A stretch of DNA of 64,000 nt from an uncultured Lachnospiraceae bacterium (GTDB taxonomy: Bacteria > Bacillota > Clostridia > Lachnospirales > Lachnospiraceae): NCBI GenBank assembly GCA_946554445.1, contig CAMNSD010000020.1, forward strand, positions 1 through 64,000. The letters run 5' to 3'. The notes below the pieces were generated by a model. The model was not told the origin of the DNA. It saw nothing but the letters and a program-made list of their open reading frames with translations, and did no database searches. How positions within the stretch are numbered: the first letter of the stretch is position 1; each line of letters begins with the position of its first letter. The position numbers were made by a program, and so were the translations under genes. This document shows positions 1 to 64,000 of this stretch, piece after piece.

Positions 1-24
1 AAAAGAACAATCCCTTCTTCTTAA

Positions 25-168
25 TTTGTCCTTGACAAGGGGTACACTTTAGAAGCGATGCTGCGTGAACTGGTGCAGAAAAAACTTTCCAAGGGAAAGA
101 CAATTCCGGAAATTGCCGTGGAGTTGGAAGAAGAGGTTTCTGTGATTGAAAAGATTGTATTAGGATGA
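25..168 (+). pseudogene. C-terminal remnant of an Rpn/PD-(D/E)XK transposase-like gene
   Basis: The frame is closed by TAA at 22-24 and then reads about 47 codons to TGA at 166-168, with an internal ATG at 58. The end of the peptide (LRELVQKKLSKGKT, then IPEIAVELEEE) resembles, from memory, the C-terminal tail of Rpn-family recombination-promoting nucleases, where a charged stretch precedes a short helix-turn-helix-like tail. No catalytic domain is present and the other two frames upstream are also blocked, so I read this as a decayed gene end. It could also be chance coding. Positions 169-262 hold no gene; they contain a T-rich run and a possible weak -10 (TATAGT, 231-236) for the next gene. 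Confidence 0.35.
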
Positions 169-268
169 AAATGGTGCAATTTTCTTTTTCTTTTTTTGCA
201 AAATTTCTTTTCGTAATTCGTCAGATGTGATATAGTATAAGAGAATATGGAATAAGGAGTCGATGGAG

Positions 269-1213
269 ATGGCAGAAATCGATGCTGAACAGGAAGCGAG
301 ATTGAAACGTTTCCAGTTGATGAAAAGGCTGCTCGTCATCGTTCCGCTTTCCACGATACTGATTCTACTTTGTCTTTGCATGATTCTTGGAATCAGATTA
401 CATTATGTGAAGAAAGAATTGCGTAAATTACAGACAAGGATTGAGACGATGTCTGCTGTCAGTGAGTCGGTTGATACGGCGGAAATACAGACAACAGGAA
501 GTACGGAAGCGTATACATCTTCCGGGGTGGATGAATCCGGACGTATTGAAATTGATATGCAGGAGAACACCGGGGAAGAAGAGGGAATCAGGAAGGTATA
601 TCTGACTTTTGACGATGGCCCCAGCAGCAATACGGGCAGGATTTTGGATATTCTGGCTGAGTACGATGTGAAAGCGACTTTCTTTGTGGTGGGGAAAGAG
701 GATGAAACATATCAACCGTTATATAATCGTATTGTAGAAGAAGGGCATACGCTCGCGATGCACTCTTACAGTCACAAGTATCAGGAGATTTATCAGTCCA
801 AGGAAAGCTATGTGCAGGATTTGACGAAACTGCAAGAGTTCCTTTACGATACGACAGGTGTGTGGTGCCGGTATTGCAGGTTTCCGGGAGGGAGCAGCAA
901 TAAGGTCAGTAAAGTGGACATGCATGAACTGATTGAGTATCTGGATGAGCAGGACATGACATACTTTGACTGGAATATTGTTTCGGGCGATGCGACTAAC
1001 GATTATATCAGTTCGGGAGATATCATCAGAAACTGTATGCGTAGACTCGGAGAGTTTGACGAGGCGATTATACTGATGCATGATGCGGCGGAGAAGGATT
1101 CGACAGTGGAAGCATTACCGGGATTGATCGAGCAGATTCAGGCGATGGAAAATACGAAGATTGTCCCAATCACTGACGATACGGAGCCGATACATCATAT
1201 AAGCAATGACTAA
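269..1213 (+). CDS. Membrane-anchored polysaccharide (peptidoglycan) deacetylase, NodB domain
   Basis: This is a carbohydrate esterase 4 deacetylase that probably removes acetyl groups from cell-wall GlcNAc outside the membrane. A short cytoplasmic N-terminus is followed by one membrane segment (about residues 20-44), an acidic linker, and a NodB domain from about residue 110. All CE4 motifs are visible: TFDDGP with the catalytic Asp pair near residue 115, HSYSH with the metal histidines near 165-169, RFPGG near 204, and ILMHD late in the domain. The ATG at 269 is preferred over 263 because AAGGAG (254-259) lies 9 nt from 269 but only 3 nt from 263. The gene is 18 nt upstream of bactofilin and heads the pyrH cluster, so a role in envelope growth is likely. 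Confidence 0.85.
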   Translation: MAEIDAEQEARLKRFQLMKRLLVIVPLSTILILLCLCMILGIRLHYVKKELRKLQTRIETMSAVSESVDTAEIQTTGSTEAYTSSGVDESGRIEIDMQENTGEEEGIRKVYLTFDDGPSSNTGRILDILAEYDVKATFFVVGKEDETYQPLYNRIVEEGHTLAMHSYSHKYQEIYQSKESYVQDLTKLQEFLYDTTGVWCRYCRFPGGSSNKVSKVDMHELIEYLDEQDMTYFDWNIVSGDATNDYISSGDIIRNCMRRLGEFDEAIILMHDAAEKDSTVEALPGLIEQIQAMENTKIVPITDDTEPIHHISND

Positions 1214-1231
1214 AGAATGGAGGAGTAGAGA

Positions 1232-2209
1232 ATGGGTTTTTTCTCAGATTTGAAGGATGACTTATCTCAGGCCGTGAACGAGTTGATGCCGGAAGAAGAG
1301 TTGGAAGCAGCGCTGGCGGCACAGGCTGGAACGGAAGATATAGCATCCGCTGAAAATGTGGTACAGGATGAGACGCCGATGGCGGAAGATACCCTGGAAT
1401 CTGTGGACTTAAGCAGTATGCTGGATAAATTGGAAGAGCCGGTGCAGGAAACTGTGGTGGAACCGGAGACAGTAGTGGAACTGGAACCTGTAGTGGAACC
1501 GGTGATAGAGCCAGCAGAGATGCCTGCAATGGAGATAGAACCGGAGTCCGAATCTGTTGTAGAGGATATTATGGATACAGTGCCGGAGCCGGAAGCAGTC
1601 GCAGAAGAATTACCAGAAGAAACTATAACAGAAGAGGAAACGGCAGTACTGCCTGAAACTGAGGCGGCGCCAGAAGAAGATAATCAGACAATCCAGAATA
1701 GTGGAGGAGAAGAGAAGAAGATGGAAGTGCAGACAAATCGCGTAGCGGTAGACGAAACAGCAGTAGTAACAGAAGGCATGACAATAACAGGTGATATTGT
1801 ATCAGAAGGCTCCATGGAGCTGATTGGTACAGTCAATGGTAATCTTGATATTTTGGGCAAGTTGAATATCACGGGTACTGTTCAGGGTAATTCCAAGGCG
1901 GCTGAGATTTATGCAGAGGGTGCTAAGATTACCGGTGAGGTGAACAGCCAGGGCAGCGTTAAGATTGGACAGAGTTCTGTTGTGATCGGTAATATCACGG
2001 CTACCAGTGCAGTGGTTGCAGGAGCTGTGAAGGGTGATATTGATGTGCATGGGCCGGTTATCTTAGATACCACAGCCATTGTGATGGGTAATATCAAATC
2101 CAAATCTGTACAGATTAACAATGGCGCGGTTATTGAAGGTATGTGCTCGCAGTGCTATGCTGATGTGAATCCGACATCCTTCTTCGAAGAGTTCAAGAAG
2201 AAAAAATAA
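1232..2209 (+). CDS. Bactofilin (polymer-forming cytoskeletal protein) with long acidic N-terminus
   Basis: Bactofilins self-assemble into filaments of right-handed beta-helix subunits that scaffold cell-wall enzymes. The bactofilin core covers roughly residues 170-310, with repeated short beta turns such as GSMELIGTVNGNLDILGKL and GSVKIGQSSVVIGNI. The first 150 residues or so are unusual: a low-complexity, Glu/Pro/Val-rich stretch with repeats such as VEPETVVELEPVVEP, probably disordered. GGAGGAG at 1219-1225 sets the start. It follows a wall deacetylase by 18 nt; in other bacteria bactofilins recruit wall-modifying enzymes, so a functional pair is a reasonable inference. Confidence 0.85.
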   Translation: MGFFSDLKDDLSQAVNELMPEEELEAALAAQAGTEDIASAENVVQDETPMAEDTLESVDLSSMLDKLEEPVQETVVEPETVVELEPVVEPVIEPAEMPAMEIEPESESVVEDIMDTVPEPEAVAEELPEETITEEETAVLPETEAAPEEDNQTIQNSGGEEKKMEVQTNRVAVDETAVVTEGMTITGDIVSEGSMELIGTVNGNLDILGKLNITGTVQGNSKAAEIYAEGAKITGEVNSQGSVKIGQSSVVIGNITATSAVVAGAVKGDIDVHGPVILDTTAIVMGNIKSKSVQINNGAVIEGMCSQCYADVNPTSFFEEFKKKK

Positions 2210-2260
2210 ATGTAAGCGGACAGAAAGTCAGCGGATTTCGGAAAGGGTACGGGTATTAAT

Positions 2261-2956
2261 ATGAAGCGGATACTCTTAAAGCTGAGCGGGGAAGCCCTTG
2301 CGGGCGAAAAGAAGACTGGTTTTGACGAGGAAACGGTACGTGATGTGGCCGTGCAGGTTAAGCAGCTTGTGGACGACGGCATTCAGGTCGGAATCGTGAT
2401 TGGCGGCGGGAACTTCTGGCGTGGGCGTTCCAGTGAGAATATTGACAGAACGAAGGCGGACCAGATTGGGATGCTTGCCACGGTCATGAATTGTATTTAT
2501 GTTTCCGAGATTTTTCGCTCAGTAGGTATGATGACAGCGATTCTCACACCTTTTGAGTGCGGATCCTTCACGAAACTTTTTTCCAAGGACAGGGCGAATA
2601 AATACTTTGGTAAGAATATGGTGGTATTTTTTGCCGGCGGTACAGGACATCCTTATTTTTCCACAGATACAGGAGTGGTGCTCCGCGCCGTTGAGGTTGA
2701 TGCGGATGTGATTCTTTTAGCTAAGGCAGTGGACGGTGTCTATGATGACGATCCGAGAAAGAATCCTGATGCAAAGAAATATGATGAAGTTCCCATTGAT
2801 GAGGTGATTGAGAAAAATCTTTTGGTGGTGGACATGACAGCTTCCATTTTGGCACGGGATAATAAGATGCCGATGTGGGTATTTGGGCTGAATGAGGAGA
2901 ACAGTATTGTCAATACCGTTAAGGGAAAGTTTAACGGTACGAAGGTAACCGTATAA
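2261..2956 (+). CDS. pyrH: UMP kinase
   Basis: PyrH phosphorylates UMP to UDP with ATP in pyrimidine nucleotide synthesis. It belongs to the amino-acid-kinase fold, not the NMP kinase fold. The N-terminus reads RILLKLSGEAL, followed by the glycine-rich GIVIGGGNFWRGR near residue 45 and the UMP-binding region TGHPYFSTDT near 125. At 231 residues it is of usual length. The next gene is frr, 24 nt downstream, the order seen in most bacteria. Confidence 0.97.
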   Translation: MKRILLKLSGEALAGEKKTGFDEETVRDVAVQVKQLVDDGIQVGIVIGGGNFWRGRSSENIDRTKADQIGMLATVMNCIYVSEIFRSVGMMTAILTPFECGSFTKLFSKDRANKYFGKNMVVFFAGGTGHPYFSTDTGVVLRAVEVDADVILLAKAVDGVYDDDPRKNPDAKKYDEVPIDEVIEKNLLVVDMTASILARDNKMPMWVFGLNEENSIVNTVKGKFNGTKVTV

Positions 2957-2980
2957 CAAAAGCAGCTGGAGGGTAACAGT

Positions 2981-3532
2981 ATGGATGCAAGAATAAAACC
3001 TTATGAGGAAAAGATGCAGAAGTCCTATGATTTTCTGGTGACAGATTTGGGTACAATCCGTGCCGGTCGTGCAAACCCGCATGTTCTTGACAGGATTAAA
3101 GTAGATTACTATGGAACGCCTACACCCATTCAGCAGGTGGGGAATATTACGGTACCGGAACCGCGGGTTCTTCAGATCGCACCATGGGAGAAAAGTCTGA
3201 TCAAGGATATCGAGAAAGCGATTATGATGTCCGATGTAGGGATTAATCCTTCCAATGATGGTTCTCTGATCCGTCTGGTATTTCCGGAACTTACGGAGGA
3301 ACGCCGTAAGGAATTGGTGAAGGATATCAAGAAGCGCGGCGAGGAGAGCAAGGTTGCAATCCGCAATACGAGACGTGATGGCAACGATGCTTTCAAAAAG
3401 CTGGCGAAGACAGAAGTGTCAGAGGATGAGATTAAGGAATTAGGGGACGACCTGCAGAAGCTGACCGATAAATATATCAAGGAGATCGATAAGCTGGTGG
3501 AGGAGAAATCCAAGGAGATACTTACCGTATAG
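2981..3532 (+). CDS. frr: Ribosome recycling factor
   Basis: RRF, with EF-G, splits post-termination ribosomes. The 183-residue length and the two-domain pattern fit: a long three-helix bundle with the C-terminal LTDKYIKEIDKLVEEKSKEI, and a small beta domain containing RIKVDYYGTPTPIQQVG. The motif GTIRAGRANPHVLDRI near residue 25 is characteristic. GGAGGG at 2968-2973 precedes the ATG. The gene is followed by an unusual nested palindrome before uppS. Confidence 0.97.
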   Translation: MDARIKPYEEKMQKSYDFLVTDLGTIRAGRANPHVLDRIKVDYYGTPTPIQQVGNITVPEPRVLQIAPWEKSLIKDIEKAIMMSDVGINPSNDGSLIRLVFPELTEERRKELVKDIKKRGEESKVAIRNTRRDGNDAFKKLAKTEVSEDEIKELGDDLQKLTDKYIKEIDKLVEEKSKEILTV

Positions 3533-3542
3533 TTTTTATGAA

Positions 3543-3635
3543 AAGGCAGTATAGTTTCAGAAAGCATAACAGAGAGGGGCTTACAGAATAAGGATTCTGT
3601 TGCCCCCTTTCCTGTTAGCATGAGGATACTGCCTT
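3543..3635 (+). promoter_or_regulatory. Nested inverted repeat (RNA structure) between frr and uppS
   Basis: A perfect 10-bp outer stem (AAGGCAGTAT at 3543-3552 with ATACTGCCTT at 3626-3635) encloses TAACAG/CTGTTA (3567-3572 with 3612-3617) and a GC-rich inner hairpin (3575-3589 with 3594-3608). No clear U-tract follows, so it is not a plain terminator. The right arm ends 3 nt before the uppS Shine-Dalgarno site. Confidence 0.6.
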
Positions 3636-3649
3636 ATAGGGAGGAAAGT

Positions 3650-4366
3650 ATGGAAAAGGACATCAAAATACCCAATCATGTGGCGATTATTCTGGATGGA
3701 AACGGCAGATGGGCTAAGAGCAAGGGAATGCCGCGCAATTATGGACATGTGCAGGGTGCAAAGACGGTGGAAGTGATCTGCGAGGAAGCTTATCGCATGG
3801 GGATACAGTACTTGACTGTATATGCTTTTAGCACGGAAAACTGGAATCGACCAAAGGATGAAGTGGACGCCCTGATGGGACTTTTGCGCAGCTATATGAA
3901 GACTTGTCTGAAAACGGCGGCTAAAAATAATATGTGCGTGAGGGTAATCGGAGAGAAATCCAGACTGGATGAGGATATCCGCAATCGGATTGCGCAGTTG
4001 GAAGAATCTACCAAGAATAATACCGGTCTTCATTTTCAGATTGGCATCAATTATGGCGGACGGGACGAGATTATTCGGGCAGTGCGTGAGATTGCGCTTA
4101 AAACAATGGAGGAAGGCCTGGATGTTGAGCAGATTACAGAGGAGATGCTCAGTGAGACGTTGGATACCCGGGGGATACCGGATCCAGATCTGCTGATTCG
4201 TACCTGTAATGAGCAGAGAATATCGAATTTTCTATTGTGGCAGCTGGCTTACACGGAGTTTTATTTTACACCGGTGGCCTGGCCTGATTTTACCAAAGAA
4301 GAATTAGAAAAAGCCGTGGAGGCATATAATAAGAGAGACAGACGATATGGTCTGGTCAAAGAATAG
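3650..4366 (+). CDS. uppS: Isoprenyl transferase (undecaprenyl diphosphate synthase)
   Basis: UppS condenses isopentenyl diphosphates onto farnesyl diphosphate to make the C55 lipid carrier for wall polymers. The start at 3650 is chosen over the ATG at 3620 because GGGAGG (3639-3644) lies 5 nt upstream and the protein then begins MEKDIKIPNHVAIILDGNGR, the usual family beginning. The catalytic motif DGNGRWAK is near residue 18. The conserved C-terminal motif usually written RTSGE(M/Q)R(I/L)SNF reads RTCNEQRISNF here; the Arg, Glu and Ser positions are kept. Length (238 residues) is normal. Confidence 0.95.
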   Translation: MEKDIKIPNHVAIILDGNGRWAKSKGMPRNYGHVQGAKTVEVICEEAYRMGIQYLTVYAFSTENWNRPKDEVDALMGLLRSYMKTCLKTAAKNNMCVRVIGEKSRLDEDIRNRIAQLEESTKNNTGLHFQIGINYGGRDEIIRAVREIALKTMEEGLDVEQITEEMLSETLDTRGIPDPDLLIRTCNEQRISNFLLWQLAYTEFYFTPVAWPDFTKEELEKAVEAYNKRDRRYGLVKE

Positions 4367-4378
4367 GAAGGTGCCGGT

Positions 4379-5236
4379 ATGTTTCGTACAAGATTGATAA
4401 GTGGTATTTTGTTAGTAATAGCGGCACTGGCGGTCATTATGACAGGCGGTATCTTTTTGGCAGCCGTATTGTGTCTGATCTCGGTGATTGCTTATAGGGA
4501 ACTGACGAAAGCCTGCGGCCTTCGTTCCGGCGGAGGCGGTTTCTGCAGTATGGAGATTGCAGGATGTATCATGATATTTGTGTATTATGCGGCGTTGGCG
4601 CTATCTATGCAGCGAGGACTTACGAGTGTTTATCCGGTTGCTGTGATCGTGGTGGTGACGGTTTTGCTAGTGCACTTGTTCGTCTATGTGTTTACATTTC
4701 CGAAGTATCATGCCAACCAGGTGATGGCGTCCATGTTTTCTTTTCTTTATGCGCCGATGATGTTGTCTTTCATCTATCTGTTACGGGATGGATTTGCACA
4801 GGGCAGGTATCTGGTCTGGTTTATATTCTTAAGTTCCTGGGGGAGCGATACCTGTGCTTATGCGGTGGGTGTACTGATCGGCAAGCATAAGATGACGCCA
4901 AAGTTAAGTCCCAAAAAGTCTGTGGAAGGAGCGATAGGCGGCGTGATAGGTGCGGCGCTCCTGTTTGTGCTTTACACGTATCTGGTGATCAACAGATATA
5001 CGAATGCGGGACTGCCACTTGTCATGGCGGCAGCGCTTGGCGGTGTGGGGGCGCTGGTATCTATGGTAGGAGATTTAGCGGCTTCCGCTGTAAAGCGGGA
5101 TCATAATATTAAAGATTACGGTAAATTGATACCGGGACATGGCGGAATCATGGATCGGTTTGACAGTGTGATCGTGACTGCTCCGATTATTTTTATCGGA
5201 ATAGTGTTGCTGTTTAGTACGCAGATTCAATGTTAA
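4379..5236 (+). CDS. cdsA: Phosphatidate cytidylyltransferase (CDP-diacylglycerol synthase)
   Basis: CdsA makes CDP-diacylglycerol from CTP and phosphatidic acid at the membrane, the branch point to acidic phospholipids and PE. The protein is highly hydrophobic with about eight membrane segments. The C-terminal family signature is complete: SAVKRDHNIKDYG, then PGHGGIMDRFD near residues 237-262. It sits 12 nt after uppS and is followed by dxr, the standard gene order. Confidence 0.95.
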   Translation: MFRTRLISGILLVIAALAVIMTGGIFLAAVLCLISVIAYRELTKACGLRSGGGGFCSMEIAGCIMIFVYYAALALSMQRGLTSVYPVAVIVVVTVLLVHLFVYVFTFPKYHANQVMASMFSFLYAPMMLSFIYLLRDGFAQGRYLVWFIFLSSWGSDTCAYAVGVLIGKHKMTPKLSPKKSVEGAIGGVIGAALLFVLYTYLVINRYTNAGLPLVMAAALGGVGALVSMVGDLAASAVKRDHNIKDYGKLIPGHGGIMDRFDSVIVTAPIIFIGIVLLFSTQIQC

Positions 5237-5255
5237 TGTGATAGGGAGGAGTCAA

Positions 5256-6401
5256 TTGAAAAAGATAGGTATACTGGGATCGACAGGCTCGATTGGAACG
5301 CAGACACTGGAGATCGTGAGAAAAGAAAAAGATTTACAGGTAGTGTCCCTAGCAGCAGGCAGTAATGTGGAACTGATGGAGAAACAGGTCAGGGAATTTA
5401 AGCCTGCGGTGGCGGCTATGTGGTCGGAGGAAGCCGCCGGAGATCTGCGGACGAGGATCAAGGATTTGCCGGTGAAAGTGGTAAGCGGCATGGAAGGTCT
5501 GTTGGAGGTGTCTACGGTCAGTCAGATGGAGGTACTGGTCACAGGCATTGTGGGAATGATTGGGATAAAGCCTACAATTGCGGCAATAGAGGCCGGCAAG
5601 GACATAGCTCTGGCCAATAAGGAGACACTAGTGACAGCAGGGCATATTATTATGCCGCTGGCAGCTCGTAAGGGTGTTAATATTCTGCCGGTAGACAGTG
5701 AACACAGTGCCATTTTTCAGTCTATGCATGGGGAGAACAAATCCCGCGTCAGCCGGATTCTTCTGACGGCTTCGGGTGGCCCTTTCCGGGGTAAAAAAAG
5801 AGAGGAACTGGTGAACATGACGGTGGAGGATGCCTTGAAGCATCCCAACTGGTCCATGGGAAAAAAAGTCACCATCGACTCCGCGTCTCTTTGCAATAAA
5901 GGGCTTGAGGTGATGGAAGCAAAATGGCTGTTTGACGTGGAACTGGAACAGATACAGGTGGTGGTGCATCCACAGAGCATCCTGCATTCTGCGGTGGAAT
6001 ATGTGGACGGCGGGATTATGGGGCAGATGGGCGTGCCGGATATGAAGCTGCCCATACAGTACGCGCTGTTTTATCCAGACAGAAGACCGATGGATACTGG
6101 TAGGGTTGACTTATGTAAACTTGGACAGCTGACTTTTGAAGAGCCGGACACGGATACCTTCCGGGGACTGGCTCTGGCTTATCAGGCGGCGCGGCGAGGC
6201 GGCTCTCTGCCCACGGTGTTTAATGCGGCGAATGAGCGGGCGGTAGCGCTCTTTTTACAGAAGAAAATACGGTTTTTACAGATACCGGAGTTAATCGAGG
6301 CGTCTATGGGGGCGCATCGCGTGACTGATAATCCCACAGTGGAACAGATTCTTGCCGCGGAAGCGGAGACCTATGAATATATTGGACAGAAATATGAGTG
6401 A
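5256..6401 (+). CDS. dxr: 1-deoxy-D-xylulose 5-phosphate reductoisomerase
   Basis: Dxr catalyses the committed NADPH-dependent step of the MEP isoprenoid pathway. A TTG start at 5256 is chosen: GGGAGGAG (5244-5251) lies just upstream and the product begins (M)KKIGILGSTGSIGTQTL, exactly where family members start; the GTG at 5238 overlaps the Shine-Dalgarno itself. The NADPH-binding GSTGSIG, the metal and substrate region PVDSEHSAIFQ, SGGPFRG and NWSMGKKVTIDSA are all present. Length 381 is normal. Together with ispG downstream it shows the organism uses the MEP route. Confidence 0.95.
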   Translation: MKKIGILGSTGSIGTQTLEIVRKEKDLQVVSLAAGSNVELMEKQVREFKPAVAAMWSEEAAGDLRTRIKDLPVKVVSGMEGLLEVSTVSQMEVLVTGIVGMIGIKPTIAAIEAGKDIALANKETLVTAGHIIMPLAARKGVNILPVDSEHSAIFQSMHGENKSRVSRILLTASGGPFRGKKREELVNMTVEDALKHPNWSMGKKVTIDSASLCNKGLEVMEAKWLFDVELEQIQVVVHPQSILHSAVEYVDGGIMGQMGVPDMKLPIQYALFYPDRRPMDTGRVDLCKLGQLTFEEPDTDTFRGLALAYQAARRGGSLPTVFNAANERAVALFLQKKIRFLQIPELIEASMGAHRVTDNPTVEQILAAEAETYEYIGQKYE

Positions 6402-6486
6402 CGACTGCTGTCAGTGACGGTGGGACGTAGAATGTCCCGGAATAGAGACTAGATTGCAGTAAATGGATTTGGCATGGAGGCGCAGG

Positions 6487-7608
6487 TTGATCAAGACAAT
6501 TATTTTATTTTTAATCATTATGGGTATCGTAGTTATTTCCCATGAATTTGGACATTTTATCATCGGAAAGAAGAATGGCATCCGAGTGGTGGAGTTTGCA
6601 GTAGGAATGGGGCCTGTCCTTTTTTCTTATGAAAAGGGAGGTACGAAATATTCCCTGAGACTTCTTCCGATTGGAGGGGCCTGCGTGTATGATGGGGAAG
6701 ACGGCGTCATGGCACAGGAAGCGGGCAGTATGGGGCAGAATGTCATACCGGAGACGGGGAGTATTCCAGGGACGGAAGACAGAATAAAGCCAGAGGGCAT
6801 AGCGTTTACAGAGGCCGGCGTATGGGCTCGTATCGCGACTATATTTGCCGGCCCTTTTTTCAATTTTATCTTGGCCTTTGTGATGGCTGTGATTTTTAGT
6901 GCCTTTAACGGCGTAGACCTGCCGGTGGTTGGCGCCGTATTGGAAGGTTCGGCGGCACAGGAGGCGGGGCTTGAAAAGGGAGATGTGATCACAAAGATTG
7001 GGCGGGAGCCGATTCATTTTTATAAGGAAGTCTGGATGATAGCCTCCTTTAATGAGGGAGAGCCACTGGAGATATACTATGAACGAAATGGCAAAAAGGA
7101 CATGAAAGTACTATATCCCAAATATAGTGAAGAAGATGGTCGTTATCTTATTGGCATTGTGAACGGTGAAGAGTATCTGAAGTGTAATGCCCTGCAGATA
7201 TTTCAATATGGGTTCTATGAGGTGGAATACTGGGTAAAGAGTACTTATAAGAGTTTACGGATGTTGATACAGGGACAGGTGACGAAGGACAGTGTGGCAG
7301 GTCCGGTGGGAATTGCGCAGATTGTGGGTAGTAGTTATAACCAAGCGGAGGAAAACTATGGTACGCCGTATGCGATTTTGATCATGATCGAAATCATTGT
7401 TCTTCTGTCAGTTAATCTGGGGATCATGAATCTGTTACCGATTCCGGCATTGGACGGCGGGCGGCTGGTATTCATGCTGGTGGAAGTGATACGGGGGAAA
7501 CCGGTGCCGCCGGAGAAAGAAGGTATGGTGCATTTTGCCGGGCTGGTGGTGCTGATGATTTTGATGGTATTCATCTTATATAATGATATTATGAGGCTGG
7601 TGCGTTGA
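6487..7608 (+). CDS. rseP: Site-2 intramembrane zinc protease RseP/RasP
   Basis: RseP-type proteases cut membrane-embedded substrates such as anti-sigma factors and signal peptide remnants. The zinc motif HEFGH is in the first membrane segment (about residue 22), a PDZ domain follows (about 150-230), and the second active-site motif NLLPIPALDGGR lies near residue 320. I prefer a TTG start at 6487, with GGAGG at 6476-6480, over the ATG at 6463, which lacks a ribosome site and would add eight residues before the membrane segment. A 60-residue insert between TM1 and the PDZ is usual in clostridial versions. It closes the operon, with a terminator overlapping its stop. Confidence 0.93.
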   Translation: MIKTIILFLIIMGIVVISHEFGHFIIGKKNGIRVVEFAVGMGPVLFSYEKGGTKYSLRLLPIGGACVYDGEDGVMAQEAGSMGQNVIPETGSIPGTEDRIKPEGIAFTEAGVWARIATIFAGPFFNFILAFVMAVIFSAFNGVDLPVVGAVLEGSAAQEAGLEKGDVITKIGREPIHFYKEVWMIASFNEGEPLEIYYERNGKKDMKVLYPKYSEEDGRYLIGIVNGEEYLKCNALQIFQYGFYEVEYWVKSTYKSLRMLIQGQVTKDSVAGPVGIAQIVGSSYNQAEENYGTPYAILIMIEIIVLLSVNLGIMNLLPIPALDGGRLVFMLVEVIRGKPVPPEKEGMVHFAGLVVLMILMVFILYNDIMRLVR

Positions 7609-7623
7609 GCGCCAGCTTCTTTT
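7594..7623 (+). terminator. Intrinsic terminator after rseP
   Basis: GCTGGTGC (7596-7603) pairs with GCGCCAGC (7609-7616) including one G-U, loop GTTGA, followed by TTCTTTT. It overlaps the rseP stop codon and separates the lipid operon from the phosphatase/kinase pair. Confidence 0.7.
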
Positions 7624-7643
7624 AATGACAACGGATTCTTGTA

Positions 7644-7671
7644 TTGAAATTAGAAAAATATATAGTATAAT
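7644..7671 (+). promoter_or_regulatory. Promoter for the PP2C/kinase pair
   Basis: TTGAAA at 7644-7649 and TATAAT at 7666-7671 with a 16-bp spacer. It lies just after the rseP terminator, giving a leader of about 145 nt. Confidence 0.75.
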
Positions 7672-7680
7672 ATACCTATC

Positions 7681-7757
7681 AGATTTCATTCAGAAATCTA
7701 AAGGCAAGTTCGGCGGGATTCCCGCAGAATTTCAAGGACAAAACATAACACGTGTTA
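7681..7757 (+). promoter_or_regulatory. Structured 5' leader of the PP2C gene
   Basis: Three compact hairpins in succession: AGATTTC/GAAATCT (7681-7687 with 7693-7699), GCGGG/CCCGC (7713-7717 with 7721-7725) and the 12-bp palindrome TAACACGTGTTA (7746-7757). No U-run follows, so this is not a terminator. I do not recognise a known riboswitch class. Confidence 0.45.
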
Positions 7758-7823
7758 CAGAAATAGGTTTGATAAGAAGCGACAGGTAGTTTTGTTGATC
7801 TTAAAGGAGGTGTTTTTGCAGGA

Positions 7824-8540
7824 ATGCGATATATAACAGGTGTATATTGGTGTCGCGGGCGTGTAGCCAGGAAGAATCAGGATTCTGTTGTGCTGCTGCA
7901 GGCATTGACAACGCGTGGGCGGGTGCTCATGGCGTCAGTCTGCGATGGAATGAGCGGCCTTGCGCAGGGCGAGACGGCTAGCGGGTATGTGACAGAACGG
8001 CTGCAGGAGTGGTTTTATGAGAGTCTGCTCCATGCAGTGCGGAAGAAGAAGCCTTATTGGGTGATCAGAAGATCCTTGGACAGGCTTACATTTCATATGC
8101 AGCAGCAACTGCAGCAATATGCCAGTCGAGAGGAGATTGCGCTTGGCACTACCATGACCGTGCTGGTGGTGTGGGAGAAAACTTATCTGGTCTGGCATCT
8201 GGGCGACAGCAGATTGTATCGGATGCGCGACAGACGCATGGAGCGGGTGACCAGAGATCATATCAGCCAGAGGAATCAGCTGACGAAATGCGTGGGAAGC
8301 TTTGGATATTATGTGCCGGATCACCGTATGGGCGTGTTGCATCAGGGGGAAGGAATGCTTTTGTGCAGCGACGGGTTCAGGCATTGTATTGGCGGGGAGG
8401 AACTGCGGCAAGTGCTCTGCCCAGGGCAGATACATGAGGAAGCGCAGATTGAAAGGCGGCTGACAGAGATTGGGGAGGCTTGCATGAAGCGGGGAGAACG
8501 GGATAATCTGTCGGCAATCTATATTAAGGTAGAGAGATGA
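7824..8540 (+). CDS. PP2C-family serine/threonine phosphatase
   Basis: It should dephosphorylate substrates of the kinase encoded next door. Metal-binding positions of the PPM family are recognisable: NQDS (Asp near 20), VCDGMSG (Asp near 41), LGDSR (near 128), CSDGF (near 183) and DNLSA near the C-terminus. The sequence is divergent (DGMSG instead of DGMGG). It is 238 residues long, soluble, with no regulatory extension. A strong AAAGGAGGTG lies 11 nt before the ATG. The kinase gene follows after 52 nt. Confidence 0.85.
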   Translation: MRYITGVYWCRGRVARKNQDSVVLLQALTTRGRVLMASVCDGMSGLAQGETASGYVTERLQEWFYESLLHAVRKKKPYWVIRRSLDRLTFHMQQQLQQYASREEIALGTTMTVLVVWEKTYLVWHLGDSRLYRMRDRRMERVTRDHISQRNQLTKCVGSFGYYVPDHRMGVLHQGEGMLLCSDGFRHCIGGEELRQVLCPGQIHEEAQIERRLTEIGEACMKRGERDNLSAIYIKVER

Positions 8541-8592
8541 GGGAGGAAGATGGAAAAGAAGTGAAGCGGGATGTGTAGAAAGGAGGAGTCAG

Positions 8593-9555
8593 ATGTTAGA
8601 AACAGGACAGAAGATAGGAAAGTATGAGATTATCGGGCTGCTAGGAGCAGGTGGGGAAGGGAGCGTGTATTTGGCCAAGGACATGGCGCTTTCCAGGCTG
8701 GCGGCGATAAAGCAGGTGGCGGTAAAACAAATGGCAGTAAGGGAGGGGATGGCAGGAATTGACAGGGTTTTGTCAGCCGGAGAAGAGAACAGAGAAACAA
8801 ACGGGGGAGAAAGCGGACAGAAGGGAGAAATGGAAATCTTGCAGGAAGCCGCTTTTCTGCGTGATCTGCAGCACCCCATGCTGCCGATAGTGTATGATCT
8901 TTTGTATGTGGATGACTGGTATCTTGTCATGGAATATATTGAGGGAATTAGTTTACATAACTATATAGAAAAAAGAGGAGGTGTGGGAGAAGAACAGGGA
9001 TGTATCTGGGCGGAGACACTGCTTTCTTTTTTGGAGTATCTGCATAATAGAAAACCACCTGTTATTTATAGGGATTTGAAGCCAGATAATATGATCGTAT
9101 GTCCTGATAAGCGTCTGCGGTTGGTGGATTTGGGCGCGGCGTGTCTCAAAAGCTATGGGGAGAATATCAAAACGCGGATGGCGCTGACGCCGGGATATGG
9201 AGCGCCGGAACAGCAGGCCGTGTCAGGTAAGACAGCTTATGCCGATGAACGGAGCGATATTTATGCCTTCGGAAAGGTGTTGTACTATATTTTGACAGGG
9301 GCGGATCCAGGCAGGCCGCCATATGGGAGTCTGCCGGTCAGCGTTTATGATCCCTTGGCAGGGGATGATTTGGAACGGATCATTCAAAAATGCACTAGGG
9401 AAAATCCAGAAGAGCGTTATCAAGTAGTGGAAGAGATAAGGGATGATTTATCCGGCCGGAAGCAAGGAAAAAGAGGATATAGACGTAAAAATTTTTTACG
9501 CCATATGGAAAAAAAGGTATGGCTCACGGAACAACCGACAGCCGGGCTTTTGTAA
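8593..9555 (+). CDS. Soluble Hanks-type serine/threonine protein kinase
   Basis: A eukaryotic-like kinase, probably paired with the upstream phosphatase. Visible are the glycine loop GAGGEGS (residues 18-24), VAIK-type Lys40, the catalytic loop YRDLKPDN (Asp161), the metal Asp179 in VDLG (usually DFG) and GYGAPEQ. Unlike PrkC/PknB there is no membrane segment and no PASTA repeat; the protein ends soon after the C-lobe with a basic tail. A Gly/Glu-rich insert of about 35 residues follows the catalytic lysine. AAAGGAGGAG at 8579-8588 sets the start. The signal it senses cannot be told from the sequence. Confidence 0.88.
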   Translation: MLETGQKIGKYEIIGLLGAGGEGSVYLAKDMALSRLAAIKQVAVKQMAVREGMAGIDRVLSAGEENRETNGGESGQKGEMEILQEAAFLRDLQHPMLPIVYDLLYVDDWYLVMEYIEGISLHNYIEKRGGVGEEQGCIWAETLLSFLEYLHNRKPPVIYRDLKPDNMIVCPDKRLRLVDLGAACLKSYGENIKTRMALTPGYGAPEQQAVSGKTAYADERSDIYAFGKVLYYILTGADPGRPPYGSLPVSVYDPLAGDDLERIIQKCTRENPEERYQVVEEIRDDLSGRKQGKRGYRRKNFLRHMEKKVWLTEQPTAGLL

Positions 9556-9581
9556 AAGGGTGTCAGTCAGGATTATTGTAT

Positions 9582-9609
9582 TTGAAAATAAGATATTTTA
9601 AAGTATAAT
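9582..9609 (+). promoter_or_regulatory. Promoter for ispG-polC
   Basis: TTGAAA (9582-9587), 16-bp spacer, TATAAT (9604-9609), 43 nt upstream of the ispG start. Confidence 0.75.
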
Positions 9610-9652
9610 AAGAAAGGAACCGGCAGATATACAATGGAAGTGGAGGGCAATT

Positions 9653-10708
9653 ATGTATCGTGATAACACCAGGACAGTACAGATTGGGAATAAAGTGATC
9701 GGCGGAGGTAATCCTGTTTTAATGCAGTCCATGACCAACACCGCTACAGAGGATGTGGAGGCTACTGTGGCCCAGATACTGCGGCTGGAACGGGCAGGAT
9801 GCGAGATCATCCGCTGTACGGTGCCGACCATGGAGGCGGCGCAGGCGCTTTCCAAGATTAAGGAACAGATACATATTCCGCTGGTGGCGGATATTCATTT
9901 TGATTATAAAATGGCCATTGCGGCGATTGATAACGGCGCTGATAAGATTCGTATCAATCCGGGCAATATCGGCAGCCGGGAGAAGGTGGCGGCTGTGGTT
10001 GCAGCGGCGAAAGAGAGGAATATTCCCATTCGTGTAGGCGTCAACAGCGGTTCGCTGGAACGGGAACTGGTGGAAAAATATCATGGCGTGACGGCACAGG
10101 GAATTGTGGAGAGTGCTCTGGATAAAGTACATATCATAGAAGAACTGGGCTATGACAATCTGGTCATCAGCATTAAATCTTCGGATGTGATGATGTGTGT
10201 TAAAGCCCATGAATTGCTGGCGGAGCAGACGGATTATCCCTTGCATGTGGGGATCACGGAGTCGGGAACGGTGGCCAGCGGAAACATTAAGTCCGCAGTG
10301 GGGCTTGGCATCATTTTACATCAGGGAATCGGGGATACCATTCGGGTATCTTTGACAGGCGATCCAGTGGAGGAGATTAAGTCTGCCAAATTGATTCTGC
10401 GTACCCTAGGACTTCGTAAAGGCGGGATTGAGGTGGTGTCTTGTCCCACCTGCGGCAGAACGAAGATAGATCTGATTGGGTTGGCTAACCGGGTGGAGGA
10501 GATGGTGGCGGATATTCCCCTGGATATTAAGGTGGCTGTCATGGGCTGTGCGGTGAATGGTCCCGGGGAAGCCAAAGAAGCGGATATCGGAATTGCAGGC
10601 GGTATCGGAGAAGGGCTTCTCATTAAGAAGGGGGAGATTGTAAAAAAGGTCCCGGAAGCAGAGCTTCTGGATACGTTGCGGGAGGAACTTCTGCACTGGC
10701 AGGAATAA
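9653..10708 (+). CDS. ispG: 4-hydroxy-3-methylbut-2-enyl diphosphate synthase (GcpE)
   Basis: IspG is the [4Fe-4S] enzyme that reductively opens the cyclic MEcPP ring in the MEP pathway. The N-terminal TIM barrel starts with [20 protein letters not shown]. Cluster cysteines appear as [10 protein letters not shown] and [15 protein letters not shown] in the C-terminal half. Length (351) matches the short bacterial form. GGAGGG lies just before the ATG, and polC follows closely. Confidence 0.96.
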
Positions 10709-10753
10709 AGTGCTGCGGTAGAATGGCAAAGGATGGCGGAAAAGAGGAGTGGT

Positions 10754-13700
10754 ATGAGTAAGGCGTTTTTTGACGTGTTTCCATCTTTAAAACTGGATAA
10801 GGGATTGCAGGATCTGTTTGCGCAGGTTAACGTGGATAAGGTGACGAGCACCAAGCGTAAGGATTTTCTGCGTGTTTATATCGTTTCAGAGCGCCTGATT
10901 CAGAAAGAGGATATTTTCCGGGTGGAGAAGGAAATTAAGAAACAGTTTTTCCCGAATATGCCTATTGTCATCAAGTTTTATGAGCATTTTCACCTGTCAG
11001 CCCAATACGATTCGCAGAAATTAATGGATGTCTACGGGGACAGTATTTTGGCGGAACTGCGGGAGTATTCCCCGGTGGAGTATAATCTGTTTAAACGGGC
11101 GGATATTGCATTTGAGAATGACCAGATGAAACTGACCGTAGAGGACACGGTGCTTGGACAGGGAAAGGCGGAGGAACTTTCCAGGATTCTGGAAAAAATA
11201 TATAACGAGCGTTGTGGAATCCCGGTGCAGGTAAATATATCTTATAAGGAACGTGCGGCCGGAAAATATAAGGAAGAGGATGAGAAGCAGCTGGCCATGC
11301 AGGTGGCGGAGATTGCAGCCAGGGCGGGGTATGCGGTAAATGCGAAGGCATCCCGTGTGTTTGGATGGGAGCAGACGGCTGGCGGCGCAGAGATGGAGAA
11401 TGGCGCTTGGGCAGGCAATGGCAGTCAGCCGGCAGATGGTGCCTTGGCAGGAAATGGCAGTCAGCCGGCAGATGGTGCCTGGGCAGGAAACGGTGGTCCG
11501 GAGGCGGACGGTGCAGGAGCGAGAGATGGCAGTCAGCCAGCAGACGGCGCCTGGGCTGGAAATAGCGCACGGCCAGCGGGCATAGAGGCTTCCGCCCAGG
11601 CAGGGGGAACGGGAAGAGGATATCCGGCACCCGGCAAAAAGGGAGGATGGGAAAAGAAGGGCGACCGCTCAGATGGCAGACGCGCCGTGAAACGTTCTGA
11701 TAATCCTGATGTACTTTATGGCAGGGATTTTGATGAGGAAGCGATGCCGATCGAGGATATTATCGGTGAGATGGGCGAGGTGGTCATCCGTGGGCAGATC
11801 CTCAAGATGGACAAGCGGGAGATTAAGAACGAGCGCACCATCTTGATTTATGATGTCACGGATTATACGGATACCATGACGATCAAACTGTTTGCCCACA
11901 ATGACCAGGTGGGAGAAATAACAGATGGTATGAAACCGGGAGCTTTTGTAAAACTCAAAGGGATGACTACCATTGATAAGTTCGATCATGAGTTGACCAT
12001 AGGTTCCTTGGCGGGCGTTAAGAAAATACCGGATTTTACGACTTCAAGGGTGGACAGAAGTGTGCGTAAACGCGTGGAACTGCACTGTCATACCAAGATG
12101 AGCGACATGGACGGGGTATCCGAGGCTAAGGATATTGTGAAGCGGGCTTACAAATGGGGGCATCCGGCGATCGCTATTACCGATCATGGTGTGGTGCAGT
12201 CTTTCCCGGACGCCAATCATGTGTGGGAGGACTTATGGAAGGCGGAGAAGAACCGTTGTAAAGAGGCGGGAGAGCCGGAACCGGATAAGCAGAATTTCTT
12301 TAAGGTGATTTATGGAGTGGAAGCTTATCTGGTAGACGATCTGCATGAAATTGCCACCAACGATAAAGGGCAGGATTTTCAGGCAGACTTTGTGGTGTTC
12401 GATATCGAAACTACGGGCTTTTCCCCGGTGGAAAACCGGATCATTGAGATTGGGGCGGTGAAGGTCTGCGGCGGCAAGATTGTGGACCGCTTTTCCAGCT
12501 TTGTGAACCCGGAAGTGCCGATTCCATTTGAGATAGAGAAATTGACGAGCATTTCGGACGATATGGTGGTGGGCGCAAGAAAGATTGAAGAGGTATTGCC
12601 GGAATTTCTGGCTTTCTGCGAAGGTTGTATGCTGGTGGCTCACAATGCTTCCTTCGACATGAGTTTTATCATAGAAAATTGTAACAGGCAGGGGATTGCC
12701 CATGACTTTACCTACATAGATACGGTGGGGATTGCCAGGGTGATGCTGCCTGGGTTAAAAAAACATACCCTGGACGCGGTGGCCAAAGCCTTAATGGTAT
12801 CCCTGGAAAATCATCACCGGGCGGTGGATGATGCGGAGGCTACGGCGGAGATTTTCGTGAAATTAATCCCCATGATGGAAAAAGAGGGGATTACCACGCT
12901 TGCCCAGATTAACAAGAAAGGAGAGTCCAACCCGGATATCATCAAGAAACTTCCCACTTATCATGCCATTATTCTGGCGAAAAATAATGTGGGACGCATG
13001 AATCTTTATCGTTTGGTGTCGGATTCTCACCTGACATATTTTTCCCGAAGACCGCGGATTCCCAAACGGCTGTTAAATCAGTATCGGGAAGGATTGATTC
13101 TGGGAAGTGCCTGCGAGGCGGGGGAATTATATCGTGCATTATTGGAGCATAAACCGGATGCGGAGATTGCGAGGCTGGTGAATTTCTATGATTATCTGGA
13201 GATTCAGCCCCTTGGAAATAATCAGTTCATGATTGAATCCGAGAGGGCACCGGAGATCAATTCCATGGAAGATATCATGGAGATCAACCGCAGGATTGTG
13301 CGGCTGGGAGAGCAGTTCCATAAGCTGGTGGTGGCTACCTGTGACGTACACTTTTTAAATCCGGAGGATGAGATTTACCGCCGTATCATCATGGCTGGGC
13401 AGGGGTTTCCCGATGCGGATAATCAGGCGCCGCTTTATTTCCGCACCACTGAGGAAATGCTAGAGGAATTTGCTTATCTGGGCAGCGATAAGGCGGAAGA
13501 GGTAGTCATCACCAATACCAACCTGATTGCAGATATGATAGATACTATGTCCCCGGTACGACCGGACAAATGTCCGCCGGTCATCGAGGACAGCGACAGA
13601 CAGCTGACGGAAATTTGTTATCATAAGGCCCATGAACTTTATGGGGAAACGCTGCCGCAGATTGTGGAAGACAGATTGCAGAAGGAATTAAATTCCATCA

Positions 13701-15469
13701 TTTCCAATGGCTTTGCAGTGATGTATATCATTGCCCAGAAACTGGTGTGGAAGTCGGTGGAGGATGGATATCTGGTGGGTTCCAGAGGTTCTGTGGGCAG
13801 TTCCTTTGTGGCCAATATGGCGGGGATTACGGAGGTTAACTCTTTAAGCCCTCATTACTTGTGTCCAAAATGCCATTATTATGATTTTGATTCCGAGGAG
13901 GTGCGGGCTTACGGCGGCGGCGCTGGGTGCGATATGCCGGATAAGGATTGTCCAGTCTGTGGCACACCCCTGCAGAAAGAAGGGTTTGATATTCCCTTTG
14001 AGACCTTTTTGGGATTTAAGGGGGATAAGGAACCGGATATTGATTTGAATTTCTCTGGGGAATATCAAAGTAAGGCCCATAAATATACGGAAGTTATCTT
14101 TGGATCTGGGCAGACCTTCCGGGCGGGCACCATCGGTACTCTGGCGGATAAGACTGCTTATGGCTATGTGAAGAATTATTATGAGGAGCGGGGCAAACAC
14201 AAACGTGTCTGTGAGATCAACCGGATTGTCACAGGCTGTACGGGCATCCGCAGGAGTACCGGACAACATCCCGGCGGTATTGTGGTATTACCGGTAGGGG
14301 AGGATATCAATTCCTTTACCCCGGTACAGCATCCGGCCAATGACATGACTACGGATATCGTTACCACACATTTTGATTATCATTCTATCGATCACAACCT
14401 GCTCAAACTTGATATCCTTGGTCATGATGATCCTACCATGATTCGTATGTTACAGGATATGACGGGAATCGATCCTGTTAAGATTCCCCTGGATGACAAG
14501 CAGGTCATGAGCCTTTTCCAGAATACGGAGGCCCTGGGGATTACGCCGGATCAGATTGGCGGCTGTAAGCTGGGCTGTCTGGGGATACCGGAGTTCGGTA
14601 CGGAGTTCGTTATCCAGATGGTCATTGATGCTAAGCCCAAATGTTTCACGGACCTGGTGCGGATATCGGGACTTTCCCATGGCACAGACGTGTGGCTGGG
14701 CAATGCGCAGACCTTGATCGAGGAAGGGAAGGCTACAATTTCCACAGCAATTTGCTGTCGTGACGATATCATGATCTATCTGATTCAACAGGGGGTGGAT
14801 CCCTCTTTGTCCTTTACCATCATGGAAAGTGTGCGTAAGGGCAAGGGATTAAAGGATGAGTGGATTGAGGCCATGAAAGCGAAAGGGGTGCCGGATTGGT
14901 ATATCGGTTCCTGTAAAAAGATTAAATATATGTTCCCCAAGGCTCATGCGGCGGCCTATGTCATGATGGCCTGGCGTATCGCCTACTGCAAAGTGAATTA
15001 TCCGTTGGCTTATTATGCGGCTTATTTCAGTATCCGGGCTTCGGCTTTTTCCTATGAGTTGATGTGTCAGGGGCAGGCTCACTTAGAACAAGTCATGGCG
15101 GATTATAAGAGAAGGAGCGATGAACTTTCCAAGAAGGAGCAGGACTCTTATAAAGATATGAAAATTGTGCAGGAGATGTATGCGAGGGGCTTTGATTTTG
15201 TGCCCATTGATATTTTCACGGCTCAGTCCAGACTCTTCCAGATTGTGGACGGCAAGCTGATGCCTTCCTTAAACAGTATTGATGGGCTGGGAGAGCGCGT
15301 GGCGGACGCTATCGTGGAAGCGGTCAAGGACGGCCCGTTCTTGAGCAAGGACGATTTTAGGGAGCGGACGAAGGCGCCCAAGTCTGTGATAGATCTGATG
15401 AGTGAATTGGGGCTGTTGGGAAATCTGCCGGAATCCAATCAGATCAGTTTGTTTGATTTTGTGAGTTAG
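10754..15469 (+). CDS. polC: DNA polymerase III alpha subunit, PolC type
   Basis: PolC is the main replicative polymerase of low-GC Gram-positives, with built-in proofreading. Domains in order: N-terminal domain, a Gly/Ala-rich linker (about residues 215-290), OB fold, PHP domain starting at ELHCHTKMSDMDG (about 442), DEDDh exonuclease inserted in the PHP domain (VFDIETTG, about 550), then polymerase with the cysteine pairs CPKC and CPVC and the catalytic region EPDIDLNFSGEYQ. The ATG at 10754 has GAGGAG 4 nt upstream; the ATG at 10733 has no usable site. About 1571 residues, somewhat long because of the repetitive linker. Confidence 0.96.
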   Translation: MSKAFFDVFPSLKLDKGLQDLFAQVNVDKVTSTKRKDFLRVYIVSERLIQKEDIFRVEKEIKKQFFPNMPIVIKFYEHFHLSAQYDSQKLMDVYGDSILAELREYSPVEYNLFKRADIAFENDQMKLTVEDTVLGQGKAEELSRILEKIYNERCGIPVQVNISYKERAAGKYKEEDEKQLAMQVAEIAARAGYAVNAKASRVFGWEQTAGGAEMENGAWAGNGSQPADGALAGNGSQPADGAWAGNGGPEADGAGARDGSQPADGAWAGNSARPAGIEASAQAGGTGRGYPAPGKKGGWEKKGDRSDGRRAVKRSDNPDVLYGRDFDEEAMPIEDIIGEMGEVVIRGQILKMDKREIKNERTILIYDVTDYTDTMTIKLFAHNDQVGEITDGMKPGAFVKLKGMTTIDKFDHELTIGSLAGVKKIPDFTTSRVDRSVRKRVELHCHTKMSDMDGVSEAKDIVKRAYKWGHPAIAITDHGVVQSFPDANHVWEDLWKAEKNRCKEAGEPEPDKQNFFKVIYGVEAYLVDDLHEIATNDKGQDFQADFVVFDIETTGFSPVENRIIEIGAVKVCGGKIVDRFSSFVNPEVPIPFEIEKLTSISDDMVVGARKIEEVLPEFLAFCEGCMLVAHNASFDMSFIIENCNRQGIAHDFTYIDTVGIARVMLPGLKKHTLDAVAKALMVSLENHHRAVDDAEATAEIFVKLIPMMEKEGITTLAQINKKGESNPDIIKKLPTYHAIILAKNNVGRMNLYRLVSDSHLTYFSRRPRIPKRLLNQYREGLILGSACEAGELYRALLEHKPDAEIARLVNFYDYLEIQPLGNNQFMIESERAPEINSMEDIMEINRRIVRLGEQFHKLVVATCDVHFLNPEDEIYRRIIMAGQGFPDADNQAPLYFRTTEEMLEEFAYLGSDKAEEVVITNTNLIADMIDTMSPVRPDKCPPVIEDSDRQLTEICYHKAHELYGETLPQIVEDRLQKELNSIISNGFAVMYIIAQKLVWKSVEDGYLVGSRGSVGSSFVANMAGITEVNSLSPHYLCPKCHYYDFDSEEVRAYGGGAGCDMPDKDCPVCGTPLQKEGFDIPFETFLGFKGDKEPDIDLNFSGEYQSKAHKYTEVIFGSGQTFRAGTIGTLADKTAYGYVKNYYEERGKHKRVCEINRIVTGCTGIRRSTGQHPGGIVVLPVGEDINSFTPVQHPANDMTTDIVTTHFDYHSIDHNLLKLDILGHDDPTMIRMLQDMTGIDPVKIPLDDKQVMSLFQNTEALGITPDQIGGCKLGCLGIPEFGTEFVIQMVIDAKPKCFTDLVRISGLSHGTDVWLGNAQTLIEEGKATISTAICCRDDIMIYLIQQGVDPSLSFTIMESVRKGKGLKDEWIEAMKAKGVPDWYIGSCKKIKYMFPKAHAAAYVMMAWRIAYCKVNYPLAYYAAYFSIRASAFSYELMCQGQAHLEQVMADYKRRSDELSKKEQDSYKDMKIVQEMYARGFDFVPIDIFTAQSRLFQIVDGKLMPSLNSIDGLGERVADAIVEAVKDGPFLSKDDFRERTKAPKSVIDLMSELGLLGNLPESNQISLFDFVS
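11400..11574 (+). repeat. Imperfect tandem repeat in polC coding a Gly/Ala-rich linker
   Basis: A unit of about 36 bp, coding roughly GNGSQPADGAWA, occurs about five times with drift (GALA, GNGGPEAD, ARDGSQPAD). It lies between the N-terminal domain and the OB fold, so length changes in multiples of the unit would keep the frame. Confidence 0.8.
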
Positions 15470-15531
15470 ATTATGATTTCCAACAAAAAATAAGGAATCT
15501 ACAAAAAATTTAAGAAATTTAGAAAAACCTC

Positions 15532-15560
15532 TTGCATTATTGGAGGAAATATAATAGAAT
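15532..15560 (+). promoter_or_regulatory. Promoter for tRNA-Glu
   Basis: TTGCAT (15532-15537), 17-bp spacer, TAGAAT (15555-15560), 19 nt before the mature tRNA. Confidence 0.6.
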
Positions 15561-15579
15561 AAGCAAGTGTCAAACAGAT

Positions 15580-15651
15580 GGCTTGTTGGTCAAGCGGTTA
15601 AGACGCCGCCCTCTCACGGCGGAAACAGGGGTTCGATTCCCCTACAAGCTG
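15580..15651 (+). tRNA. tRNA-Glu (anticodon CTC)
   Basis: A 72-nt cloverleaf: acceptor GGCTTGT/ACAAGCT, D arm GTC..GAC, anticodon stem CCGCC/GGCGG around loop CTCTCAC (anticodon CTC, reads GAG), and T arm AGGGG/CCCCT with TTCGATT. The discriminator is G and CCA is not encoded. G1 faces U72, a wobble pair. It stands alone between polC and glycerate kinase. Confidence 0.93.
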
Positions 15652-15688
15652 TTGACTGTGAAAACAGCCCAACCCGAAGAAATGCTGG

Positions 15689-15721
15689 AAACCTTGAATG
15701 AGGAGGTTTGTGGCATTTTTT
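15689..15721 (+). terminator. Possible terminator after tRNA-Glu
   Basis: AAACCT (15689-15694) pairs with AGGTTT (15704-15709), followed after six bases by six T. The stem is short, so this is tentative. The remaining bases to 15819 hold a weak promoter-like pair, TTGCGG (15738-15743) and TATGAT (15762-15767), for the next gene. Confidence 0.4.
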
Positions 15722-15819
15722 GTTGTATGTGTAAATATTGCGGTTTATTCATAAATAATGATATGATATCTAATATGATTCAAAAGCAACATGTTTTCAT
15801 TACATGAAAGAGGGGCATT

Positions 15820-17052
15820 ATGGGATTAAGGGAAGATGCAGATTGGATCATTCAGAAGTCGATTCAGGCGGTGCTGCCGGATGAGGCGGTGGCAAAGGCG
15901 CTGAAAGGCAAAGAGTTCGGACAGGGAAAGATTTATATGGTGGCAGTCGGCAAGGCTGGCTGGCAGATGGGAAAAGCGGCGGCGGATATTCTGCAAGACA
16001 GGTTGGAAGCCGGTGTGGTGGTGACGAAATACGAGCATGTGAAGGGCGAAATTCCAAAGACAAGGTGTTTTGAGGCCGGGCATCCGGTGCCGGATGAAAA
16101 CTCTTATCTGGCAACGCAGGAGGCGCTAAAGCTGGTGGCGCAGGCTGGGGACGGGGACGTGGTAATCTTCCTGCTTTCCGGAGGCGGTTCGGCATTGTTT
16201 GAAAAGCCTTTGATATCCGGGGAGGAACTGAAAGACATCACCACCCAGCTTCTTTCCTGCGGCGCGGATATTGTGGAGATGAATACTATCCGCAAACGGC
16301 TTTCCGCGGTGAAAGGAGGCAGATTTGCAGTGGCCTGTGAACCGGCAGGCGTATTCAGTATTGTATTGAGCGATATTCTGGGAGATCCCCTGGATATGAT
16401 CGCTTCCGGTCCGGCTTATCCGGATTCCTCTACCTGCGAGGAAGCGTTGGCGATTGCTGAGAAATATCATCTCAGGCTTTCCGAGACGGCGTGGGGACTT
16501 TTGCGACAGGAGACACCGGAAACTTTACATCATGTGGAGACACAGATTACGGGCAGTGTGTCGGATCTATGCCGGGCGGCGGCTTTGGCCTGCGAGGAAC
16601 TGGGGTATGAGCCCCATGTGTTGACAGACCAGTTGAATTGCGAAGCAAAGGAGGCGGGAAGATTTCTTGCATCCATTGCCAGGACTTATCAGAAGACGGA
16701 TAAGAGTCTTGCTTTTCTGGCAGGCGGGGAGACGATCGTGCATCTGACCGGTAAAGGAAAGGGCGGCAGAAACCAGGAACTTGCTTTGGCGGCGGCGGAA
16801 GGAATCGCTGCTCTTAAGAATACGGCGATATTCAGCGTGGGAAGCGATGGCACAGACGGTCCCACCGATGCGGCGGGCGGTTACTGTGACGAGACCACAC
16901 AGGAGAGGCTTCTGACAGAAGGAATCTCTATTTATGACGTATTGCAGGATAATGATGCTTATCATGCGCTGGAGAAGACAGGTGGTCTGATCATCACAGG
17001 CGCCACGGGGACGAATGTGAATGATGTGGCGGTGCTGCTGATCAAGCGTTGA
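15820..17052 (+). CDS. Glycerate 2-kinase (MOFRL/GckA family)
   Basis: It phosphorylates D-glycerate to 2-phosphoglycerate, feeding glycolysis from serine-glyoxylate or sugar-acid catabolism. The N-terminal DUF4147-type domain shows LSGGGSALFEKP and NTIRKRLSAVKGGR; the C-terminal MOFRL domain has GGETIVHLTGKGKGGRNQEL and SVGSDGTDGPTDAAGG. At 410 residues it is of family length. The neighbouring MBL-fold gene follows by 15 nt. The exact product isomer is known only by family. Confidence 0.88.
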   Translation: MGLREDADWIIQKSIQAVLPDEAVAKALKGKEFGQGKIYMVAVGKAGWQMGKAAADILQDRLEAGVVVTKYEHVKGEIPKTRCFEAGHPVPDENSYLATQEALKLVAQAGDGDVVIFLLSGGGSALFEKPLISGEELKDITTQLLSCGADIVEMNTIRKRLSAVKGGRFAVACEPAGVFSIVLSDILGDPLDMIASGPAYPDSSTCEEALAIAEKYHLRLSETAWGLLRQETPETLHHVETQITGSVSDLCRAAALACEELGYEPHVLTDQLNCEAKEAGRFLASIARTYQKTDKSLAFLAGGETIVHLTGKGKGGRNQELALAAAEGIAALKNTAIFSVGSDGTDGPTDAAGGYCDETTQERLLTEGISIYDVLQDNDAYHALEKTGGLIITGATGTNVNDVAVLLIKR

Positions 17053-17067
17053 GAAAGGGAGGACATT

Positions 17068-17898
17068 ATGATAGTTCTACGCACGTTATTGGAAAACCAG
17101 CTTTCACAGAATAGGGCGCTTATCGCAGAGCATGGGCTTTCTTTTCTGGTGGAGACAGGGAATAAAAAGATTTTGTTTGACTGTAGTGCGGGCAAGGCGG
17201 CCCGTCGGAATGCTAAGAAGATGAATGTATCTTTAAAGAATGTGGATTATGTGGTGTTGAGCCACAGTCATTACGATCACGTGGGCGGTTATCCGGATAT
17301 GATAAAGCATGGTGTGCGCGCGCCTTTGATTACAGGACCGCAGTTTTTTGAGGAAAAATATGCGCAGGCCGGCGGCAAATATGTGTATCTGGGCTGTGGT
17401 TTTGGCAGGGATTTTCTAAAAAAGGAGAATATTGAGCATCGAATATGCGAGGAGAAGATCACGCTCTTTCCCGGCTGTCATGTAGTGGGCGGTTTTGAGC
17501 GGAAATATGAATTTGAGAAAGCGCCGGCGCGGTTTGTGCGTCAGACGGCTGCCGGTATGGTGCCGGATGATTTTGCAGACGAGGTCTGTCTGGTGATTGA
17601 GAGTGAAAAGGGTTTGGTTGTTATCGTGGGGTGCAGTCATCCGGGTATCTTAAATATGTTGGAGACGATAAAAAATCGGTTTGGCAGGCAGGTCTATGCA
17701 GTCTTTGGCGGTTCCCATCTGGTGGAGGCGGACGAGGAACGTCTGTCCATGACCATGGATAGCCTGCGGGATATGGGAATCAGTATCGCCGGTTTCAATC
17801 ATTGTACCGGCGATGCAGCCCTAAGGTATATGGGAGAGTGTAAGGATGATACGGTCTATTCCCATCTGAAAGCGGGAGACTGTATTTTCCTTTCATAA
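17068..17898 (+). CDS. MBL-fold metallohydrolase (ribofuranosylaminobenzene-P synthase-like)
   Basis: A metallo-beta-lactamase fold hydrolase. The metal motif HSHYDH in VVLSHSHYDHVGGY lies near residue 66, a second His is in VGCSHPGIL, and a further His in FGGSHLVEAD. Similar archaeal and clostridial proteins are annotated as dihydropterin ribofuranosylaminobenzene 5'-phosphate synthase, but that name is often carried over without test, so the substrate is unknown. It is probably cotranscribed with glycerate kinase (GGGAGG at 17056-17061). A 66-base gap after it shows nothing notable. Confidence 0.8.
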   Translation: MIVLRTLLENQLSQNRALIAEHGLSFLVETGNKKILFDCSAGKAARRNAKKMNVSLKNVDYVVLSHSHYDHVGGYPDMIKHGVRAPLITGPQFFEEKYAQAGGKYVYLGCGFGRDFLKKENIEHRICEEKITLFPGCHVVGGFERKYEFEKAPARFVRQTAAGMVPDDFADEVCLVIESEKGLVVIVGCSHPGILNMLETIKNRFGRQVYAVFGGSHLVEADEERLSMTMDSLRDMGISIAGFNHCTGDAALRYMGECKDDTVYSHLKAGDCIFLS

Positions 17899-17964
17899 AA
17901 TATTTACAAGAAGGAAAGAGACATAAATCATTCAAGGAGCAAAAAGTGTGTCAGCTTAATTCCT

Positions 17965-19854
17965 TTATTTCTGGTATAAAACGTCCGGCAGCATTGCCGT
18001 GATCAGGTAAAAAGGCAGACAAAGCACCATGAAATAGACATAGCGGAACTCTGTGGCCACAGGTGTCGCGATAAGAACTGTGAAAAGCAGTACGGCACTT
18101 GGCAGATAACAGACCAGTTTATGATTTTCCCTGCGGATGATGACGGTGCCGATACTGAAGATCATGATCCAGCAGGCCACGCCCATACTCCAAAGCGTAC
18201 CGTAGATGGGCACCATACTGCCCAGCTTGATGGCGATCTCTTTGCCTTTGACGACAAGGGGGCCGCCGATCAGCGGGGTATGGGAGACACCATATTTGGT
18301 AGCGCTGACGCCCTCGGCTTCTGCCACCAGATAAAAAGAGTCGGGATACCAGTATCCATAAGTCTGCTTGACATAGGCGGTGAGATAATCGCCCGGATAA
18401 CGCAGTCCCAGTTCTATCCATAGTCTTAAGAATTCTTTTTTGTGGGTGGTCAGGTATTCCTGGTTGCCAACACGCACCAGTTCTTTGATATTATCGGCAA
18501 AAGTAGGATTGTACAAGTCTTTGATGTAGGTCAGGTCTACTACATTTTTCACTAAGGCGAGTTGTTCGTCCGTCAATTCACGATCATTACATATAACTGC
18601 TGTTATTTGCTGCATGGGAATGCAGACTGATTCGATAAAGTCAGGTTGTTCCACATTGCAGGCCTTCATCACAGGATACTTGACGATGATGGCTGCACAG
18701 AGGATAGCGAGGAGTGCAGGATAGAAGATTTTTGCTTGTCTGCGGTAGACAAACAGCAGAAACGGCAGGGCTGCCAGGAAAGCATACCAGCCGTTGGAGC
18801 GGAACAAACATATAATAACGCCTGATATTATAAAAACGGCCATCTCCGGAAAACAAACCCGTTTCATGTATAACAGCCGCAGAATAGTACAACTGAAGAA
18901 TAGCACTGCCGCTGCAAAGGGAATGTCTTTCCAGATGGTGACGGAAAAGACGGCATGGTAGGGAATCAGGGCGTAGAAGGATGTAATCAGAAGCAGGACA
19001 AAAGGGCGTATCCTGCAGTTGCGCAGGGTACAGATTAAGTAGCTGATACTGCCTGACAAAAGACACATCTGGAAAAAGGTATAAAAGGAAACGGCAATCA
19101 CCATATTCCCAGTCAATGCATAGCCAATATGGTAGAGAAGTCCAAACAGCATGGTATGAGTCCAGGGATGGTGATTGCTGTAAGGCGCTATTCCGAGAAC
19201 CTGAGTAAACTGATTGATGCTGTCCGGTGTCATGATGCCTGGATATTGGTAGAGAAAGTAAGGCAGCCAGCCCAGCAGGCAGATGACAAAAGTACACAAG
19301 GCTGTGTGGTTCTTATATAAATTGATGATCCGGGATATCCAGATGGAAATCCGCGGATGATTTATATATATATAGGAAGAGGGATTGTAGTCCGCCAACA
19401 GGAATTTGTATAGGTTCATCTTGTTGCAGGTATAGGAAAACAGGAATTTCAGCAGATAATAAAACAGCGTCACAAACCCGACAAATACCACGGCAAGAAT
19501 GATGAAACGGTAGAGCCTGCTTGTGAGAAGTTCAATATAATAATTGTAGTCCACCAACATATAGAAAAGGGTAAAGATAACAGAAGTGGTTATGGCAACG
19601 CGGTCGGTCACCTTATCGGTATGTAAGATGAAGCTGTCCATGGCGCTGCTCTCAATCAACTCTCCACGCAGCGCAAGAAGCTGTCTGCCGTCCAGTCGGC
19701 GGCTTACATGGCGATAGAAGAAAAATACCAAGAGGAAGAAGACGAACGTCAGAATATTGCCCGGTTCCATGCGGGCGGCTTTCATCAAAGCCCAGGTTGT
19801 CAGGAAACTCTGGAATAGGTGTAATAGTAAAGTTAGATTTTGTCTGTTGTTCAT
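17965..19854 (-). CDS. Polytopic membrane protein, DUF6020-like (putative glycosyltransferase-type)
   Basis: A 629-residue integral membrane protein with about 12-14 hydrophobic segments and a soluble stretch near residues 420-540. The motif region YPGIMTPDSINQF, then YSNHHPWTHTM, matches what I recall of DUF6020-family proteins, whose membrane layout resembles GT-C glycosyltransferases; an Asp in a loop after an early segment (TPDS) would fit such an active site. Function is unproven. AGGGGG precedes the ATG. It is the only minus-strand gene between two plus-strand operons. Confidence 0.65.
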   Translation of the reverse strand: MNNRQNLTLLLHLFQSFLTTWALMKAARMEPGNILTFVFFLLVFFFYRHVSRRLDGRQLLALRGELIESSAMDSFILHTDKVTDRVAITTSVIFTLFYMLVDYNYYIELLTSRLYRFIILAVVFVGFVTLFYYLLKFLFSYTCNKMNLYKFLLADYNPSSYIYINHPRISIWISRIINLYKNHTALCTFVICLLGWLPYFLYQYPGIMTPDSINQFTQVLGIAPYSNHHPWTHTMLFGLLYHIGYALTGNMVIAVSFYTFFQMCLLSGSISYLICTLRNCRIRPFVLLLITSFYALIPYHAVFSVTIWKDIPFAAAVLFFSCTILRLLYMKRVCFPEMAVFIISGVIICLFRSNGWYAFLAALPFLLFVYRRQAKIFYPALLAILCAAIIVKYPVMKACNVEQPDFIESVCIPMQQITAVICNDRELTDEQLALVKNVVDLTYIKDLYNPTFADNIKELVRVGNQEYLTTHKKEFLRLWIELGLRYPGDYLTAYVKQTYGYWYPDSFYLVAEAEGVSATKYGVSHTPLIGGPLVVKGKEIAIKLGSMVPIYGTLWSMGVACWIMIFSIGTVIIRRENHKLVCYLPSAVLLFTVLIATPVATEFRYVYFMVLCLPFYLITAMLPDVLYQK

Positions 19855-20013
19855 AACGTCCCCCTGCGTATGGATAAACTGCCTGCTGATGCGTTATCTT
19901 TCCTCATATGAAATTTTGTTATGATATTCTGTCATTTGCAGGACGATAACGTGTCAGATGATTATAGAGTAATCGATATCGGGGGTTCTGTCAATTATGC
20001 TTCTCAAAAGTGC

Positions 20014-20042
20014 TTGCAATAGGGAAAAATTGGTGATATAAT
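20014..20042 (+). promoter_or_regulatory. Promoter of the rimP-nusA-infB operon
   Basis: TTGCAA (20014-20019), 17-bp spacer, TATAAT (20037-20042). The start point should be near 20049, leaving a leader of about 86 nt that contains a strong hairpin. The rest of 19855-20013 shows no gene. Confidence 0.85.
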
Positions 20043-20072
20043 AGCAAAAGTATGAAAGATGATTACTGAGAT

Positions 20073-20101
20073 AAAGAGTGGACTTGCGAGTCCACTCTTT
20101 T
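20073..20101 (+). terminator. Terminator-like hairpin in the rimP-nusA leader
   Basis: A perfect 12-bp stem, AAAGAGTGGACT (20073-20084) with AGTCCACTCTTT (20089-20100), tetraloop TGCG, ends in a run of T. It lies only about 25 nt after the predicted start point and before the first gene, so it is an attenuator candidate rather than the end of another unit. Confidence 0.75.
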
Positions 20102-20134
20102 CAAGTACAGGAAGCAGATTAAAGGAGTGCAGAC

Positions 20135-20599
20135 ATGTCGAAGAGAGAGACATATGAAGAACGGACGGAAAAGCTGCTTGTTTCCATTGTGGAAAGATTT
20201 GGCGTCGAAGTCTACGATGTGGAATATGTGAAGGAGGGGAGAGAATTTTATCTGCGGGTTTATATTGATAAGCCGGAGGGTGTCAATATCCTGGATTGTG
20301 AGAACGTAAGCCGTGCGCTGTCTGATGCGCTTGATGCAGAGGATTTTATTCCGGATGCCTATATTTTGGAAGTCAGCAGTCCCGGTCTTGGACGGACGCT
20401 CAAGAAAGACAAACATTTACAGAAGAGTCTGGGAGAAGCTGTGGAGATCAAGACCTATAAACCCATTGAGAAGCAAAAAGAGTTTTCAGGAATTTTAAAA
20501 GCATATGATGATGCGCAGATCACCATCGAGGAGGAAGGCGGCGAGCGCATATTTGAAAGGGCAGACATTGCCCTGATAAAACTGGCACTTAATCTATAG
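20135..20599 (+). CDS. rimP: Ribosome maturation factor RimP
   Basis: RimP helps assemble the 30S subunit. The sequence shows the usual N-terminal domain with VEVYDVEYVKEGREFYLRVYID and the conserved LEVSSPGLGRTLKK near residue 85, then a small SH3-like C-terminal domain. At 154 residues it is of normal size. AAAGGAG precedes the ATG, and the gene is first in the classical nusA operon. Confidence 0.94.
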   Translation: MSKRETYEERTEKLLVSIVERFGVEVYDVEYVKEGREFYLRVYIDKPEGVNILDCENVSRALSDALDAEDFIPDAYILEVSSPGLGRTLKKDKHLQKSLGEAVEIKTYKPIEKQKEFSGILKAYDDAQITIEEEGGERIFERADIALIKLALNL

Positions 20600-20639
20600 T
20601 AATATTATAAATCTGGTGAACATAGGAGGATAATGGAAA

Positions 20640-21839
20640 ATGAATAAGGAATTGATGGAAGCGTTGGATATCCTGGAGAGAGAGAAGGAAATCAGCAAGG
20701 AAACTCTCTTTGAGGCAATCGAAAATTCACTGATCACGGCCTGCAAGAATCATTTCGGCAAGGCGGATAACGTGAAAGTGGAGATTGACAGGGATACCTG
20801 CGATTTCTTCTGTTATGCGGAGAAGGAAGTTGTAGAGGAAGTGGAGGATTCTGTGATGCAGATTTCCCTGACAGAGGCACAGGAAATATCAGAGGACGCC
20901 AAAGTCGGAGATCTGATCCGTGTGGAAATCAAGTCCAAAGAATTTGGACGTATTGCCACCCAGAACGCCAAGAGTGTGATCTTGCAGAAAATCCGCGAGG
21001 AAGAGAGAAGTGTTATCTATAACCAGTACTTTGAGAAAGAGAAGGATGTGGTTACCGGCATCGTGCAGCGCTATGTTGGGAGAAATATTTCTATTAACCT
21101 GGGTAAGGCGGATGCCATCTTAAATGAAAATGAACAGGTGAAGGGAGAGAATTTCAGACCCACCGAGAGAATTAAGGTGTATATCCTGGAGGTGAAGAAT
21201 ACACCGAAAGGCCCCAGAATCCTGGTAAGCCGTACCCATCCGGAATTGGTCAAGAGACTGTTTGAGTCCGAGGTGACAGAGATTAAGGACGGCACTGTGG
21301 AGATCATGAGCATTGCCAGAGAGGCAGGAAGCAGGACCAAGATTGCCGTGCGTTCCAATAATCCCAATGTAGATGCTGTGGGTGCCTGCGTGGGTATTAA
21401 CGGTGCCAGGGTCAACTCCATTGTGGATGAACTGTGCGGAGAGAAGATTGATATTGTAAACTGGGATGAAAATCCGGGTAACCTGATTCAGAACGCGCTT
21501 TCCCCGGCTAAGATTGTGGCGGTGTTTGCGGATCCTGATGAGAAGACGGCCAAGGTTGTGGTGCCGGACTATCAGCTTTCCCTGGCCATCGGCAAAGAAG
21601 GACAGAACGCAAGGCTGGCGGCAAGACTTACCGGGTATAAGATTGATATCAAGAGTGAGACACAGGCCAAAGATGCGCCTGGTTTCCGCTATGAAGATTA
21701 CCTCTATGACGATGAGGAAGAGTATACAGAGGAGTCCTATGAGGAGGAGTATACCGGAGAATATGCAGAAGAGGATGCCGAGGAGAGCTATGAGGACGCC
21801 GGGGAGTATATAGAAGAAGAGGTGCCGGCGCAGGAGTAG
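20640..21839 (+). CDS. nusA: Transcription termination/antitermination factor NusA
   Basis: NusA binds RNA polymerase and nascent RNA hairpins, modulating pausing and intrinsic termination. The N-terminal RNAP-binding domain (1-125), an S1 domain (about 135-200) and two KH domains (VDAVGACVGINGARV and LAIGKEGQNARLAARLTGYK) are visible. The last 50 residues are an unusual Glu/Tyr tail (repeats such as YTEESYEEEYTGEYAEE). As in other Gram-positives, the C-terminal acidic repeats of the proteobacterial form are absent. The leader hairpin of its own operon is a plausible target. Confidence 0.95.
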   Translation: MNKELMEALDILEREKEISKETLFEAIENSLITACKNHFGKADNVKVEIDRDTCDFFCYAEKEVVEEVEDSVMQISLTEAQEISEDAKVGDLIRVEIKSKEFGRIATQNAKSVILQKIREEERSVIYNQYFEKEKDVVTGIVQRYVGRNISINLGKADAILNENEQVKGENFRPTERIKVYILEVKNTPKGPRILVSRTHPELVKRLFESEVTEIKDGTVEIMSIAREAGSRTKIAVRSNNPNVDAVGACVGINGARVNSIVDELCGEKIDIVNWDENPGNLIQNALSPAKIVAVFADPDEKTAKVVVPDYQLSLAIGKEGQNARLAARLTGYKIDIKSETQAKDAPGFRYEDYLYDDEEEYTEESYEEEYTGEYAEEDAEESYEDAGEYIEEEVPAQE

Positions 21840-21875
21840 AGATCCGGCGGCTGCCGGGACAGAGAGGACGATGAT

Positions 21876-22148
21876 ATGGCAAAGAAGATAACCCTCCGCC
21901 AGTGTGTTGGCTGTGGGGAGATGAAGGATAAGAAAGAGATGATGCGGGTCTTAAAGACTGCGGAAGGGTCGATCGTCCTGGATATGAGCGGCAGAAAGAA
22001 CGGCCGGGGAGCTTATCTGTGCAAAGACAGGGAATGTCTTAGGAAGGCAAAGAAGAAAAAAGGTCTGGAGCGTTCCTTCAAGATGAGTATACCCGATGAA
22101 ATATACGAGAATCTGGAAAAGGAGTTTGAGGAGGGTGAGCATGAATAA
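21876..22148 (+). CDS. rnpM: RNase P modulator / nucleic-acid binding YlxR
   Basis: A small 90-residue YlxR-family protein; the family was reported to modulate RNase P in Bacillus (RnpM). The motif RQCVGCGEMKDKKEMMRVL and the following GRGAYLCKDRECL are characteristic, with the cysteine pairs CVGC and CKDREC. It overlaps the next gene by 8 nt, a sign of translational coupling. Confidence 0.9.
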   Translation: MAKKITLRQCVGCGEMKDKKEMMRVLKTAEGSIVLDMSGRKNGRGAYLCKDRECLRKAKKKKGLERSFKMSIPDEIYENLEKEFEEGEHE

Positions 22149-22464
22149 TATGCTGGGGAAGGATAAGGTGTTATCCCTGCTGGGGCTTGCCGCCCGCTCC
22201 CGAAATGTTGTCAGTGGCGGATTTGCAACAGAACAGGCAGTCAAGAGCGATAAGGCTTGTCTGGTCATCATAGCGGAGGATGCTTCGGGGAATACCAGAA
22301 AGAAGTATAGCAATATGTGTGAATTCTATCAGGTGCCCTATGCGTATCACGGCACCAAGGAGGTGCTTGGACACTCAATGGGCAGGGAGGAGAGATCAGT
22401 CCTTGCTGTGACAGATAAGGGATTTGCAGATTCGATACAGAAGCATTTGGTGGATTCGGAATAG
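22141..22464 (+). CDS. ylxQ: L7Ae/L30e-type RNA-binding protein YlxQ
   Basis: A small kink-turn RNA-binding family protein of unknown exact role. The N-terminus KVLSLLGLAARSRNVVSGG and SDKACLVIIAEDASGNTRKK match the family. The start at 22141 has GAGGAGGGTG just upstream, whereas the in-frame ATG at 22096 lies inside rnpM. The length of 107 residues is typical. Confidence 0.88.
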   Translation: MNNMLGKDKVLSLLGLAARSRNVVSGGFATEQAVKSDKACLVIIAEDASGNTRKKYSNMCEFYQVPYAYHGTKEVLGHSMGREERSVLAVTDKGFADSIQKHLVDSE

Positions 22465-22479
22465 TTGGAGGTAGTAAGT

Positions 22480-25452
22480 ATGGCGAAAATGAAAGTACAT
22501 GAACTGGCAAAAGAGCTGGATAAGAAGAGCAAGGATCTGATAGATTTTTTGCAGGATAAAGGATATGAAGTGAAGGTGGCGCAGAGCTCTATTGAGGATG
22601 AGGCCATTGACCTTGTGCGCAGTCATTTTGGAGGCGCAGATACAAAGGCAGAGAAGACAACGGCGGATAAATCGGCGGAGACGAAAGTGACGGCGTCAGA
22701 AAAGACTGGCGATAAAGCAGCGGAAGCAAAATCTCAGGCGGCCGATAAAGCCACAGGAGCGAAAGACGTGGTGACAGACAAGGCGGAGGCAAAGCCACAG
22801 GTGACGGAGAAGATGTCAGCGGACAAATCGGCACAGACAAAGACCACGGTTGCAGACAAAGCGACAGAAGCGAAACCGCAGACGGCAGAGAGAGCAGCGC
22901 AAGCAAGAGCCGCGGCGGATAGACCGGCAGAGTCCAGGGCGCAGCAGCCGGGGGATAGGTCAGCGCAGCCCAAGAAGAAAAAGATTATTTTTGTGAGTAA
23001 CCCGCACAATTCCAAGATGCCGGGACAGCGTCCTGCCCAGGGAGGAAACGGCGGCGGAAATCGAAATACAAACAATAATAGACCTGCAGGAAATGGTGGC
23101 CGCCCGGTACAGGTACAGAATACGCCGCATAAGATTGTGCGGCCTACCCAGAAGCCGATTCCCGTGACGGCGGAACCTTACGATGTGCGCCAGCGTCAGC
23201 AGCAGGAGCGCAGAATGGAACAGCGTCAGCAGGAGAAACGGGAGCAGAATAAGAATGCTGCGGCACCAGTACAGGGCAGCAGACCGGCACAGACACCGGT
23301 GTCAGGACAGGAGAGAACAGGCAGTGCAGGAGAAAATCGCAGACCTGAAGGTCAGAATAGACCGGCTTATAACAACAATCAAAACGATCGCAGCCGCAGC
23401 GGCGGCGGTTTCAATGCTAACCGCGGCGGTGCAGGTGGCGAGCGCCCTCAAAAAGGAAATGGCGGACAGGACAATAGATTTCGGAAAAATAACGGTCCGA
23501 AGGACTTTGTGCCCGAGACACCTGTCAAGGACGTGGAGAAGCACAGGGATGAAGAAAAACGCAGAACAAATCAGGACAGGGATAAGCGTTCGAAGAAAGA
23601 TTTGATCTATGAAGAGGACGAGGCGGCGATCAAGAACCGCAACAGGGCAGGCAGATTTATCAAGCCGGAGAAAAAGGTAGAGGAAAAGGTTGAAGAGCAG
23701 ATTAAGGTAATCACTATCCCGGATTCCCTGACGATTAAGGAACTGGCGGATAAGATGAAGATTCAGCCTTCTGTGATCATCAAGAAGCTGTTCCTGCAGG
23801 GACAGATTGTGACACTGAATTCAGAGATTAGTTTCGAGGATGCGGAGAATATTGCAATCGAATATGAGATTATCTGTGAGAAGGAAGTTAAGGTAGATGT
23901 AATCGAAGAACTTCTGAAAGAGGAAGAGGAAGATGCCGCTTCCATGGTGGCGCGTCCGCCGGTTATCTGCGTCATGGGACACGTGGATCACGGTAAGACT
24001 TCCCTTTTGGATGCTATCCGTAAGACCAATGTGACGGATAAGGAAGCTGGTGGTATCACTCAGGCTATCGGTGCTTATACAGTAAGCACTAAGGGACAGA
24101 GCATCACATTCTTAGATACGCCGGGACATGAGGCATTTACGGCTATGCGTATGCGCGGCGCTAACTCCACAGATATCGCTGTTTTGGTAGTGGCGGCGGA
24201 TGACGGCGTCATGCCTCAGACCGTAGAGGCGATCAACCACGCGAAGGCTGCCGGTATTGAGATTATTGTGGCGGTAAATAAAATAGATAAACCCAATGCG
24301 AACATTGACCGCGTGAAGCAGGAGATGACAGAATATGAACTGATTCCGGTAGATTGGGGTGGATCCACGGAATTTGTGCCCGTGTCAGCCAAGTCCGGGG
24401 AAGGAATTGAGAATCTGTTGGAGACAATACTGCTGACGGCGGAGATTATGGAATTGAGAGCCAACCCTGACAGAAACGCCAGAGGTTTGGTCATCGAGGC
24501 AGAACTTGATAAGGGACGCGGCCCGGTGGCTACTGTGCTGGTGCAGAAAGGTACGCTTCATGTGGGAGACTTTATCTCCGCGGGGGCAAGTCACGGCAAG
24601 GTAAGAGCCATGATCGATGACAAGGGCAGACGCGTGAAAGAAGCGAAGCCTTCCACACCGGTGGAGATCTTAGGTCTCTCCGATGTGCCAAGCGCCGGCG
24701 AGGTATTTATTGTCCATGAAAATGACAAGAGCGCAAAATCTTATGCGGAAACCTATCTGGCACAGCATAAAGAGGAAATGCTTGCAGATACTAAGACCAG
24801 GATGTCCTTAGACGATCTGTTTAACCAGATACAGGAGGGTAATCTCAAGGAACTGAACCTGATCGTCAAGGCTGACGTGCAGGGCAGTGTGGAGGCCGTG
24901 AAACAGAGTTTGATGAAACTGTCCAACGAGGAAGTGGTGGTAAAATGTATCCACGGCGGCGTGGGCGCTATCAACGAGTCGGACGTATCCTTGGCTTCCG
25001 CTTCCTCGGCTATCATCATAGGCTTTAATGTAAGGCCGGATGCCACCGCCAAGACCGTGGCGGAACGCGAGGGCGTGGATGTGAGACTTTACAAAGTTAT
25101 CTATCAAGCCATCGAGGATATCGAAGCCGCTATGAAGGGTATGCTGGATCCGATCTTTGAGGAGAAGATAATCGGTCACGCGGAGGTACGTCAGATCTTT
25201 AAGGCTTCTGCAATCGGTAATATTGCCGGTTCTTATGTGCTGGACGGTGAGTTCCAGAGAGGCTGTAAGATCCGCATCCGCAGAGGCGACGAGCAGATTT
25301 ATGAAGGTGAACTTGCGTCCTTAAAGAGATTTAAAGATGATGTGAAGGAAGTTAAAGCCGGATTTGAGTGCGGTCTTGTGTTTGACGGTTTTGATAAGAT
25401 GCAGGAACTGGATATTGTGGAGGCATATATTATGGTGGAAGTGCCCCGTTAA
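22480..25452 (+). CDS. infB: Translation initiation factor IF-2
   Basis: The GTPase that brings initiator tRNA to the 30S subunit and drives subunit joining. The start at 22480 follows GGAGG (22467-22471). An IF2N domain (residues 1-50) precedes a 350-residue low-complexity region, first Ala/Lys/Asp-rich with repeats like [10 protein letters not shown], then Arg/Gly/Asn/Gln-rich. A second IF2N, the G domain (GHVDHGKTS near 500, [14 protein letters not shown]) and domains II-IV follow. At 990 residues it is longer than in Bacillus owing to the linker. Confidence 0.96.
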
Positions 25453-25454
25453 TA

Positions 25455-25539
25455 GGGTGAAAAGAACTTCTAAAGACGTCCCGCCATGGGACGGGACGCC
25501 AAGAAGTTCTAGAAGTTGCTTTGCAACTTTTTTTCACCC
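25455..25539 (+). terminator. Branched RNA structure with terminator hairpin after infB
   Basis: An outer 9-bp helix GGGTGAAAA (25455-25463) / TTTTCACCC (25531-25539) encloses two arms. Arm one is AGAACTTCT/AGAAGTTCT (25463-25471 with 25502-25510) carrying CGTCCCG/CGGGACG (25477-25483 with 25492-25498). Arm two is AAGTTGC/GCAACTT (25513-25519 with 25523-25529) followed by T5, a terminator in its own right. The outer helix uses the same T-run, so the two states compete. Confidence 0.7.
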
Positions 25540-25540
25540 A

Positions 25541-25570
25541 AGAGAAATGCCTGAAAAGCGGCATTTCTCT
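25541..25570 (+). promoter_or_regulatory. Perfect hairpin upstream of rbfA
   Basis: AGAGAAATGCC (25541-25551) pairs with GGCATTTCTCT (25560-25570), 11 bp, 8-nt loop, no U-run. It follows the branched structure and precedes rbfA by 67 nt. Confidence 0.6.
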
Positions 25571-25636
25571 GCGGTGGTGTGGGATAAAAGTGAGATGAAA
25601 TGCAAGAGTATTATAAAGTAAGAAAGGGCTGGGATC

Positions 25637-26041
25637 ATGCGTAAAAATAGTGTGAAAAATACCCGAATTAACGGGGAAGTACAGCGTGAATTGGCACAGA
25701 TTATCAGAGGAGGCATCAAAGATCCCAGGATTGCGCCGATGACTTCTGTGGTAGCGGTGGAAGTGGCGCCGGATTTAAAGACCTGCAAGGCGTGGATCAG
25801 TGTTCTTGGAGATGAGAAAGCGCAGGAGGATACGCTCGCAGGGCTAAAGAGTGCGGAAGGATTTATCAGGGGCAAGCTGGCGAAGACCATTAATCTGCGC
25901 AATACGCCCCAGATTACCTTTATCATGGATCAGTCCATTGCCTACGGAGTCAGTATGTCGAAGAAGATTGAGGAAGTGATGGCGACAGACCGGGAGGCAG
26001 TAAAGGCAGATGAGGGAAATGACGATGAGGATAATCAGTGA
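25637..26041 (+). CDS. rbfA: Ribosome-binding factor A
   Basis: RbfA is a late 30S maturation factor. The 134-residue protein shows the KH-like fold with NTRINGEVQRELAQIIRGGI at the N-terminus, DPRIAPMTSVVAVEVAPD and LRNTPQITFIMDQSI. It has an acidic C-terminal tail, and its 3' end overlaps nrnA. Confidence 0.93.
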   Translation: MRKNSVKNTRINGEVQRELAQIIRGGIKDPRIAPMTSVVAVEVAPDLKTCKAWISVLGDEKAQEDTLAGLKSAEGFIRGKLAKTINLRNTPQITFIMDQSIAYGVSMSKKIEEVMATDREAVKADEGNDDEDNQ

Positions 26042-26993
26042 GGTAAAAGAAGCAAAGAAAATAGCGATCGGCGGCCATGTGAGACCTGACGGGGACTGTG
26101 TTTGTTCCGTTATGGCTCTGTATCGCTATCTGCAGAAAGAATTGCCAGAGGCGCAGATTGATGTGTATTTGGAGAAGCCGATGGAGGTTTTTGACTGCAT
26201 CTGGGGAATCAAGGAGATTTGTTCTGATTTTGAGACGGGCGAGGTTTACGATGTTTTCCTGGCTTTAGATTGTAATGACGAGCGACTGGGAGATGCGTTG
26301 CCGATTTTTCGGAGGGCTGGCAGACGGATTAACATTGATCATCATATCAGCAATTCTGGCTGTGGGGATCTCAATATCATTGAGGCAGACAGGAGTTCCA
26401 CAGCAGAACTTTTATACGATATGATGGATCCGGAGAAGGTGGATGAGGAAATCGCGAAAGCGATTTATATTGGGATAGCTCATGATACAGGAGTGTTCCG
26501 GTATTCCAACACGTCTCCCCGCACGTTGGAGATCGCGGCGAAACTGTTGGCGTTTGGTTTTGACTTCTCATCGCTGATCGAACATACTTTTTATGAAAAG
26601 ACTTATGTGCAGACGCAGATTATGGGAAGGGCGGTGTTGGAAAGCATCCGCTTTATGAACGACCGATGTATCGTCAGTATGGTGAGTCGCCGTATGATGG
26701 ACTTTTATCAGGTAACGCCCAAGGATCTGGACGGCATCGTGAACCACCTGCAGGCGGTGAGAGGCGTGGACTGCGCGATTTTTATGTATGAGATCGGCAC
26801 CCTGGAGTATAAGGTGAGCATGCGTTCCAATGGCAGGGTGAATGTGGCGGAAGTAGCCATGAAATTTGGCGGCGGCGGTCATGTGCGTGCGGCAGGCTGC
26901 ACCATGAACGGTACATATCATGACAATATCAATAATTTATCGAAAGAGATTGATGGACAGTTTAAGAAAGAAAAACAAGAGGAACAGGCATAG
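26025..26993 (+). CDS. nrnA: DHH-family bifunctional oligoribonuclease/PAP phosphatase NrnA
   Basis: NrnA degrades nanoRNA and dephosphorylates pAp; in this operon it is standard in Firmicutes. DHH domain motifs: GGHVRPDGDC near residue 16, ALDCND, NIDHHISN near 104; the DHHA1 domain ends with GGGGHVRAAGC. I prefer the ATG at 26025 (GAGGG 8 nt upstream) to 26010; both lie within rbfA, so translation is coupled. Length about 322. Confidence 0.9.
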   Translation: MRIISEVKEAKKIAIGGHVRPDGDCVCSVMALYRYLQKELPEAQIDVYLEKPMEVFDCIWGIKEICSDFETGEVYDVFLALDCNDERLGDALPIFRRAGRRINIDHHISNSGCGDLNIIEADRSSTAELLYDMMDPEKVDEEIAKAIYIGIAHDTGVFRYSNTSPRTLEIAAKLLAFGFDFSSLIEHTFYEKTYVQTQIMGRAVLESIRFMNDRCIVSMVSRRMMDFYQVTPKDLDGIVNHLQAVRGVDCAIFMYEIGTLEYKVSMRSNGRVNVAEVAMKFGGGGHVRAAGCTMNGTYHDNINNLSKEIDGQFKKEKQEEQA

Positions 26994-26996
26994 AAT

Positions 26997-27920
26997 ATGG
27001 CAGATACCTTTTCATATAACGGCATTATGAATGTATATAAAGAGGCGGGCTTTACTTCCCATGATGTGATAGCCAGACTCAGGGGAATCTGTAAACAGAA
27101 AAAGATAGGACATACAGGGACACTCGATCCGGATGCGGTTGGCGTGCTTCCTGTATGTTTCGGTTCCGGCACCAAATTGTGCGATATGCTCACAGATTGG
27201 GACAAGGAATATGTTGCAGTGTTGAGGCTGGGAATCACAACGGATACCCAGGATCTGTCTGGACGGGTGTTATCTGAGGCAGAACAGCCGCAGATAGAGG
27301 CGCTTACAGAGGATATTGTGCGCAGGACAGTTATGGGATTTGCGGGAGAGTATGAACAGCTTCCGCCCATGTATTCGGCGCTCAAAGTAGACGGCAGGCG
27401 TCTCTACGAACTGGCGCGGGCAGGGAAAGAAGTGGAACGAAAACCGAGGCTGGTACAGATCAAGGAGATAGAGATTCTGAAGATGGAACTTCCCTGGGTA
27501 AAATTCCGGGTGCAGTGTTCCAAGGGGACTTATATTCGGACGCTGTGCCATGATATTGGCGAACGTCTCGGCTGCGGCGGCGCTATGGAATCGCTGACCA
27601 GAAGCAGAGTCGGAATTTTCAGGATTGAGGAAGCGCTGACATTGGACAAGATAGAAAAACTGCGGGATGAGGGAAAACTGTCAAACGTCATGATAGCGCC
27701 GGATAAGATTTTTGATGACTGCCGGGAGGTCACGGTGACACAGGTAGGACAGAAGATGGCAGCAAATGGAAATCGTCTGCGGAATAATTTCCTGACAGGA
27801 GGGGCCATGCCGATAGATTGGGAACAGGTGAGGGTATATGATGAGGCGGGCAGATTTTACGGTATCTACCAGTATGATAAAAAGGCCGGAGATTTTAAGC
27901 CCGTAAAGATGTTTTTATAG
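26997..27920 (+). CDS. truB: tRNA pseudouridine(55) synthase
   Basis: TruB makes pseudouridine 55 in the T loop of tRNAs. The motif HTGTLDPDAVGVLP near residue 40 carries the catalytic Asp; YSALKVDGRRLYELARAG and KGTYIRTLCHDIGE are also typical. At 307 residues with a C-terminal extension, it starts 3 nt after nrnA. Confidence 0.94.
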   Translation: MADTFSYNGIMNVYKEAGFTSHDVIARLRGICKQKKIGHTGTLDPDAVGVLPVCFGSGTKLCDMLTDWDKEYVAVLRLGITTDTQDLSGRVLSEAEQPQIEALTEDIVRRTVMGFAGEYEQLPPMYSALKVDGRRLYELARAGKEVERKPRLVQIKEIEILKMELPWVKFRVQCSKGTYIRTLCHDIGERLGCGGAMESLTRSRVGIFRIEEALTLDKIEKLRDEGKLSNVMIAPDKIFDDCREVTVTQVGQKMAANGNRLRNNFLTGGAMPIDWEQVRVYDEAGRFYGIYQYDKKAGDFKPVKMFL

Positions 27921-27948
27921 ATGAGGAGAGGGCAGGCGGGATGGCAGA

Positions 27949-28866
27949 ATGTTGATTATAGAAAATACAACAGAATTTGTTTTGCAGAATAAAAGCGCTG
28001 TGGCGGTGGGCAAATTTGACGGCATCCATCTGGGACACCGGAAACTGCTGGGTAAGATTCTGGAACAGAAAAAAGAAGGACTTGCAGCAGTGGTGTTCAC
28101 TTTTGATACTTCGGCCTGCGCCTTTTTTGGCGGGGAGGAGAAAGAACTTTCCACCAGAGCGGAAAAACGGGCGGTTTTTGCACAGATGGGAGTCGATGTT
28201 TTGATTGAGTTTCCCTTAAATCAGGAGACGGCGGCCACGGAACCGGAGGAGTTTGTGAGACGGTATCTGGCCAGACAGATGCGGACGGCTTATCTGTGTG
28301 CGGGGCCGGATATTACCTTTGGCAGGCGTGGAGCAGGCGATAAGGAACTCTTGGCACGTTATGAGAAGGAGTGCGGTTACCGGTTGGAACTGATTGAGAA
28401 AGTGCGGGTGGACGGCGGTGAAGTCAGTTCCACCAGGGTGCGCAGTGCGGTCCGGGCGGGAGAGATGGCAGCGGCAGCCCGGATGTTGGGGACGCCCTAT
28501 AGTGTGAGCGGCCGGGTGGAGCACGGCAGGCGGCTGGGACGTACCCTGGGAATGCCTACAGCGAATCTTCTGCCGGAGCCGGATAAGTTGTTACCGCCGG
28601 ATGGTGTTTATTATTCCAGCGTACTCCTTAACGGCCGCACTTACCGGGGAATTTCCAATATTGGCTGTAAGCCTACGGTATCTCAGGAAAATATCATGGG
28701 GGTGGAGACCTATCTGTATGATTTTGACGATTCGATTTATGGCAGTCAGATTACGGTGCAGCTCCACGCGTTCCGCAGGCCGGAGGAGAAATTTGACAGC
28801 GTGGAGACACTGCGAGCACAGCTGATGCTGGATATTGCTGCGGGCAGGGAATTTGGAGGGGAATGA
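27949..28866 (+). CDS. ribF: Bifunctional riboflavin kinase / FAD synthetase
   Basis: RibF converts riboflavin to FMN and FAD. The nucleotidyltransferase half shows VGKFDGIHLGHRKLL near residue 22 and the C-proximal kinase half shows GRTLGMPTANL, then PPDGVYYSSVLLNG. Length 305 is normal. Its Shine-Dalgarno is weak (GGCGGG). It is the last gene of the nusA operon here. The short palindrome TATCGA/TCGATA follows, then a T-run that may end the transcript. Confidence 0.94.
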   Translation: MLIIENTTEFVLQNKSAVAVGKFDGIHLGHRKLLGKILEQKKEGLAAVVFTFDTSACAFFGGEEKELSTRAEKRAVFAQMGVDVLIEFPLNQETAATEPEEFVRRYLARQMRTAYLCAGPDITFGRRGAGDKELLARYEKECGYRLELIEKVRVDGGEVSSTRVRSAVRAGEMAAAARMLGTPYSVSGRVEHGRRLGRTLGMPTANLLPEPDKLLPPDGVYYSSVLLNGRTYRGISNIGCKPTVSQENIMGVETYLYDFDDSIYGSQITVQLHAFRRPEEKFDSVETLRAQLMLDIAAGREFGGE

Positions 28867-28916
28867 TAAGTATCGATGGAGGTGTCGATAGGCGTCGGAT
28901 TTTTTGTCATTAGGGC

Positions 28917-28945
28917 TTGTAAGGAAGTTTTTTTTTCGATACAAT
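28917..28945 (+). promoter_or_regulatory. Promoter for the Na/Pi cotransporter gene
   Basis: TTGTAA (28917-28922), 17-bp spacer rich in T, TACAAT (28940-28945). Confidence 0.65.
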
Positions 28946-28994
28946 AAAATTAGTGCACTTATGTGAGGAACAAAGGAAGGAAACATAAATTGAG

Positions 28995-30632
28995 ATGAGT
29001 CCAACGATCATTCTTTCCATGGCAGGCGGCCTGGGGCTGTTTTTGTATGGTATGCGTATCATGAGCGACAGCATAGAAAAGGTTGCCGGCGCGAAATTGA
29101 GAGAAATTCTGGAACGGTTGACGACCAACCGTTTTATGGGGATTTTAGTGGGGGTATTTTTTACCGCGGTCATTCAGTCATCATCGGCCTGTACCGTGAT
29201 GGTGGTTAGTTTCGTAAACTCCGGGCTGATGAATCTGACACAGGCGGCAGGTGTAATCTTTGGCGCTAACATCGGTACTACGGTGACGGCCCTTCTGGTT
29301 TCCCTGAAACTGGAGAAGGCGGCTCCGGTGTTCTTATTGGTGGGCGTGTTGATTGTCATGTTTTCCAAGAAGCAGAAAGTGTCCCGCTGGGGCGAAGTCA
29401 TCATCGGGTTCGGCGTGCTCTTTATGGGGCTCAGCACCATGTCAGGCGCCATGTCCGGGATGAAGGATTCCCCGGCTGTCTTACATATGTTTGCCTCCCT
29501 GCAGACGCCGATTCTGGCAGTCCTTCTGGGAACGGTCTTAACTGCTATCATTCAGAGTTCATCGGTGACGGTCAGTATCATGGTGCTTCTTGCCAACCAG
29601 GGACTGATGGGGATGGATATCTGTATGTTTATCATCCTTGGCTGTAATATCGGTGCCTGTACGTCTGCACTGTTAGCTTCTTTAAATGGTAAAAAGGATG
29701 CGAAGCGGGCGGCGGCGATTCATCTAATCTTTAATGTGATAGGAACAATCGTTGTGTACATTATCTTTATGCTGGCGGTCAGCCAGATTGTGGCGGTGCT
29801 TGACGTGATAGCCGGCAACGATCCGGGACGCGTGGTGGCATATGCTCATATCGCGATTAAAGTATTCCAGGTTATCATCATGATGCCGTTTATCAAGGGC
29901 ATTGTAAAATTGACCTATCTGTTGGTACCGGGCGATGACAAGAAGGTGGGATACCGGGACAGCTATCAGCTCAAATATATTGGTGAAAAAGTGGTCTTAA
30001 ATCCTGCCACGGCTGTGGTGGAAGTGATCAAGGAGCTGGACCGTATGGCATCTTTGGCGGATGAGAACCTAAACCGTGCCATGAATGCGCTTATGACATT
30101 GGATCAGGAAGAGATTGACGAAGTCTATGAAGTGGAAAAAAATATAGATTTCCTAAGCCATGCAATCACCAACTATCTGGTGAAGATCAACCAGACTACA
30201 CTGCCGATCGAGGACTTGAAGAGTATCGGCGCCCTCTTCCATGTAGTCAATGATATCGAAAGAATCGGTGATCATGCGGAGAACATCGCAGATGCGGCGG
30301 TGCGGCGGATAGAGACCGGCGTAGGTTTCTCCAAGGCGGCGCAGAAAGAGATGGGAGAGATGATAGATATGGTGAATACCATCTTGCATTTTTCCATAGA
30401 AATGTTTGTCAAGAGCACGGAAGAACATGTGGAAGATATCAGACATCTTGAGGAAGCCGTCGACGAGAAAGAAAAAGAGTTACAGCAGAAGCATATTACC
30501 AGGCTTTCCAACAACGAGTGTACGCCGGAGGCAGGAGCGCTCTTTTCGGAAGTGGTGTCCGGGCTTGAGAGAGTGGCGGATCATGCGACCAATATTGCTT
30601 TTGCAAATACATATTATGAGACGGGAATGTAG
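28995..30632 (+). CDS. Na+/phosphate cotransporter with PhoU-like domain (NptA/YjbB type)
   Basis: A membrane transporter moving inorganic phosphate with sodium. Two inverted Na/Pi cotransporter repeats are marked by QSSSACTVMVVSFVNSG (about residue 56) and QSSSVTVSIMVLLANQG (about 180), each with the typical QSSS motif and a later GANIGTT or GCNIGAC. The last 190 residues form PhoU-like helical repeats (ELDRMASLADENLNRA; IERIGDHAENIAD). Direction of transport cannot be told. The Shine-Dalgarno AGGAAGG is 14 nt from the ATG, rather far. Monocistronic. Confidence 0.92.
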   Translation: MSPTIILSMAGGLGLFLYGMRIMSDSIEKVAGAKLREILERLTTNRFMGILVGVFFTAVIQSSSACTVMVVSFVNSGLMNLTQAAGVIFGANIGTTVTALLVSLKLEKAAPVFLLVGVLIVMFSKKQKVSRWGEVIIGFGVLFMGLSTMSGAMSGMKDSPAVLHMFASLQTPILAVLLGTVLTAIIQSSSVTVSIMVLLANQGLMGMDICMFIILGCNIGACTSALLASLNGKKDAKRAAAIHLIFNVIGTIVVYIIFMLAVSQIVAVLDVIAGNDPGRVVAYAHIAIKVFQVIIMMPFIKGIVKLTYLLVPGDDKKVGYRDSYQLKYIGEKVVLNPATAVVEVIKELDRMASLADENLNRAMNALMTLDQEEIDEVYEVEKNIDFLSHAITNYLVKINQTTLPIEDLKSIGALFHVVNDIERIGDHAENIADAAVRRIETGVGFSKAAQKEMGEMIDMVNTILHFSIEMFVKSTEEHVEDIRHLEEAVDEKEKELQQKHITRLSNNECTPEAGALFSEVVSGLERVADHATNIAFANTYYETGM

Positions 30633-30649
30633 TCCCGTCTTATATTTTT
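30619..30649 (+). terminator. Terminator after the Na/Pi cotransporter
   Basis: AGACGGGA (30619-30626) pairs with TCCCGTCT (30633-30640), followed by TATATTTTT. The TAG stop codon lies in the loop. Confidence 0.8.
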
Positions 30650-30675
30650 GTCTCAAATAAATAATCGCATAGGGA

Positions 30676-30742
30676 TTGACAAAGGATTGTAGACTTGCTA
30701 TAATAACTTCGCAAATGTTACAGAAATATTACGAATGTTACA
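30676..30742 (+). promoter_or_regulatory. Consensus promoter plus WalR-like direct repeats upstream of NlpC/P60 gene
   Basis: TTGACA (30676-30681), 17-bp spacer, TATAAT (30699-30704), a perfect sigma-A promoter. Just downstream lie TGTTAC (30716-30721), N5, TATTAC (30727-30732) and another TGTTAC (30736-30741). The first two fit the WalR box pattern TGTWAH-N5-TGTWAH with one mismatch. The position after the start point would suggest repression. Confidence 0.65.
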
Positions 30743-30766
30743 AAATGGCGAGAGGACAATCCTTTA

Positions 30767-31957
30767 ATGAAGAGACGGGAAATATCTTTGATTTTAGCAG
30801 GTTTTCTGCTTTTTATGATTCCGGTGCAGATACAGGCAACAGTTAATCTGCCCAATATTGTATCAGGCAAGCAGATTAATCTTAACAGAAATATTACGGG
30901 AAGTACACAGAATGTCACAGATTTGGATCTGGTGCAGGCAGAGGCTGCAGCCCTGGATGTGGCACAGGTGGATACCAGTACCTGGAATCGGGCAGGTGAG
31001 AAGCCGGTAGAAAGTATCCACGATGTTCTGGGAGAGTCAATCGGTTCCGCCAGCGTTCTTTCCGCGGATAAGACGGCGGCAGATTATAAGCTGGCATATG
31101 AGCGGGCGAAGAACGCGAATTGGGGCTATACTAACTTGGGAATCGCCAACGTGAGCGATAATCTGAACATTCGCGCAGCGGCGGCGGAAGATGGGAAGAT
31201 TATCGGTAAACTGCCCAAGGACGCAGCCTGTGAAGTGCTTGATATGGATGAACTCTGGGCGCATATCAAGTCCGGCAGCGTGGAGGGGTATGTGAGCAGA
31301 GAGTATCTGCTTACCGGGATTCCTGCGAAACATAAGGCAGAAGAATTGGCCACAACGATGGCAAGAGTCACTACGGACAGCCTGAAAGTACGGGCGGAGG
31401 CAAGCACAGATTCGGAAGTCATCACAATGGTGCCAAACGGCGAGGAATTGGAGGTTGCCGCTGTGGAGGGAGACTGGGTAAAAGTACTCCTGGATGACGA
31501 TGAAGTATATGTATCTGCAGAATTTGTGGAAGTTAGCGCGGAACTTAGCACGGCAGTTACTCTGTCAGAATTGTTGTATGGACAGGGAATTTCCGATGTG
31601 CGTGTGGATTTGTGTCAGTATGCAAAAGAGTTTTTGGGCAATCCCTATGTGTGGGGCGGCACCAGTCTGACCAAGGGAGCGGATTGCTCCGGTTATGTGA
31701 TGAGTCTTTATAAAAAATACGGTGTGAACCTGCCGCATTCCTCCAGGGCGCAGGCTAACTGCGGCACCACCATCAAGGTGTCCGAAGCCCAGCCGGGAGA
31801 TCTGATCTTTTATGGCAAAGGTAAGACCATCAATCATGTGGCAATGTACATTGGCGGCGGGAAGGTGATTCATGCCAGCAGCCCTAAGACGGGTATCCGT
31901 ATTTCCAATGTTTCTTATAGAACGCCTTTTAAGGCTGTAAGGATATTGCAGGAGTAA
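30767..31957 (+). CDS. Secreted SH3b-NlpC/P60 peptidoglycan hydrolase
   Basis: A cell-wall endopeptidase, probably cutting the stem peptide (gamma-D-Glu to diamino acid). A signal peptide (about residues 1-26, LILAGFLLFMIPVQIQA) is followed by a linker, two SH3b domains (about 130-190 and 205-262, each with LNIRAAAAEDGKIIG or LKVRAEASTDSEVIT) and a C-terminal NlpC/P60 domain. Catalytic Cys is in GADCSGYVM (about 307) and His in INHVAMYIGGGKVIHAS (about 356). No membrane anchor, so it is secreted and held by SH3b binding. Confidence 0.92.
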   Translation: MKRREISLILAGFLLFMIPVQIQATVNLPNIVSGKQINLNRNITGSTQNVTDLDLVQAEAAALDVAQVDTSTWNRAGEKPVESIHDVLGESIGSASVLSADKTAADYKLAYERAKNANWGYTNLGIANVSDNLNIRAAAAEDGKIIGKLPKDAACEVLDMDELWAHIKSGSVEGYVSREYLLTGIPAKHKAEELATTMARVTTDSLKVRAEASTDSEVITMVPNGEELEVAAVEGDWVKVLLDDDEVYVSAEFVEVSAELSTAVTLSELLYGQGISDVRVDLCQYAKEFLGNPYVWGGTSLTKGADCSGYVMSLYKKYGVNLPHSSRAQANCGTTIKVSEAQPGDLIFYGKGKTINHVAMYIGGGKVIHASSPKTGIRISNVSYRTPFKAVRILQE

Positions 31958-31970
31958 TATGCAAAAGCAC

Positions 31971-31999
31971 TTTACAATAAGACAGGTTTGTGATACACT
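31971..31999 (+). promoter_or_regulatory. Promoter for rpsO
   Basis: TTTACA (31971-31976), 17-bp spacer, TACACT (31994-31999). Confidence 0.65.
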
Positions 32000-32005
32000 A
32001 TAGCA

Positions 32006-32100
32006 GTATGATTTTAGCCGATACGCAGAGGCGGGACACTCCGACCCCTTCTTGGTATCAGGCGGTTATCAGGGTAACCCCCTGAAGGAAAGGAGAAGTT
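32006..32100 (+). promoter_or_regulatory. Structured rpsO leader, candidate S15 autoregulatory site
   Basis: A leader of about 95 nt. A hairpin just before the ribosome site is formed by TCAGG..CCTGA closing GGTTA/TAACC, and upstream TTCTT can face the AAGGAAAGG ribosome-site region. S15 represses its own mRNA through diverse leader structures in several bacteria; whether this one binds S15 is inference. Confidence 0.45.
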
Positions 32101-32367
32101 ATGATTTCAAAGGAAAAGAAGACAGCAATTATCAAAGAGTATGCCAGATCAGAAGGCGATACCGGTTCACCGGAAGTACAGGTAGCGGTCCTGACAGCAA
32201 GAATCCAGGAGCTTACCGAGCATTTGAAAGAGAACCCGAAGGATCATCATTCCAGAAGAGGACTTCTGAAAATGGTTGGTCAGAGACGTGGCCTGCTTGG
32301 CTATCTGAAAGAGAAGGATATCGAGAGATATCGTGCCTTGATCGAGAGGCTCGGACTTCGTAAATAA
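32101..32367 (+). CDS. rpsO: 30S ribosomal protein S15
   Basis: S15 binds 16S rRNA early in 30S assembly. The 88-residue sequence is typical: [22 protein letters not shown] and [29 protein letters not shown] precedes the ATG. The overlapping frame at 32052 is a shadow. pnp follows, as in many bacteria. Confidence 0.97.
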
Positions 32368-32377
32368 GACGGACAAT

Positions 32378-32422
32378 AAAGCGGAGATAGGGTTGACAGT
32401 GTCTACCTTAAATCCGCTTTTT
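32378..32422 (+). terminator. Terminator between rpsO and pnp
   Basis: AAAGCGGA (32378-32385) pairs with TCCGCTTT (32413-32420), with inner pairing AGG/CCT and GACA/TGTC in the long loop, followed by a run of T to 32422. Partial readthrough into pnp is likely. Confidence 0.65.
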
Positions 32423-32526
32423 ATGTGTATATTAGCAGTAGTCCGTATAAGGCGGGCGGCTGCGGACTTTCGGCGGGAGGAGGATCTGCCGGAAGGAGGA
32501 AGCGAGAAGAAAAAGGAGAGAAGAGT

Positions 32527-34617
32527 ATGTACAAGAGTTATACCATGGAACTTGCCGGTCGCACCTTGCGTGTGGACATTGGCAGAGTCGGTAAGCAGGC
32601 AAATGGCTGCGCATTTATGCAGTATGGAGAGACCACCGTTCTATCCACGGCAACGGCTTCTGATAAGCCTAGGGATGGAATTGATTTCTTCCCCTGCAGT
32701 GTGGAGTATGAGGAGAAGTTCTATTCTGTCGGTAAGATTCCCGGCGGATTTAACAAGAGAGAGGGCAAGCCTTCCGAGAATGCGATTCTCACAAGCCGTG
32801 TGATCGATCGGCCGATGAGACCGCTTTTCCCGAAGGATTACCGCAACGACGTAACCCTCAATAATATGGTCATGAGTGTGGATCCGGCATGTCGCCCGGA
32901 ACTGGTGGCTATGATTGGCACCGCGATTGCAACCTGTATTTCGGATATTCCTTTTGCTGGTCCTTGTGCAATGACACAGATGGGTATGGTGGATGGCGAG
33001 TTGATCGTTAATCCGTCCCAGGAGCAGTGGGATAAGGGTGATCTGAAGATGACGGTGGCATCTACCGCCGAGAAAGTGATGATGATTGAGGCTGGTGCCA
33101 ATGAGGTGCCGGAGGCAAAAGTGCTGGAGGCAATTTATAAGGCCCATGAGATCAACCAGACCTTGATCGCCTTTATCAACAACATTGTGGCGGAAGTGGG
33201 TAAGCCGAAACATACTTACGAGAGTTGTGCGGTTCCCGAGGAGATGTTTGAGGAGATGAAGAAGATCGTGACGCCGGAGGAGATGGAGACAGCAGTCTTC
33301 ACCGATGAGAAGCAGGTGCGCGAGGAGAATATCAAGAATGTTACAGCCAAACTGGAGGAGGCATTTGCAGAGAACGAAGAGTATCTGGCAGTGCTTGGCG
33401 AGGCAGTATATCAGTATCAGAAAAAGACTGTCCGCAAGATGATCTTAAAGGATCACAAGCGTCCTGACGGCCGTGCGTTAGACCAGATCAGACCCCTGGC
33501 GGCAGAAGTGGATATCATTCCCAGAGTGCATGGTTCCGCGATGTTCACCAGAGGACAGACACAGATCTGTAATGTGTGTACCCTGGCGCCTTTATCTGAG
33601 ATGCAGAAAGTGGACGGCTTAGATGAGAATATCACAGGCAAGAGATATATGCATCACTATAATTTCCCGTCCTATTCCGTAGGCGAGACCAAGGTCAGCA
33701 GAGGACCGGGACGTAGGGAGATCGGTCACGGTGCGTTGGCGGAGAGAGCCCTTTTGCCGGTACTTCCTTCGGAGGAGGAGTTCCCCTATGCAATTCGTAC
33801 AGTGTCTGAGACTTTTGAGTCCAACGGCTCTACTTCCATGGCATCCACCTGTGCTTCCTGTATGTCTTTGATGGCGGCAGGTGTGCCGATCAAGAAGATG
33901 GTGGCAGGTATCTCCTGCGGTCTGGTAACAGGTGATACAGATGATGATTTCGTACTGTTGACAGATATTCAGGGACTTGAGGATTTCTTTGGTGATATGG
34001 ACTTCAAGGTGACGGGTACCCATGAGGGTATTACAGCCATCCAGATGGATATCAAGATTCATGGATTGACCAAGCCTATCGTGGAAGGCGCCATCGCAAG
34101 ATGCCGTGAGGCGAGAGAGTTTATCATGGCGAACTGTATGACTCCTGCAATCGCAGCGCCCCGCAAAGAGGTTGGCAAGTATGCACCCAAGATTATTTCT
34201 ATTCAGATCGATCCCGATAAGATTGGTGATGTAGTAGGGCAGCGCGGCAAGACCATCAATGAGATCATTGCCCGCACAGGCGTCAAGATTGATATCACGG
34301 ACGACGGCAATGTGTCTGTGTGCGGTACAGACCGTGAGATGATGGACAAGGCGGTGGATATGGTCAAGATGATCACTACCGATTTCGAGGAGGGACAAGT
34401 CTTCCAGGGAACAGTTGTCAGCATCAAGGAGTTTGGTGCTTTCATCGAGTTTGCACCGGGCAAAGAGGGCATGGTTCATATTTCCAAGATTGCGAAAGAG
34501 AGAATCAATCACGTGGAAGATGTGCTCACACTTGGCGATAAGGTGACGGTGGTGTGCCTTGGCAAGGATAAGATGGGCAGAATCAGCTTCTCTATGAAGG
34601 ATGTGGCACAGAAGTAA
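32527..34617 (+). CDS. pnp: Polyribonucleotide nucleotidyltransferase (PNPase)
   Basis: A phosphorolytic 3'-5' exoribonuclease. Two RNase PH domains flank a helical domain; KH (IDPDKIGDVVGQRGKTINEI) and S1 (GTVVSIKEFGAFIEFAPGKE) domains are at the C-terminus. The start at 32527 has AAAGGAGAG 6 nt upstream and gives MYKSYTMELAGRTL, the normal beginning; the ATG at 32425 lies in the terminator region. The length of 696 residues is typical. KH-domain motifs and active-site SNGSTSMASTCAS are intact. Confidence 0.96.
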   Translation: MYKSYTMELAGRTLRVDIGRVGKQANGCAFMQYGETTVLSTATASDKPRDGIDFFPCSVEYEEKFYSVGKIPGGFNKREGKPSENAILTSRVIDRPMRPLFPKDYRNDVTLNNMVMSVDPACRPELVAMIGTAIATCISDIPFAGPCAMTQMGMVDGELIVNPSQEQWDKGDLKMTVASTAEKVMMIEAGANEVPEAKVLEAIYKAHEINQTLIAFINNIVAEVGKPKHTYESCAVPEEMFEEMKKIVTPEEMETAVFTDEKQVREENIKNVTAKLEEAFAENEEYLAVLGEAVYQYQKKTVRKMILKDHKRPDGRALDQIRPLAAEVDIIPRVHGSAMFTRGQTQICNVCTLAPLSEMQKVDGLDENITGKRYMHHYNFPSYSVGETKVSRGPGRREIGHGALAERALLPVLPSEEEFPYAIRTVSETFESNGSTSMASTCASCMSLMAAGVPIKKMVAGISCGLVTGDTDDDFVLLTDIQGLEDFFGDMDFKVTGTHEGITAIQMDIKIHGLTKPIVEGAIARCREAREFIMANCMTPAIAAPRKEVGKYAPKIISIQIDPDKIGDVVGQRGKTINEIIARTGVKIDITDDGNVSVCGTDREMMDKAVDMVKMITTDFEEGQVFQGTVVSIKEFGAFIEFAPGKEGMVHISKIAKERINHVEDVLTLGDKVTVVCLGKDKMGRISFSMKDVAQK

Positions 34618-34661
34618 TTTGCTTCGCAAATAACTTCACGAGATTCGCTTCGCGGACTCGG
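34617..34661 (+). repeat. Dispersed double-hairpin repeat, copy A (after pnp)
   Basis: Begins at the last base of the pnp stop codon. Hairpin one is ATTTGC-TTC-GCAAAT (34617-34631). Hairpin two is the repeat core CGAGATTCGCTTCGCGG then ACTCGG (34639-34661). It shares the core with copies at 36304, 41769 and 50092. Confidence 0.75.
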
Positions 34662-34694
34662 AATAAGCGGAAGAAGAATAAGAGGAATATATGG

Positions 34695-34742
34695 AAAAGG
34701 AGCCTTTGGCATGATTGTTTGGTCATGTGCGGGCTCCTTTTT
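34695..34742 (+). terminator. Terminator of pnp, probably bidirectional
   Basis: AAAAGGAGCC (34695-34704) pairs with GGCTCCTTTT (34732-34741), with an inner GCATGA/TCATGTGC hairpin, and a T-run to 34742. The reverse complement also ends in T, so it can serve convergent pyrI. Confidence 0.85.
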
Positions 34743-34802
34743 AATGGATTAAGTTAGTATCTGTCAGTACTTGGTGCAGCTGTTTGTTTCCTTAAGTGGC
34801 CG

Positions 34803-35249
34803 CTAAGTATACCATTGTGTGGCGGAGCGGCTGGCTTTCTCTTCGCAGTATTTGCAGCGGTAGATTTCCTTTTCTTCATCCGCTAATACGAAGATGTGGG
34901 GGAGTTCCTGTTCAATGGAAGTGATGCAGCGGGGATTTTTACACTTAATTACGTTGTGGATTTCCTGAGGGAGCACCAGTTCCTTTTTATCAACAATCTC
35001 TCCGTCTTTGATGACGTTGACGGTGATATTGTGGTCGATGACAGCCAGAATATCAAGATTTAAGGTGTTGATGTCGCATTCTACTTTTAAGATATCTTTC
35101 TTGCCCATCTTATTGCTTCTGGCATTCTTGATGATGGCCACTGTACAGTCCAGTTTATCCAATTTCAGATGGTGGTAGATGGACAGGCTCTTGCCTGCTT
35201 CTATATGGTCGAGCACGAAGCCCTCTTCAATTTTTCCTACATTTAACAT
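34803..35249 (-). CDS. pyrI: Aspartate carbamoyltransferase regulatory subunit
   Basis: PyrI binds nucleotide effectors and controls the PyrB catalytic trimers in a heteromeric ATCase. At 148 residues, it begins MLNVGKIEEGFVLDHIEAGK, and the C-terminal zinc site shows CKNPRC and CKYCEEK. It directly follows pyrB (61-nt gap). The presence of PyrI means an E. coli-like regulated holoenzyme, unlike Bacillus. Confidence 0.95.
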   Translation of the reverse strand: MLNVGKIEEGFVLDHIEAGKSLSIYHHLKLDKLDCTVAIIKNARSNKMGKKDILKVECDINTLNLDILAVIDHNITVNVIKDGEIVDKKELVLPQEIHNVIKCKNPRCITSIEQELPHIFVLADEEKEIYRCKYCEEKASRSATQWYT

Positions 35250-35310
35250 GTTAGCTCCTTTTCAGCGCCATAATTGCGCATATCATTGTTGATAGAGATG
35301 ATGAAGGAAT

Positions 35311-36222
35311 TTACGCCAATTCTAACAGGGTTAAAATTAACGCCATTCTGACGTAGACGCCATATTGCGCCTGCTTAAAATAGACCGCGCGGGGATCGTC
35401 GTCCACCTCCACGGAAATCTCATTAACGCGGGGCAGGGGATGCAGTACCAGCATATCTTCTCTTGCGGCAGACAGTTTGTTTTTGTCAAGGATATAGAAA
35501 TCTTTTAGACGGACGTAATCTTCTTCATTGAAGAAACGTTCTTTCTGCACTCTGGTCATATAGAGGAGATCCAGATCTGGCATACAGTCCTCCAGGCGGA
35601 TCACTTCCTCGTAGGCAATGCCTTTCTCGGTCAGCATGTCCGTGATGTAATCCGGGACTTTTAATTCCGGCGGAGAGATGAAGATAAAGCGGATATCCGG
35701 GTATCTGATCAGGGCATTGATCAGGGAATGTACGGTACGGCCAAACTTAAGGTCACCGCATAGCCCGATGGTAAAATCGCCCAGCCGTCCTTTCAAGGAG
35801 CGAATTGTGAGCAGGTCTGTCAATGTCTGGGTGGGATGTTGGTGTCCGCCGTCGCCAGCGTTGATGACAGGGATGCCGGAGCGGCTGGCCGCTACCATGG
35901 GCGCGCCTTCTTTGGGGTGGCGCATGGCGCAGATATCGGCGTAGCAGGAGACGATGCGGATGGTATCCGATACGCTTTCTCCTTTGGCGGCTGAGGAGGA
36001 AGAGGCGTCTGAGAAACCAAGGACCTGTCCGCCTAGGTTCAGCATGGCAGCTTCAAAACTTAAGCGGGTACGCGTGCTGGGTTCGTAAAAGCAGGTGGCC
36101 AGTTTCTTTCCCTCACAGGCATGCGCATATTTGGCCGGATTGCTTTCAATGTCATTGGCCAGGTCAAAGAGTTTGTCCAGTTCCTCCACAGTAAAATCAA
36201 GAGGGTTCATTAAATGTCTCAT
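35311..36222 (-). CDS. pyrB: Aspartate carbamoyltransferase catalytic subunit
   Basis: PyrB joins carbamoyl phosphate and aspartate in the first committed step of pyrimidine synthesis. Motifs: [12 protein letters not shown] (carbamoyl-phosphate site, near residue 50), [19 protein letters not shown] and LHPLPRV. I prefer the ATG at 36222, with GGAG 6 nt upstream, giving [10 protein letters not shown]; the ATG at 36234 adds four residues. The rest of the de novo pathway is not in this window. A TATAAT-like element upstream (minus strand near 36283) has no good -35. Confidence 0.95.
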
Positions 36223-36303
36223 ATAGATCTCCATTCCGGAGTGTTTGCGTGATGGTGCGATGCAATGCTCCTAGTTTATATTATAGGAAAGTCTTTCGCA
36301 TAT

Positions 36304-36327
36304 CCGAGTCCGCGAAGCGGAAATTCC
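36304..36327 (-). repeat. Dispersed hairpin repeat, copy B (partial, minus orientation)
   Basis: On the minus strand it reads GGAATTTCCGCTTCGCGG then ACTCGG, the same core as copies A, C and D without the first hairpin. It lies 3' of the nitroreductase gene and its terminator. Confidence 0.6.
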
Positions 36328-36333
36328 TTGTCT

Positions 36334-36365
36334 AAAAAAATAGAAGAGAATGAATCTCTTCTATT
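36334..36365 (-). terminator. Terminator of the nitroreductase gene
   Basis: On the minus strand AAATAGAAGAGA pairs with TCTCTTCTATTT around a 4-nt loop and is followed by TTTT. Confidence 0.85.
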
Positions 36366-36374
36366 TTGAATTAC

Positions 36375-36917
36375 TTATGATTGATAGGATAGTAACTCCT
36401 CCACGGGTTTCCTTCTGGGTGCAACAGGCGTCTCGTCAGGATAACCTACGGGAATGAGCGCCACCAGTTCTCGGTCTTCGGGAAGCTGTAATAAGGACTC
36501 TGCTTCTTTCTGGTCGAAGAGTCCAAGGATTACGGAACCAAGGCCTTTTTCATAGGCTGCAAGACATAAGCACTGGGAAGCGATACCGGCATCATACATC
36601 TGCCAGCCGTCGCCGCGGGGGGTGCTGAAGGAACCGTCACGTTCGTAACCGCTGCGGTTTTTGATAATGGTAACTGCCATCAGAACGGGAGCAGCAGCAA
36701 TGATATTACCGTTGGGAGGGTACATGGTAGTGCATTCTCTGGCAATCTGATCTTTCAGTGCGCCTTCTACTGCAATATAGCGGGTAATCTGTGTATGTTT
36801 CCAACTGGGAGCGTAGGAAGCGGTCTCGACAATCTCTGCCAGCAGTTCATGGGAAACGGCGTCTGCCTTGAACTTGCGGATACTTCTGCGCCCTAAGATA
36901 CAATCTTTTGCGGTCAT
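36375..36917 (-). CDS. Nitroreductase-family FMN oxidoreductase
   Basis: A flavin-dependent NAD(P)H oxidoreductase; the physiological substrate is unknown. The N-terminal RRSIRKFKADAV carries the FMN-phosphate arginines, and YEKGLGSVILGLFDQ and IPVGYPDETP are typical of the fold. The start is set at 36917 because AAGGAGGG lies directly upstream; the longer frame to 36959 includes the ribosome site. 180 residues. Own promoter and terminator. Confidence 0.88.
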   Translation of the reverse strand: MTAKDCILGRRSIRKFKADAVSHELLAEIVETASYAPSWKHTQITRYIAVEGALKDQIARECTTMYPPNGNIIAAAPVLMAVTIIKNRSGYERDGSFSTPRGDGWQMYDAGIASQCLCLAAYEKGLGSVILGLFDQKEAESLLQLPEDRELVALIPVGYPDETPVAPRRKPVEELLSYQS

Positions 36918-36972
36918 GTGTGTTCCCTCCTTATCATGTGGTGATGTAATTAGCAACATCTATATTTTGTAT

Positions 36973-37001
36973 ATCATATCACAAAGGCAGGAGGGATTCA
37001 A
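36973..37001 (-). promoter_or_regulatory. Promoter of the nitroreductase gene
   Basis: On the minus strand TTGAAT (37001-36996), 17-bp spacer, TATGAT (36978-36973). Confidence 0.65.
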
Positions 37002-37054
37002 GTAGAGCAACGTGATATTTTTAGACAATATAAGGCAAGTGTTTTCAGGGGAAC

Positions 37055-37083
37055 TTGTGAAATGAGATGGGGTATGTTATAGT
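37055..37083 (+). promoter_or_regulatory. Promoter of the PH-domain gene
   Basis: TTGTGA (37055-37060), 17-bp spacer, TATAGT (37078-37083). Divergent from the nitroreductase promoter. Confidence 0.65.
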
Positions 37084-37142
37084 AAACAGGGAGAATATAT
37101 CCGGTAAATGGGATTAGAGTTATTTGGAAGGAGAGTATAAAT

Positions 37143-37622
37143 ATGGAAGAAAATAAAGGTCAGGAGAGCAAGGTACAGGAACCTGAGGTACAGGAAAAGA
37201 CGGTAAAGCAGAGCCCAGAGCATGACGCGGCAGATGAAGAAAATGCAAAGGGGGAGGTCAAGGAGTATGTGGAACGGAAAAGATGGCTGTTTCTCGGACT
37301 GCCTTTTACCTTTACGAAATATACGGTGAATGAACAGGTGGTCACGATCAATGCCGGATTGTTCAGCACAACAGAAAACGACTGTTATTTATATAAGATA
37401 CAAGATGTGGAATTGCGGACGAGTCTGATTGAGCGAATCTTCGGACTGGGGACGGTGGCGTGTTTTACAGGCGATAACACCCATCCGCAGTTATTCCTGG
37501 AGCATATCAAACATGCCAAGGAAATCAAGAATTATATCCTGCATACATCAGAGGAAGCCAGAAGGAAGCGGCGCACGCTGAATACACTCAATATTGATGC
37601 GGATGATATTGATGAGATGTAG
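37143..37622 (+). CDS. Bacterial PH domain (bPH_2/YdbS-like) protein
   Basis: The N-terminal 40 residues are Glu/Lys/Gln-rich and probably disordered. From about residue 45 the sequence KRWLFLGLPFTFTKYTVNEQVVTI, written here in parts (KRWLFLGLPF; TKYTVNEQVV), then YLYKIQDVELRTSLIERIFG and GTVACFTGD follow the bacterial PH-like pattern. No membrane segment, so it is cytoplasmic, unlike YdbS/YdbT proteins. The role is unknown. GGAAGGAGAG precedes the ATG. Confidence 0.7.
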   Translation: MEENKGQESKVQEPEVQEKTVKQSPEHDAADEENAKGEVKEYVERKRWLFLGLPFTFTKYTVNEQVVTINAGLFSTTENDCYLYKIQDVELRTSLIERIFGLGTVACFTGDNTHPQLFLEHIKHAKEIKNYILHTSEEARRKRRTLNTLNIDADDIDEM

Positions 37623-37678
37623 TGCCATGCCGCAGTCGGAAAGCGTTTGTGACCGGACGGATGGCGGGGATGAGAGTA

Positions 37679-38092
37679 TCAGTCCGGGCGCAGGGTTTCA
37701 TCGTTTTCCCGCAGGAGGCGTTCAAACAGCAGGCCGGTGACAAACCAGAAAGGCGCATAGTCAAGGCGGACAACTTTGGCCAGATTCCAGCGGGAGTTTT
37801 CGTAGTTCCAGGGGCACAGTTCGCGCCGGTTGAGCCATACACCGGTGAGAAATTCCCCGGTGAAGATCAGACAGGTGTAGGTGAGTCCGCGGACGACCAG
37901 ACTGCAGTTTTTGACGAGGCGGCAGACCGGTGCAAGAAAGGCGGCCATCCCATAGATGGGGAACATCCAGATGGAAGTGGCGCCGGGCAGTGTCATATCT
38001 CGTTTGCGGAAAGCATGAAAGGCTGTGAAGATGATTTCCAGAAACCATCCCAGCAGGCCACAGTGAATGAAGTTGTGAATTAAATTTTTCAT
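37679..38092 (-). CDS. CmpB-type putative membrane permease (ABC_trans_CmpB family)
   Basis: A membrane protein of about 137 residues with four hydrophobic segments. The patterns GLLGWFLEIIFTAF, SIWMFPIYGMAAFLAP and CPWNYENSRWNLAKVVRLDY, followed by APFWFVTGLLFE, match from memory the CmpB-like putative ABC permease family common in Clostridia. No ATPase neighbour is present, so the permease label is doubtful. The start is uncertain: neither 38092 nor the longer 38116 has a good ribosome site. The plus-strand frame over the same bases is a shadow. Confidence 0.65.
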   Translation of the reverse strand: MKNLIHNFIHCGLLGWFLEIIFTAFHAFRKRDMTLPGATSIWMFPIYGMAAFLAPVCRLVKNCSLVVRGLTYTCLIFTGEFLTGVWLNRRELCPWNYENSRWNLAKVVRLDYAPFWFVTGLLFERLLRENDETLRPD

Positions 38093-38163
38093 AGTTACAG
38101 TATGGGCGGAAATCATATTTTTATACAGTGTGATCAGGTATCGAATACTGGAGAGGGGAGCAC

Positions 38164-39495
38164 ATGAACTACAGAGAAGCCATGGATTATATAGAGCAGC
38201 TGAAGCCGCTTGGCAGCGTTATGGGGCTTGAGACGATGCGTGGCTTGTGTGAACGTCTGGGTAATCCCCAGGATAAGCTGAAGTTTATACATATTGCCGG
38301 CACTAATGGCAAAGGTTCTGTGCTTGCCTATATTTCCACGGTGTTGCAGACAGCCGGTTATAAGGTAGGGCGCTACATTTCTCCTGCGGTGTTGGATTAT
38401 CGGGAGCATTTTCAGGTAGATGGCAGGATGATCACCCAGTCAGGGTTTTGTAAGTATCTGGAACCTGTGAGAGAGGCGGCGGACGCCATGGCCGGGGAGG
38501 GGGGAGCGCATCCCACGCTCTTTGAGGTGGAGACGGCGGTGGCTTTTCTCTATTTTTTGGACAAGGGCTGTGATCTGGTGGTGCTGGAGACCGGGCTTGG
38601 CGGTGCGCTGGATGCCACCAATGTAATAAGCACTACGGTGGCGGCTGTCTTTGCATCCATCAGTATGGACCATATGGAGATTTTGGGGGATTCGCTGGAG
38701 CAGATTGCGCTGGCGAAGGCTGGAATCATTAAGAACAAGTGTTATGTAATATCGGCCAGGCAGACTCCGGAGGTCATGAAAGTCCTGCGGCAGGCGGCGC
38801 TGCTTCGCAAGGCCAAGTTTTTTACGGCGGATGTGAGTAAGGCTAAGAACGTGAAGAGCGGGATATCGAAACAACATTTCAGTTATGATAAATATAAGAA
38901 CCTGGAGATTGGCATGTTAGGCCAGTTTCAGATTGAGAACGCGGTGGTGGCAGTGGAGACGCTTACGATGTTAGGACGTTTGGGTTATCCAGTGCCGGAA
39001 GATAAACTGCGCGAGGGACTTATGCAGACCAATTGGCCGGGGCGCTTCCAGGTGATCGGAAAGAAGCCGCTGTTTATCGCGGACGGCGCTCACAATGAAG
39101 ACGCCTCTAAAAGGCTGGCAGAGAGTATCCGCTTCTATTATGCGGACAGAAAGATTATTTATATCATGGGTATGCTGCGGGATAAAGAGTGTGATAAAGT
39201 TATTCGGAATACTTTTGAACTGGCGCAGCATATCATCACGGTGACGCCCCCTATAAAAGAACGAGCGTTATCAGCCTATGAGTTGGCGCAGGCAGTCAGG
39301 GAATATCATGACAGCGTGACAGTGGCGGACAGTGTACAGGAAGCGGTGGAGATCGCCTATCTTCTCGCAGGAGCGGACAAAGAGACGGTGATTATCGCTT
39401 TTGGTTCCCTATCTTATCTGGGGGAACTAATGAATATAGTAGAACATAGAGATACGATCAGGAGAGACTCTCATGGTAGATCAGAACAAAATTAA
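38164..39495 (+). CDS. folC: Folylpolyglutamate / dihydrofolate synthase
   Basis: FolC adds glutamate to dihydropteroate and folates. The P-loop [16 protein letters not shown] is near residue 42, followed by [19 protein letters not shown]; the Mg/ATP region [11 protein letters not shown] and the C-terminal domain [13 protein letters not shown] are typical. At 443 residues. Its 3' end overlaps folE by 23 nt, starting a compact folate operon folC-folE-folP-folBK. Confidence 0.94.
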
Positions 39496-40057
39496 AACGG
39501 CAGTAGAAATGCTGCTAGAAGGCATCGGAGAGGATGTAGGGCGGGAAGGCCTGCGGGAGACACCGGACCGGATTGCCCGTATGTACAGCGAGATTTTTGC
39601 GGGGATGGACGAGGATGCTTCGGAACACTTGTCCAAGACATTTCCGGTAGCAAGCAACGAGATTGTAGTGGAGAAAGATATTACGTTTTATTCGATCTGC
39701 GAACATCACTTGATGCCCTTTTATGGAAAGGCGCATATTGCCTACCTGCCCAATGGCAGGGTGGTGGGAATCAGTAAACTGGCAAGGACGGTGGAAGTGT
39801 ATGCAAGAAGGCCGCAGATTCAGGAACAGATGACCATACAGATTGCGGATGCCATCATGGAGTATCTGGCGCCGCAGGGAGCGATGGTGATGCTGGAAGC
39901 GGAGCATATGTGTATGACCATGCGAGGGGTGAAGAAACCGGGAAGTAAGACGGTGACGGTTGCGGCCAGAGGGTGTTTTCGGGATAATCCACAGTGGCAG
40001 AATTTATTCTTTAGAATGATTCGAAGTGATGAGAAATATAATCAGGATTTAATATAG
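39473..40057 (+). CDS. folE: GTP cyclohydrolase I
   Basis: FolE opens GTP to dihydroneopterin triphosphate, the first step to folate. Zinc ligands are in [18 protein letters not shown] (near residue 80) and [11 protein letters not shown] (near 142). [19 protein letters not shown] is the usual N-terminal motif. Length 194. AGGAGAG upstream within folC sets the start. Confidence 0.96.
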
Positions 40058-40116
40058 ACTGATTTGCGTATAGAGTCGAATAACTAGCAAAAACATGAAA
40101 AGAAGGAGGAAAAGTA

Positions 40117-40935
40117 ATGAGGATTGGACAGAGAGATTTCAGGACAAAAGGACACACTTATGTGATGGGGATTCTTAACGTAACACCCGATTCTTTTTCG
40201 GATGGAGGAAAGTATAACGAACTTGACAAGGCATTATCTCGTGTAGAAGAAATGATCAAGGAAGGCGCAGATATCGTGGATGTGGGGGGAGAGTCTACCA
40301 GACCGGGGTACAGCATTATTTCTGACCAGGAAGAGATTGATAGAGTGGCTCCTGTGATTGAAAATATTAAGTCCAGATTTAATATACCAGTGTCTCTTGA
40401 TACCTATAAATCGGAGGTGGCGCGCGCCGGTATCGCGGCGGGGGCGGATATGATCAACGATATTTGGGGATTAAAATATGATGAAAAAATTGCGGAAGTG
40501 ATTGCGCAGGCACAGGTTCCCTGTTGTCTGACGCATAATCGGAAAGAACCGGTATATACGAAGCTGATAGAAGAAATTCTCTTTGATCTGGAAGCGTCCC
40601 TGGATATTGCACATAAAGCCGGTATTGCGGACAGCAATATCATTATTGATCCGGGCGTGGGATTCGGCAAAAACTATGAGAATAACCTGGAAGTGATAGA
40701 CAGGCTTCAGAATTTCCATTCTTTGGGATATCCGTTGCTTTTGGGCGCAAGCCGCAAATCTGTAGTGGGTATGGGCCTTGACCTTCCAGTGACGGAACGT
40801 ATGGAAGGTACTCTGGTGACGACGGTATATGGCGTGAAAAAGGGGGCAATGTTTGTCCGTGTACATGATGTGAAGGAAAATGTGCGTGCAGTTAAGATGA
40901 CAGAGGCAATCAGGGACGGCTATAAACATGGATGA
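40117..40935 (+). CDS. folP: Dihydropteroate synthase
   Basis: FolP couples p-aminobenzoate to the pterin diphosphate and is the sulfonamide target. GILNVTPDSFSDGGKY (near residue 20), VDVGGESTRPG, DPGVGFGKN and LLGASRKS are all intact. Length 272. It overlaps the next gene by 8 nt. Confidence 0.96.
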   Translation: MRIGQRDFRTKGHTYVMGILNVTPDSFSDGGKYNELDKALSRVEEMIKEGADIVDVGGESTRPGYSIISDQEEIDRVAPVIENIKSRFNIPVSLDTYKSEVARAGIAAGADMINDIWGLKYDEKIAEVIAQAQVPCCLTHNRKEPVYTKLIEEILFDLEASLDIAHKAGIADSNIIIDPGVGFGKNYENNLEVIDRLQNFHSLGYPLLLGASRKSVVGMGLDLPVTERMEGTLVTTVYGVKKGAMFVRVHDVKENVRAVKMTEAIRDGYKHG

Positions 40936-41767
40936 GATTATCATTGAAGATCTCCAGATATACGCCCATCATGGCGTGTATCCGAAAGAGAATGAAATAG
41001 GACAGAATTTTTATGTCAGCGCCAGATTGGAGACGGATACCAGGAGAGCAGGTGTGATGGACGATTTAAGCTTGTCCACAAACTACGGGGATGTCTGTCG
41101 GTTTTTACATTCTTTTCTGACGGAACATACTTATAAGCTAATTGAGACGGCGGCGGAGCGGGCGGCGGAGGCACTTCTTTTGACTTTTCCGCATATCAGG
41201 AGCGTTACGTTGGAAGTCAAAAAGCCGGAGGCGCCGATTCCCTTCCCCTTCGGTTCCGTTTCGGTCAGGATTAAACGGGGCTGGCGGCGGGCCTATATCG
41301 CCTGCGGTTCTAATATGGGTGATCGCGCACAGTATTTAAATGCGGCGGTGGCGGCTTTCCAGGCTGACCATAAATGTAATGTGATACGTATTTCAGAATG
41401 GATGGAGACGACGGCTTATGGCGGCGTGGAACAGGATGATTTTTTAAACGGTGCGATCGCGCTTGACACGATCTATACACCGGAGGAACTGTTGGAAAAG
41501 ATTCATGTGATCGAAAAAAACCAGGGCAGGAAACGCAAAGTACATTGGGGGCCGCGGACACTGGACTTGGACATCCTTCTTTATGAAGACTGCGTGATGG
41601 ATACTGAGGAATTGACGATTCCTCACAAAGATATGAAAAACCGCGATTTTGTACTGAAGCCGCTTTCACAGATTGCGCCTTATGAAAGGCACCCCATATT
41701 GGGGAAATCTGTCCTGCAGATGTATGAGGACGTAAAGCGAGACGGAGAGGAACACGTAATAAAGTAA
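40928..41767 (+). CDS. folBK: Fused dihydroneopterin aldolase / HPPK
   Basis: A bifunctional folate enzyme. Residues 1-118 are FolB (DLQIYAHHGVYPKENEIGQ; ETAAERAAEALL), which cleaves dihydroneopterin; residues about 119-279 are FolK (YIACGSNMGDRAQYLN; WGPRTLDLDILLYED), which adds pyrophosphate from ATP. Such fusions are known in some Clostridia and elsewhere. A folA or pab gene is not present here. Confidence 0.94.
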   Translation: MDEIIIEDLQIYAHHGVYPKENEIGQNFYVSARLETDTRRAGVMDDLSLSTNYGDVCRFLHSFLTEHTYKLIETAAERAAEALLLTFPHIRSVTLEVKKPEAPIPFPFGSVSVRIKRGWRRAYIACGSNMGDRAQYLNAAVAAFQADHKCNVIRISEWMETTAYGGVEQDDFLNGAIALDTIYTPEELLEKIHVIEKNQGRKRKVHWGPRTLDLDILLYEDCVMDTEELTIPHKDMKNRDFVLKPLSQIAPYERHPILGKSVLQMYEDVKRDGEEHVIK

Positions 41768-41768
41768 C

Positions 41769-41811
41769 AAATCGAGCAAGATCGATTGCGAGATCCGCTT
41801 CGCGGCCTCGG
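41769..41811 (+). repeat. Dispersed double-hairpin repeat, copy C (after folBK)
   Basis: Starts one base after the folBK stop codon. AATCG/CGATT form hairpin one; the core CGAGATCCGCTTCGCGG then CCTCGG forms hairpin two. Confidence 0.75.
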
Positions 41812-41832
41812 AAAAGTAGAAGATTTAAAATG

Positions 41833-41864
41833 GGCTGGCACCGGGTGGTGTCAGCCTATATTTT
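41833..41864 (+). terminator. Terminator of the folate operon
   Basis: GGCTGGCACC (41833-41842) pairs with GGTGTCAGCC (41847-41856) with one G-U, loop GGGT, then TATATTTT. It overlaps the stop codon of the convergent DUF5050-like gene. Confidence 0.8.
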
Positions 41865-42894
41865 GTAAGGCAGCCTGTTTGGCGGCCTCAAATGTGGTCA
41901 CATTGACAGGCCCGAAAGTACTCGTTCTGTAGACAGGAATCGACTCGTTAAAGCCGTTAAAGTATACATAGTTGGAAGTGATGTTGATGTTCTGGAACAC
42001 GCCTTCACGTACAATCTCCTGGGAAGAGCCATCGATGATCATCCGTTTGAGGGCAGGAGCGTCTGCAGAACTAACTTGATAATAGATGTAACTGCCATAA
42101 ACGTTAAACATGTCGATGCGGTCGTTGGTCAGCACCTCCACTATATTTTCAGACAAAGAATAACGGCATAGACGGTAATTTTCTGACACATCCATGTAAT
42201 AGACATAGCCATCTTGGACGATAGGATTCCAGATATTGCCCTGCCATATGACAGAGTCTTTGTCTGTGGAGGTATCGAGGGCGTGGAGATAATGATCCTT
42301 GGTGGTACCCTGATAATAAATCTTGCCGTTCACATAGCAGTTCGGGTTAATGATCTCGTTCGTGACGGTCTGTTTTTCTTTCTTGTTGATCATGATTTTG
42401 TCCAGGGAGGTTCCGGCACTGTTATCATACTTTTCATAATACAGATAATTGCCGCACAGCTGCATACTGACAATGTGGCATCTGTCCAGATTGACAACCG
42501 ATTTGCCTTTCAAATTGCTTCTGTAGATACCGGAAGTCTTCATCATGTATCCCAGGCCGTCCCCGCCGGATGTGTTGGAGCCGCTGGTCATGGCAAAGTA
42601 CAGATATTTGCCGGCGGCGTTGATGGAAGAGACAGGGCTGCTGTTCAGCTTCTGCATATCTGTTTCGTCGGCATTCATGGAATAGAGTGCGTTGTTGTCG
42701 TAGGCGTTAGCGAAGTATACCCGCCCGTCCAATTCACAGAAAAAACCGCCGTTGTTGAGATTCCCGGCGGTATTGCCGCTCGTATTTTCATCATTCAAAG
42801 CAATTCGGCCGCTCAGTGTGGCAAGCAGTATTAATAGAATGAGTATAACGCATGTTATTGAAATAATCAGGATGTTCTTGCGCGTGCTGGTCAT
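41851..42894 (-). CDS. DUF5050-like beta-propeller protein with N-terminal membrane anchor
   Basis: A 347-residue protein with one N-terminal membrane segment (ILIISITCVILILLILLATL) and an extracytoplasmic domain of repeats of about 40 residues, each with a Tyr-rich strand: GRVYFANAYDN, GKYLYFAMTSG, GNYLYYEKYDN, GKIYYQGTTKD, GYVYYMDVSEN, GSYIYYQVSS, SNYVYFNGFN. This seven-strand periodicity fits a beta-propeller of the DUF5050 type. Role unknown, perhaps surface binding. AGGGGG precedes the ATG. Confidence 0.75.
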   Translation of the reverse strand: MTSTRKNILIISITCVILILLILLATLSGRIALNDENTSGNTAGNLNNGGFFCELDGRVYFANAYDNNALYSMNADETDMQKLNSSPVSSINAAGKYLYFAMTSGSNTSGGDGLGYMMKTSGIYRSNLKGKSVVNLDRCHIVSMQLCGNYLYYEKYDNSAGTSLDKIMINKKEKQTVTNEIINPNCYVNGKIYYQGTTKDHYLHALDTSTDKDSVIWQGNIWNPIVQDGYVYYMDVSENYRLCRYSLSENIVEVLTNDRIDMFNVYGSYIYYQVSSADAPALKRMIIDGSSQEIVREGVFQNINITSNYVYFNGFNESIPVYRTSTFGPVNVTTFEAAKQAALQNIG

Positions 42895-42924
42895 TGATGT
42901 GTCCCCCTACTGACTGATACCTCT

Positions 42925-42953
42925 ATTATATCTATAATCCCGCTTGCTATCAA
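42925..42953 (-). promoter_or_regulatory. Promoter of the DUF5050-like gene
   Basis: On the minus strand TTGATA (42953-42948), 17-bp spacer, TATAAT (42930-42925). Confidence 0.75.
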
Positions 42954-43035
42954 GGGGGATTTGGGGTAAACTGTTGTTAAGTTTATGGTGAAGAATTCAC
43001 CGGATTACAGATGCGTTTAGGAGAGGCGGAAGAGC

Positions 43036-44163
43036 ATGGATTTACAGACATTACGCGGACAGCTGGATGAGATTGACGAGCAGATTGTGAAGCTTTATGA
43101 GGAACGAATGGAGATTTCTTCCCAGGTGGCTGATTATAAGATAGAGACTGGAAAGAAGGTATTTGACAAGACCAGGGAGCAGGAAAAGCTGCAGAAGGTG
43201 AAGTCTTTAACGCATAATGCTTTTAACGCCTATGGGGTACAGGAACTTTTTGAGCAGATCATGTCTATGAGCCGCAAGCTGCAGTACAATAAGCTGGCGG
43301 AGGCGGGAGCCCTGGGCAGACTGCCCTTTATCGGCGTAGACAGTCTGGATGCCGGGAAGGCCAGGGTAGTCTTTCAGGGAGCGGAAGGTTCTTACTCCCA
43401 GATGGCGATGATACAGTACTTTGGCGAGGCAGTCAATGCGTTTCATGTGGATACGTTCCGGGATGCCATGTGTGCGATTGAGGATGGCAGCGCTGATTTT
43501 GCTGTGCTTCCCATAGAAAATTCTACAGCCGGCATTGTCAATGAGATATATGACTTGTTGGTGGAATTTGAGAATTATATTGTGGGAGAACAGATTATTA
43601 AGATTGAACATTGTTTGATGGGTGTGCCGGGGGCAGATATCGAAGGGATTCAAAGGGTATATTCCCACCCCCAGTCTTTGATGCAGAGTGCCAGGTATTT
43701 GAGTGCGCACGAGAATTGGCAGCAGATTAGTATACAGAATAATGCCTTTGCGGCGAGAAAGGTCAGCGAGGATCAGGATGCCGCACAGGCAGCCATCGCC
43801 AGCGAACAGGCGGCGAAGATTTATGGGCTGGAAATCTTAAAACGGGGCGTCAACCAGTCGGAGACGAATTCCACCCGTTTTATCATCGTTACCAACCAGA
43901 AGATATTCTTAAAAGAGGCAAAGAAGATCAGCATCTGTCTGGAAGTGCCCCACGAGAGCGGTTCTTTATATCATATGTTATCGCATTTTATCTATAATAA
44001 TCTGAATATGACGAAGATCGAGAGCCGACCCATTGAGGACAGGAACTGGGAATACAGGTTTTTTATTGATTTTGAGGGGAATCTGGCGGACGGCGCAGTC
44101 AAGAATACCCTGCGGGGACTTCGGGAAGAGGCGCGCAATATGAAAATTTTGGGAAATTACTGA
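43036..44163 (+). CDS. pheA: Bifunctional chorismate mutase / prephenate dehydratase
   Basis: The P-protein of phenylalanine synthesis. An AroQ chorismate mutase domain (LRGQLDEIDEQIVKLYEERM, residues 5-90) is fused to prephenate dehydratase (VFQGAEGSYSQMAM; PIENSTAGIVNEIYD; NSTRFIIV) and a C-terminal ACT domain with the ESRP motif that binds phenylalanine. Thus feedback inhibition is expected. Length 375. A hairpin GGTGAA/TTCACC lies upstream, but I see no T-box. Confidence 0.94.
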   Translation: MDLQTLRGQLDEIDEQIVKLYEERMEISSQVADYKIETGKKVFDKTREQEKLQKVKSLTHNAFNAYGVQELFEQIMSMSRKLQYNKLAEAGALGRLPFIGVDSLDAGKARVVFQGAEGSYSQMAMIQYFGEAVNAFHVDTFRDAMCAIEDGSADFAVLPIENSTAGIVNEIYDLLVEFENYIVGEQIIKIEHCLMGVPGADIEGIQRVYSHPQSLMQSARYLSAHENWQQISIQNNAFAARKVSEDQDAAQAAIASEQAAKIYGLEILKRGVNQSETNSTRFIIVTNQKIFLKEAKKISICLEVPHESGSLYHMLSHFIYNNLNMTKIESRPIEDRNWEYRFFIDFEGNLADGAVKNTLRGLREEARNMKILGNY

Positions 44164-44182
44164 TAGGGAGAGACATAAAGCG

Positions 44183-45472
44183 ATGAGAGAAGAAGAACTG
44201 GTGATATACAGGGAGTTCGCGGACGGCGAGATCCTGAAGAATATGGTATGGCTGATGGAGCATTACCGGGCAGGAGATGGCAGGGCGAGACCGCTTTTCT
44301 ATGAGTGTATGCACGGCCTGTTAAAGACAGCGGCCGATCACGGTTTCTACGGGAATCTCTGGCACTGTTATCTGACCAATCTTTTAGTCAACAATGAGAA
44401 CAGTTACAGCATGGCCTGTGAGATCAGAGGTGAGGTGGAGGGCAGTATCAACGAGTTGGTCCTGCATGATATCGCGATTTTTAAAGAATTTTATGATTAC
44501 GATTTCCAAGAGATGATGGAAATCCTGAAGGCGCCGGAGTTTGCGGTGATCTTGTCTTATGAAAAGCCGTCCCATGCGGGAAAGGTCTACAATAAGCGTA
44601 TCCGCGACCGAATCTGTACGCTGGCCAAGCAGTTTGTGGAGAACGAGGACGCCCGTGCCATGAAGGCCACGCTTACCCAGTTCTACCGGGAGTACGGCGT
44701 GGGCAATATGGGGCTGCATAAGGCGTTTCGGGTGGCGCACACGGATGACGGGGTGAAGATTGTACCGATTTTAAATATTGCCCATGTGCATCTTGACGAC
44801 TTGGTGGGATATGAGATCCCCAAGAAAAAACTGATTGATAATACGGAAGCTTTTGTGGAGGGCAGACGGGCTAATAATTGTCTGCTTTTCGGTGATGCCG
44901 GTACGGGTAAATCTTCCTGTGTGAAGGCTATTGCCAATGAGTATTATGACAGAGGGCTTCGAATCATTGAGCTGTACAAGCATCAGTTTCAGGATTTAAA
45001 CAGCGTGATTTCCCAGGTAAAAAATCGGAACTATAAGTTCATCATCTATATGGATGATCTGAGTTTCGAAGATTTTGAGATCGAATATAAATATCTAAAA
45101 GCCGTCATTGAAGGCGGTCTTGAGAAAAAACCTGCCAATGTGCTGATCTATGCCACCTCCAACAGACGTCACTTAATTCGGGAGAATTACAGCGACAAGG
45201 CGGACCGCAGAGATGAGGATATGCATGCGGGAGATACGGTGCAGGAGAAGCTGTCTCTAGTCTATCGGTTTGGGGTGTCTATATTCTTCTGTGCGCCGGA
45301 TAAAAAACAGTTCCAGCAGATTGTCAAGGTGCTGGCGGACAGAAACGGTGTGCACATGGATGAGGAGACATTGTATCTGGAGGCCAATAAGTGGGAACTT
45401 GCCCACGGCGGACTCTCCGGCAGGACGGCCCAACAGTTTATTGATTATCTGTTGGGGCAGAAGACAGAGTAA
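44183..45472 (+). CDS. AAA-type ATPase, DUF815 family
   Basis: A P-loop ATPase of unknown function. Walker A GDAGTGKSSCVKAI is near residue 240, Walker B FIIYMDDLSFEDFE near 290, and ATSNRRHL (sensor 1) near 325. The N-terminal 200 residues are helical and specific to the family. It follows pheA by 19 nt and precedes ppx by 35 nt, so it is probably cotranscribed. Confidence 0.85.
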   Translation: MREEELVIYREFADGEILKNMVWLMEHYRAGDGRARPLFYECMHGLLKTAADHGFYGNLWHCYLTNLLVNNENSYSMACEIRGEVEGSINELVLHDIAIFKEFYDYDFQEMMEILKAPEFAVILSYEKPSHAGKVYNKRIRDRICTLAKQFVENEDARAMKATLTQFYREYGVGNMGLHKAFRVAHTDDGVKIVPILNIAHVHLDDLVGYEIPKKKLIDNTEAFVEGRRANNCLLFGDAGTGKSSCVKAIANEYYDRGLRIIELYKHQFQDLNSVISQVKNRNYKFIIYMDDLSFEDFEIEYKYLKAVIEGGLEKKPANVLIYATSNRRHLIRENYSDKADRRDEDMHAGDTVQEKLSLVYRFGVSIFFCAPDKKQFQQIVKVLADRNGVHMDEETLYLEANKWELAHGGLSGRTAQQFIDYLLGQKTE

Positions 45473-45507
45473 TATGTGACAGACTATATAGGGAAGAGGG
45501 GATTCAT

Positions 45508-47034
45508 ATGAAAACATTTGCAGCCATAGATGTGGGTTCTTACGAACTGGCGATGAAGATATTTGAGATATCCTCTAAAAGTGGGATTCGGGAGATTGAC
45601 CATATCAGGCATCGCATCGACCTGGGATCGGACACCTTTGCCACTGGTAAGATCAGTTATGAACGGGTGGACGAACTGTGCAGGGTACTGCGGGATTATG
45701 CGGCTATTATGAAAGGCTACCGGGTGGAAGATTACAGGGCCTACGGGACCAGCGCTATCCGGGAGACAGAGAACACGGCGATTGTCTTGGACCAGATCGC
45801 CCAAAGGACCGGAATTCGGATTGAGGTTTTGAGCAATTCGGAACAGCGATTTTTAAATTACAAGTCCATTGCTTCTAAAGGCGACGCTTTTAATAGGATT
45901 ATAGAGAAGGGCACGGCCATTGTGGATATCGGCGGCGGCAGTATTCAGATATCTTTGTTTGACAAGGATACGCTGGTAACGACGCAGAACATGCGGCTTG
46001 GCGTTTTAAGGCTGCAGGATCAGATCGGCCGATTGAACATAAGACCAGGACAGTATGATGAGATTCTGGATGAAATGGTCAGTTCCCAGCTGGCGGTATT
46101 TAAAAAATTGTATTTAAAAGATCGACAGATTGACAATATCATTGTGGTGGATGATTATATTTCAGAGATTGTAGGCAAGAATGTGCTGGGATTAGAACAG
46201 AGTAATATCGAGGCGCCTGCGGTGGAAGTGTTCTTAGAGCGGATCAAGAGCAAATCCACACAGGAAGCGGCCCATGCGCTGGACATGCCGGAGGAGAATA
46301 TTCCTCTTTTGTTCATTGCCTGTGTGCTGGTCAATCGGATCGCTAAGGTGATGGATGCCAAGATGATCTGGGCGCCTGGGGTGACGCTCTGCGATGGCAT
46401 GGCATATGAGTATGGAGAGAAAAATAAGATCATTAGGGAGAATCATGACTTTGAGCAGGATATCATCGCCTGTGCGCAGAATATCAGTAAACGCTATATG
46501 GGCAGCAGGCGCAGGAGTGAGACGCTGGAAAAGATAGCGCTGACTATCTTTGACAGTATGAACAAGGTGCACGGACTGGGCAAGAGGGAGCGGCTGCTTT
46601 TGCGGATTGCCACCCTTTTACATGACTGCGGCAAGTATATCAGTCTGGTGAATCTGGGTGAGTGTTCTTATAATATCATCATGTCCACGGAGATCATCGG
46701 ACTCTCCCACATCGAGCGGGAAATTGTGGCCAATGTGGTAAAATACAATCATATTGATTTTGAGTACAGCGAGGTGGTGGGGAGCAGCAGGGACATTGAC
46801 AGGGCAGCTTATATGACCATCGCCAAACTGACAGCAATCTTAAAGATTGCAAACGGTCTGGACCGCAGTCATAAGCAGAAGTTTAAGAATGTAAAGACAA
46901 CTTTGAAGGAGGAGAAACTGGTCATTACGGTGGATACCTCCGTGGATATCACGCTGGAAAAAGGTCTGTTTACAAAACGGGCGGATTTCTTTGAAGAAGT
47001 ATTCAGCGTAAAACCAATAATAAAACAACGGTAA
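45508..47034 (+). CDS. ppx: Exopolyphosphatase / (p)ppGpp-pppA phosphohydrolase with HD domain
   Basis: A Ppx/GppA ASKHA-fold phosphatase: AAIDVGSYELAMKIFE at the N-terminus, YGTSAIRETEN near residue 80, and the ATP/phosphate loop VDIGGGSIQISLF near 140. The C-terminal half carries an HD domain (LLHDCGKYISL near 370). It likely degrades polyphosphate made by the next gene. Length 508. Confidence 0.9.
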   Translation: MKTFAAIDVGSYELAMKIFEISSKSGIREIDHIRHRIDLGSDTFATGKISYERVDELCRVLRDYAAIMKGYRVEDYRAYGTSAIRETENTAIVLDQIAQRTGIRIEVLSNSEQRFLNYKSIASKGDAFNRIIEKGTAIVDIGGGSIQISLFDKDTLVTTQNMRLGVLRLQDQIGRLNIRPGQYDEILDEMVSSQLAVFKKLYLKDRQIDNIIVVDDYISEIVGKNVLGLEQSNIEAPAVEVFLERIKSKSTQEAAHALDMPEENIPLLFIACVLVNRIAKVMDAKMIWAPGVTLCDGMAYEYGEKNKIIRENHDFEQDIIACAQNISKRYMGSRRRSETLEKIALTIFDSMNKVHGLGKRERLLLRIATLLHDCGKYISLVNLGECSYNIIMSTEIIGLSHIEREIVANVVKYNHIDFEYSEVVGSSRDIDRAAYMTIAKLTAILKIANGLDRSHKQKFKNVKTTLKEEKLVITVDTSVDITLEKGLFTKRADFFEEVFSVKPIIKQR

Positions 47035-47076
47035 AAAGCGTTACATATAAATGATATAAAAGGAGGCCAATGGGGG

Positions 47077-49209
47077 ATGGCGGATGTAAAGGATTTTTCA
47101 AAGGATGAATATTATAGTAACAGAGAACTCAGCTGGCTGCTCTTTAACAAGAGGGTATTGGCGGAGGCCAAGGATAAGCAGATGCCTTTGTTTGAGCGGT
47201 TAAAGTTTCTTGGCATCACAGCATCCAATCTGGATGAGTTCTTTATGGTGCGGGTGGCGTCTTTAAAGGATATGGTCAACGCCGGCTACAAGAAACGGGA
47301 TATCGCGGGAATGACGACGGAAGAACAGCTTGAGCGGGTGAACGAGGAGACGCATAAGCTGGTGGCGCAGCAGTATAATACCTATAACAGATCCCTCTTA
47401 CCACAGCTTTTGGAGAATGGTCTGCATCTGATCAGTCATCATGAGGATCTGAAAAAAGAGGAAGCCGCGTATGTGGATCACTATTTTGCGGAGAGTGTTT
47501 ATCCGGTACTCACGCCCATGGCGGTGGATTCTTCCAGGCCGTTTCCGCTGATTCGCAATAAGTCCCTGAATCTGGGCGCTCTCGTCACCAAGAAAAATGG
47601 TGTGGGAGAGTTGGAATTTGCCACCGTCCAGGTGCCAAGTGTCCTTTCAAGAATTGTGATGATTCCTTCCGAGGAGGAGGGGGTGAAGCTGATTCTGCTG
47701 GAAGAGGTGATTGAGCGTAACATTCACAAATTATTCCTAAATTATGATATTGTCTGTACTTATCCTTTCCGGATCATGAGAAATGCGGATTTGACGATCG
47801 AGGAGGAAGAGGCGGAGGATCTACTGCAGGAGATTGAGAAACAGCTGAAAAAGAGACAGTGGGGCCAGGTGATTCGTCTGGAAGTGGAAGAGGGAATCGA
47901 CAACAGGCTTCTGAAATTGATCCGGGAAGAACTTATGATTTCTAAGGAAGATATCTATGCGATCAATGGGCCTTTGGATCTGACCTTTCTGATGAAGATG
48001 TATGGTCTGGATGGGTTCGACCATTTGAAAGAGAACAGTTATTTAAAACCCCAGCCGGTGCCGGAACTGCCGGAGGATGCGGATGTGTTTGCCAAGATTC
48101 GGGAGAGTGATATTCTGATGCATCATCCCTACCAGTCTTTTGAGCCGGTGGTGCGGTTTATCAGACAGGCAGCTAGGGATCCGGAGGTATTGGCCATCAA
48201 GCAGACACTGTACCGTGTCAGCGGCAATTCACCGATCATAGCCGCGTTGGAACAGGCGGCGGAGAATGGGAAACAGGTATCCGTGTTAGTGGAATTAAAA
48301 GCCAGGTTTGACGAAGAGAACAATATCGTCTGGGCACGGAAACTGGAAAAGGCGGGCTGTCATGTCATTTATGGACTGGTGGGGCTTAAGACGCACAGTA
48401 AGATTACCCTGGTGGTCAGAAGGGAAGAAAACGGTATCAGGCGGTATGTGCATCTGGGCACCGGTAACTACAATGATTCTACGGCGAAACTGTATACAGA
48501 CGTGGGACTGTTTACTTGCTCGGAGGCCATTGGAGAGGATGCAACGGCAGTGTTTAACATGCTTTCCGGCTATTCGGAGCCGCGAAGCTGGAATAAACTG
48601 TCCCTGGCGCCTTACTGGCTGAAGGACAGATTTATATATCTGATCGGCAGGGAGCGTGACCATGCCCTGGAAGGCCGACCGGCCAGGATCATTGCCAAGA
48701 TGAATTCCCTCTGCGATAAGAGTATTATTGAAGCGCTCTATGAGGCCAGCGCTGCCGGGGTAAAGATTGACTTAATCATCCGGGGAATCTGCTGTCTCAG
48801 GACAGGAATCAAGGGTGTCAGTGAAAACATTACGGTGCGTTCTATCGTGGGCAATTATCTGGAACACGCCAGGATTTTTTATTTTGAGAACGATGGCAAA
48901 CCGGAATACTATTGTGCCAGCGCGGACTGGATGCCGAGAAATTTAGACCGCCGCGTGGAGATTCTGTTTCCCATAGAGAAAGCGCCTTTACAGGAAAAAC
49001 TTTGGCATATTTTAGAGTGTCAGCTTAGGGATACGGTGAAGGCTTCCATCCTGCAGCCGGACGGCAGTTATGAAAAGATAGACAAGCGGGGGAAGGAAGT
49101 GTTTAACGCCCAGCTTAACTTCTGCAAAGAGGCCAAATCTGTTTCCAGGGAAGAGACAGAGACTGCCCAGAAACGTATATTTATTCCCAAGATGCATCAT
49201 AATGATTGA
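47077..49209 (+). CDS. ppk: Polyphosphate kinase 1
   Basis: PPK1 makes polyphosphate from ATP. N-terminal NRELSWLLFNKRVL, the phosphorylated His in HLGTGNYNDSTAKLYTDVG (near residue 462) and the second His region YYCASADWMPRNLDRRVE are intact. Length 710 is normal. The pairing with ppx 42 nt upstream indicates a polyphosphate storage module. Confidence 0.95.
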   Translation: MADVKDFSKDEYYSNRELSWLLFNKRVLAEAKDKQMPLFERLKFLGITASNLDEFFMVRVASLKDMVNAGYKKRDIAGMTTEEQLERVNEETHKLVAQQYNTYNRSLLPQLLENGLHLISHHEDLKKEEAAYVDHYFAESVYPVLTPMAVDSSRPFPLIRNKSLNLGALVTKKNGVGELEFATVQVPSVLSRIVMIPSEEEGVKLILLEEVIERNIHKLFLNYDIVCTYPFRIMRNADLTIEEEEAEDLLQEIEKQLKKRQWGQVIRLEVEEGIDNRLLKLIREELMISKEDIYAINGPLDLTFLMKMYGLDGFDHLKENSYLKPQPVPELPEDADVFAKIRESDILMHHPYQSFEPVVRFIRQAARDPEVLAIKQTLYRVSGNSPIIAALEQAAENGKQVSVLVELKARFDEENNIVWARKLEKAGCHVIYGLVGLKTHSKITLVVRREENGIRRYVHLGTGNYNDSTAKLYTDVGLFTCSEAIGEDATAVFNMLSGYSEPRSWNKLSLAPYWLKDRFIYLIGRERDHALEGRPARIIAKMNSLCDKSIIEALYEASAAGVKIDLIIRGICCLRTGIKGVSENITVRSIVGNYLEHARIFYFENDGKPEYYCASADWMPRNLDRRVEILFPIEKAPLQEKLWHILECQLRDTVKASILQPDGSYEKIDKRGKEVFNAQLNFCKEAKSVSREETETAQKRIFIPKMHHND

Positions 49210-49228
49210 GGGTAGTATGGAGGTAAAC

Positions 49229-49825
49229 ATGAAAATATATCTGGCTTCGGCATCGCCCAGACGCAAAGATCTGCTCAGGCAGGTGGGGCTTCCCTTTAAG
49301 GTCATGCCCAGTACGGTGGAGGAAAAAGTCACCAAAGAAAAACCAGATGAAGTGGTGGAAGAATTATCTTACCAAAAGGCTGTGGATGTCTGCGGCAGAC
49401 TGACGGCGGAAGGCAAAGAAGATTTCATTGTTATCGGTGCGGACACAGTAGTGGCGGCCTGGGGTAAAATCCTTGGAAAACCGAAGGACAGGGAAGACGC
49501 GGAGCGGATGCTTGGCGATCTGCAGGGGACAGGCCATCAAGTCTATACGGGTGTGACCATTGCCTGGAAATATAAAGATATGTCCGCCATGTACGCCACT
49601 TTCAGTGAGTGTACGGATGTGACCATGTATAGCATGAGCAAAGAAGAAATTAAACGTTATGTGGACAGCGGGGAACCCATGGATAAGGCCGGAGCCTATG
49701 CGATCCAGGGCTTGTGTGCCGCCTATATTCAGGGAATCTGCGGGGATTACAATAATGTGGTGGGATTGCCGGTGGGAAAGCTTTGTCAGGAATTGAAAAG
49801 AAGAGGGCTTTTCCCGGACAAGTAA
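49229..49825 (+). CDS. maf: Maf-family nucleoside triphosphate pyrophosphatase
   Basis: Maf proteins hydrolyse non-canonical or pyrimidine nucleoside triphosphates and affect septum formation when overexpressed in Bacillus. LASASPRRKDLLRQVGLPF at the N-terminus, VIGADTVV near residue 70 and GEPMDKAGAYAIQG near 150 are diagnostic. The ATG at 49229 with GGAGGT upstream is preferred to 49202, which overlaps ppk. Length 198. Confidence 0.93.
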   Translation: MKIYLASASPRRKDLLRQVGLPFKVMPSTVEEKVTKEKPDEVVEELSYQKAVDVCGRLTAEGKEDFIVIGADTVVAAWGKILGKPKDREDAERMLGDLQGTGHQVYTGVTIAWKYKDMSAMYATFSECTDVTMYSMSKEEIKRYVDSGEPMDKAGAYAIQGLCAAYIQGICGDYNNVVGLPVGKLCQELKRRGLFPDK

Positions 49826-49835
49826 GGAGGGTATT

Positions 49836-50093
49836 ATGTTTGATGAGAAGGTAGTACAGTGTTTTCTGGATCACCAGCTGCAGCTGTATCCGGAAAAGGT
49901 AGCAGAGACGCCGGAGGAGGCGGAGAACTTTCTGGAAGAATGTATGGCAGTGGTGGTAGATTCTGTCAGGGAAGTGTGGGAATTCTTTGAGGAAGAAGGC
50001 ATGGATATGGAAGGCGCCGATGAAGAAGAGATTCTGGAAGCGTCCGAAGTGTTTGAGATTGGTGATGGCAGATATTTGATCGTAGAAGGCTAA
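49836..50093 (+). CDS. Small acidic protein of unknown function
   Basis: 85 residues, strongly acidic (about a third Glu/Asp), predicted helical, no cysteine cluster or membrane segment. It follows maf by 10 nt with AGGAGGG upstream and so is the last gene of the pheA-maf unit. It ends in a YLIVEG beta-like tail. I do not recognise a family. Confidence 0.75.
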   Translation: MFDEKVVQCFLDHQLQLYPEKVAETPEEAENFLEECMAVVVDSVREVWEFFEEEGMDMEGADEEEILEASEVFEIGDGRYLIVEG

Positions 50094-50160
50094 ATCGAGC
50101 ATTGCTCGATTGCGAGATCCGCTGCGCGGACTCGGATGTATGTACGGACTCGGATTCGCG
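50092..50160 (+). repeat. Dispersed double-hairpin repeat, copy D plus a partial second core
   Basis: Overlaps the TAA stop codon. AATCGAGCA/TGCTCGATT form hairpin one (50093-50111). The core CGAGATCCGCTGCGCGG then ACTCGG follows (50113-50135). A partial second copy CGGACTCGGATTCGCG lies at about 50145-50160. It stands between convergent genes. Confidence 0.75.
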
Positions 50161-50175
50161 TGAGGTTTTAGGATG

Positions 50176-50985
50176 TTAAAGGTGGAGCAGGCGGCGCATG
50201 GTGTCCGCCAGGCCGTCATGCTCGTTGTCCAGGTCGGTGATCTCATCGGCCTGTTGTTTTACCTTGTCTGTGGCATTTAGCATGGCGATACCGGTGCCGG
50301 CGGCTGTGAGCATAGAGATATCATTGTCCGCATCTCCGGCGGCGTAGGCGTCTGAGAGAGGAACGTGGAAATAGTCACAGAGAAAATGTACGGCATTTCC
50401 CTTTCCGGCATCCCAGTCAAAAAGTTCCAGATACATGTGGTTGGAGTAGATGGTGCGGACCTTGTTTTCGGCCCACTGGGATATACTTTGGCGGAAAGAT
50501 TCCAGTTTTTCAAAGTCATCGAGGCTGATTGCCAGCATCTTAAAAGGTCTTTCCGTGAGCGCGTCCCTTAAAACGGGGGAGACGACCAAGGGCAGGTGGA
50601 TTCTCCGGCGATAATATGTCACTTCCGCATCTTCCGCGGGAGAGACAATGGCATCACTTCGATAAGTCTGGATATGCAGATTGTATTGATCAGCCTGATT
50701 TTGCAGATAAGGGATATAGTCAAGAGGCAGTCTCTTTTCCAGGATGCTGCAGGCGCGGTCACAATCGTAAATCTGGGTGCCGTTGCTGCAGGTCAGAAAG
50801 ATACCGGACTGGGTAAGTCCGGCTTTTTCTTTGACTTCTAATATGCTTAGGAGCGGCCTGCCGGAAGATAAGATCAGCTTATTGCCGGCTTGTAGAAACT
50901 CATCCAGAAAAGCTTTGGTGCCAGAGGATACCTGGCTCTTGTTATTTAAAAGAGTACCGTCTAAATCTGTAAATAGAAGTTTCAT
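50176..50985 (-). CDS. Cof-type HAD phosphatase
   Basis: A haloacid dehalogenase phosphatase of subclass IIB (Cof/YbiV-like), probably acting on sugar phosphates or flavin intermediates. Motif I LLFTDLDGTLLNN is at the very N-terminus, motif II LILSSGRP near residue 38, and the C-terminal AAGDADNDISML near 222. The start at 50985 follows GGAGGCGG. It overlaps the upstream PHP gene by 4 nt (ATGA). Confidence 0.9.
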   Translation of the reverse strand: MKLLFTDLDGTLLNNKSQVSSGTKAFLDEFLQAGNKLILSSGRPLLSILEVKEKAGLTQSGIFLTCSNGTQIYDCDRACSILEKRLPLDYIPYLQNQADQYNLHIQTYRSDAIVSPAEDAEVTYYRRRIHLPLVVSPVLRDALTERPFKMLAISLDDFEKLESFRQSISQWAENKVRTIYSNHMYLELFDWDAGKGNAVHFLCDYFHVPLSDAYAAGDADNDISMLTAAGTGIAMLNATDKVKQQADEITDLDNEHDGLADTMRRLLHL

Positions 50986-51845
50986 GTGATTGCCGCCTCC
51001 TTGATGCGCTCCCATATTTCTTCCGGAATAAATAGCTTGCCGTAACCGGTTCCCAGATCCAGCTTTGGCTTGTTGGCTCCATGGAAATCAGAACCGCCGC
51101 TTAAGAGCAGGTCGTAGCGATCAGCAATTCTTCGCATATCTCGTTCGTCCTGTGACGTGTAGGTGCTGTAGAAGGCTTCGATTCCCATGAGACCGACTTC
51201 TTTTAAAGAAGCGACCAAGGCGCAGAGCCGGTCGTTTCCCATATGATAAAGGGTGGGGTGTGCTAGAATAGGGATGCCGTTTGCCTGCAGGATCAGTTCT
51301 ACAGCCTGGGCAGGCGTCACTTTTTCCCGGGGTACAAAATATTTCGTGTGATCTCCCAGATATTGGGCAAAAGCGTCTGGGCGGCTTTTGACATAGCCGT
51401 GTTCCAGAAGATAGGTAGCATAGTGTGCCCGGGTGATCACGGCGCCGGGATTTTCCGCCTGTAGTTTGTCAAAGGTAATGTCGATGCCTGCTGTCTGCAG
51501 ATTCTGACACATCTTATGATTGCGGTTGACGCGGGAATTTACGAAGGCATCGAGTCTGTCCTGAAAGGCAGGCGCATCGTAGGAGATGTATAGTCCTACG
51601 ATGTGCACGTCCTTTTGTTCATATTTGGTAGAAAATTCAATTCCCGGAATGACTTCGGGACAGGGAATGCCCTTCTGGGACAAGGAAGCCGCATAGGAGA
51701 GGGCTTCGTCCAGGCCGTCCGTGGTATCATGGTCCGTGATGGCTACCGCGGCAAGTCCCTTTTCCCTGGCATAATCCACCAGCTGGGTGGGGGTAAGGCT
51801 GCCGTCTGATTTGCAGGTATGGGTGTGCAGGTCGACAGGTCTCAT
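50982..51845 (-). CDS. PHP-domain phosphoesterase (YciV/RNase AM-like)
   Basis: A metal-dependent phosphoesterase. DLHTHTCKSDGSLTP at the N-terminus, AITDHDTTDG near residue 37, PGIEFST near 67 and the C-terminal SGGSDFHG carry the metal ligands. The related E. coli protein acts as a 5'-3' exonuclease on short RNA and pAp; that activity is inferred by family only. It starts 2 nt after the ABC-F stop, so the three genes form one operon. Confidence 0.88.
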   Translation of the reverse strand: MRPVDLHTHTCKSDGSLTPTQLVDYAREKGLAAVAITDHDTTDGLDEALSYAASLSQKGIPCPEVIPGIEFSTKYEQKDVHIVGLYISYDAPAFQDRLDAFVNSRVNRNHKMCQNLQTAGIDITFDKLQAENPGAVITRAHYATYLLEHGYVKSRPDAFAQYLGDHTKYFVPREKVTPAQAVELILQANGIPILAHPTLYHMGNDRLCALVASLKEVGLMGIEAFYSTYTSQDERDMRRIADRYDLLLSGGSDFHGANKPKLDLGTGYGKLFIPEEIWERIKEAAIT

Positions 51846-51847
51846 AA

Positions 51848-53488
51848 TTAGTCGTCCTCTTCCTGGCTGGCGGTACTGGTGTAGACAGTACGTTTTCTCG
51901 CCATTTCATCGTTCTCCAGATACTCGTCGTAGGTGGTGATCTTATCAATTAACGTGCCGTCCGGCAGGATTTCCATGATGCGGTTGGCTGTGGTCTGCAC
52001 CACCTGATGGTCATGACAGGAGAACAGCTCCACACCCTTAAATTTCTTCATGCCCTCATTGAGAGCGGTGATAGCTTCCATATCCAGATGGTTGGTAGGT
52101 TCATCGAAGAGCAGGCAGTTGGCGCCGCTGATCATCATCTTGGAGAGCAGACAGCGAACCTTCTCGCCGCCGGATAAGACCTTTACTTTTTTGACGCCGT
52201 CCTCCCCGGCAAAGAGCATACGCCCCAGGAAACCGCGGACATAGGTCACATCCTTCACGGGAGAGTAGCCCATGAGCCAGTCGGTGATGGTGTAGTCGTT
52301 GTCAAATTCTGCGGTATTGTCCTTCGGGAAATAAGCCTGGGAAGTGGTGACACCCCATTTATAGGTGCCCTCGTCAGGTTCCATCTCACCGGTCAGGATT
52401 TTAAACAAAGTGGTCTTTGCAAGTTCATTGCCGCCCACCAAGGCAATCTTATCATCATGTCCCACAATAAAGGAAATGTTGTCCAGCACCTTTTCCCCAT
52501 TGATGGTCTTGGAAAGCCCTTCAACCGTCAGCACCTCATTGCCGATCTCGCGTTCTGGCCGGAAATCAATGTAAGGGTATTTACGGCTGGAGGGACGGAT
52601 GTCATCCAGCTCAATCTTTTCCAGGGCACGTTTCCTGGAAGTAGCCTGTTTTGATTTGGAAGCATTGGCGGAGAAGCGGGAGATGAACTCCTGCAGTTCC
52701 TTAATCTGCTCCTCTTTCTTCTTGTTGGCTTCCTTGCGCTGTTTGATGATCAACTGGCTGGATTCATACCAGAAATCATAGTTGCCCGCATAGAGTTGAA
52801 TCTTGCCGTAGTCAATGTCTGCGATCTGGGTGCAGACTTTGTTCAGGAAATAACGGTCGTGGGAGACCACGATGACCGTGTTCTCAAAGTCGATCAAAAA
52901 GTCTTCCAGCCAGGCGATGGCGTCTAAGTCCAGATGGTTGGTGGGCTCGTCGAGAAGCAGGATGTCGGGATTGCCAAAGAGCGCTTTGGCCAACAACACC
53001 TTGACTTTTTCGTTACCGTTTAAATCCCCCATCATGCTGTAATGCAGGTCTGTCTCAATACCGAGACCGTTTAAGAGCATGGCGGCATTGGTCTCAGCGT
53101 CCCAGCCGTCCATCTCCGCAAATTCTGCTTCCAGTTCACTGGCGCGGATACCGTCTTCATCGCTGAAATCTTCCTTGGCATAGATGGCGTCCTTCTCCTT
53201 CATGATCTGGTAGAGACGTTCGTTGCCCATGATGACCGTATCCATGACGGGATAGGCGTCATACTTGAAGTGGTCCTGCTCTAAGACAGACAGACGCTGG
53301 CCCGGTGTGATGGACACATCGCCGTTGGTGGTCTCCAGCGCACCGGAGAGGATTTTCAGGAAAGTGGACTTGCCAGCGCCGTTGGCACCGATCAGTCCAT
53401 AACAGTTGCCTTCGGTGAATTTGATGTTCACATCTTCAAAGAGCGCTTTCTTGCCTACGCGCAATGTTACATTATTAGCCTGTATCAT
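51848..53488 (-). CDS. ABC-F family ATPase (YbiT/YkpA-like)
   Basis: A soluble twin-cassette ATPase that probably acts on the ribosome E site. Cassette 1: Walker A GANGAGKST (about 36-44), signature-like LNGNEKVKVLL (about 155), Walker B LLLDEPTNHLD. A charged linker (KEANKKKEEQIKELQEF) joins it to cassette 2: Walker A GGNELAKTT (about 352), signature LSGGEKVRCLL (about 440), CLLFDEPTNHLD. The Walker A of cassette 2 and the signature of cassette 1 are both non-canonical. Length 546. Confidence 0.9.
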   Translation of the reverse strand: MIQANNVTLRVGKKALFEDVNIKFTEGNCYGLIGANGAGKSTFLKILSGALETTNGDVSITPGQRLSVLEQDHFKYDAYPVMDTVIMGNERLYQIMKEKDAIYAKEDFSDEDGIRASELEAEFAEMDGWDAETNAAMLLNGLGIETDLHYSMMGDLNGNEKVKVLLAKALFGNPDILLLDEPTNHLDLDAIAWLEDFLIDFENTVIVVSHDRYFLNKVCTQIADIDYGKIQLYAGNYDFWYESSQLIIKQRKEANKKKEEQIKELQEFISRFSANASKSKQATSRKRALEKIELDDIRPSSRKYPYIDFRPEREIGNEVLTVEGLSKTINGEKVLDNISFIVGHDDKIALVGGNELAKTTLFKILTGEMEPDEGTYKWGVTTSQAYFPKDNTAEFDNDYTITDWLMGYSPVKDVTYVRGFLGRMLFAGEDGVKKVKVLSGGEKVRCLLSKMMISGANCLLFDEPTNHLDMEAITALNEGMKKFKGVELFSCHDHQVVQTTANRIMEILPDGTLIDKITTYDEYLENDEMARKRTVYTSTASQEEDD

Positions 53489-53536
53489 GTTGAAACCTCA
53501 TATTTTCTTAATTTTCTGTCTTTGGTTACTCATACC

Positions 53537-53564
53537 ATTATACATGAAAACATTGTTTTTTCAA
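53537..53564 (-). promoter_or_regulatory. Promoter of the ABC-F/PHP/HAD operon
   Basis: On the minus strand TTGAAA (53564-53559), 16-bp spacer, TATAAT (53542-53537), leaving a 40-nt leader. Confidence 0.75.
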
Positions 53565-53659
53565 GGGAAAACGTGGCGGGGCGTGGGAGGAGTGGGAAAG
53601 ATGATGGGTAAGGTTGAGCGAATGTAAAACGATAAATTTAGATTTCGCATAAAAATAAA

Positions 53660-53688
53660 TTGAAAAGTGATATTAAAAATGATATGAT
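53660..53688 (+). promoter_or_regulatory. Promoter of the type I toxin mRNA
   Basis: TTGAAA (53660-53665), 17-bp spacer, TATGAT (53683-53688). The start point should be near 53695. Confidence 0.75.
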
Positions 53689-53725
53689 GAAAGGCAAGAG
53701 GAGTAATCGTGTTACAAGGTGGTAG

Positions 53726-53756
53726 CCTCCCGATCCTGCAAAGGAAGGAAGGGAGG
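53726..53756 (+). promoter_or_regulatory. Hairpin masking the toxin Shine-Dalgarno
   Basis: CCTCCC (53726-53731) pairs with GGGAGG (53751-53756), and inside it TCCT (53734-53737) pairs with AGGA (53742-53745) around GCAA. The second arm contains the ribosome site of the toxin, so translation should be low in the folded mRNA. Confidence 0.6.
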
Positions 53757-53764
53757 TGGTGCGT

Positions 53765-53860
53765 ATGGATACTTACGAAGTTTTAACATTGTTAATTTTA
53801 TTCGGAACGTTTCTTGTCGCATTGCGAACCCAGCTTGCTGGGTTTTCCTACAATAGATAG
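53765..53860 (+). CDS. Holin-like type I toxin (TxpA-like), probably frameshifted at the C-terminus
   Basis: A 31-residue peptide. MDTYEVLTLLILFGTFLVAL is a short N-terminal segment followed by one membrane helix, the pattern of putative holin-like toxins related to Bacillus TxpA/BsrG, which damage the membrane. GGGAGGTGG precedes the ATG. The last ten residues (RTQLAGFSYNR) are encoded by a small hairpin and do not look like the charged tail usual in the family; the +1 frame just downstream reads IDRNNKRK to TAA at 53877. Whether the peptide is still toxic is unknown. Confidence 0.7.
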   Translation: MDTYEVLTLLILFGTFLVALRTQLAGFSYNR

Positions 53861-53875
53861 GAATAACAAGCGAAA

Positions 53876-53973
53876 ATAAATAAGCCTGCCTTGTACTTGA
53901 CCGGTCGAGGCAGGCTTATTACCATATAAGCAAATCGAGAGGTCAACCACTTTGTGGGCGGTTGCTCTTCTTG
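53876..53973 (-). ncRNA. Antisense RNA antitoxin of the type I module
   Basis: On the minus strand TTGTAA (54008-54003), 17-bp spacer and TATAAT (53985-53980) predict a start near 53973. The RNA of about 100 nt ends in a 13-bp terminator (53920-53908 with 53891-53879) followed by TATTTT. It is complementary to the 3' untranslated part of the toxin mRNA, the arrangement known from txpA/ratA. Confidence 0.72.
53879..53920 (-). terminator. Terminator of the antitoxin RNA
   Basis: A perfect 13-bp stem AATAAGCCTGCCT/AGGCAGGCTTATT; T-rich sequence follows only on the minus strand. Confidence 0.8.
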
Positions 53974-53979
53974 CGTTTA

Positions 53980-54008
53980 ATTATATACCAGATATGATAA
54001 AGTTACAA
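53980..54008 (-). promoter_or_regulatory. Promoter of the antisense antitoxin RNA
   Basis: TTGTAA and TATAAT with a 17-bp spacer on the minus strand. The -10 is consensus and stronger than that of the toxin, as expected of an antitoxin RNA in excess. Confidence 0.78.
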
Positions 54009-54009
54009 G

Positions 54010-54037
54010 CTGAAAATTAAGTTTTTCAGTTGTTGTT
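54010..54037 (+). terminator. Possible terminator of the toxin mRNA
   Basis: CTGAAAA (54010-54016) pairs with TTTTCAG (54023-54029), followed by TTGTTGTT. A weak stem, but correctly placed beyond the antisense start, so the toxin mRNA would contain the whole antisense target. Confidence 0.4.
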
Positions 54038-54144
54038 AATAATTATATAAGAACATGAAACCTTTCCCCAAGCTGAATCGTATTACTATATATAGGAACA
54101 CAGACCGTTGTAGAGGAATACAGACAGCTGCGGGGAGGAACGGC

Positions 54145-55047
54145 ATGAGCGGATTTTTAATGACACCGATGACGCGCTTCTATATGGAAGCTTTACAGAA
54201 TATGAATAACGCTGCCGGAAAGACGACCGGCGGGCAGATAAATGGGACAGGAACAAAGAATCCGGTCAGCGGACAGATAGGCAGCGCAGGAATAGGTATG
54301 ACAAATGCAGGGCGGACGGATGCTGGCAGATTTGCGGACGCCGTGAATGAGCAGCTTGCCCGCAAGGAGGGCGCGTCCACCGATGCGGCCGGGCCGGTCA
54401 CCGGAAGGAATGAGGCGCTGGTACAGGCTATGTCCAGAGAAGAATATAAGCTGTATATTTATCAGAAGATCACAGGAATGCCGATGCATCCTTCCCAGAG
54501 ATGGGATGCCGTGATGGTCAATATCTCGGAGGAAGGGTTTGCGGCCATGCAGGCGGATCCCGCTTATGAAAAGTGGGTGCTTGATACCCTGCGCAGGGAT
54601 TTTGCTTTCCAAAATCCCTGGAGCGATTATGTCGGCGGAAGTTATCGGAATCATTATTTTGGCGCCACCAAGGAAGAGTACAAGGGTGAGAGTCAGCCCA
54701 TGGGATTGCGCAAAAAAAAGAAACGCACGAATTCTTCTAAGAAAAAAGAAGACGGGTTCTGGGAAAGGCGTGCCAAACGGCATAAATTATATATGGATCT
54801 GCTTCAGAAAGCCTGGTATAAGCATGAGAACGAACAGAAATATCGGGAGGCAATCGACATACAACGCAAGGAAGTAAGCAGCGCCTTATTACAACAGTGG
54901 GCAATGGAACAGATCACGGGGGAAGAAGAGGAACTAGGGGTAAATCCATCGGTTTTGTCCCAGGCGGCTACGGACTTTGCCCAGGGTTATATTTTCTTTA
55001 AGATTCCCAGTGCGCTGGTAAATCCCCGGCCGAAGGTTGGCAGGTAG
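54145..55047 (+). CDS. Uncharacterised protein (possible DUF6033-like)
   Basis: A 300-residue soluble protein. A Gly/Ala/Thr-rich N-terminal 80 residues precedes a conserved-looking core: YKLYIYQKITGMPMHPSQRW, then VMVNISEEGFAAMQADPAYE, KWVLDTLRRDFAFQNPWS and HYFGATKEEYKGES. A basic stretch (RKKKKRTNSSKKKE) and a charged helical C-terminus follow. I recall similar Lachnospiraceae proteins but am unsure of the family name. The ATG at 54145 with GGGGAGG 6 nt upstream is preferred to 54055. It is convergent with the sensor kinase gene, 20 nt away. Confidence 0.7.
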   Translation: MSGFLMTPMTRFYMEALQNMNNAAGKTTGGQINGTGTKNPVSGQIGSAGIGMTNAGRTDAGRFADAVNEQLARKEGASTDAAGPVTGRNEALVQAMSREEYKLYIYQKITGMPMHPSQRWDAVMVNISEEGFAAMQADPAYEKWVLDTLRRDFAFQNPWSDYVGGSYRNHYFGATKEEYKGESQPMGLRKKKKRTNSSKKKEDGFWERRAKRHKLYMDLLQKAWYKHENEQKYREAIDIQRKEVSSALLQQWAMEQITGEEEELGVNPSVLSQAATDFAQGYIFFKIPSALVNPRPKVGR

Positions 55048-55067
55048 GCGGAATGATGCGGATAGGT

Positions 55068-56381
55068 TCAGGGAAGCATCACCGTAAAGACACTGCCGCC
55101 GCCCGGATTGTCGGAAACAGTGATCGTGCCATGGTGAAATTTTATGATCTCTGCGGCGATAGATAGACCCAGCCCGAAGTGCCCTTTGGTGCTTCGGGAT
55201 TTTTCTACCCTGTAAAAGCGGTCGAATATCTTCTTTTTGTCTTCCTCCGGTATGCCGATTCCGGTGTCTGAGACAGTAAGGTAGAAACGGTTCTTTTTGT
55301 ATAGAAGAGATAATGTAATCTGTCCGCCGGCAGGGGTGTAGCTGATGGCATTGTGCAGAAGGATTGAAAGTACTTGACTGATGCGTTCATCGTCAGCCAT
55401 GCAGACAGGGACAGAGGTTTCTGGCAGGGTGATGTTTAATGTCTGGGATTTTTTACGGGCTAAAGGCTCAAACGCCTCATAGGTGTTCATCAAAAGCGTA
55501 TCCAGTTCCACTTCTTTGGGACGGATGGGGAAATTGTGGTTGTCTGAGTTACTTAAAGTGAGCATGTCGTTGATCAGGGACGACATCAGGGCGCCTTCCT
55601 GCTGAATGGTATCAAGGAATCCCTGCTTTTTCTGGTCATCGGCATTTTGGCAGCAGTCGGCAGCCGTGAGGATGACGGATAGGGGCGTGCGCAGTTCATG
55701 GGAAGCAGCTGCGATAAAAGCGGTCTGACGGCGGCGATTCTCGATGATAGGCTGCAAGAGTCTGCCTGTAAAAAAGAAGGAAAAGAGCGTCAGGAGAAGA
55801 ATAGCCGTCACATCGATCAGGAGAAAACGAAGCCGCTGCTTTTGAATCTGCTCATGCAGAAAATCCAGGGAGCGCAATACCACCATCTGCAGAGAGGAGT
55901 CATTTCGGTTCAGTTCAATGACGCTGGCGTAGAATTCATATCTGCCGCCAGTGGGATTGAAGGGGAACTCGGCGTGAAAACAGGTGTTGTAGAGGCCGGA
56001 ACTGATTTCTTCCCCACTGATTACGTATTCATGTTCAAAGATAGAGTGGTAGGTGTCGAGACATTTTTCCAGAAGTTCTTCGGTATCAGCTATTTCCGAA
56101 AAAACCCCAAGACGATTGTAAAGGAACGGTATACCGTTATCCATAACAAAAAAGGAATAATTGCCGTTGGATTCCATCTTAGAGAGCCATTCCATGGAAA
56201 TGACGGACTGCTGCTCTAAACTGGTGGCGATGGTATTGATATCGTTTTGAAAAGAAGTATATTGGTTGTCGTAGAGCTCTTTTTCTGAAATATACAGATA
56301 GCACAAGGACATTACGATCATAATGGCGGCGGTGATGCCTGCGCACATTGCCGTCAGATACAGGTGTACTTTCTGAAACAT
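55068..56381 (-). CDS. Membrane sensor histidine kinase
   Basis: The sensor of a two-component system. Two membrane segments (about residues 8-30 and 188-208) bracket an extracytoplasmic domain of about 155 residues. HisKA has the phosphorylated His228 in AAASHELRTPLS; the ATPase has LLHNAISYTPAG, DTGIGIPEEDKKKIFDRF and GHFGLGLSIAAEI. No HAMP is clear. It lies 17 nt after its regulator gene. The signal is unknown; the lipoprotein targets inferred below suggest envelope stress or secreted compounds. Confidence 0.9.
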   Translation of the reverse strand: MFQKVHLYLTAMCAGITAAIMIVMSLCYLYISEKELYDNQYTSFQNDINTIATSLEQQSVISMEWLSKMESNGNYSFFVMDNGIPFLYNRLGVFSEIADTEELLEKCLDTYHSIFEHEYVISGEEISSGLYNTCFHAEFPFNPTGGRYEFYASVIELNRNDSSLQMVVLRSLDFLHEQIQKQRLRFLLIDVTAILLLTLFSFFFTGRLLQPIIENRRRQTAFIAAASHELRTPLSVILTAADCCQNADDQKKQGFLDTIQQEGALMSSLINDMLTLSNSDNHNFPIRPKEVELDTLLMNTYEAFEPLARKKSQTLNITLPETSVPVCMADDERISQVLSILLHNAISYTPAGGQITLSLLYKKNRFYLTVSDTGIGIPEEDKKKIFDRFYRVEKSRSTKGHFGLGLSIAAEIIKFHHGTITVSDNPGGGSVFTVMLP

Positions 56382-56398
56382 GGTTCCTCCGTATAATT

Positions 56399-57076
56399 TC
56401 AGCTGGGTTTAACAATGCAGTATCCGACGCCCCGGACGGTCTTAAGGGTGAGACGGCTGCCTACGCTCTTTAATCGTCTGCGGAGAAAGTGGATATAATT
56501 GTCCAGATTGCCTTCCTCCACGTCGCTGTCAGGGCCCCAGACTTTTAAGAGCAGTGTGGAGCGGGGAACAGTGGCTTCGCCGTTTTTCAAGAATGTTTCC
56601 AGAAGCGCGGCTTCCCGTTTGGAAATGGTACAGCTTCCAGCCGGACCGGTGAGACGGCTCTGATTGGCGGACCAGCTGATATCAAACAGGGTGACGCTTT
56701 CCTCATCCACAATCTGATGTGGTCGTCTTGTCACACAGCGGATTCGAGCCAGAAGTTCTTCCAGGGCAAACGGTTTGACCAGATAGTCATCGGCGCCCAT
56801 ATCTAGCCCGGTTACCTTATCGGAAAGGGTGCCGAGTGCGGTGATTAGGATAATGGGTGTGTTGATGCCGCTTCCGCGCAAGGCTTCCAGGACATCTGTG
56901 CCTTCTATATAAGGCAGCATGCGGTCTAAGAGGATGACGTCATAAATGTTCTGTTCCCCATAAAAAAGGGCGTCTTCCCCGTCAAAACAGGAGTCCACGG
57001 TAAAGCCGGCTTGTGTCAGCCCGTAGGTGAGAGTTTCATTCAGTTTTACATCGTCTTCGGCTAGGAGTATACGCAT
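56399..57076 (-). CDS. OmpR-family response regulator
   Basis: A 225-residue regulator: receiver domain with acidic pocket AEDD (8-9), phosphorylated Asp51 in ILLDRMLP, Thr in LITALG and Lys in YLVKPFALEE; the C-terminal winged helix has SKREAALLETFLKNGE and RRRLKSVGSRLTLKTVRGVGY. It is probably autoregulated through TTTAGAGA-type boxes in its promoter, shared with two lipoprotein genes. Confidence 0.92.
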   Translation of the reverse strand: MRILLAEDDVKLNETLTYGLTQAGFTVDSCFDGEDALFYGEQNIYDVILLDRMLPYIEGTDVLEALRGSGINTPIILITALGTLSDKVTGLDMGADDYLVKPFALEELLARIRCVTRRPHQIVDEESVTLFDISWSANQSRLTGPAGSCTISKREAALLETFLKNGEATVPRSTLLLKVWGPDSDVEEGNLDNYIHFLRRRLKSVGSRLTLKTVRGVGYCIVKPS

Positions 57077-57143
57077 GTTTTTGGGTGTCCTTTTGTCATC
57101 TTATGGAGTGGTTTTCTCCGTATTCTTGCAGTGCAATTCTTGG

Positions 57144-57167
57144 GACGCAGACTGCTGAGTCTGCGTC
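57144..57167 (-). promoter_or_regulatory. 5'-terminal hairpin of the regulator mRNA
   Basis: A perfect 10-bp stem GACGCAGACT/AGTCTGCGTC with a 4-nt loop begins almost exactly at the predicted start point. No T-run follows on the minus strand, so an mRNA-stabilising or translational role is more likely than termination. Confidence 0.55.
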
Positions 57168-57168
57168 T

Positions 57169-57202
57169 ATTATACCATAACATTCTTGAAAGAATCTCTA
57201 AA
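57169..57202 (-). promoter_or_regulatory. Promoter of the two-component operon with 11-bp-spaced boxes
   Basis: On the minus strand TTTAGAGA (57202-57195), then TTTCAAGA (57191-57184) 11 bp further, then TATAAT (57174-57169). The second box starts 17 bp before the -10, the same as in the two lipoprotein promoters. The -35 is poor, as expected of an activated promoter. Confidence 0.65.
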
Positions 57203-57247
57203 AATGTTTCGTCAGAGTGTATTGACAAACTGATAATTGAATAGACT

Positions 57248-57276
57248 TTGTATCTTAGCTGTGATACACTTATATT
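57248..57276 (+). promoter_or_regulatory. Possible promoter of the 63-codon gene
   Basis: TTGTAT (57248-57253), 17-bp spacer, TATATT (57271-57276). Confidence 0.45.
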
Positions 57277-57315
57277 GTAACATTACATGCCACAATATAG
57301 AAAGCAGGTGATGAT

Positions 57316-57507
57316 ATGCTAACTGGTATTGAGGTTATAAAACAAGCGCTGGATGATTTTAAAAAGATACAAGAATATATGCTTTTAGCAAAAAAGGAAA
57401 ATGCAACTGAAACATATGCAAAACTGAAAGATGAATATTTAACAGTGAAAGCCTTATTGCAGGCTTCAGGTGTAAATCTTACGGACATTGATAAAATAAA
57501 AGAATAA
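57316..57507 (+). CDS. Small helical protein of unknown function
   Basis: 63 residues, predicted as two or three amphipathic helices (IEVIKQALDDFKKIQEYML; YAKLKDEYLTVKALL), no Cys, no membrane segment. GCAGGTGATGAT precedes the ATG. It has its own promoter-like element and a strong terminator, and is AT-richer than its neighbours, which suggests a separate origin. Family not recognised. Confidence 0.6.
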   Translation: MLTGIEVIKQALDDFKKIQEYMLLAKKENATETYAKLKDEYLTVKALLQASGVNLTDIDKIKE

Positions 57508-57529
57508 CAGGCAAAATAAATGATAAACA

Positions 57530-57573
57530 AAAGGTGTAAAGTCTATTGAATTATTAAGGATTTACACCTTTTT
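57530..57573 (+). terminator. Terminator after the 63-codon gene
   Basis: A perfect 11-bp stem AAAGGTGTAAA/TTTACACCTTT (57530-57540 with 57561-57571) with a T-run. Confidence 0.85.
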
Positions 57574-57660
57574 GATTTTAACATATCATTGTTAATATGT
57601 CCTTTCAACATATTATTCTCATGAAAAGAATGGAAAAGAATGGGGGTTGAAGAATGGTTA

Positions 57661-57689
57661 TTGCGTTGGAGGGGAAAAGCGTATATAAT
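57661..57689 (+). promoter_or_regulatory. Promoter of the LytTR regulator gene
   Basis: TTGCGT (57661-57666), 17-bp spacer, TATAAT (57684-57689). Confidence 0.7.
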
Positions 57690-57751
57690 TATCGAGTATG
57701 ACGCGCAAGATGACAATTTTTGAGAATGTGACAGAACGAAAGAGATGGAAT

Positions 57752-58495
57752 ATGTATTCGATTGCGATTTGTGATGATGAAACGGAAGAACTGGATAGAA
57801 CGCAGGAAAGTCTGAAGGAGTATATGAAGCAGAATTCCATCAGCGATTGTAAGGTAGAACGGTTTGAAAATGCAGAAGAACTGCTTTACTTGATGAAACA
57901 CAATGATTATATGCCGAATATTCTTCTATTGGATATTTATATGCCAGAGAAATTGGGAACAACGCTTGCCCGGGAAATTCGGGAAATGGGAGGCACCAGC
58001 CGGATTATTTTCCTGACCTCTTCCAAGGATCATGCGCTGGAAGCCTTTCGTCTGGAAGCGGCGCAGTATTTGGTAAAGCCGATAGTAAAGAAGGAATTGT
58101 TTGCGGTGCTTGACAAGTGTTTCCGGGATATCGAGGAGGAGGCAAAGAAATATCTGTTGTTTAAGGTGGACGGCAGGATTCGCAGGATATCTTTAAGCGA
58201 TATTCTTTACTGTGAGGCGCAGGGGAAACGTCAGTATTTACATTTTTCAGATGACACACATTTAGTTCTTAATATGACGATGGGTGAGATTGGGAATCTC
58301 TTATTGAATTATCCGGAGTTTACCAAGGTCGGTATTTCTTATATTCTCAATATGAATCATCTGGATACTTTAAACGCCAGGGAGGCACATCTTGACAATG
58401 GATATTCTATTTATCTGCCGAGAGGCTCCTACGGGGCATTGCGGGAAAATTATTTCCGATATTACTGTGGGGGGGGGGTAGAAAGTGACAGGTGA
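57752..58495 (+). CDS. LytTR-family response regulator (orphan)
   Basis: Receiver domain (residues 1-125) with acidic pair Asp8-Asp9, phosphoacceptor Asp61 in LLLDIYMPEKLG, and Lys in YLVKPIVKKE; LytTR DNA-binding domain from about 140 (VDGRIRRISLSDILYCEAQGK; FTKVGISYILNMNHL; LPRGSYGALRENYF). The start at 57752 is chosen because members begin MYSIAICDD; upstream codons overlap the promoter. No partner kinase is adjacent. Its last codons run through ten G, so the C-terminus CGGGVESDR is probably variable. Confidence 0.88.
   Translation: MYSIAICDDETEELDRTQESLKEYMKQNSISDCKVERFENAEELLYLMKHNDYMPNILLLDIYMPEKLGTTLAREIREMGGTSRIIFLTSSKDHALEAFRLEAAQYLVKPIVKKELFAVLDKCFRDIEEEAKKYLLFKVDGRIRRISLSDILYCEAQGKRQYLHFSDDTHLVLNMTMGEIGNLLLNYPEFTKVGISYILNMNHLDTLNAREAHLDNGYSIYLPRGSYGALRENYFRYYCGGGVESDR
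58469..58478 (+). repeat. Homopolymeric G10 tract at the end of the LytTR gene
   Basis: Ten consecutive G. Loss of one G gives an immediate TAG; gain of one gives a stop three codons after the tract. Only the last residues would change. Confidence 0.85.
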
Positions 58496-58595
58496 TGATT
58501 TCTCGTGCTCTGTGTACTGACTATTAATTATCGGTTGTGCTCCTCGTGTTTCTCTCAATATTATCTCCTCAACGTTATTGTTATGTAAACTAAAA

Positions 58596-58660
58596 TGCAA
58601 AGTATACCGTAAAAAGTGCGATGTATACCCCAAATCTTAATTATTCCATGGATTTATATT
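58596..58660 (+). promoter_or_regulatory. Direct-repeat operator and promoter of the chemoreceptor gene
   Basis: TGCAAAGTATACC (58596-58608) and TGCGATGTATACC (58617-58629) are direct repeats, 11 of 13 identical, with a 21-bp period. They end where a -35 should begin; TATATT (58655-58660) is a possible -10 with a poor -35. This is the layout of LytTR-activated promoters. The rest of 58496-58713 shows no gene. Confidence 0.6.
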
Positions 58661-58713
58661 AAAATAATTTTCGCAGAACTTTTGTAGAACTGACTGAAGA
58701 GAGGTGCATAAAG

Positions 58714-60714
58714 ATGGCAAAGACTATGAAAGGCAGATTGACGATTAGTGTCATCTGTATTGTTGCAGCAAGTATTTTGCTCACTACGATGGGAATCGTC
58801 ATCATTGCGGGACAGCGCATGATGGTGGAACAGAAAGATATTTTACAGCTTTATGCGGATAAGTACGCGGAGGAGATCAATACTTGGATTGAAAATGAAA
58901 AGATGTTGGCAGGCGGAACCGCAGACAGCATTGAAGCGGCGGGAACTTTGGACACAGAATATCTGCAGTCCGCAGTTGATGTCCATGCGGCAGGCAGGGA
59001 AGAACTGTTGAATTTGTACTGCGGCACAAAGGACAGCGCTTTTATCCAGTCCAACAGGGAGGCGGCAATACCGGAAGGATATGATCCGGTACAGCGGGGC
59101 TGGTATCAGCAGGCGGCAGCAGCTAAAGAGACGATCGTGACAGATCCTTATTGGGATGTGCTGACAGGACAGATGTGTACCACCATCGCCTCACCGGTAT
59201 ACATAGAGGGAGAATTGGCCGCAGTGATTGGTCTGGATGTGACGCTGGGGACGGTGACGGATCTGACCGGCAGCATCAATTATGCGGAAGGCGTCTATGG
59301 ATTCCTTGCAGACAGCAGTGGGCAGTATGTGGCCCACAGAAATAAAGACTATGAACCCTCCGAGGAGGCCGCGGTCGCCGTTATGGATATCATGCCGGCG
59401 TTACAGCCTCTTATGGAAGGAAATGATAGAAGCATTGTCAGGGCGGCAGATTATGATGGGACCACCTGTTATTTTGCGGCGGCGCCGATTGCGGGCAGCA
59501 ATTGGAAACTTGGTGTGGTGTGTCCTAACGCCAATGTCTGGAGTTCCCTGGTCACCATGATCGTGGTGGCTGTGGTGACGGCACTGGTGCTCATTGTCTT
59601 GGTGGCAGTGTTTATGGCGGGGCTGATCGGCAGGACACTGGCGCCGGTACAGATGCTCAAACAGTTTGCTTCCGGCGATTTCTCGGAAGATGCTGTGGTG
59701 GAGAAAGGGATTCCCAGCCAGTATAAAAATGAGATTGAACAGATTAAGACTGCGACAGTGGAAGTCAAACAGCAGATTCGCGGGATTATTTTGAATACCA
59801 AGGAAGAGGCCGGGAACATTAATACCATTGCGGAAGAGACTTCTGCGAAGATGACGGTGTTAAACGGTGATATATCTACAATGTCATCTGCTGCAGGTGA
59901 AGTTATGAGACAGACTGCTGAGGCTAAGGCGTTGGCGGAACAGATCAAAGGCACAGGCGAAGAACTGAGCAGAGTGATCGAGAATGTGGCGAGAAAGGCC
60001 GGAGAGGCAGCAGATCAGTCCGGCGATATCATGAGCCGTGCAGGAAAACAGCATGAGGCTTCCCAGAAATCGGCCAAAGAGGCTGTAGATATGTGCAGTT
60101 CCACCATGGAAGAACTCAGCAGCGCCATCAAACAGAGTCAGAAAGTAAAAGAAATTGATACATTGACAGAAGAGATTCTGGCCATCAGTTCCCAGACCAA
60201 TCTTTTGGCGTTAAACGCTTCTATTGAAGCAGCGAGAGCGGGGGAGGCAGGTAAGGGTTTTGCAGTTGTGGCGGAGGAGATCAGACAGCTGGCGGACCAT
60301 TCCAAGGATGCTGTGGATCAGATCCGTAAAGTGACGGACGATGTGGTGCATAGTGTGGCATTCCTTTCAGAAAGTTCCGAGAAACTTCTGACTTTCATGA
60401 ATGAGAAAGTCATGGAAGATTATCAGAGCATGACGGAACTGGCGGGCATGTATGAGAAAGATGCCGCCTTCTACAGTGATATTTCCAGCGACCTGGGTGC
60501 TTCGTCCCAGGAGATGAGCGCCAGCATGGACGGCATCAGCGATTCCCTTGCCACGATCACAGGACTTGTGAGTGATATCGCGGAATTTATGAGGGAAATG
60601 GAGCAGTCGGCGGCGGAGTCCAACGAAAACTCCAGCGCAGTGCTTGCGCAGATGGAAGAGTTGTCGGGATTGAGTGAACAGCTGAAACAGACGGTGGCTT
60701 CCTTTAAGGTATAA
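58714..60714 (+). CDS. Methyl-accepting chemotaxis protein with dCache-like sensor
   Basis: A 666-residue membrane chemoreceptor. TM1 is about residues 10-32 and TM2 about 280-304; between them is a Cache-type domain ([34 protein letters not shown], then [13 protein letters not shown]), which typically binds small metabolites. A weak HAMP and a signalling domain follow, with the hairpin tip [19 protein letters not shown], then [19 protein letters not shown]. No other chemotaxis gene is in the window. GAGAGGTG precedes the ATG. Confidence 0.9.
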
Positions 60715-60830
60715 CCATCAATATTCCTTTTTTGAAATACATAAGCAGTGAGCGGGCAGGACAGGGTAAATACCAATATTCCGCAGGTGAGGATTCCTGC
60801 CCCTTTATGAATAACAGAATAATTACATCT

Positions 60831-60882
60831 AAAGAGGCATGGTCAATTACCATGTCTTTATATTTTCGCGCGGCCTCTTTTC
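60831..60882 (+). terminator. Probable terminator of the chemoreceptor gene
   Basis: AAAGAGGC (60831-60838) with GCCTCTTT (60873-60880), an inner hairpin, then TT. The T-run is short. Confidence 0.5.
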
Positions 60883-60966
60883 CCAACGAAGCCAAGGATA
60901 GAGCCGTAAGGCAGGACAAAACTCAGTTTATCTAGGATAAAACTTTCTGTGGAAATAAAAAGGGTA

Positions 60967-60997
60967 TTGACTCTGACGTAACGTGATAGTTTACAAT
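60967..60997 (+). promoter_or_regulatory. MerR-type promoter with 19-bp spacer and internal dyad
   Basis: TTGACT (60967-60972), 19-bp spacer, TACAAT (60992-60997). Inside is the imperfect palindrome ACTCTGACGT-A-ACGTGATAGT. A 19-bp spacer with a central dyad is the hallmark of promoters that MerR-family activators distort; autoregulation is expected. Confidence 0.8.
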
Positions 60998-61022
60998 GAT
61001 ATCACACGGGAGGGATCAGGAT

Positions 61023-61748
61023 ATGAGGACGGTAAAGGAAGTAAGCAGTCTGACAGGGGTGAGTGTGCGCACACTCCACCACTACGATGCGATTGGGCTT
61101 TTAAAACCAACCAAGGTAACGGATGCAGGCTATCGGCTGTATGACGATGCAGCAATCTGTCGTCTGCAAAATATTCTGCTGTTTCGTGAATTGCAGTTTT
61201 CTTTAAAAGAGATTAAGGAGATTCTGGGCAATCCGGATTTTGATTCTGATATGGCTCTCGCCCAGCAAATCAGGCTTTTGGAACTGCAATATGAACGGAT
61301 AGGGAATCTGATCACTTTTGCCCGTGAAATACAGGAAAAAGGAGTGCGTAAAATGGAATTTGATGTTTTTGATAAAAAGGAGATTGACCAGTATAAGGAG
61401 GAGGTAAAGAGCAGGTGGGGACAAACCGAAGCCTATCAGGAATTTGTGCGAAGACAGGAGAACGGCGAGGACTTTGATAAGGCAGGAAAAGCGCTGATGG
61501 CTTTGTTTGAGGAAATCGGTGAATTGCGTGAGTTACCGCCGTCTGACGGGAAAGTGCAGGGTAAGATTTGTGAACTGCAAAGTTTTATGACAAAGCATTA
61601 TTACGACTGTACTAAGGAAATCTTAAAAGGCTTAGGGACAATGTATGCGGAAGATGAGCGGTTTCGCCAGAATATTGACAAGGCCGGCGGCAATGGGACA
61701 GCAGAGTTTGTCAGACAGGCGATTGAGGTTTATTGTTGTGGGGAATAG
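61023..61748 (+). CDS. TipA-like MerR-family transcriptional activator
   Basis: A 241-residue regulator. The N-terminal winged helix MRTVKEVSSLTGVSVRTLHH with YDAIGLLKP is typical of MerR; a dimer helix follows, then a TipAS-like domain from about residue 115 (FDVFDKKEIDQYKEEVKSRW; GKALMALFEEIGELR; LQSFMTKHYYDCTKEIL). TipAS domains bind thiopeptides and other hydrophobic drugs. The start at 61023 has GGGAGGG 8 nt upstream; the ATG at 60996 lies in the -10. No target gene other than itself is adjacent. Confidence 0.9.
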   Translation: MRTVKEVSSLTGVSVRTLHHYDAIGLLKPTKVTDAGYRLYDDAAICRLQNILLFRELQFSLKEIKEILGNPDFDSDMALAQQIRLLELQYERIGNLITFAREIQEKGVRKMEFDVFDKKEIDQYKEEVKSRWGQTEAYQEFVRRQENGEDFDKAGKALMALFEEIGELRELPPSDGKVQGKICELQSFMTKHYYDCTKEILKGLGTMYAEDERFRQNIDKAGGNGTAEFVRQAIEVYCCGE

Positions 61749-61773
61749 GCCTGATAGATGAACCTGTGAGGAA

Positions 61774-61823
61774 AAAATAAGACAGCATACTTCATTGATG
61801 AGGGTATGCTGTCTTATTTTTTT
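61774..61823 (+). terminator. Strong bidirectional terminator after merR
   Basis: A perfect 17-bp stem (61774-61790 with 61804-61820) with A-run and T-run on the two sides. Its T-run overlaps the first TTTAGAGA box of the next promoter. Confidence 0.9.
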
Positions 61824-61854
61824 AGAGACACTTTAGAGAAAATCCTGCTATGAT
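61821..61854 (+). promoter_or_regulatory. Lipoprotein 1 promoter with two TTTAGAGA boxes
   Basis: TTTAGAGA at 61821-61828 and 61832-61839 (11-bp period) and TATGAT at 61849-61854; the second box starts 17 bp before the -10. No good -35 is present. Confidence 0.68.
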
Positions 61855-61920
61855 GTGAAATTAAAAAAGCGGACAATACATACAAAAACAACCAAAGACG
61901 GCCCGCAGAAAGGATGAAAC

Positions 61921-62523
61921 ATGATGAAAACGACAAAAAAATGGATAACGGCAGGATGCATGGGAATCATGCTTCTGGCCGGATTTACAGGGTGTACAAA
62001 AACGGAGGAAACATCACAGCAGACACAGGAGGAGACAGGAAGCAAGACGGATATTCAAACGCCGGAGGAGACAGGAAACGATACAGACAATCACACAGAC
62101 ATGGCGAGCACATCAGAACAGAACAAGCAGAACCAGTCGGATTCCGCCAACGAATCGGATGACCAATCAGACCAATCAACACCGCAGAAATTTAACCCCA
62201 GTGAGGGAACAGAACATCTTGGAGGGAAGGTACAGAGCGTGGCGGATGATGGTATGATTGTTGCCCAGACCACGGTGATGGGAGAGGGAGAAGACGCTGG
62301 TATGGTCACGATAGTGGATGAGAAGGACGCGAAGAAAATTTCCGTGAAATTTACCACAGATACCAGGGTGGAACATTGGATCATCCAGGGTGGCGGCGCT
62401 GACATTGATATGAAAGATGCTGCGATTTCAGATTTAAAGTCCGGTCTGGGCGTGGAGTTAGAAGGAGATTACGAGGGGGAAAACTTTATTGCTACGCGGA
62501 TTTTGATAGAGGAATATAAATAG
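61921..62523 (+). CDS. Lipoprotein 1 with acidic linker and small C-terminal beta domain
   Basis: A 200-residue lipoprotein: charged N-terminus, hydrophobic core, lipobox AGFTGC (Cys near 23). An Asp/Glu/Gln/Ser/Thr-rich linker (about residues 25-95) leads to a domain with LGGKVQSVADDGMIVAQTTV and KKISVKFTTDTRVE, ending GENFIATRILIEEYK, which looks like a small OB or DUF5666-like beta barrel. The next gene has the same layout and related C-terminus. Role unknown. Confidence 0.78.
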   Translation: MMKTTKKWITAGCMGIMLLAGFTGCTKTEETSQQTQEETGSKTDIQTPEETGNDTDNHTDMASTSEQNKQNQSDSANESDDQSDQSTPQKFNPSEGTEHLGGKVQSVADDGMIVAQTTVMGEGEDAGMVTIVDEKDAKKISVKFTTDTRVEHWIIQGGGADIDMKDAAISDLKSGLGVELEGDYEGENFIATRILIEEYK

Positions 62524-62532
62524 GGTGGACGT

Positions 62533-62577
62533 TTTAGAGATTTCTTAGAGATTCTTTAGAGAAAAATTTGATATGAT
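62533..62577 (+). promoter_or_regulatory. Lipoprotein 2 promoter with three TTTAGAGA-type boxes
   Basis: TTTAGAGA (62533-62540), CTTAGAGA (62544-62551), TTTAGAGA (62555-62562), each 11 bp apart, then TATGAT (62572-62577); the last box starts 17 bp before the -10. The expected start point (about 62584) falls inside the Shine-Dalgarno, so the leader is very short. Confidence 0.7.
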
Positions 62578-62595
62578 TGGAAGGAGATTATTAGA

Positions 62596-63273
62596 ATGAT
62601 ATTACGGATGATGAAAAAGAACAGGATAGTTCTGGCTTTGGTTTGTGCCATGATGGTGATGATGCTGGCAACGGGCTGTGGAGAAGAAAAGGAAGCGCCG
62701 ATACCGGTGGACTTGTCTTCGGAGAATCTGCAGGATGAGGCAGGGGATTTGATACAAGATACGGAAGAAGATAAGCAGAATAATGACGAAGGCGGAGATA
62801 AGCTTGCCGGGGAAGATAAACAGTTGGACGCAGAGGATAAAGAGAGCGGCCAGACAGATGGTGACAGGAGGTCAGAGGCAGACAACAGTTCACAGGAGGA
62901 TGATAAATCGGAAGGCGAAAATTCACAGACAGGACAGACATCCGGCAACGAGGAGTTAGTGGGCGACATCAGAGGAGAGATTGGGCAGGACGGTTTTGTC
63001 CTCTGTAAACATACGATTGAGTCTGATGGTAACGTTGCTATTGCAGTGGCGCCGGGGGCCGAAGAGGCAGATGATCTGGTCACAGTATATGTGAATCCGG
63101 GCTGTACCTATCGGTATAAAATGATTAAAAACGGCGGTATCAATCCGGAAGATATTTCAGAGCGGGAAGGTTCCTTTGGCGATTTGAAGGAGGGAATGAC
63201 CTGTATCCTGAAAGGAAGCTGGCAGGACGGCTCTTTTTATGCAGACAGTATCGAGATGGAGGAGTTTGTTTAA
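62596..63273 (+). CDS. Lipoprotein 2, related to lipoprotein 1
   Basis: A 225-residue lipoprotein with lipobox MLATGC (Cys near 28), then a very acidic Asp/Glu/Lys/Gly/Ser linker (about residues 30-115) and a C-terminal domain GDIRGEIGQDGFVLCKHTIE, then GMTCILKGSWQDGSFYADSI. The final GSFYADSIEMEEF parallels GENFIATRILIEE of lipoprotein 1, so the two are probably paralogues. GGAAGGAG precedes the ATG; its stop shares one base with the next start. Confidence 0.78.
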   Translation: MILRMMKKNRIVLALVCAMMVMMLATGCGEEKEAPIPVDLSSENLQDEAGDLIQDTEEDKQNNDEGGDKLAGEDKQLDAEDKESGQTDGDRRSEADNSSQEDDKSEGENSQTGQTSGNEELVGDIRGEIGQDGFVLCKHTIESDGNVAIAVAPGAEEADDLVTVYVNPGCTYRYKMIKNGGINPEDISEREGSFGDLKEGMTCILKGSWQDGSFYADSIEMEEFV

Positions 63274-64000
63274 TGGGCAGTATGAAAAGGAAAAAACTAT
63301 TAGTAGTTATGCTTATCCTTTCCCTGATGACAGGACTGCTTGGCGGTTGTGGAGGCGGTGACTCGGACGGTTCCTCCGAGCAGGGGACAGATGCAGCGGA
63401 AGGAAGCGCATCCGGTGCTGGGACAGGCACAGAGGATGGGCAGGATGGCGCAGAGAATACAGAAACTGGTAACAAGGCCATGGGCCGCTATGTGGAAAAT
63501 CCGGTGGACATTTCGGAATATACGACTCTGTCCTGCGGGGTTACTGCGCTGACGGACGGCAGTTTTATCATCTTGGATAAAGAAGCGGGGATGCTGGTAT
63601 CTGCGGATGGCGGTGTGACCTGGAAAGCGGAGGCGGTACCGGGGATTCCAGATTTTGCGGCCTTTACCAAGGACAATTATATCTTTGCCATGAAGGCGGA
63701 TACGGACGGCACGATCGCAGTATTGTCATCCCCCAATACAGACGGGACCGGAGATTTTCATACGGGACTGATTCTGACAGGGCCGGACGGTAATTCCCGG
63801 ACAATCACGGAACTGACGGCGGCGGAAGAAGGATATGTGTCGAATATCTGGTTTGGCCCCGAAGGGCGGTTGTTTGCCGAGATCATGGGCGGCAGTGCAC
63901 TTTATGAGGTAGATACACAGTCCGGTGAAATGCATAAGTATATGTCCCTTCCGGAGATGCCGGATCTGCTGCAATTCCAGGGGGACTATATGATGCTTCT
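63273..64000 (+). CDS. Lipoprotein 3 (partial, runs off the window), possible beta-propeller
   Basis: Open to the window end (242 codons). Signal segment KLLVVMLILSLMTGLLGGC with lipobox LLGGC, then a Gly/Ser/Asp/Glu linker, then a domain with SAGDGGVTWK-like BNR/Asp-box signature (SADGGVTWK near residue 116) and repeats GSFIILDKEAGMLV, GTIAVLSSPNTDG, GRLFAEIMGGSALYEVD, which fits a beta-propeller of Asp-box type. GGAGGAG lies 8 nt before the ATG at 63273, which overlaps the lipoprotein 2 stop. It is probably cotranscribed. Confidence 0.8.
   Translation, partial: MGSMKRKKLLVVMLILSLMTGLLGGCGGGDSDGSSEQGTDAAEGSASGAGTGTEDGQDGAENTETGNKAMGRYVENPVDISEYTTLSCGVTALTDGSFIILDKEAGMLVSADGGVTWKAEAVPGIPDFAAFTKDNYIFAMKADTDGTIAVLSSPNTDGTGDFHTGLILTGPDGNSRTITELTAAEEGYVSNIWFGPEGRLFAEIMGGSALYEVDTQSGEMHKYMSLPEMPDLLQFQGDYMML

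Follow-up and report, generated by a model that had tools for sequence, protein, structure and literature searches.

A phased direct-repeat element at a two-component operon and neighbouring lipoprotein genes suggests a PhoB-like regulon in Lachnospiraceae

PhoB of Escherichia coli activates transcription, and pho promoters have an 11-bp period, a 10-bp distance to the -10 and a poor -35. PhoB binds direct repeats in tandem over the -35 region, and its initiation complex has been modelled (PMC3348028). The locus analysed here resembles this system in its OmpR-family winged helix and its tandem direct repeats over the -35 region, and differs in the box itself (TTTAGAGA), a strongly conserved extended -10, the gene context and the recognition helix. 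Within the Clostridia, the OmpR-family regulator RR_1586 of Clostridioides difficile also uses an 11-bp direct repeat (consensus DRTTAAGNWWW twice; targets in sporulation and germination; PMC6222199); its half-site and targets are different, and the parts of PMC6222199 available to us mention no fixed -10 phase. The gene neighbourhood recalls sugar-type ABC importers beside a two-component system, with SBP_bac_8/SBP_bac_1 lipoproteins and BPD_transp_1 permeases near the kinase and regulator. These importers we take to be CUT1. Here, in contrast, the solute-binding proteins are of ~800 aa with weak propeller-type matches in the N-terminal part, the operon ends in an HlyD/RND-type adaptor-like protein, and none of the operon ORFs was recognised as an ATPase gene. 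To our knowledge, a defined operator is available for few two-component regulons in gut Lachnospiraceae. In literature other than subscription papers, searches for TTTAGAGA with "response regulator" (term at word start) returned nothing, and neither searches for TTTAGAGA anywhere nor separate searches on its context gave an evident description of the regulon among the matches listed. Our preferred reading, at a probability of roughly 0.8, is that the regulator is a PhoB-like, autoregulated activator that would bind at the promoters of an envelope/transporter regulon.

The window analysed was a 64,000-nucleotide stretch of DNA from an uncultured Lachnospiraceae bacterium (assembly GCA_946554445.1, contig CAMNSD010000020.1, positions 1 to 64,000, forward strand). 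Its two-component operon has the following features:

55068..56381, minus strand: sensor histidine kinase, 437 aa (Pfam HisKA and HATPase_c), operon partner of the regulator
56399..57076, minus strand: OmpR-family response regulator, 225 aa, receiver and winged-helix DNA-binding domain
57169..57202, minus strand: candidate operator/promoter of the regulator operon, TTTAGAGA-TTC-TTTCAAGA-N9-TATAAT, with TG ahead of the -10

Both OmpR/PhoB-family domains of the regulator were found by Pfam search (Response_reg, 3e-24; Trans_reg_C, 1.6e-15). Its best NCBIfam match was PhoB at 165.3 bits, far under the equivalog cut-off of 296.2, which places it outside PhoB proper. The recognition-helix region is presumably VEEGNLDNYIHFLRRRL, located from the family pattern on an alignment (A3) of a chosen subset of 32 sequences. 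In the ORF list the kinase gene lies 17 bp past the regulator stop, as befits a partner kinase. The remaining features of the window are as follows:

61772..61822, plus strand: strong hairpin and U-run, which probably terminate the upstream merR/TipAS gene (presumed role)
61821..61854, plus strand: candidate operator/promoter of lipoprotein 1, TTTAGAGA-CAC-TTTAGAGA-N9-TATGAT, with TG ahead of the -10
61921..62523, plus strand: lipoprotein 1, 200 aa, ORF with a lipobox-like stretch by eye
62533..62577, plus strand: candidate operator/promoter of the lipoprotein 2 operon, three boxes in 11-bp steps and TATGAT, with TG ahead of the -10
62596..63273, plus strand: lipoprotein 2, 225 aa, ORF with a lipobox-like stretch by eye
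63273..64000, plus strand: start of lipoprotein 3 (803 aa, SBP_bac_8), from the ORFs of this locus (L031), Pfam and NCBIfam

The preliminary description reported boxes 11 bp apart in three promoters and a distance of 17 bp from the start of the proximal box to the start of the -10; the coordinates and phasing proved exact, and the 17-bp distance was found in 3/3 promoters. On the minus strand, TTTAGAGA lies at 57202, TTTCAAGA (two mismatches) at 57191 and TATAAT at 57174-57169. This proximal box of the regulator's own promoter is degenerate and counts against the preferred reading. On the plus strand, TTTAGAGA lies at both 61821 and 61832 with TATGAT at 61849, and the second site has boxes at 62533, 62544 (CTTAGAGA) and 62555 with TATGAT at 62572. 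The hairpin ahead of lipoprotein 1 (fold -26.3 kcal/mol, z -7.9) extends its T-run into the first box. The pattern TTTAGAGA-N3-TTTAGAGA-N9-TATNAT, at up to 3 mismatches, matched exactly these three sites in the window and nothing in 100 dinucleotide shuffles; as it was derived from them, the rest of the genome is the better test. Single boxes (up to 1 mismatch) were not enriched (51 matches, 56.5 expected) and were rejected as a signal, so that the signal is the pair together with its phase. A TG at -15/-14, overlooked earlier, is present in 3/3 promoters. The absence of a good -35, claimed for all three, was borne out at 16-18 bp spacing for the regulator and lipoprotein 2 promoters (best 2/6) and not for that of lipoprotein 1 (4/6; GAGACA, 18 bp). 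GAGACA is a possible weak -35 and is a point against the preferred reading.

A Pfam search at 0.01 gave no match for lipoproteins 1 and 2. In the source genome no separate box precedes lipoprotein 3, whose first base is also the last of lipoprotein 2; its transcription would therefore start at the lipoprotein 2 promoter. Past the window, on the same contig, lie lipoprotein 4, two BPD_transp_1 permeases and an HlyD/RND-adaptor-like protein (ORFs, Pfam, NCBIfam), the last scoring 68.6, below the RND_mfp cut-off of 94.9 in NCBIfam. Terminator-like matches are somewhat more frequent in the operon region than in shuffles (13 against 7.8), and operon continuity therefore rests on gene spacing. A conventional promoter-like match (10/12) overlaps the lipoprotein 2 start codon; it too counts against the preferred reading.

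Searching the 4.39-Mb source genome with the complete pattern, at up to 3 mismatches, a check proposed with the preliminary description, gave 6 sites against 0 for the reversed control. A "window-local" regulon was thus wrong, the three extra sites preceding a second solute-binding-type lipoprotein (contig 15), an Amidase_2 protein (contig 32) and a paralogous regulator-kinase module (contig 48). The pattern at many unrelated promoters, named beforehand as contrary evidence, was sought genome-wide and not seen, with six sites in total. The 19-bp box pair without the -10, at up to 3 mismatches, was uninformative genome-wide (71 matches, 135 in the reversed control), and it is only the added -10 phase that separates signal from noise. 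A chance origin of the phased sites was rejected from the window shuffles, the genome-wide reversed control and the homologous loci compared with shuffled sequence. Since the contig-48 regulator is 52% identical and has similar operators and the same GNLDN helix, another factor might be the main reader of the boxes, or this paralogue might share them, leaving the window promoters cross-regulated by two systems. We consider this rather unlikely: across the family the motif tracks the regulator subfamily, in a search that cannot separate paralogues, and a conserved deviant distal box (TTTCCAGT, exact in 5/200 genomes) at the contig-48 lipoprotein promoter suggests that the modules may be distinguished from each other.

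Comparative evidence on the boxes came from homologous loci, taken as the best 80 of 588 relatives, 55 of which were termed close (regulator identity at least 49%). Two loci with <150 bp upstream (L074 and L091) were left out of the box-pair, phased-site and helix counts; the box-pair count and degenerate-pattern search covered all 80 loci and the phased-site count the 55 close ones. Among these relatives, an 11-bp box pair lies upstream of the regulator in 47/53 close loci and in 1/25 of the more distant regulators, and a fully phased site in 46/53 close loci; the sequences are related and not independent, so the p-values are optimistic. By the rule used, seven of the 53 have no phased site (L101, L108, L110, L111, L113, L117 and L124), all with long enough upstream DNA; this counts against the preferred reading. 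As expected of an OmpR/PhoB-family regulator, the 53 close loci hold 72 box pairs at 11-bp spacing (shuffled mean 0.38). Pairs 9 bp apart are likewise in excess (15 against 0.32), perhaps reflecting the AGAGA repeat inside the box. In three relatives (L071, L072 and L076) all three genes, those of the regulator and the two small lipoproteins, have kept a site despite lying several kb from each other; in L071 the lipoprotein 1 site is the same over all 34 bp and the proximal 34 bp of the lipoprotein 2 site are unchanged. L073 has sites at the regulator and lipoprotein 1, and its third site faces the contig end.

The degenerate pattern gave 62 exact, 27 one-mismatch and 14 two-mismatch matches in the 55 close loci (883 kb), against 1 in total for four permuted or reversed controls; it was drawn after many of the same loci had been inspected (65 of 80), so this count is not an independent test. 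The helix analysis used the best match at each locus and discarded those with fewer than 205 aligned residues, which left 102 regulators. The operator was found at 57/75 regulators with a GNLDN-type recognition helix and 0/25 without it; some of the 18/75 helix-positive regulators lacking the operator (e.g. L071) do so because the rule is strict.

The TANNNT offset from the box in the 53 close loci was 17 in 61 cases, the runner-up offset accounting for 11. TG stood at -15/-14 in 58/65 sites of the close loci, although it was not a selection criterion, and the best -35 match was at most 3/6 in 63/65 sites, the scored region lying partly within the selected boxes. The promoters thus have class II-type (pho-box-like) anatomy, with the operator over the -35 region, a fixed -10 distance and no good -35. 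Bound at -40 to -22, the regulator could instead block RNA polymerase on promoters active through the extended -10 alone. The boxes do overlap the polymerase footprint, and extended -10 promoters, as the frequent TG would make these, can function without a -35. Such repression is nevertheless improbable, as the spacing between box and -10 stays at 17 bp over dozens of loci, a good -35 is nearly always absent, a fixed helical phase is expected for sigma contact and not needed for blocking, and PhoB, the nearest architecture, is an activator. From promoter anatomy, then, we infer activation.

The survey for regulator and motif took in 200 genomes from 199 genera of the family, with at most 14 candidates per genome scored in the regulator search. 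The regulator was present in 31/200, and the motif occurred in 30/31 genomes with it and 9/169 without, the reversed control matching 12/200. The sole regulator-bearing genome without the motif (G149) has variant sites either side of the regulator start. In this survey a one-mismatch site lay within 500 bp of only 22/43 regulator genes, and 23/63 sites were neither within 500 bp nor within 20 kb of one, both of which speak against the preferred reading. A general promoter element or sigma-factor signature with no tie to the regulator is highly improbable: the -10 and TG are indeed generic sigma-A elements, but the genome holds 6 matches only, the rate without the regulator is close to that of the reversed control, and among the nine exceptions the site directly precedes a more diverged regulator gene in G104 and G159, stands before a gene HlyD-like by eye in G188, and lies inside an ORF in G153, G190, G077 and G007.

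The gene context is conserved as well. The usual neighbour is a divergent operon encoding solute-binding lipoproteins of ~800 aa, a pair of ABC permeases and an HlyD-like adaptor; in the relatives analysed (the best 80 of 588), 35/55 close loci have a permease or lipoprotein gene in divergent orientation no more than 1.5 kb away, the set of solute-binding lipoprotein, permease pair and HlyD-like adaptor is complete in 31/55, and a kinase match lies within 1.5 kb on the regulator strand in 50/55. Further alignments were built from chosen subsets of 41 and 43 sequences. The lipoprotein alignment profile matched CbpC (7x0o, 6.2e-27), with WD40-type chains among the matches listed (60 of 538), and lipoprotein 4 gave a sub-threshold PQQ_2 match; on these sequence matches, lipoproteins 3 and 4 may be propeller-type in their N-terminal part.

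The preliminary description had the regulator activating itself and lipoproteins 1-3. Comparative evidence upholds the operators and targets, the boxes being very likely operators of the regulator at 56399-57076 at its own operon and lipoproteins 1-3, whereas a regulon confined to the window is contradicted by the three other contigs. For the PhoB-like activator we propose that the partner kinase would phosphorylate the regulator, which would bind as a head-to-tail dimer on two 11-bp direct-repeat half-sites at about -40 to -22, replace the -35 and recruit sigma-A RNA polymerase to the extended -10 (TGnTAnnnT). It would activate its own operon and an envelope regulon comprising the lipoprotein 1 gene and the putatively continuous lipoprotein 2-3-4/permease/permease/HlyD-like operon; further targets would be the contig-15 lipoprotein, the contig-32 Amidase_2 protein and possibly the contig-48 module.

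Operator, promoter phase, regulator subfamily and likely target operon can here all be read from sequence. A sugar or cell-wall-derived ligand for the transporter would be a guess. More tentatively, and at somewhat less than even odds, kinase and regulator, large solute-binding lipoproteins with a possible propeller, importer-type permeases and HlyD-like adaptor may form one autoregulated extracellular sensing circuit, apparently unnamed, in Lachnospiraceae and relatives, any two copies in one genome being kept apart or deliberately linked by small half-box differences (TTTAGAGA against TTTCCAGT). Paralogous modules with slightly different half-sites in one genome are also a natural setting in which to test how cross-talk between related regulators is avoided.

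The preliminary description had placed direct repeats of a short box, 11 bp apart and with the proximal box starting 17 bp before the -10, at three promoters of the window, and on rechecking of the sequence every coordinate proved exact:

57169-57202, minus strand, promoter of the regulator operon (OmpR-family response regulator, 56399-57076; histidine kinase, 55068-56381)
61821-61854, plus strand, promoter of lipoprotein 1
62533-62577, plus strand, promoter of lipoprotein 2

Single, unpaired boxes occurred at chance frequency, and the pattern of two boxes plus -10 (up to 3 mismatches) matched exactly these promoters in the 64-kb window and nothing in 100 shuffles. All three have TG one base ahead of the -10, and thus extended -10 elements, a feature absent from the preliminary description. 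A strong, nearly symmetric terminator-like hairpin (61772-61822; -26.3 kcal/mol, z -7.9) leads straight into the lipoprotein 1 promoter, where its T-run overlaps the first TTTAGAGA box.

The window was taken from contig 20 of an assembly of 4.39 Mb in 87 contigs. The box pair without a -10 was unspecific genome-wide (71 matches vs 135 with the reversed control). With boxes and -10 at fixed phase, the proposed whole-genome search gave 6 matches vs 0 for the reversed control, three of them the window promoters.

Additional sites in the same genome
Contig 15: precedes a lipoprotein of ~825 aa, 34% identical to lipoprotein 3
Contig 32: precedes a 402-aa Amidase_2 protein
Contig 48: precedes a pair of paralogues of the window's regulator and kinase (52% and 35% identity)

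In G060, a genome of the same genus, a relative of the Amidase_2 protein (67% identity across 221 residues) likewise carries a site at the gene start. The contig-48 pair has a lipoprotein of its own, two permeases and an HlyD-like sequence in divergent orientation, and on the lipoprotein side the boxes read TTTCCAGT-TTT-TTTAGAGA with unchanged phase. This variant operator, with TTTCCAGT as its distal box, was exact in 5/200 family genomes (control 0); it was located at L069:8626-8659, L167:857, L179:678, L180:865 and G114:C21:25169, and in the four L loci it points towards a lipoprotein gene that is transcribed divergently to a contig-48-type regulator.

Relatives were collected by a contig scan with the regulator as query, and the best 80 of 588 (L071-L150) were split by regulator identity into 55 close (>=49%) and 25 distant (<=44%) loci; among matches listed from named records, the closest homologue (94% identity) was from an uncultured Lachnospiraceae MAG. 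Upstream of the close regulators (53 loci with at least 150 bp upstream), 72 box pairs at 11-bp spacing were counted vs 0.38 in shuffles, in 47/53 loci, and 9-bp spacing was likewise over-represented (15 vs 0.32); one of the 25 distant loci had an 11-bp pair. An offset of 17 between proximal box and TANNNT was the commonest, with 61 cases; the next best offset had 11. Requiring boxes and this phase left 65 sites in 46/53 close loci, on the regulator side in 38, the divergent side in 26 and both in 18; TG was present at -15/-14 in 58 of these sites, and the best -35 match was at most 3/6 in 63. A degenerate pattern gave 62 exact and 27 one-mismatch matches over the close group's 883 kb, vs 1 across four control patterns, and one two-mismatch match and one control match over the distant group; since the pattern was drawn after inspection of many of these loci, the 883-kb scan is descriptive and a survey of 200 genomes is the fairer test.

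That survey covered 199 genera of the family, the window's own genome included, with motif calls by the degenerate pattern with TG (at most 1 mismatch) and regulator calls at E 1e-58 or better. The motif was found in 39 genomes, the regulator in 31 and the reversed pattern in 12; the motif was present in 30/31 genomes with the regulator vs 9/169 without (Fisher p 1.5e-26, or 7.6e-26 without the own genome, both optimistic given kinship among genomes). In the single exception, G149, variant sites flank the regulator start on both sides. The distance to a regulator start was at most 500 bp for 28 of 63 sites and 0.5-20 kb for 12, the other 23 lying elsewhere, and 22/43 regulator genes had a site within 500 bp. 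Remote sites precede small lipoproteins in other genera (G107, G046, G057; resemblance assessed by eye) and, in G033 and G046, a secreted ~180-aa protein (52% identity between the two), and some isolated matches, such as those inside ORFs of G153, G190, G077 and G007, are probably due to chance. At L152:5732 (G107:C17) a one-mismatch site, which may be chance, lies 217 bp ahead of what resembles a pair made up of a GntR-type regulator and an ABC transporter.

GNLDN was aligned in the recognition-helix region in 24/24 close-group and 0/8 distant sequences; in a larger set of 102 regulators scored by a fixed rule (two skipped, their upstream DNA being too short), an operator accompanied 57/75 whose helix is of the GN(L/V/I)D(N/S) type vs 0/25 of the others.

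Gene context, with loci truncated by contig ends scored as misses, included a solute-binding lipoprotein match in 44 of the 55 close loci, two permeases in 35 and 33 and an HlyD-like protein in 32; all four occurred in 31 vs none of the 25 distant loci. A divergent lipoprotein or permease match started no more than 1.5 kb from the regulator start in 35/55, lay farther off in 9 (including L071, L072, L073 and L076) and was absent in 10, and in the last, L106, matches were on other sides of the regulator. Unlike the arrangement in those 35 loci, in which operon and targets lie within 1.5 kb, LytTR regulator, methyl-accepting-type and MerR/TipAS genes (57752-61748) separate them in the window; a ten-G run (58469-58478), located towards the 3' end of the LytTR ORF (57698-58495), is a possible slippage site. 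In both the window and L071, other genes part the regulator half from the target half, and each half retains its own site. In Sedimentibacter (L121:1433-3732) the cluster appears by eye to be extended by a 404-aa membrane-protein-like and a 366-aa importer-ATPase-like ORF, neither of which was seen in the window operon.

No description of the operator, its tie to this regulator subfamily or the attached gene cluster was found among the papers listed in searches of the open-licence literature. The components belong to a familiar class, that of OmpR/PhoB-family regulators with an 11-bp direct repeat; the promoters resemble pho-box-like promoters in their tandem half-sites across the -35 region and conserved -10, but add an extended -10. 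Regulator binding, phosphorylation and the direction of regulation are what we infer. In the favored model (probability about 0.8), the phosphorylated regulator would activate the target promoters and, through its own operon, would be subject to positive autoregulation.
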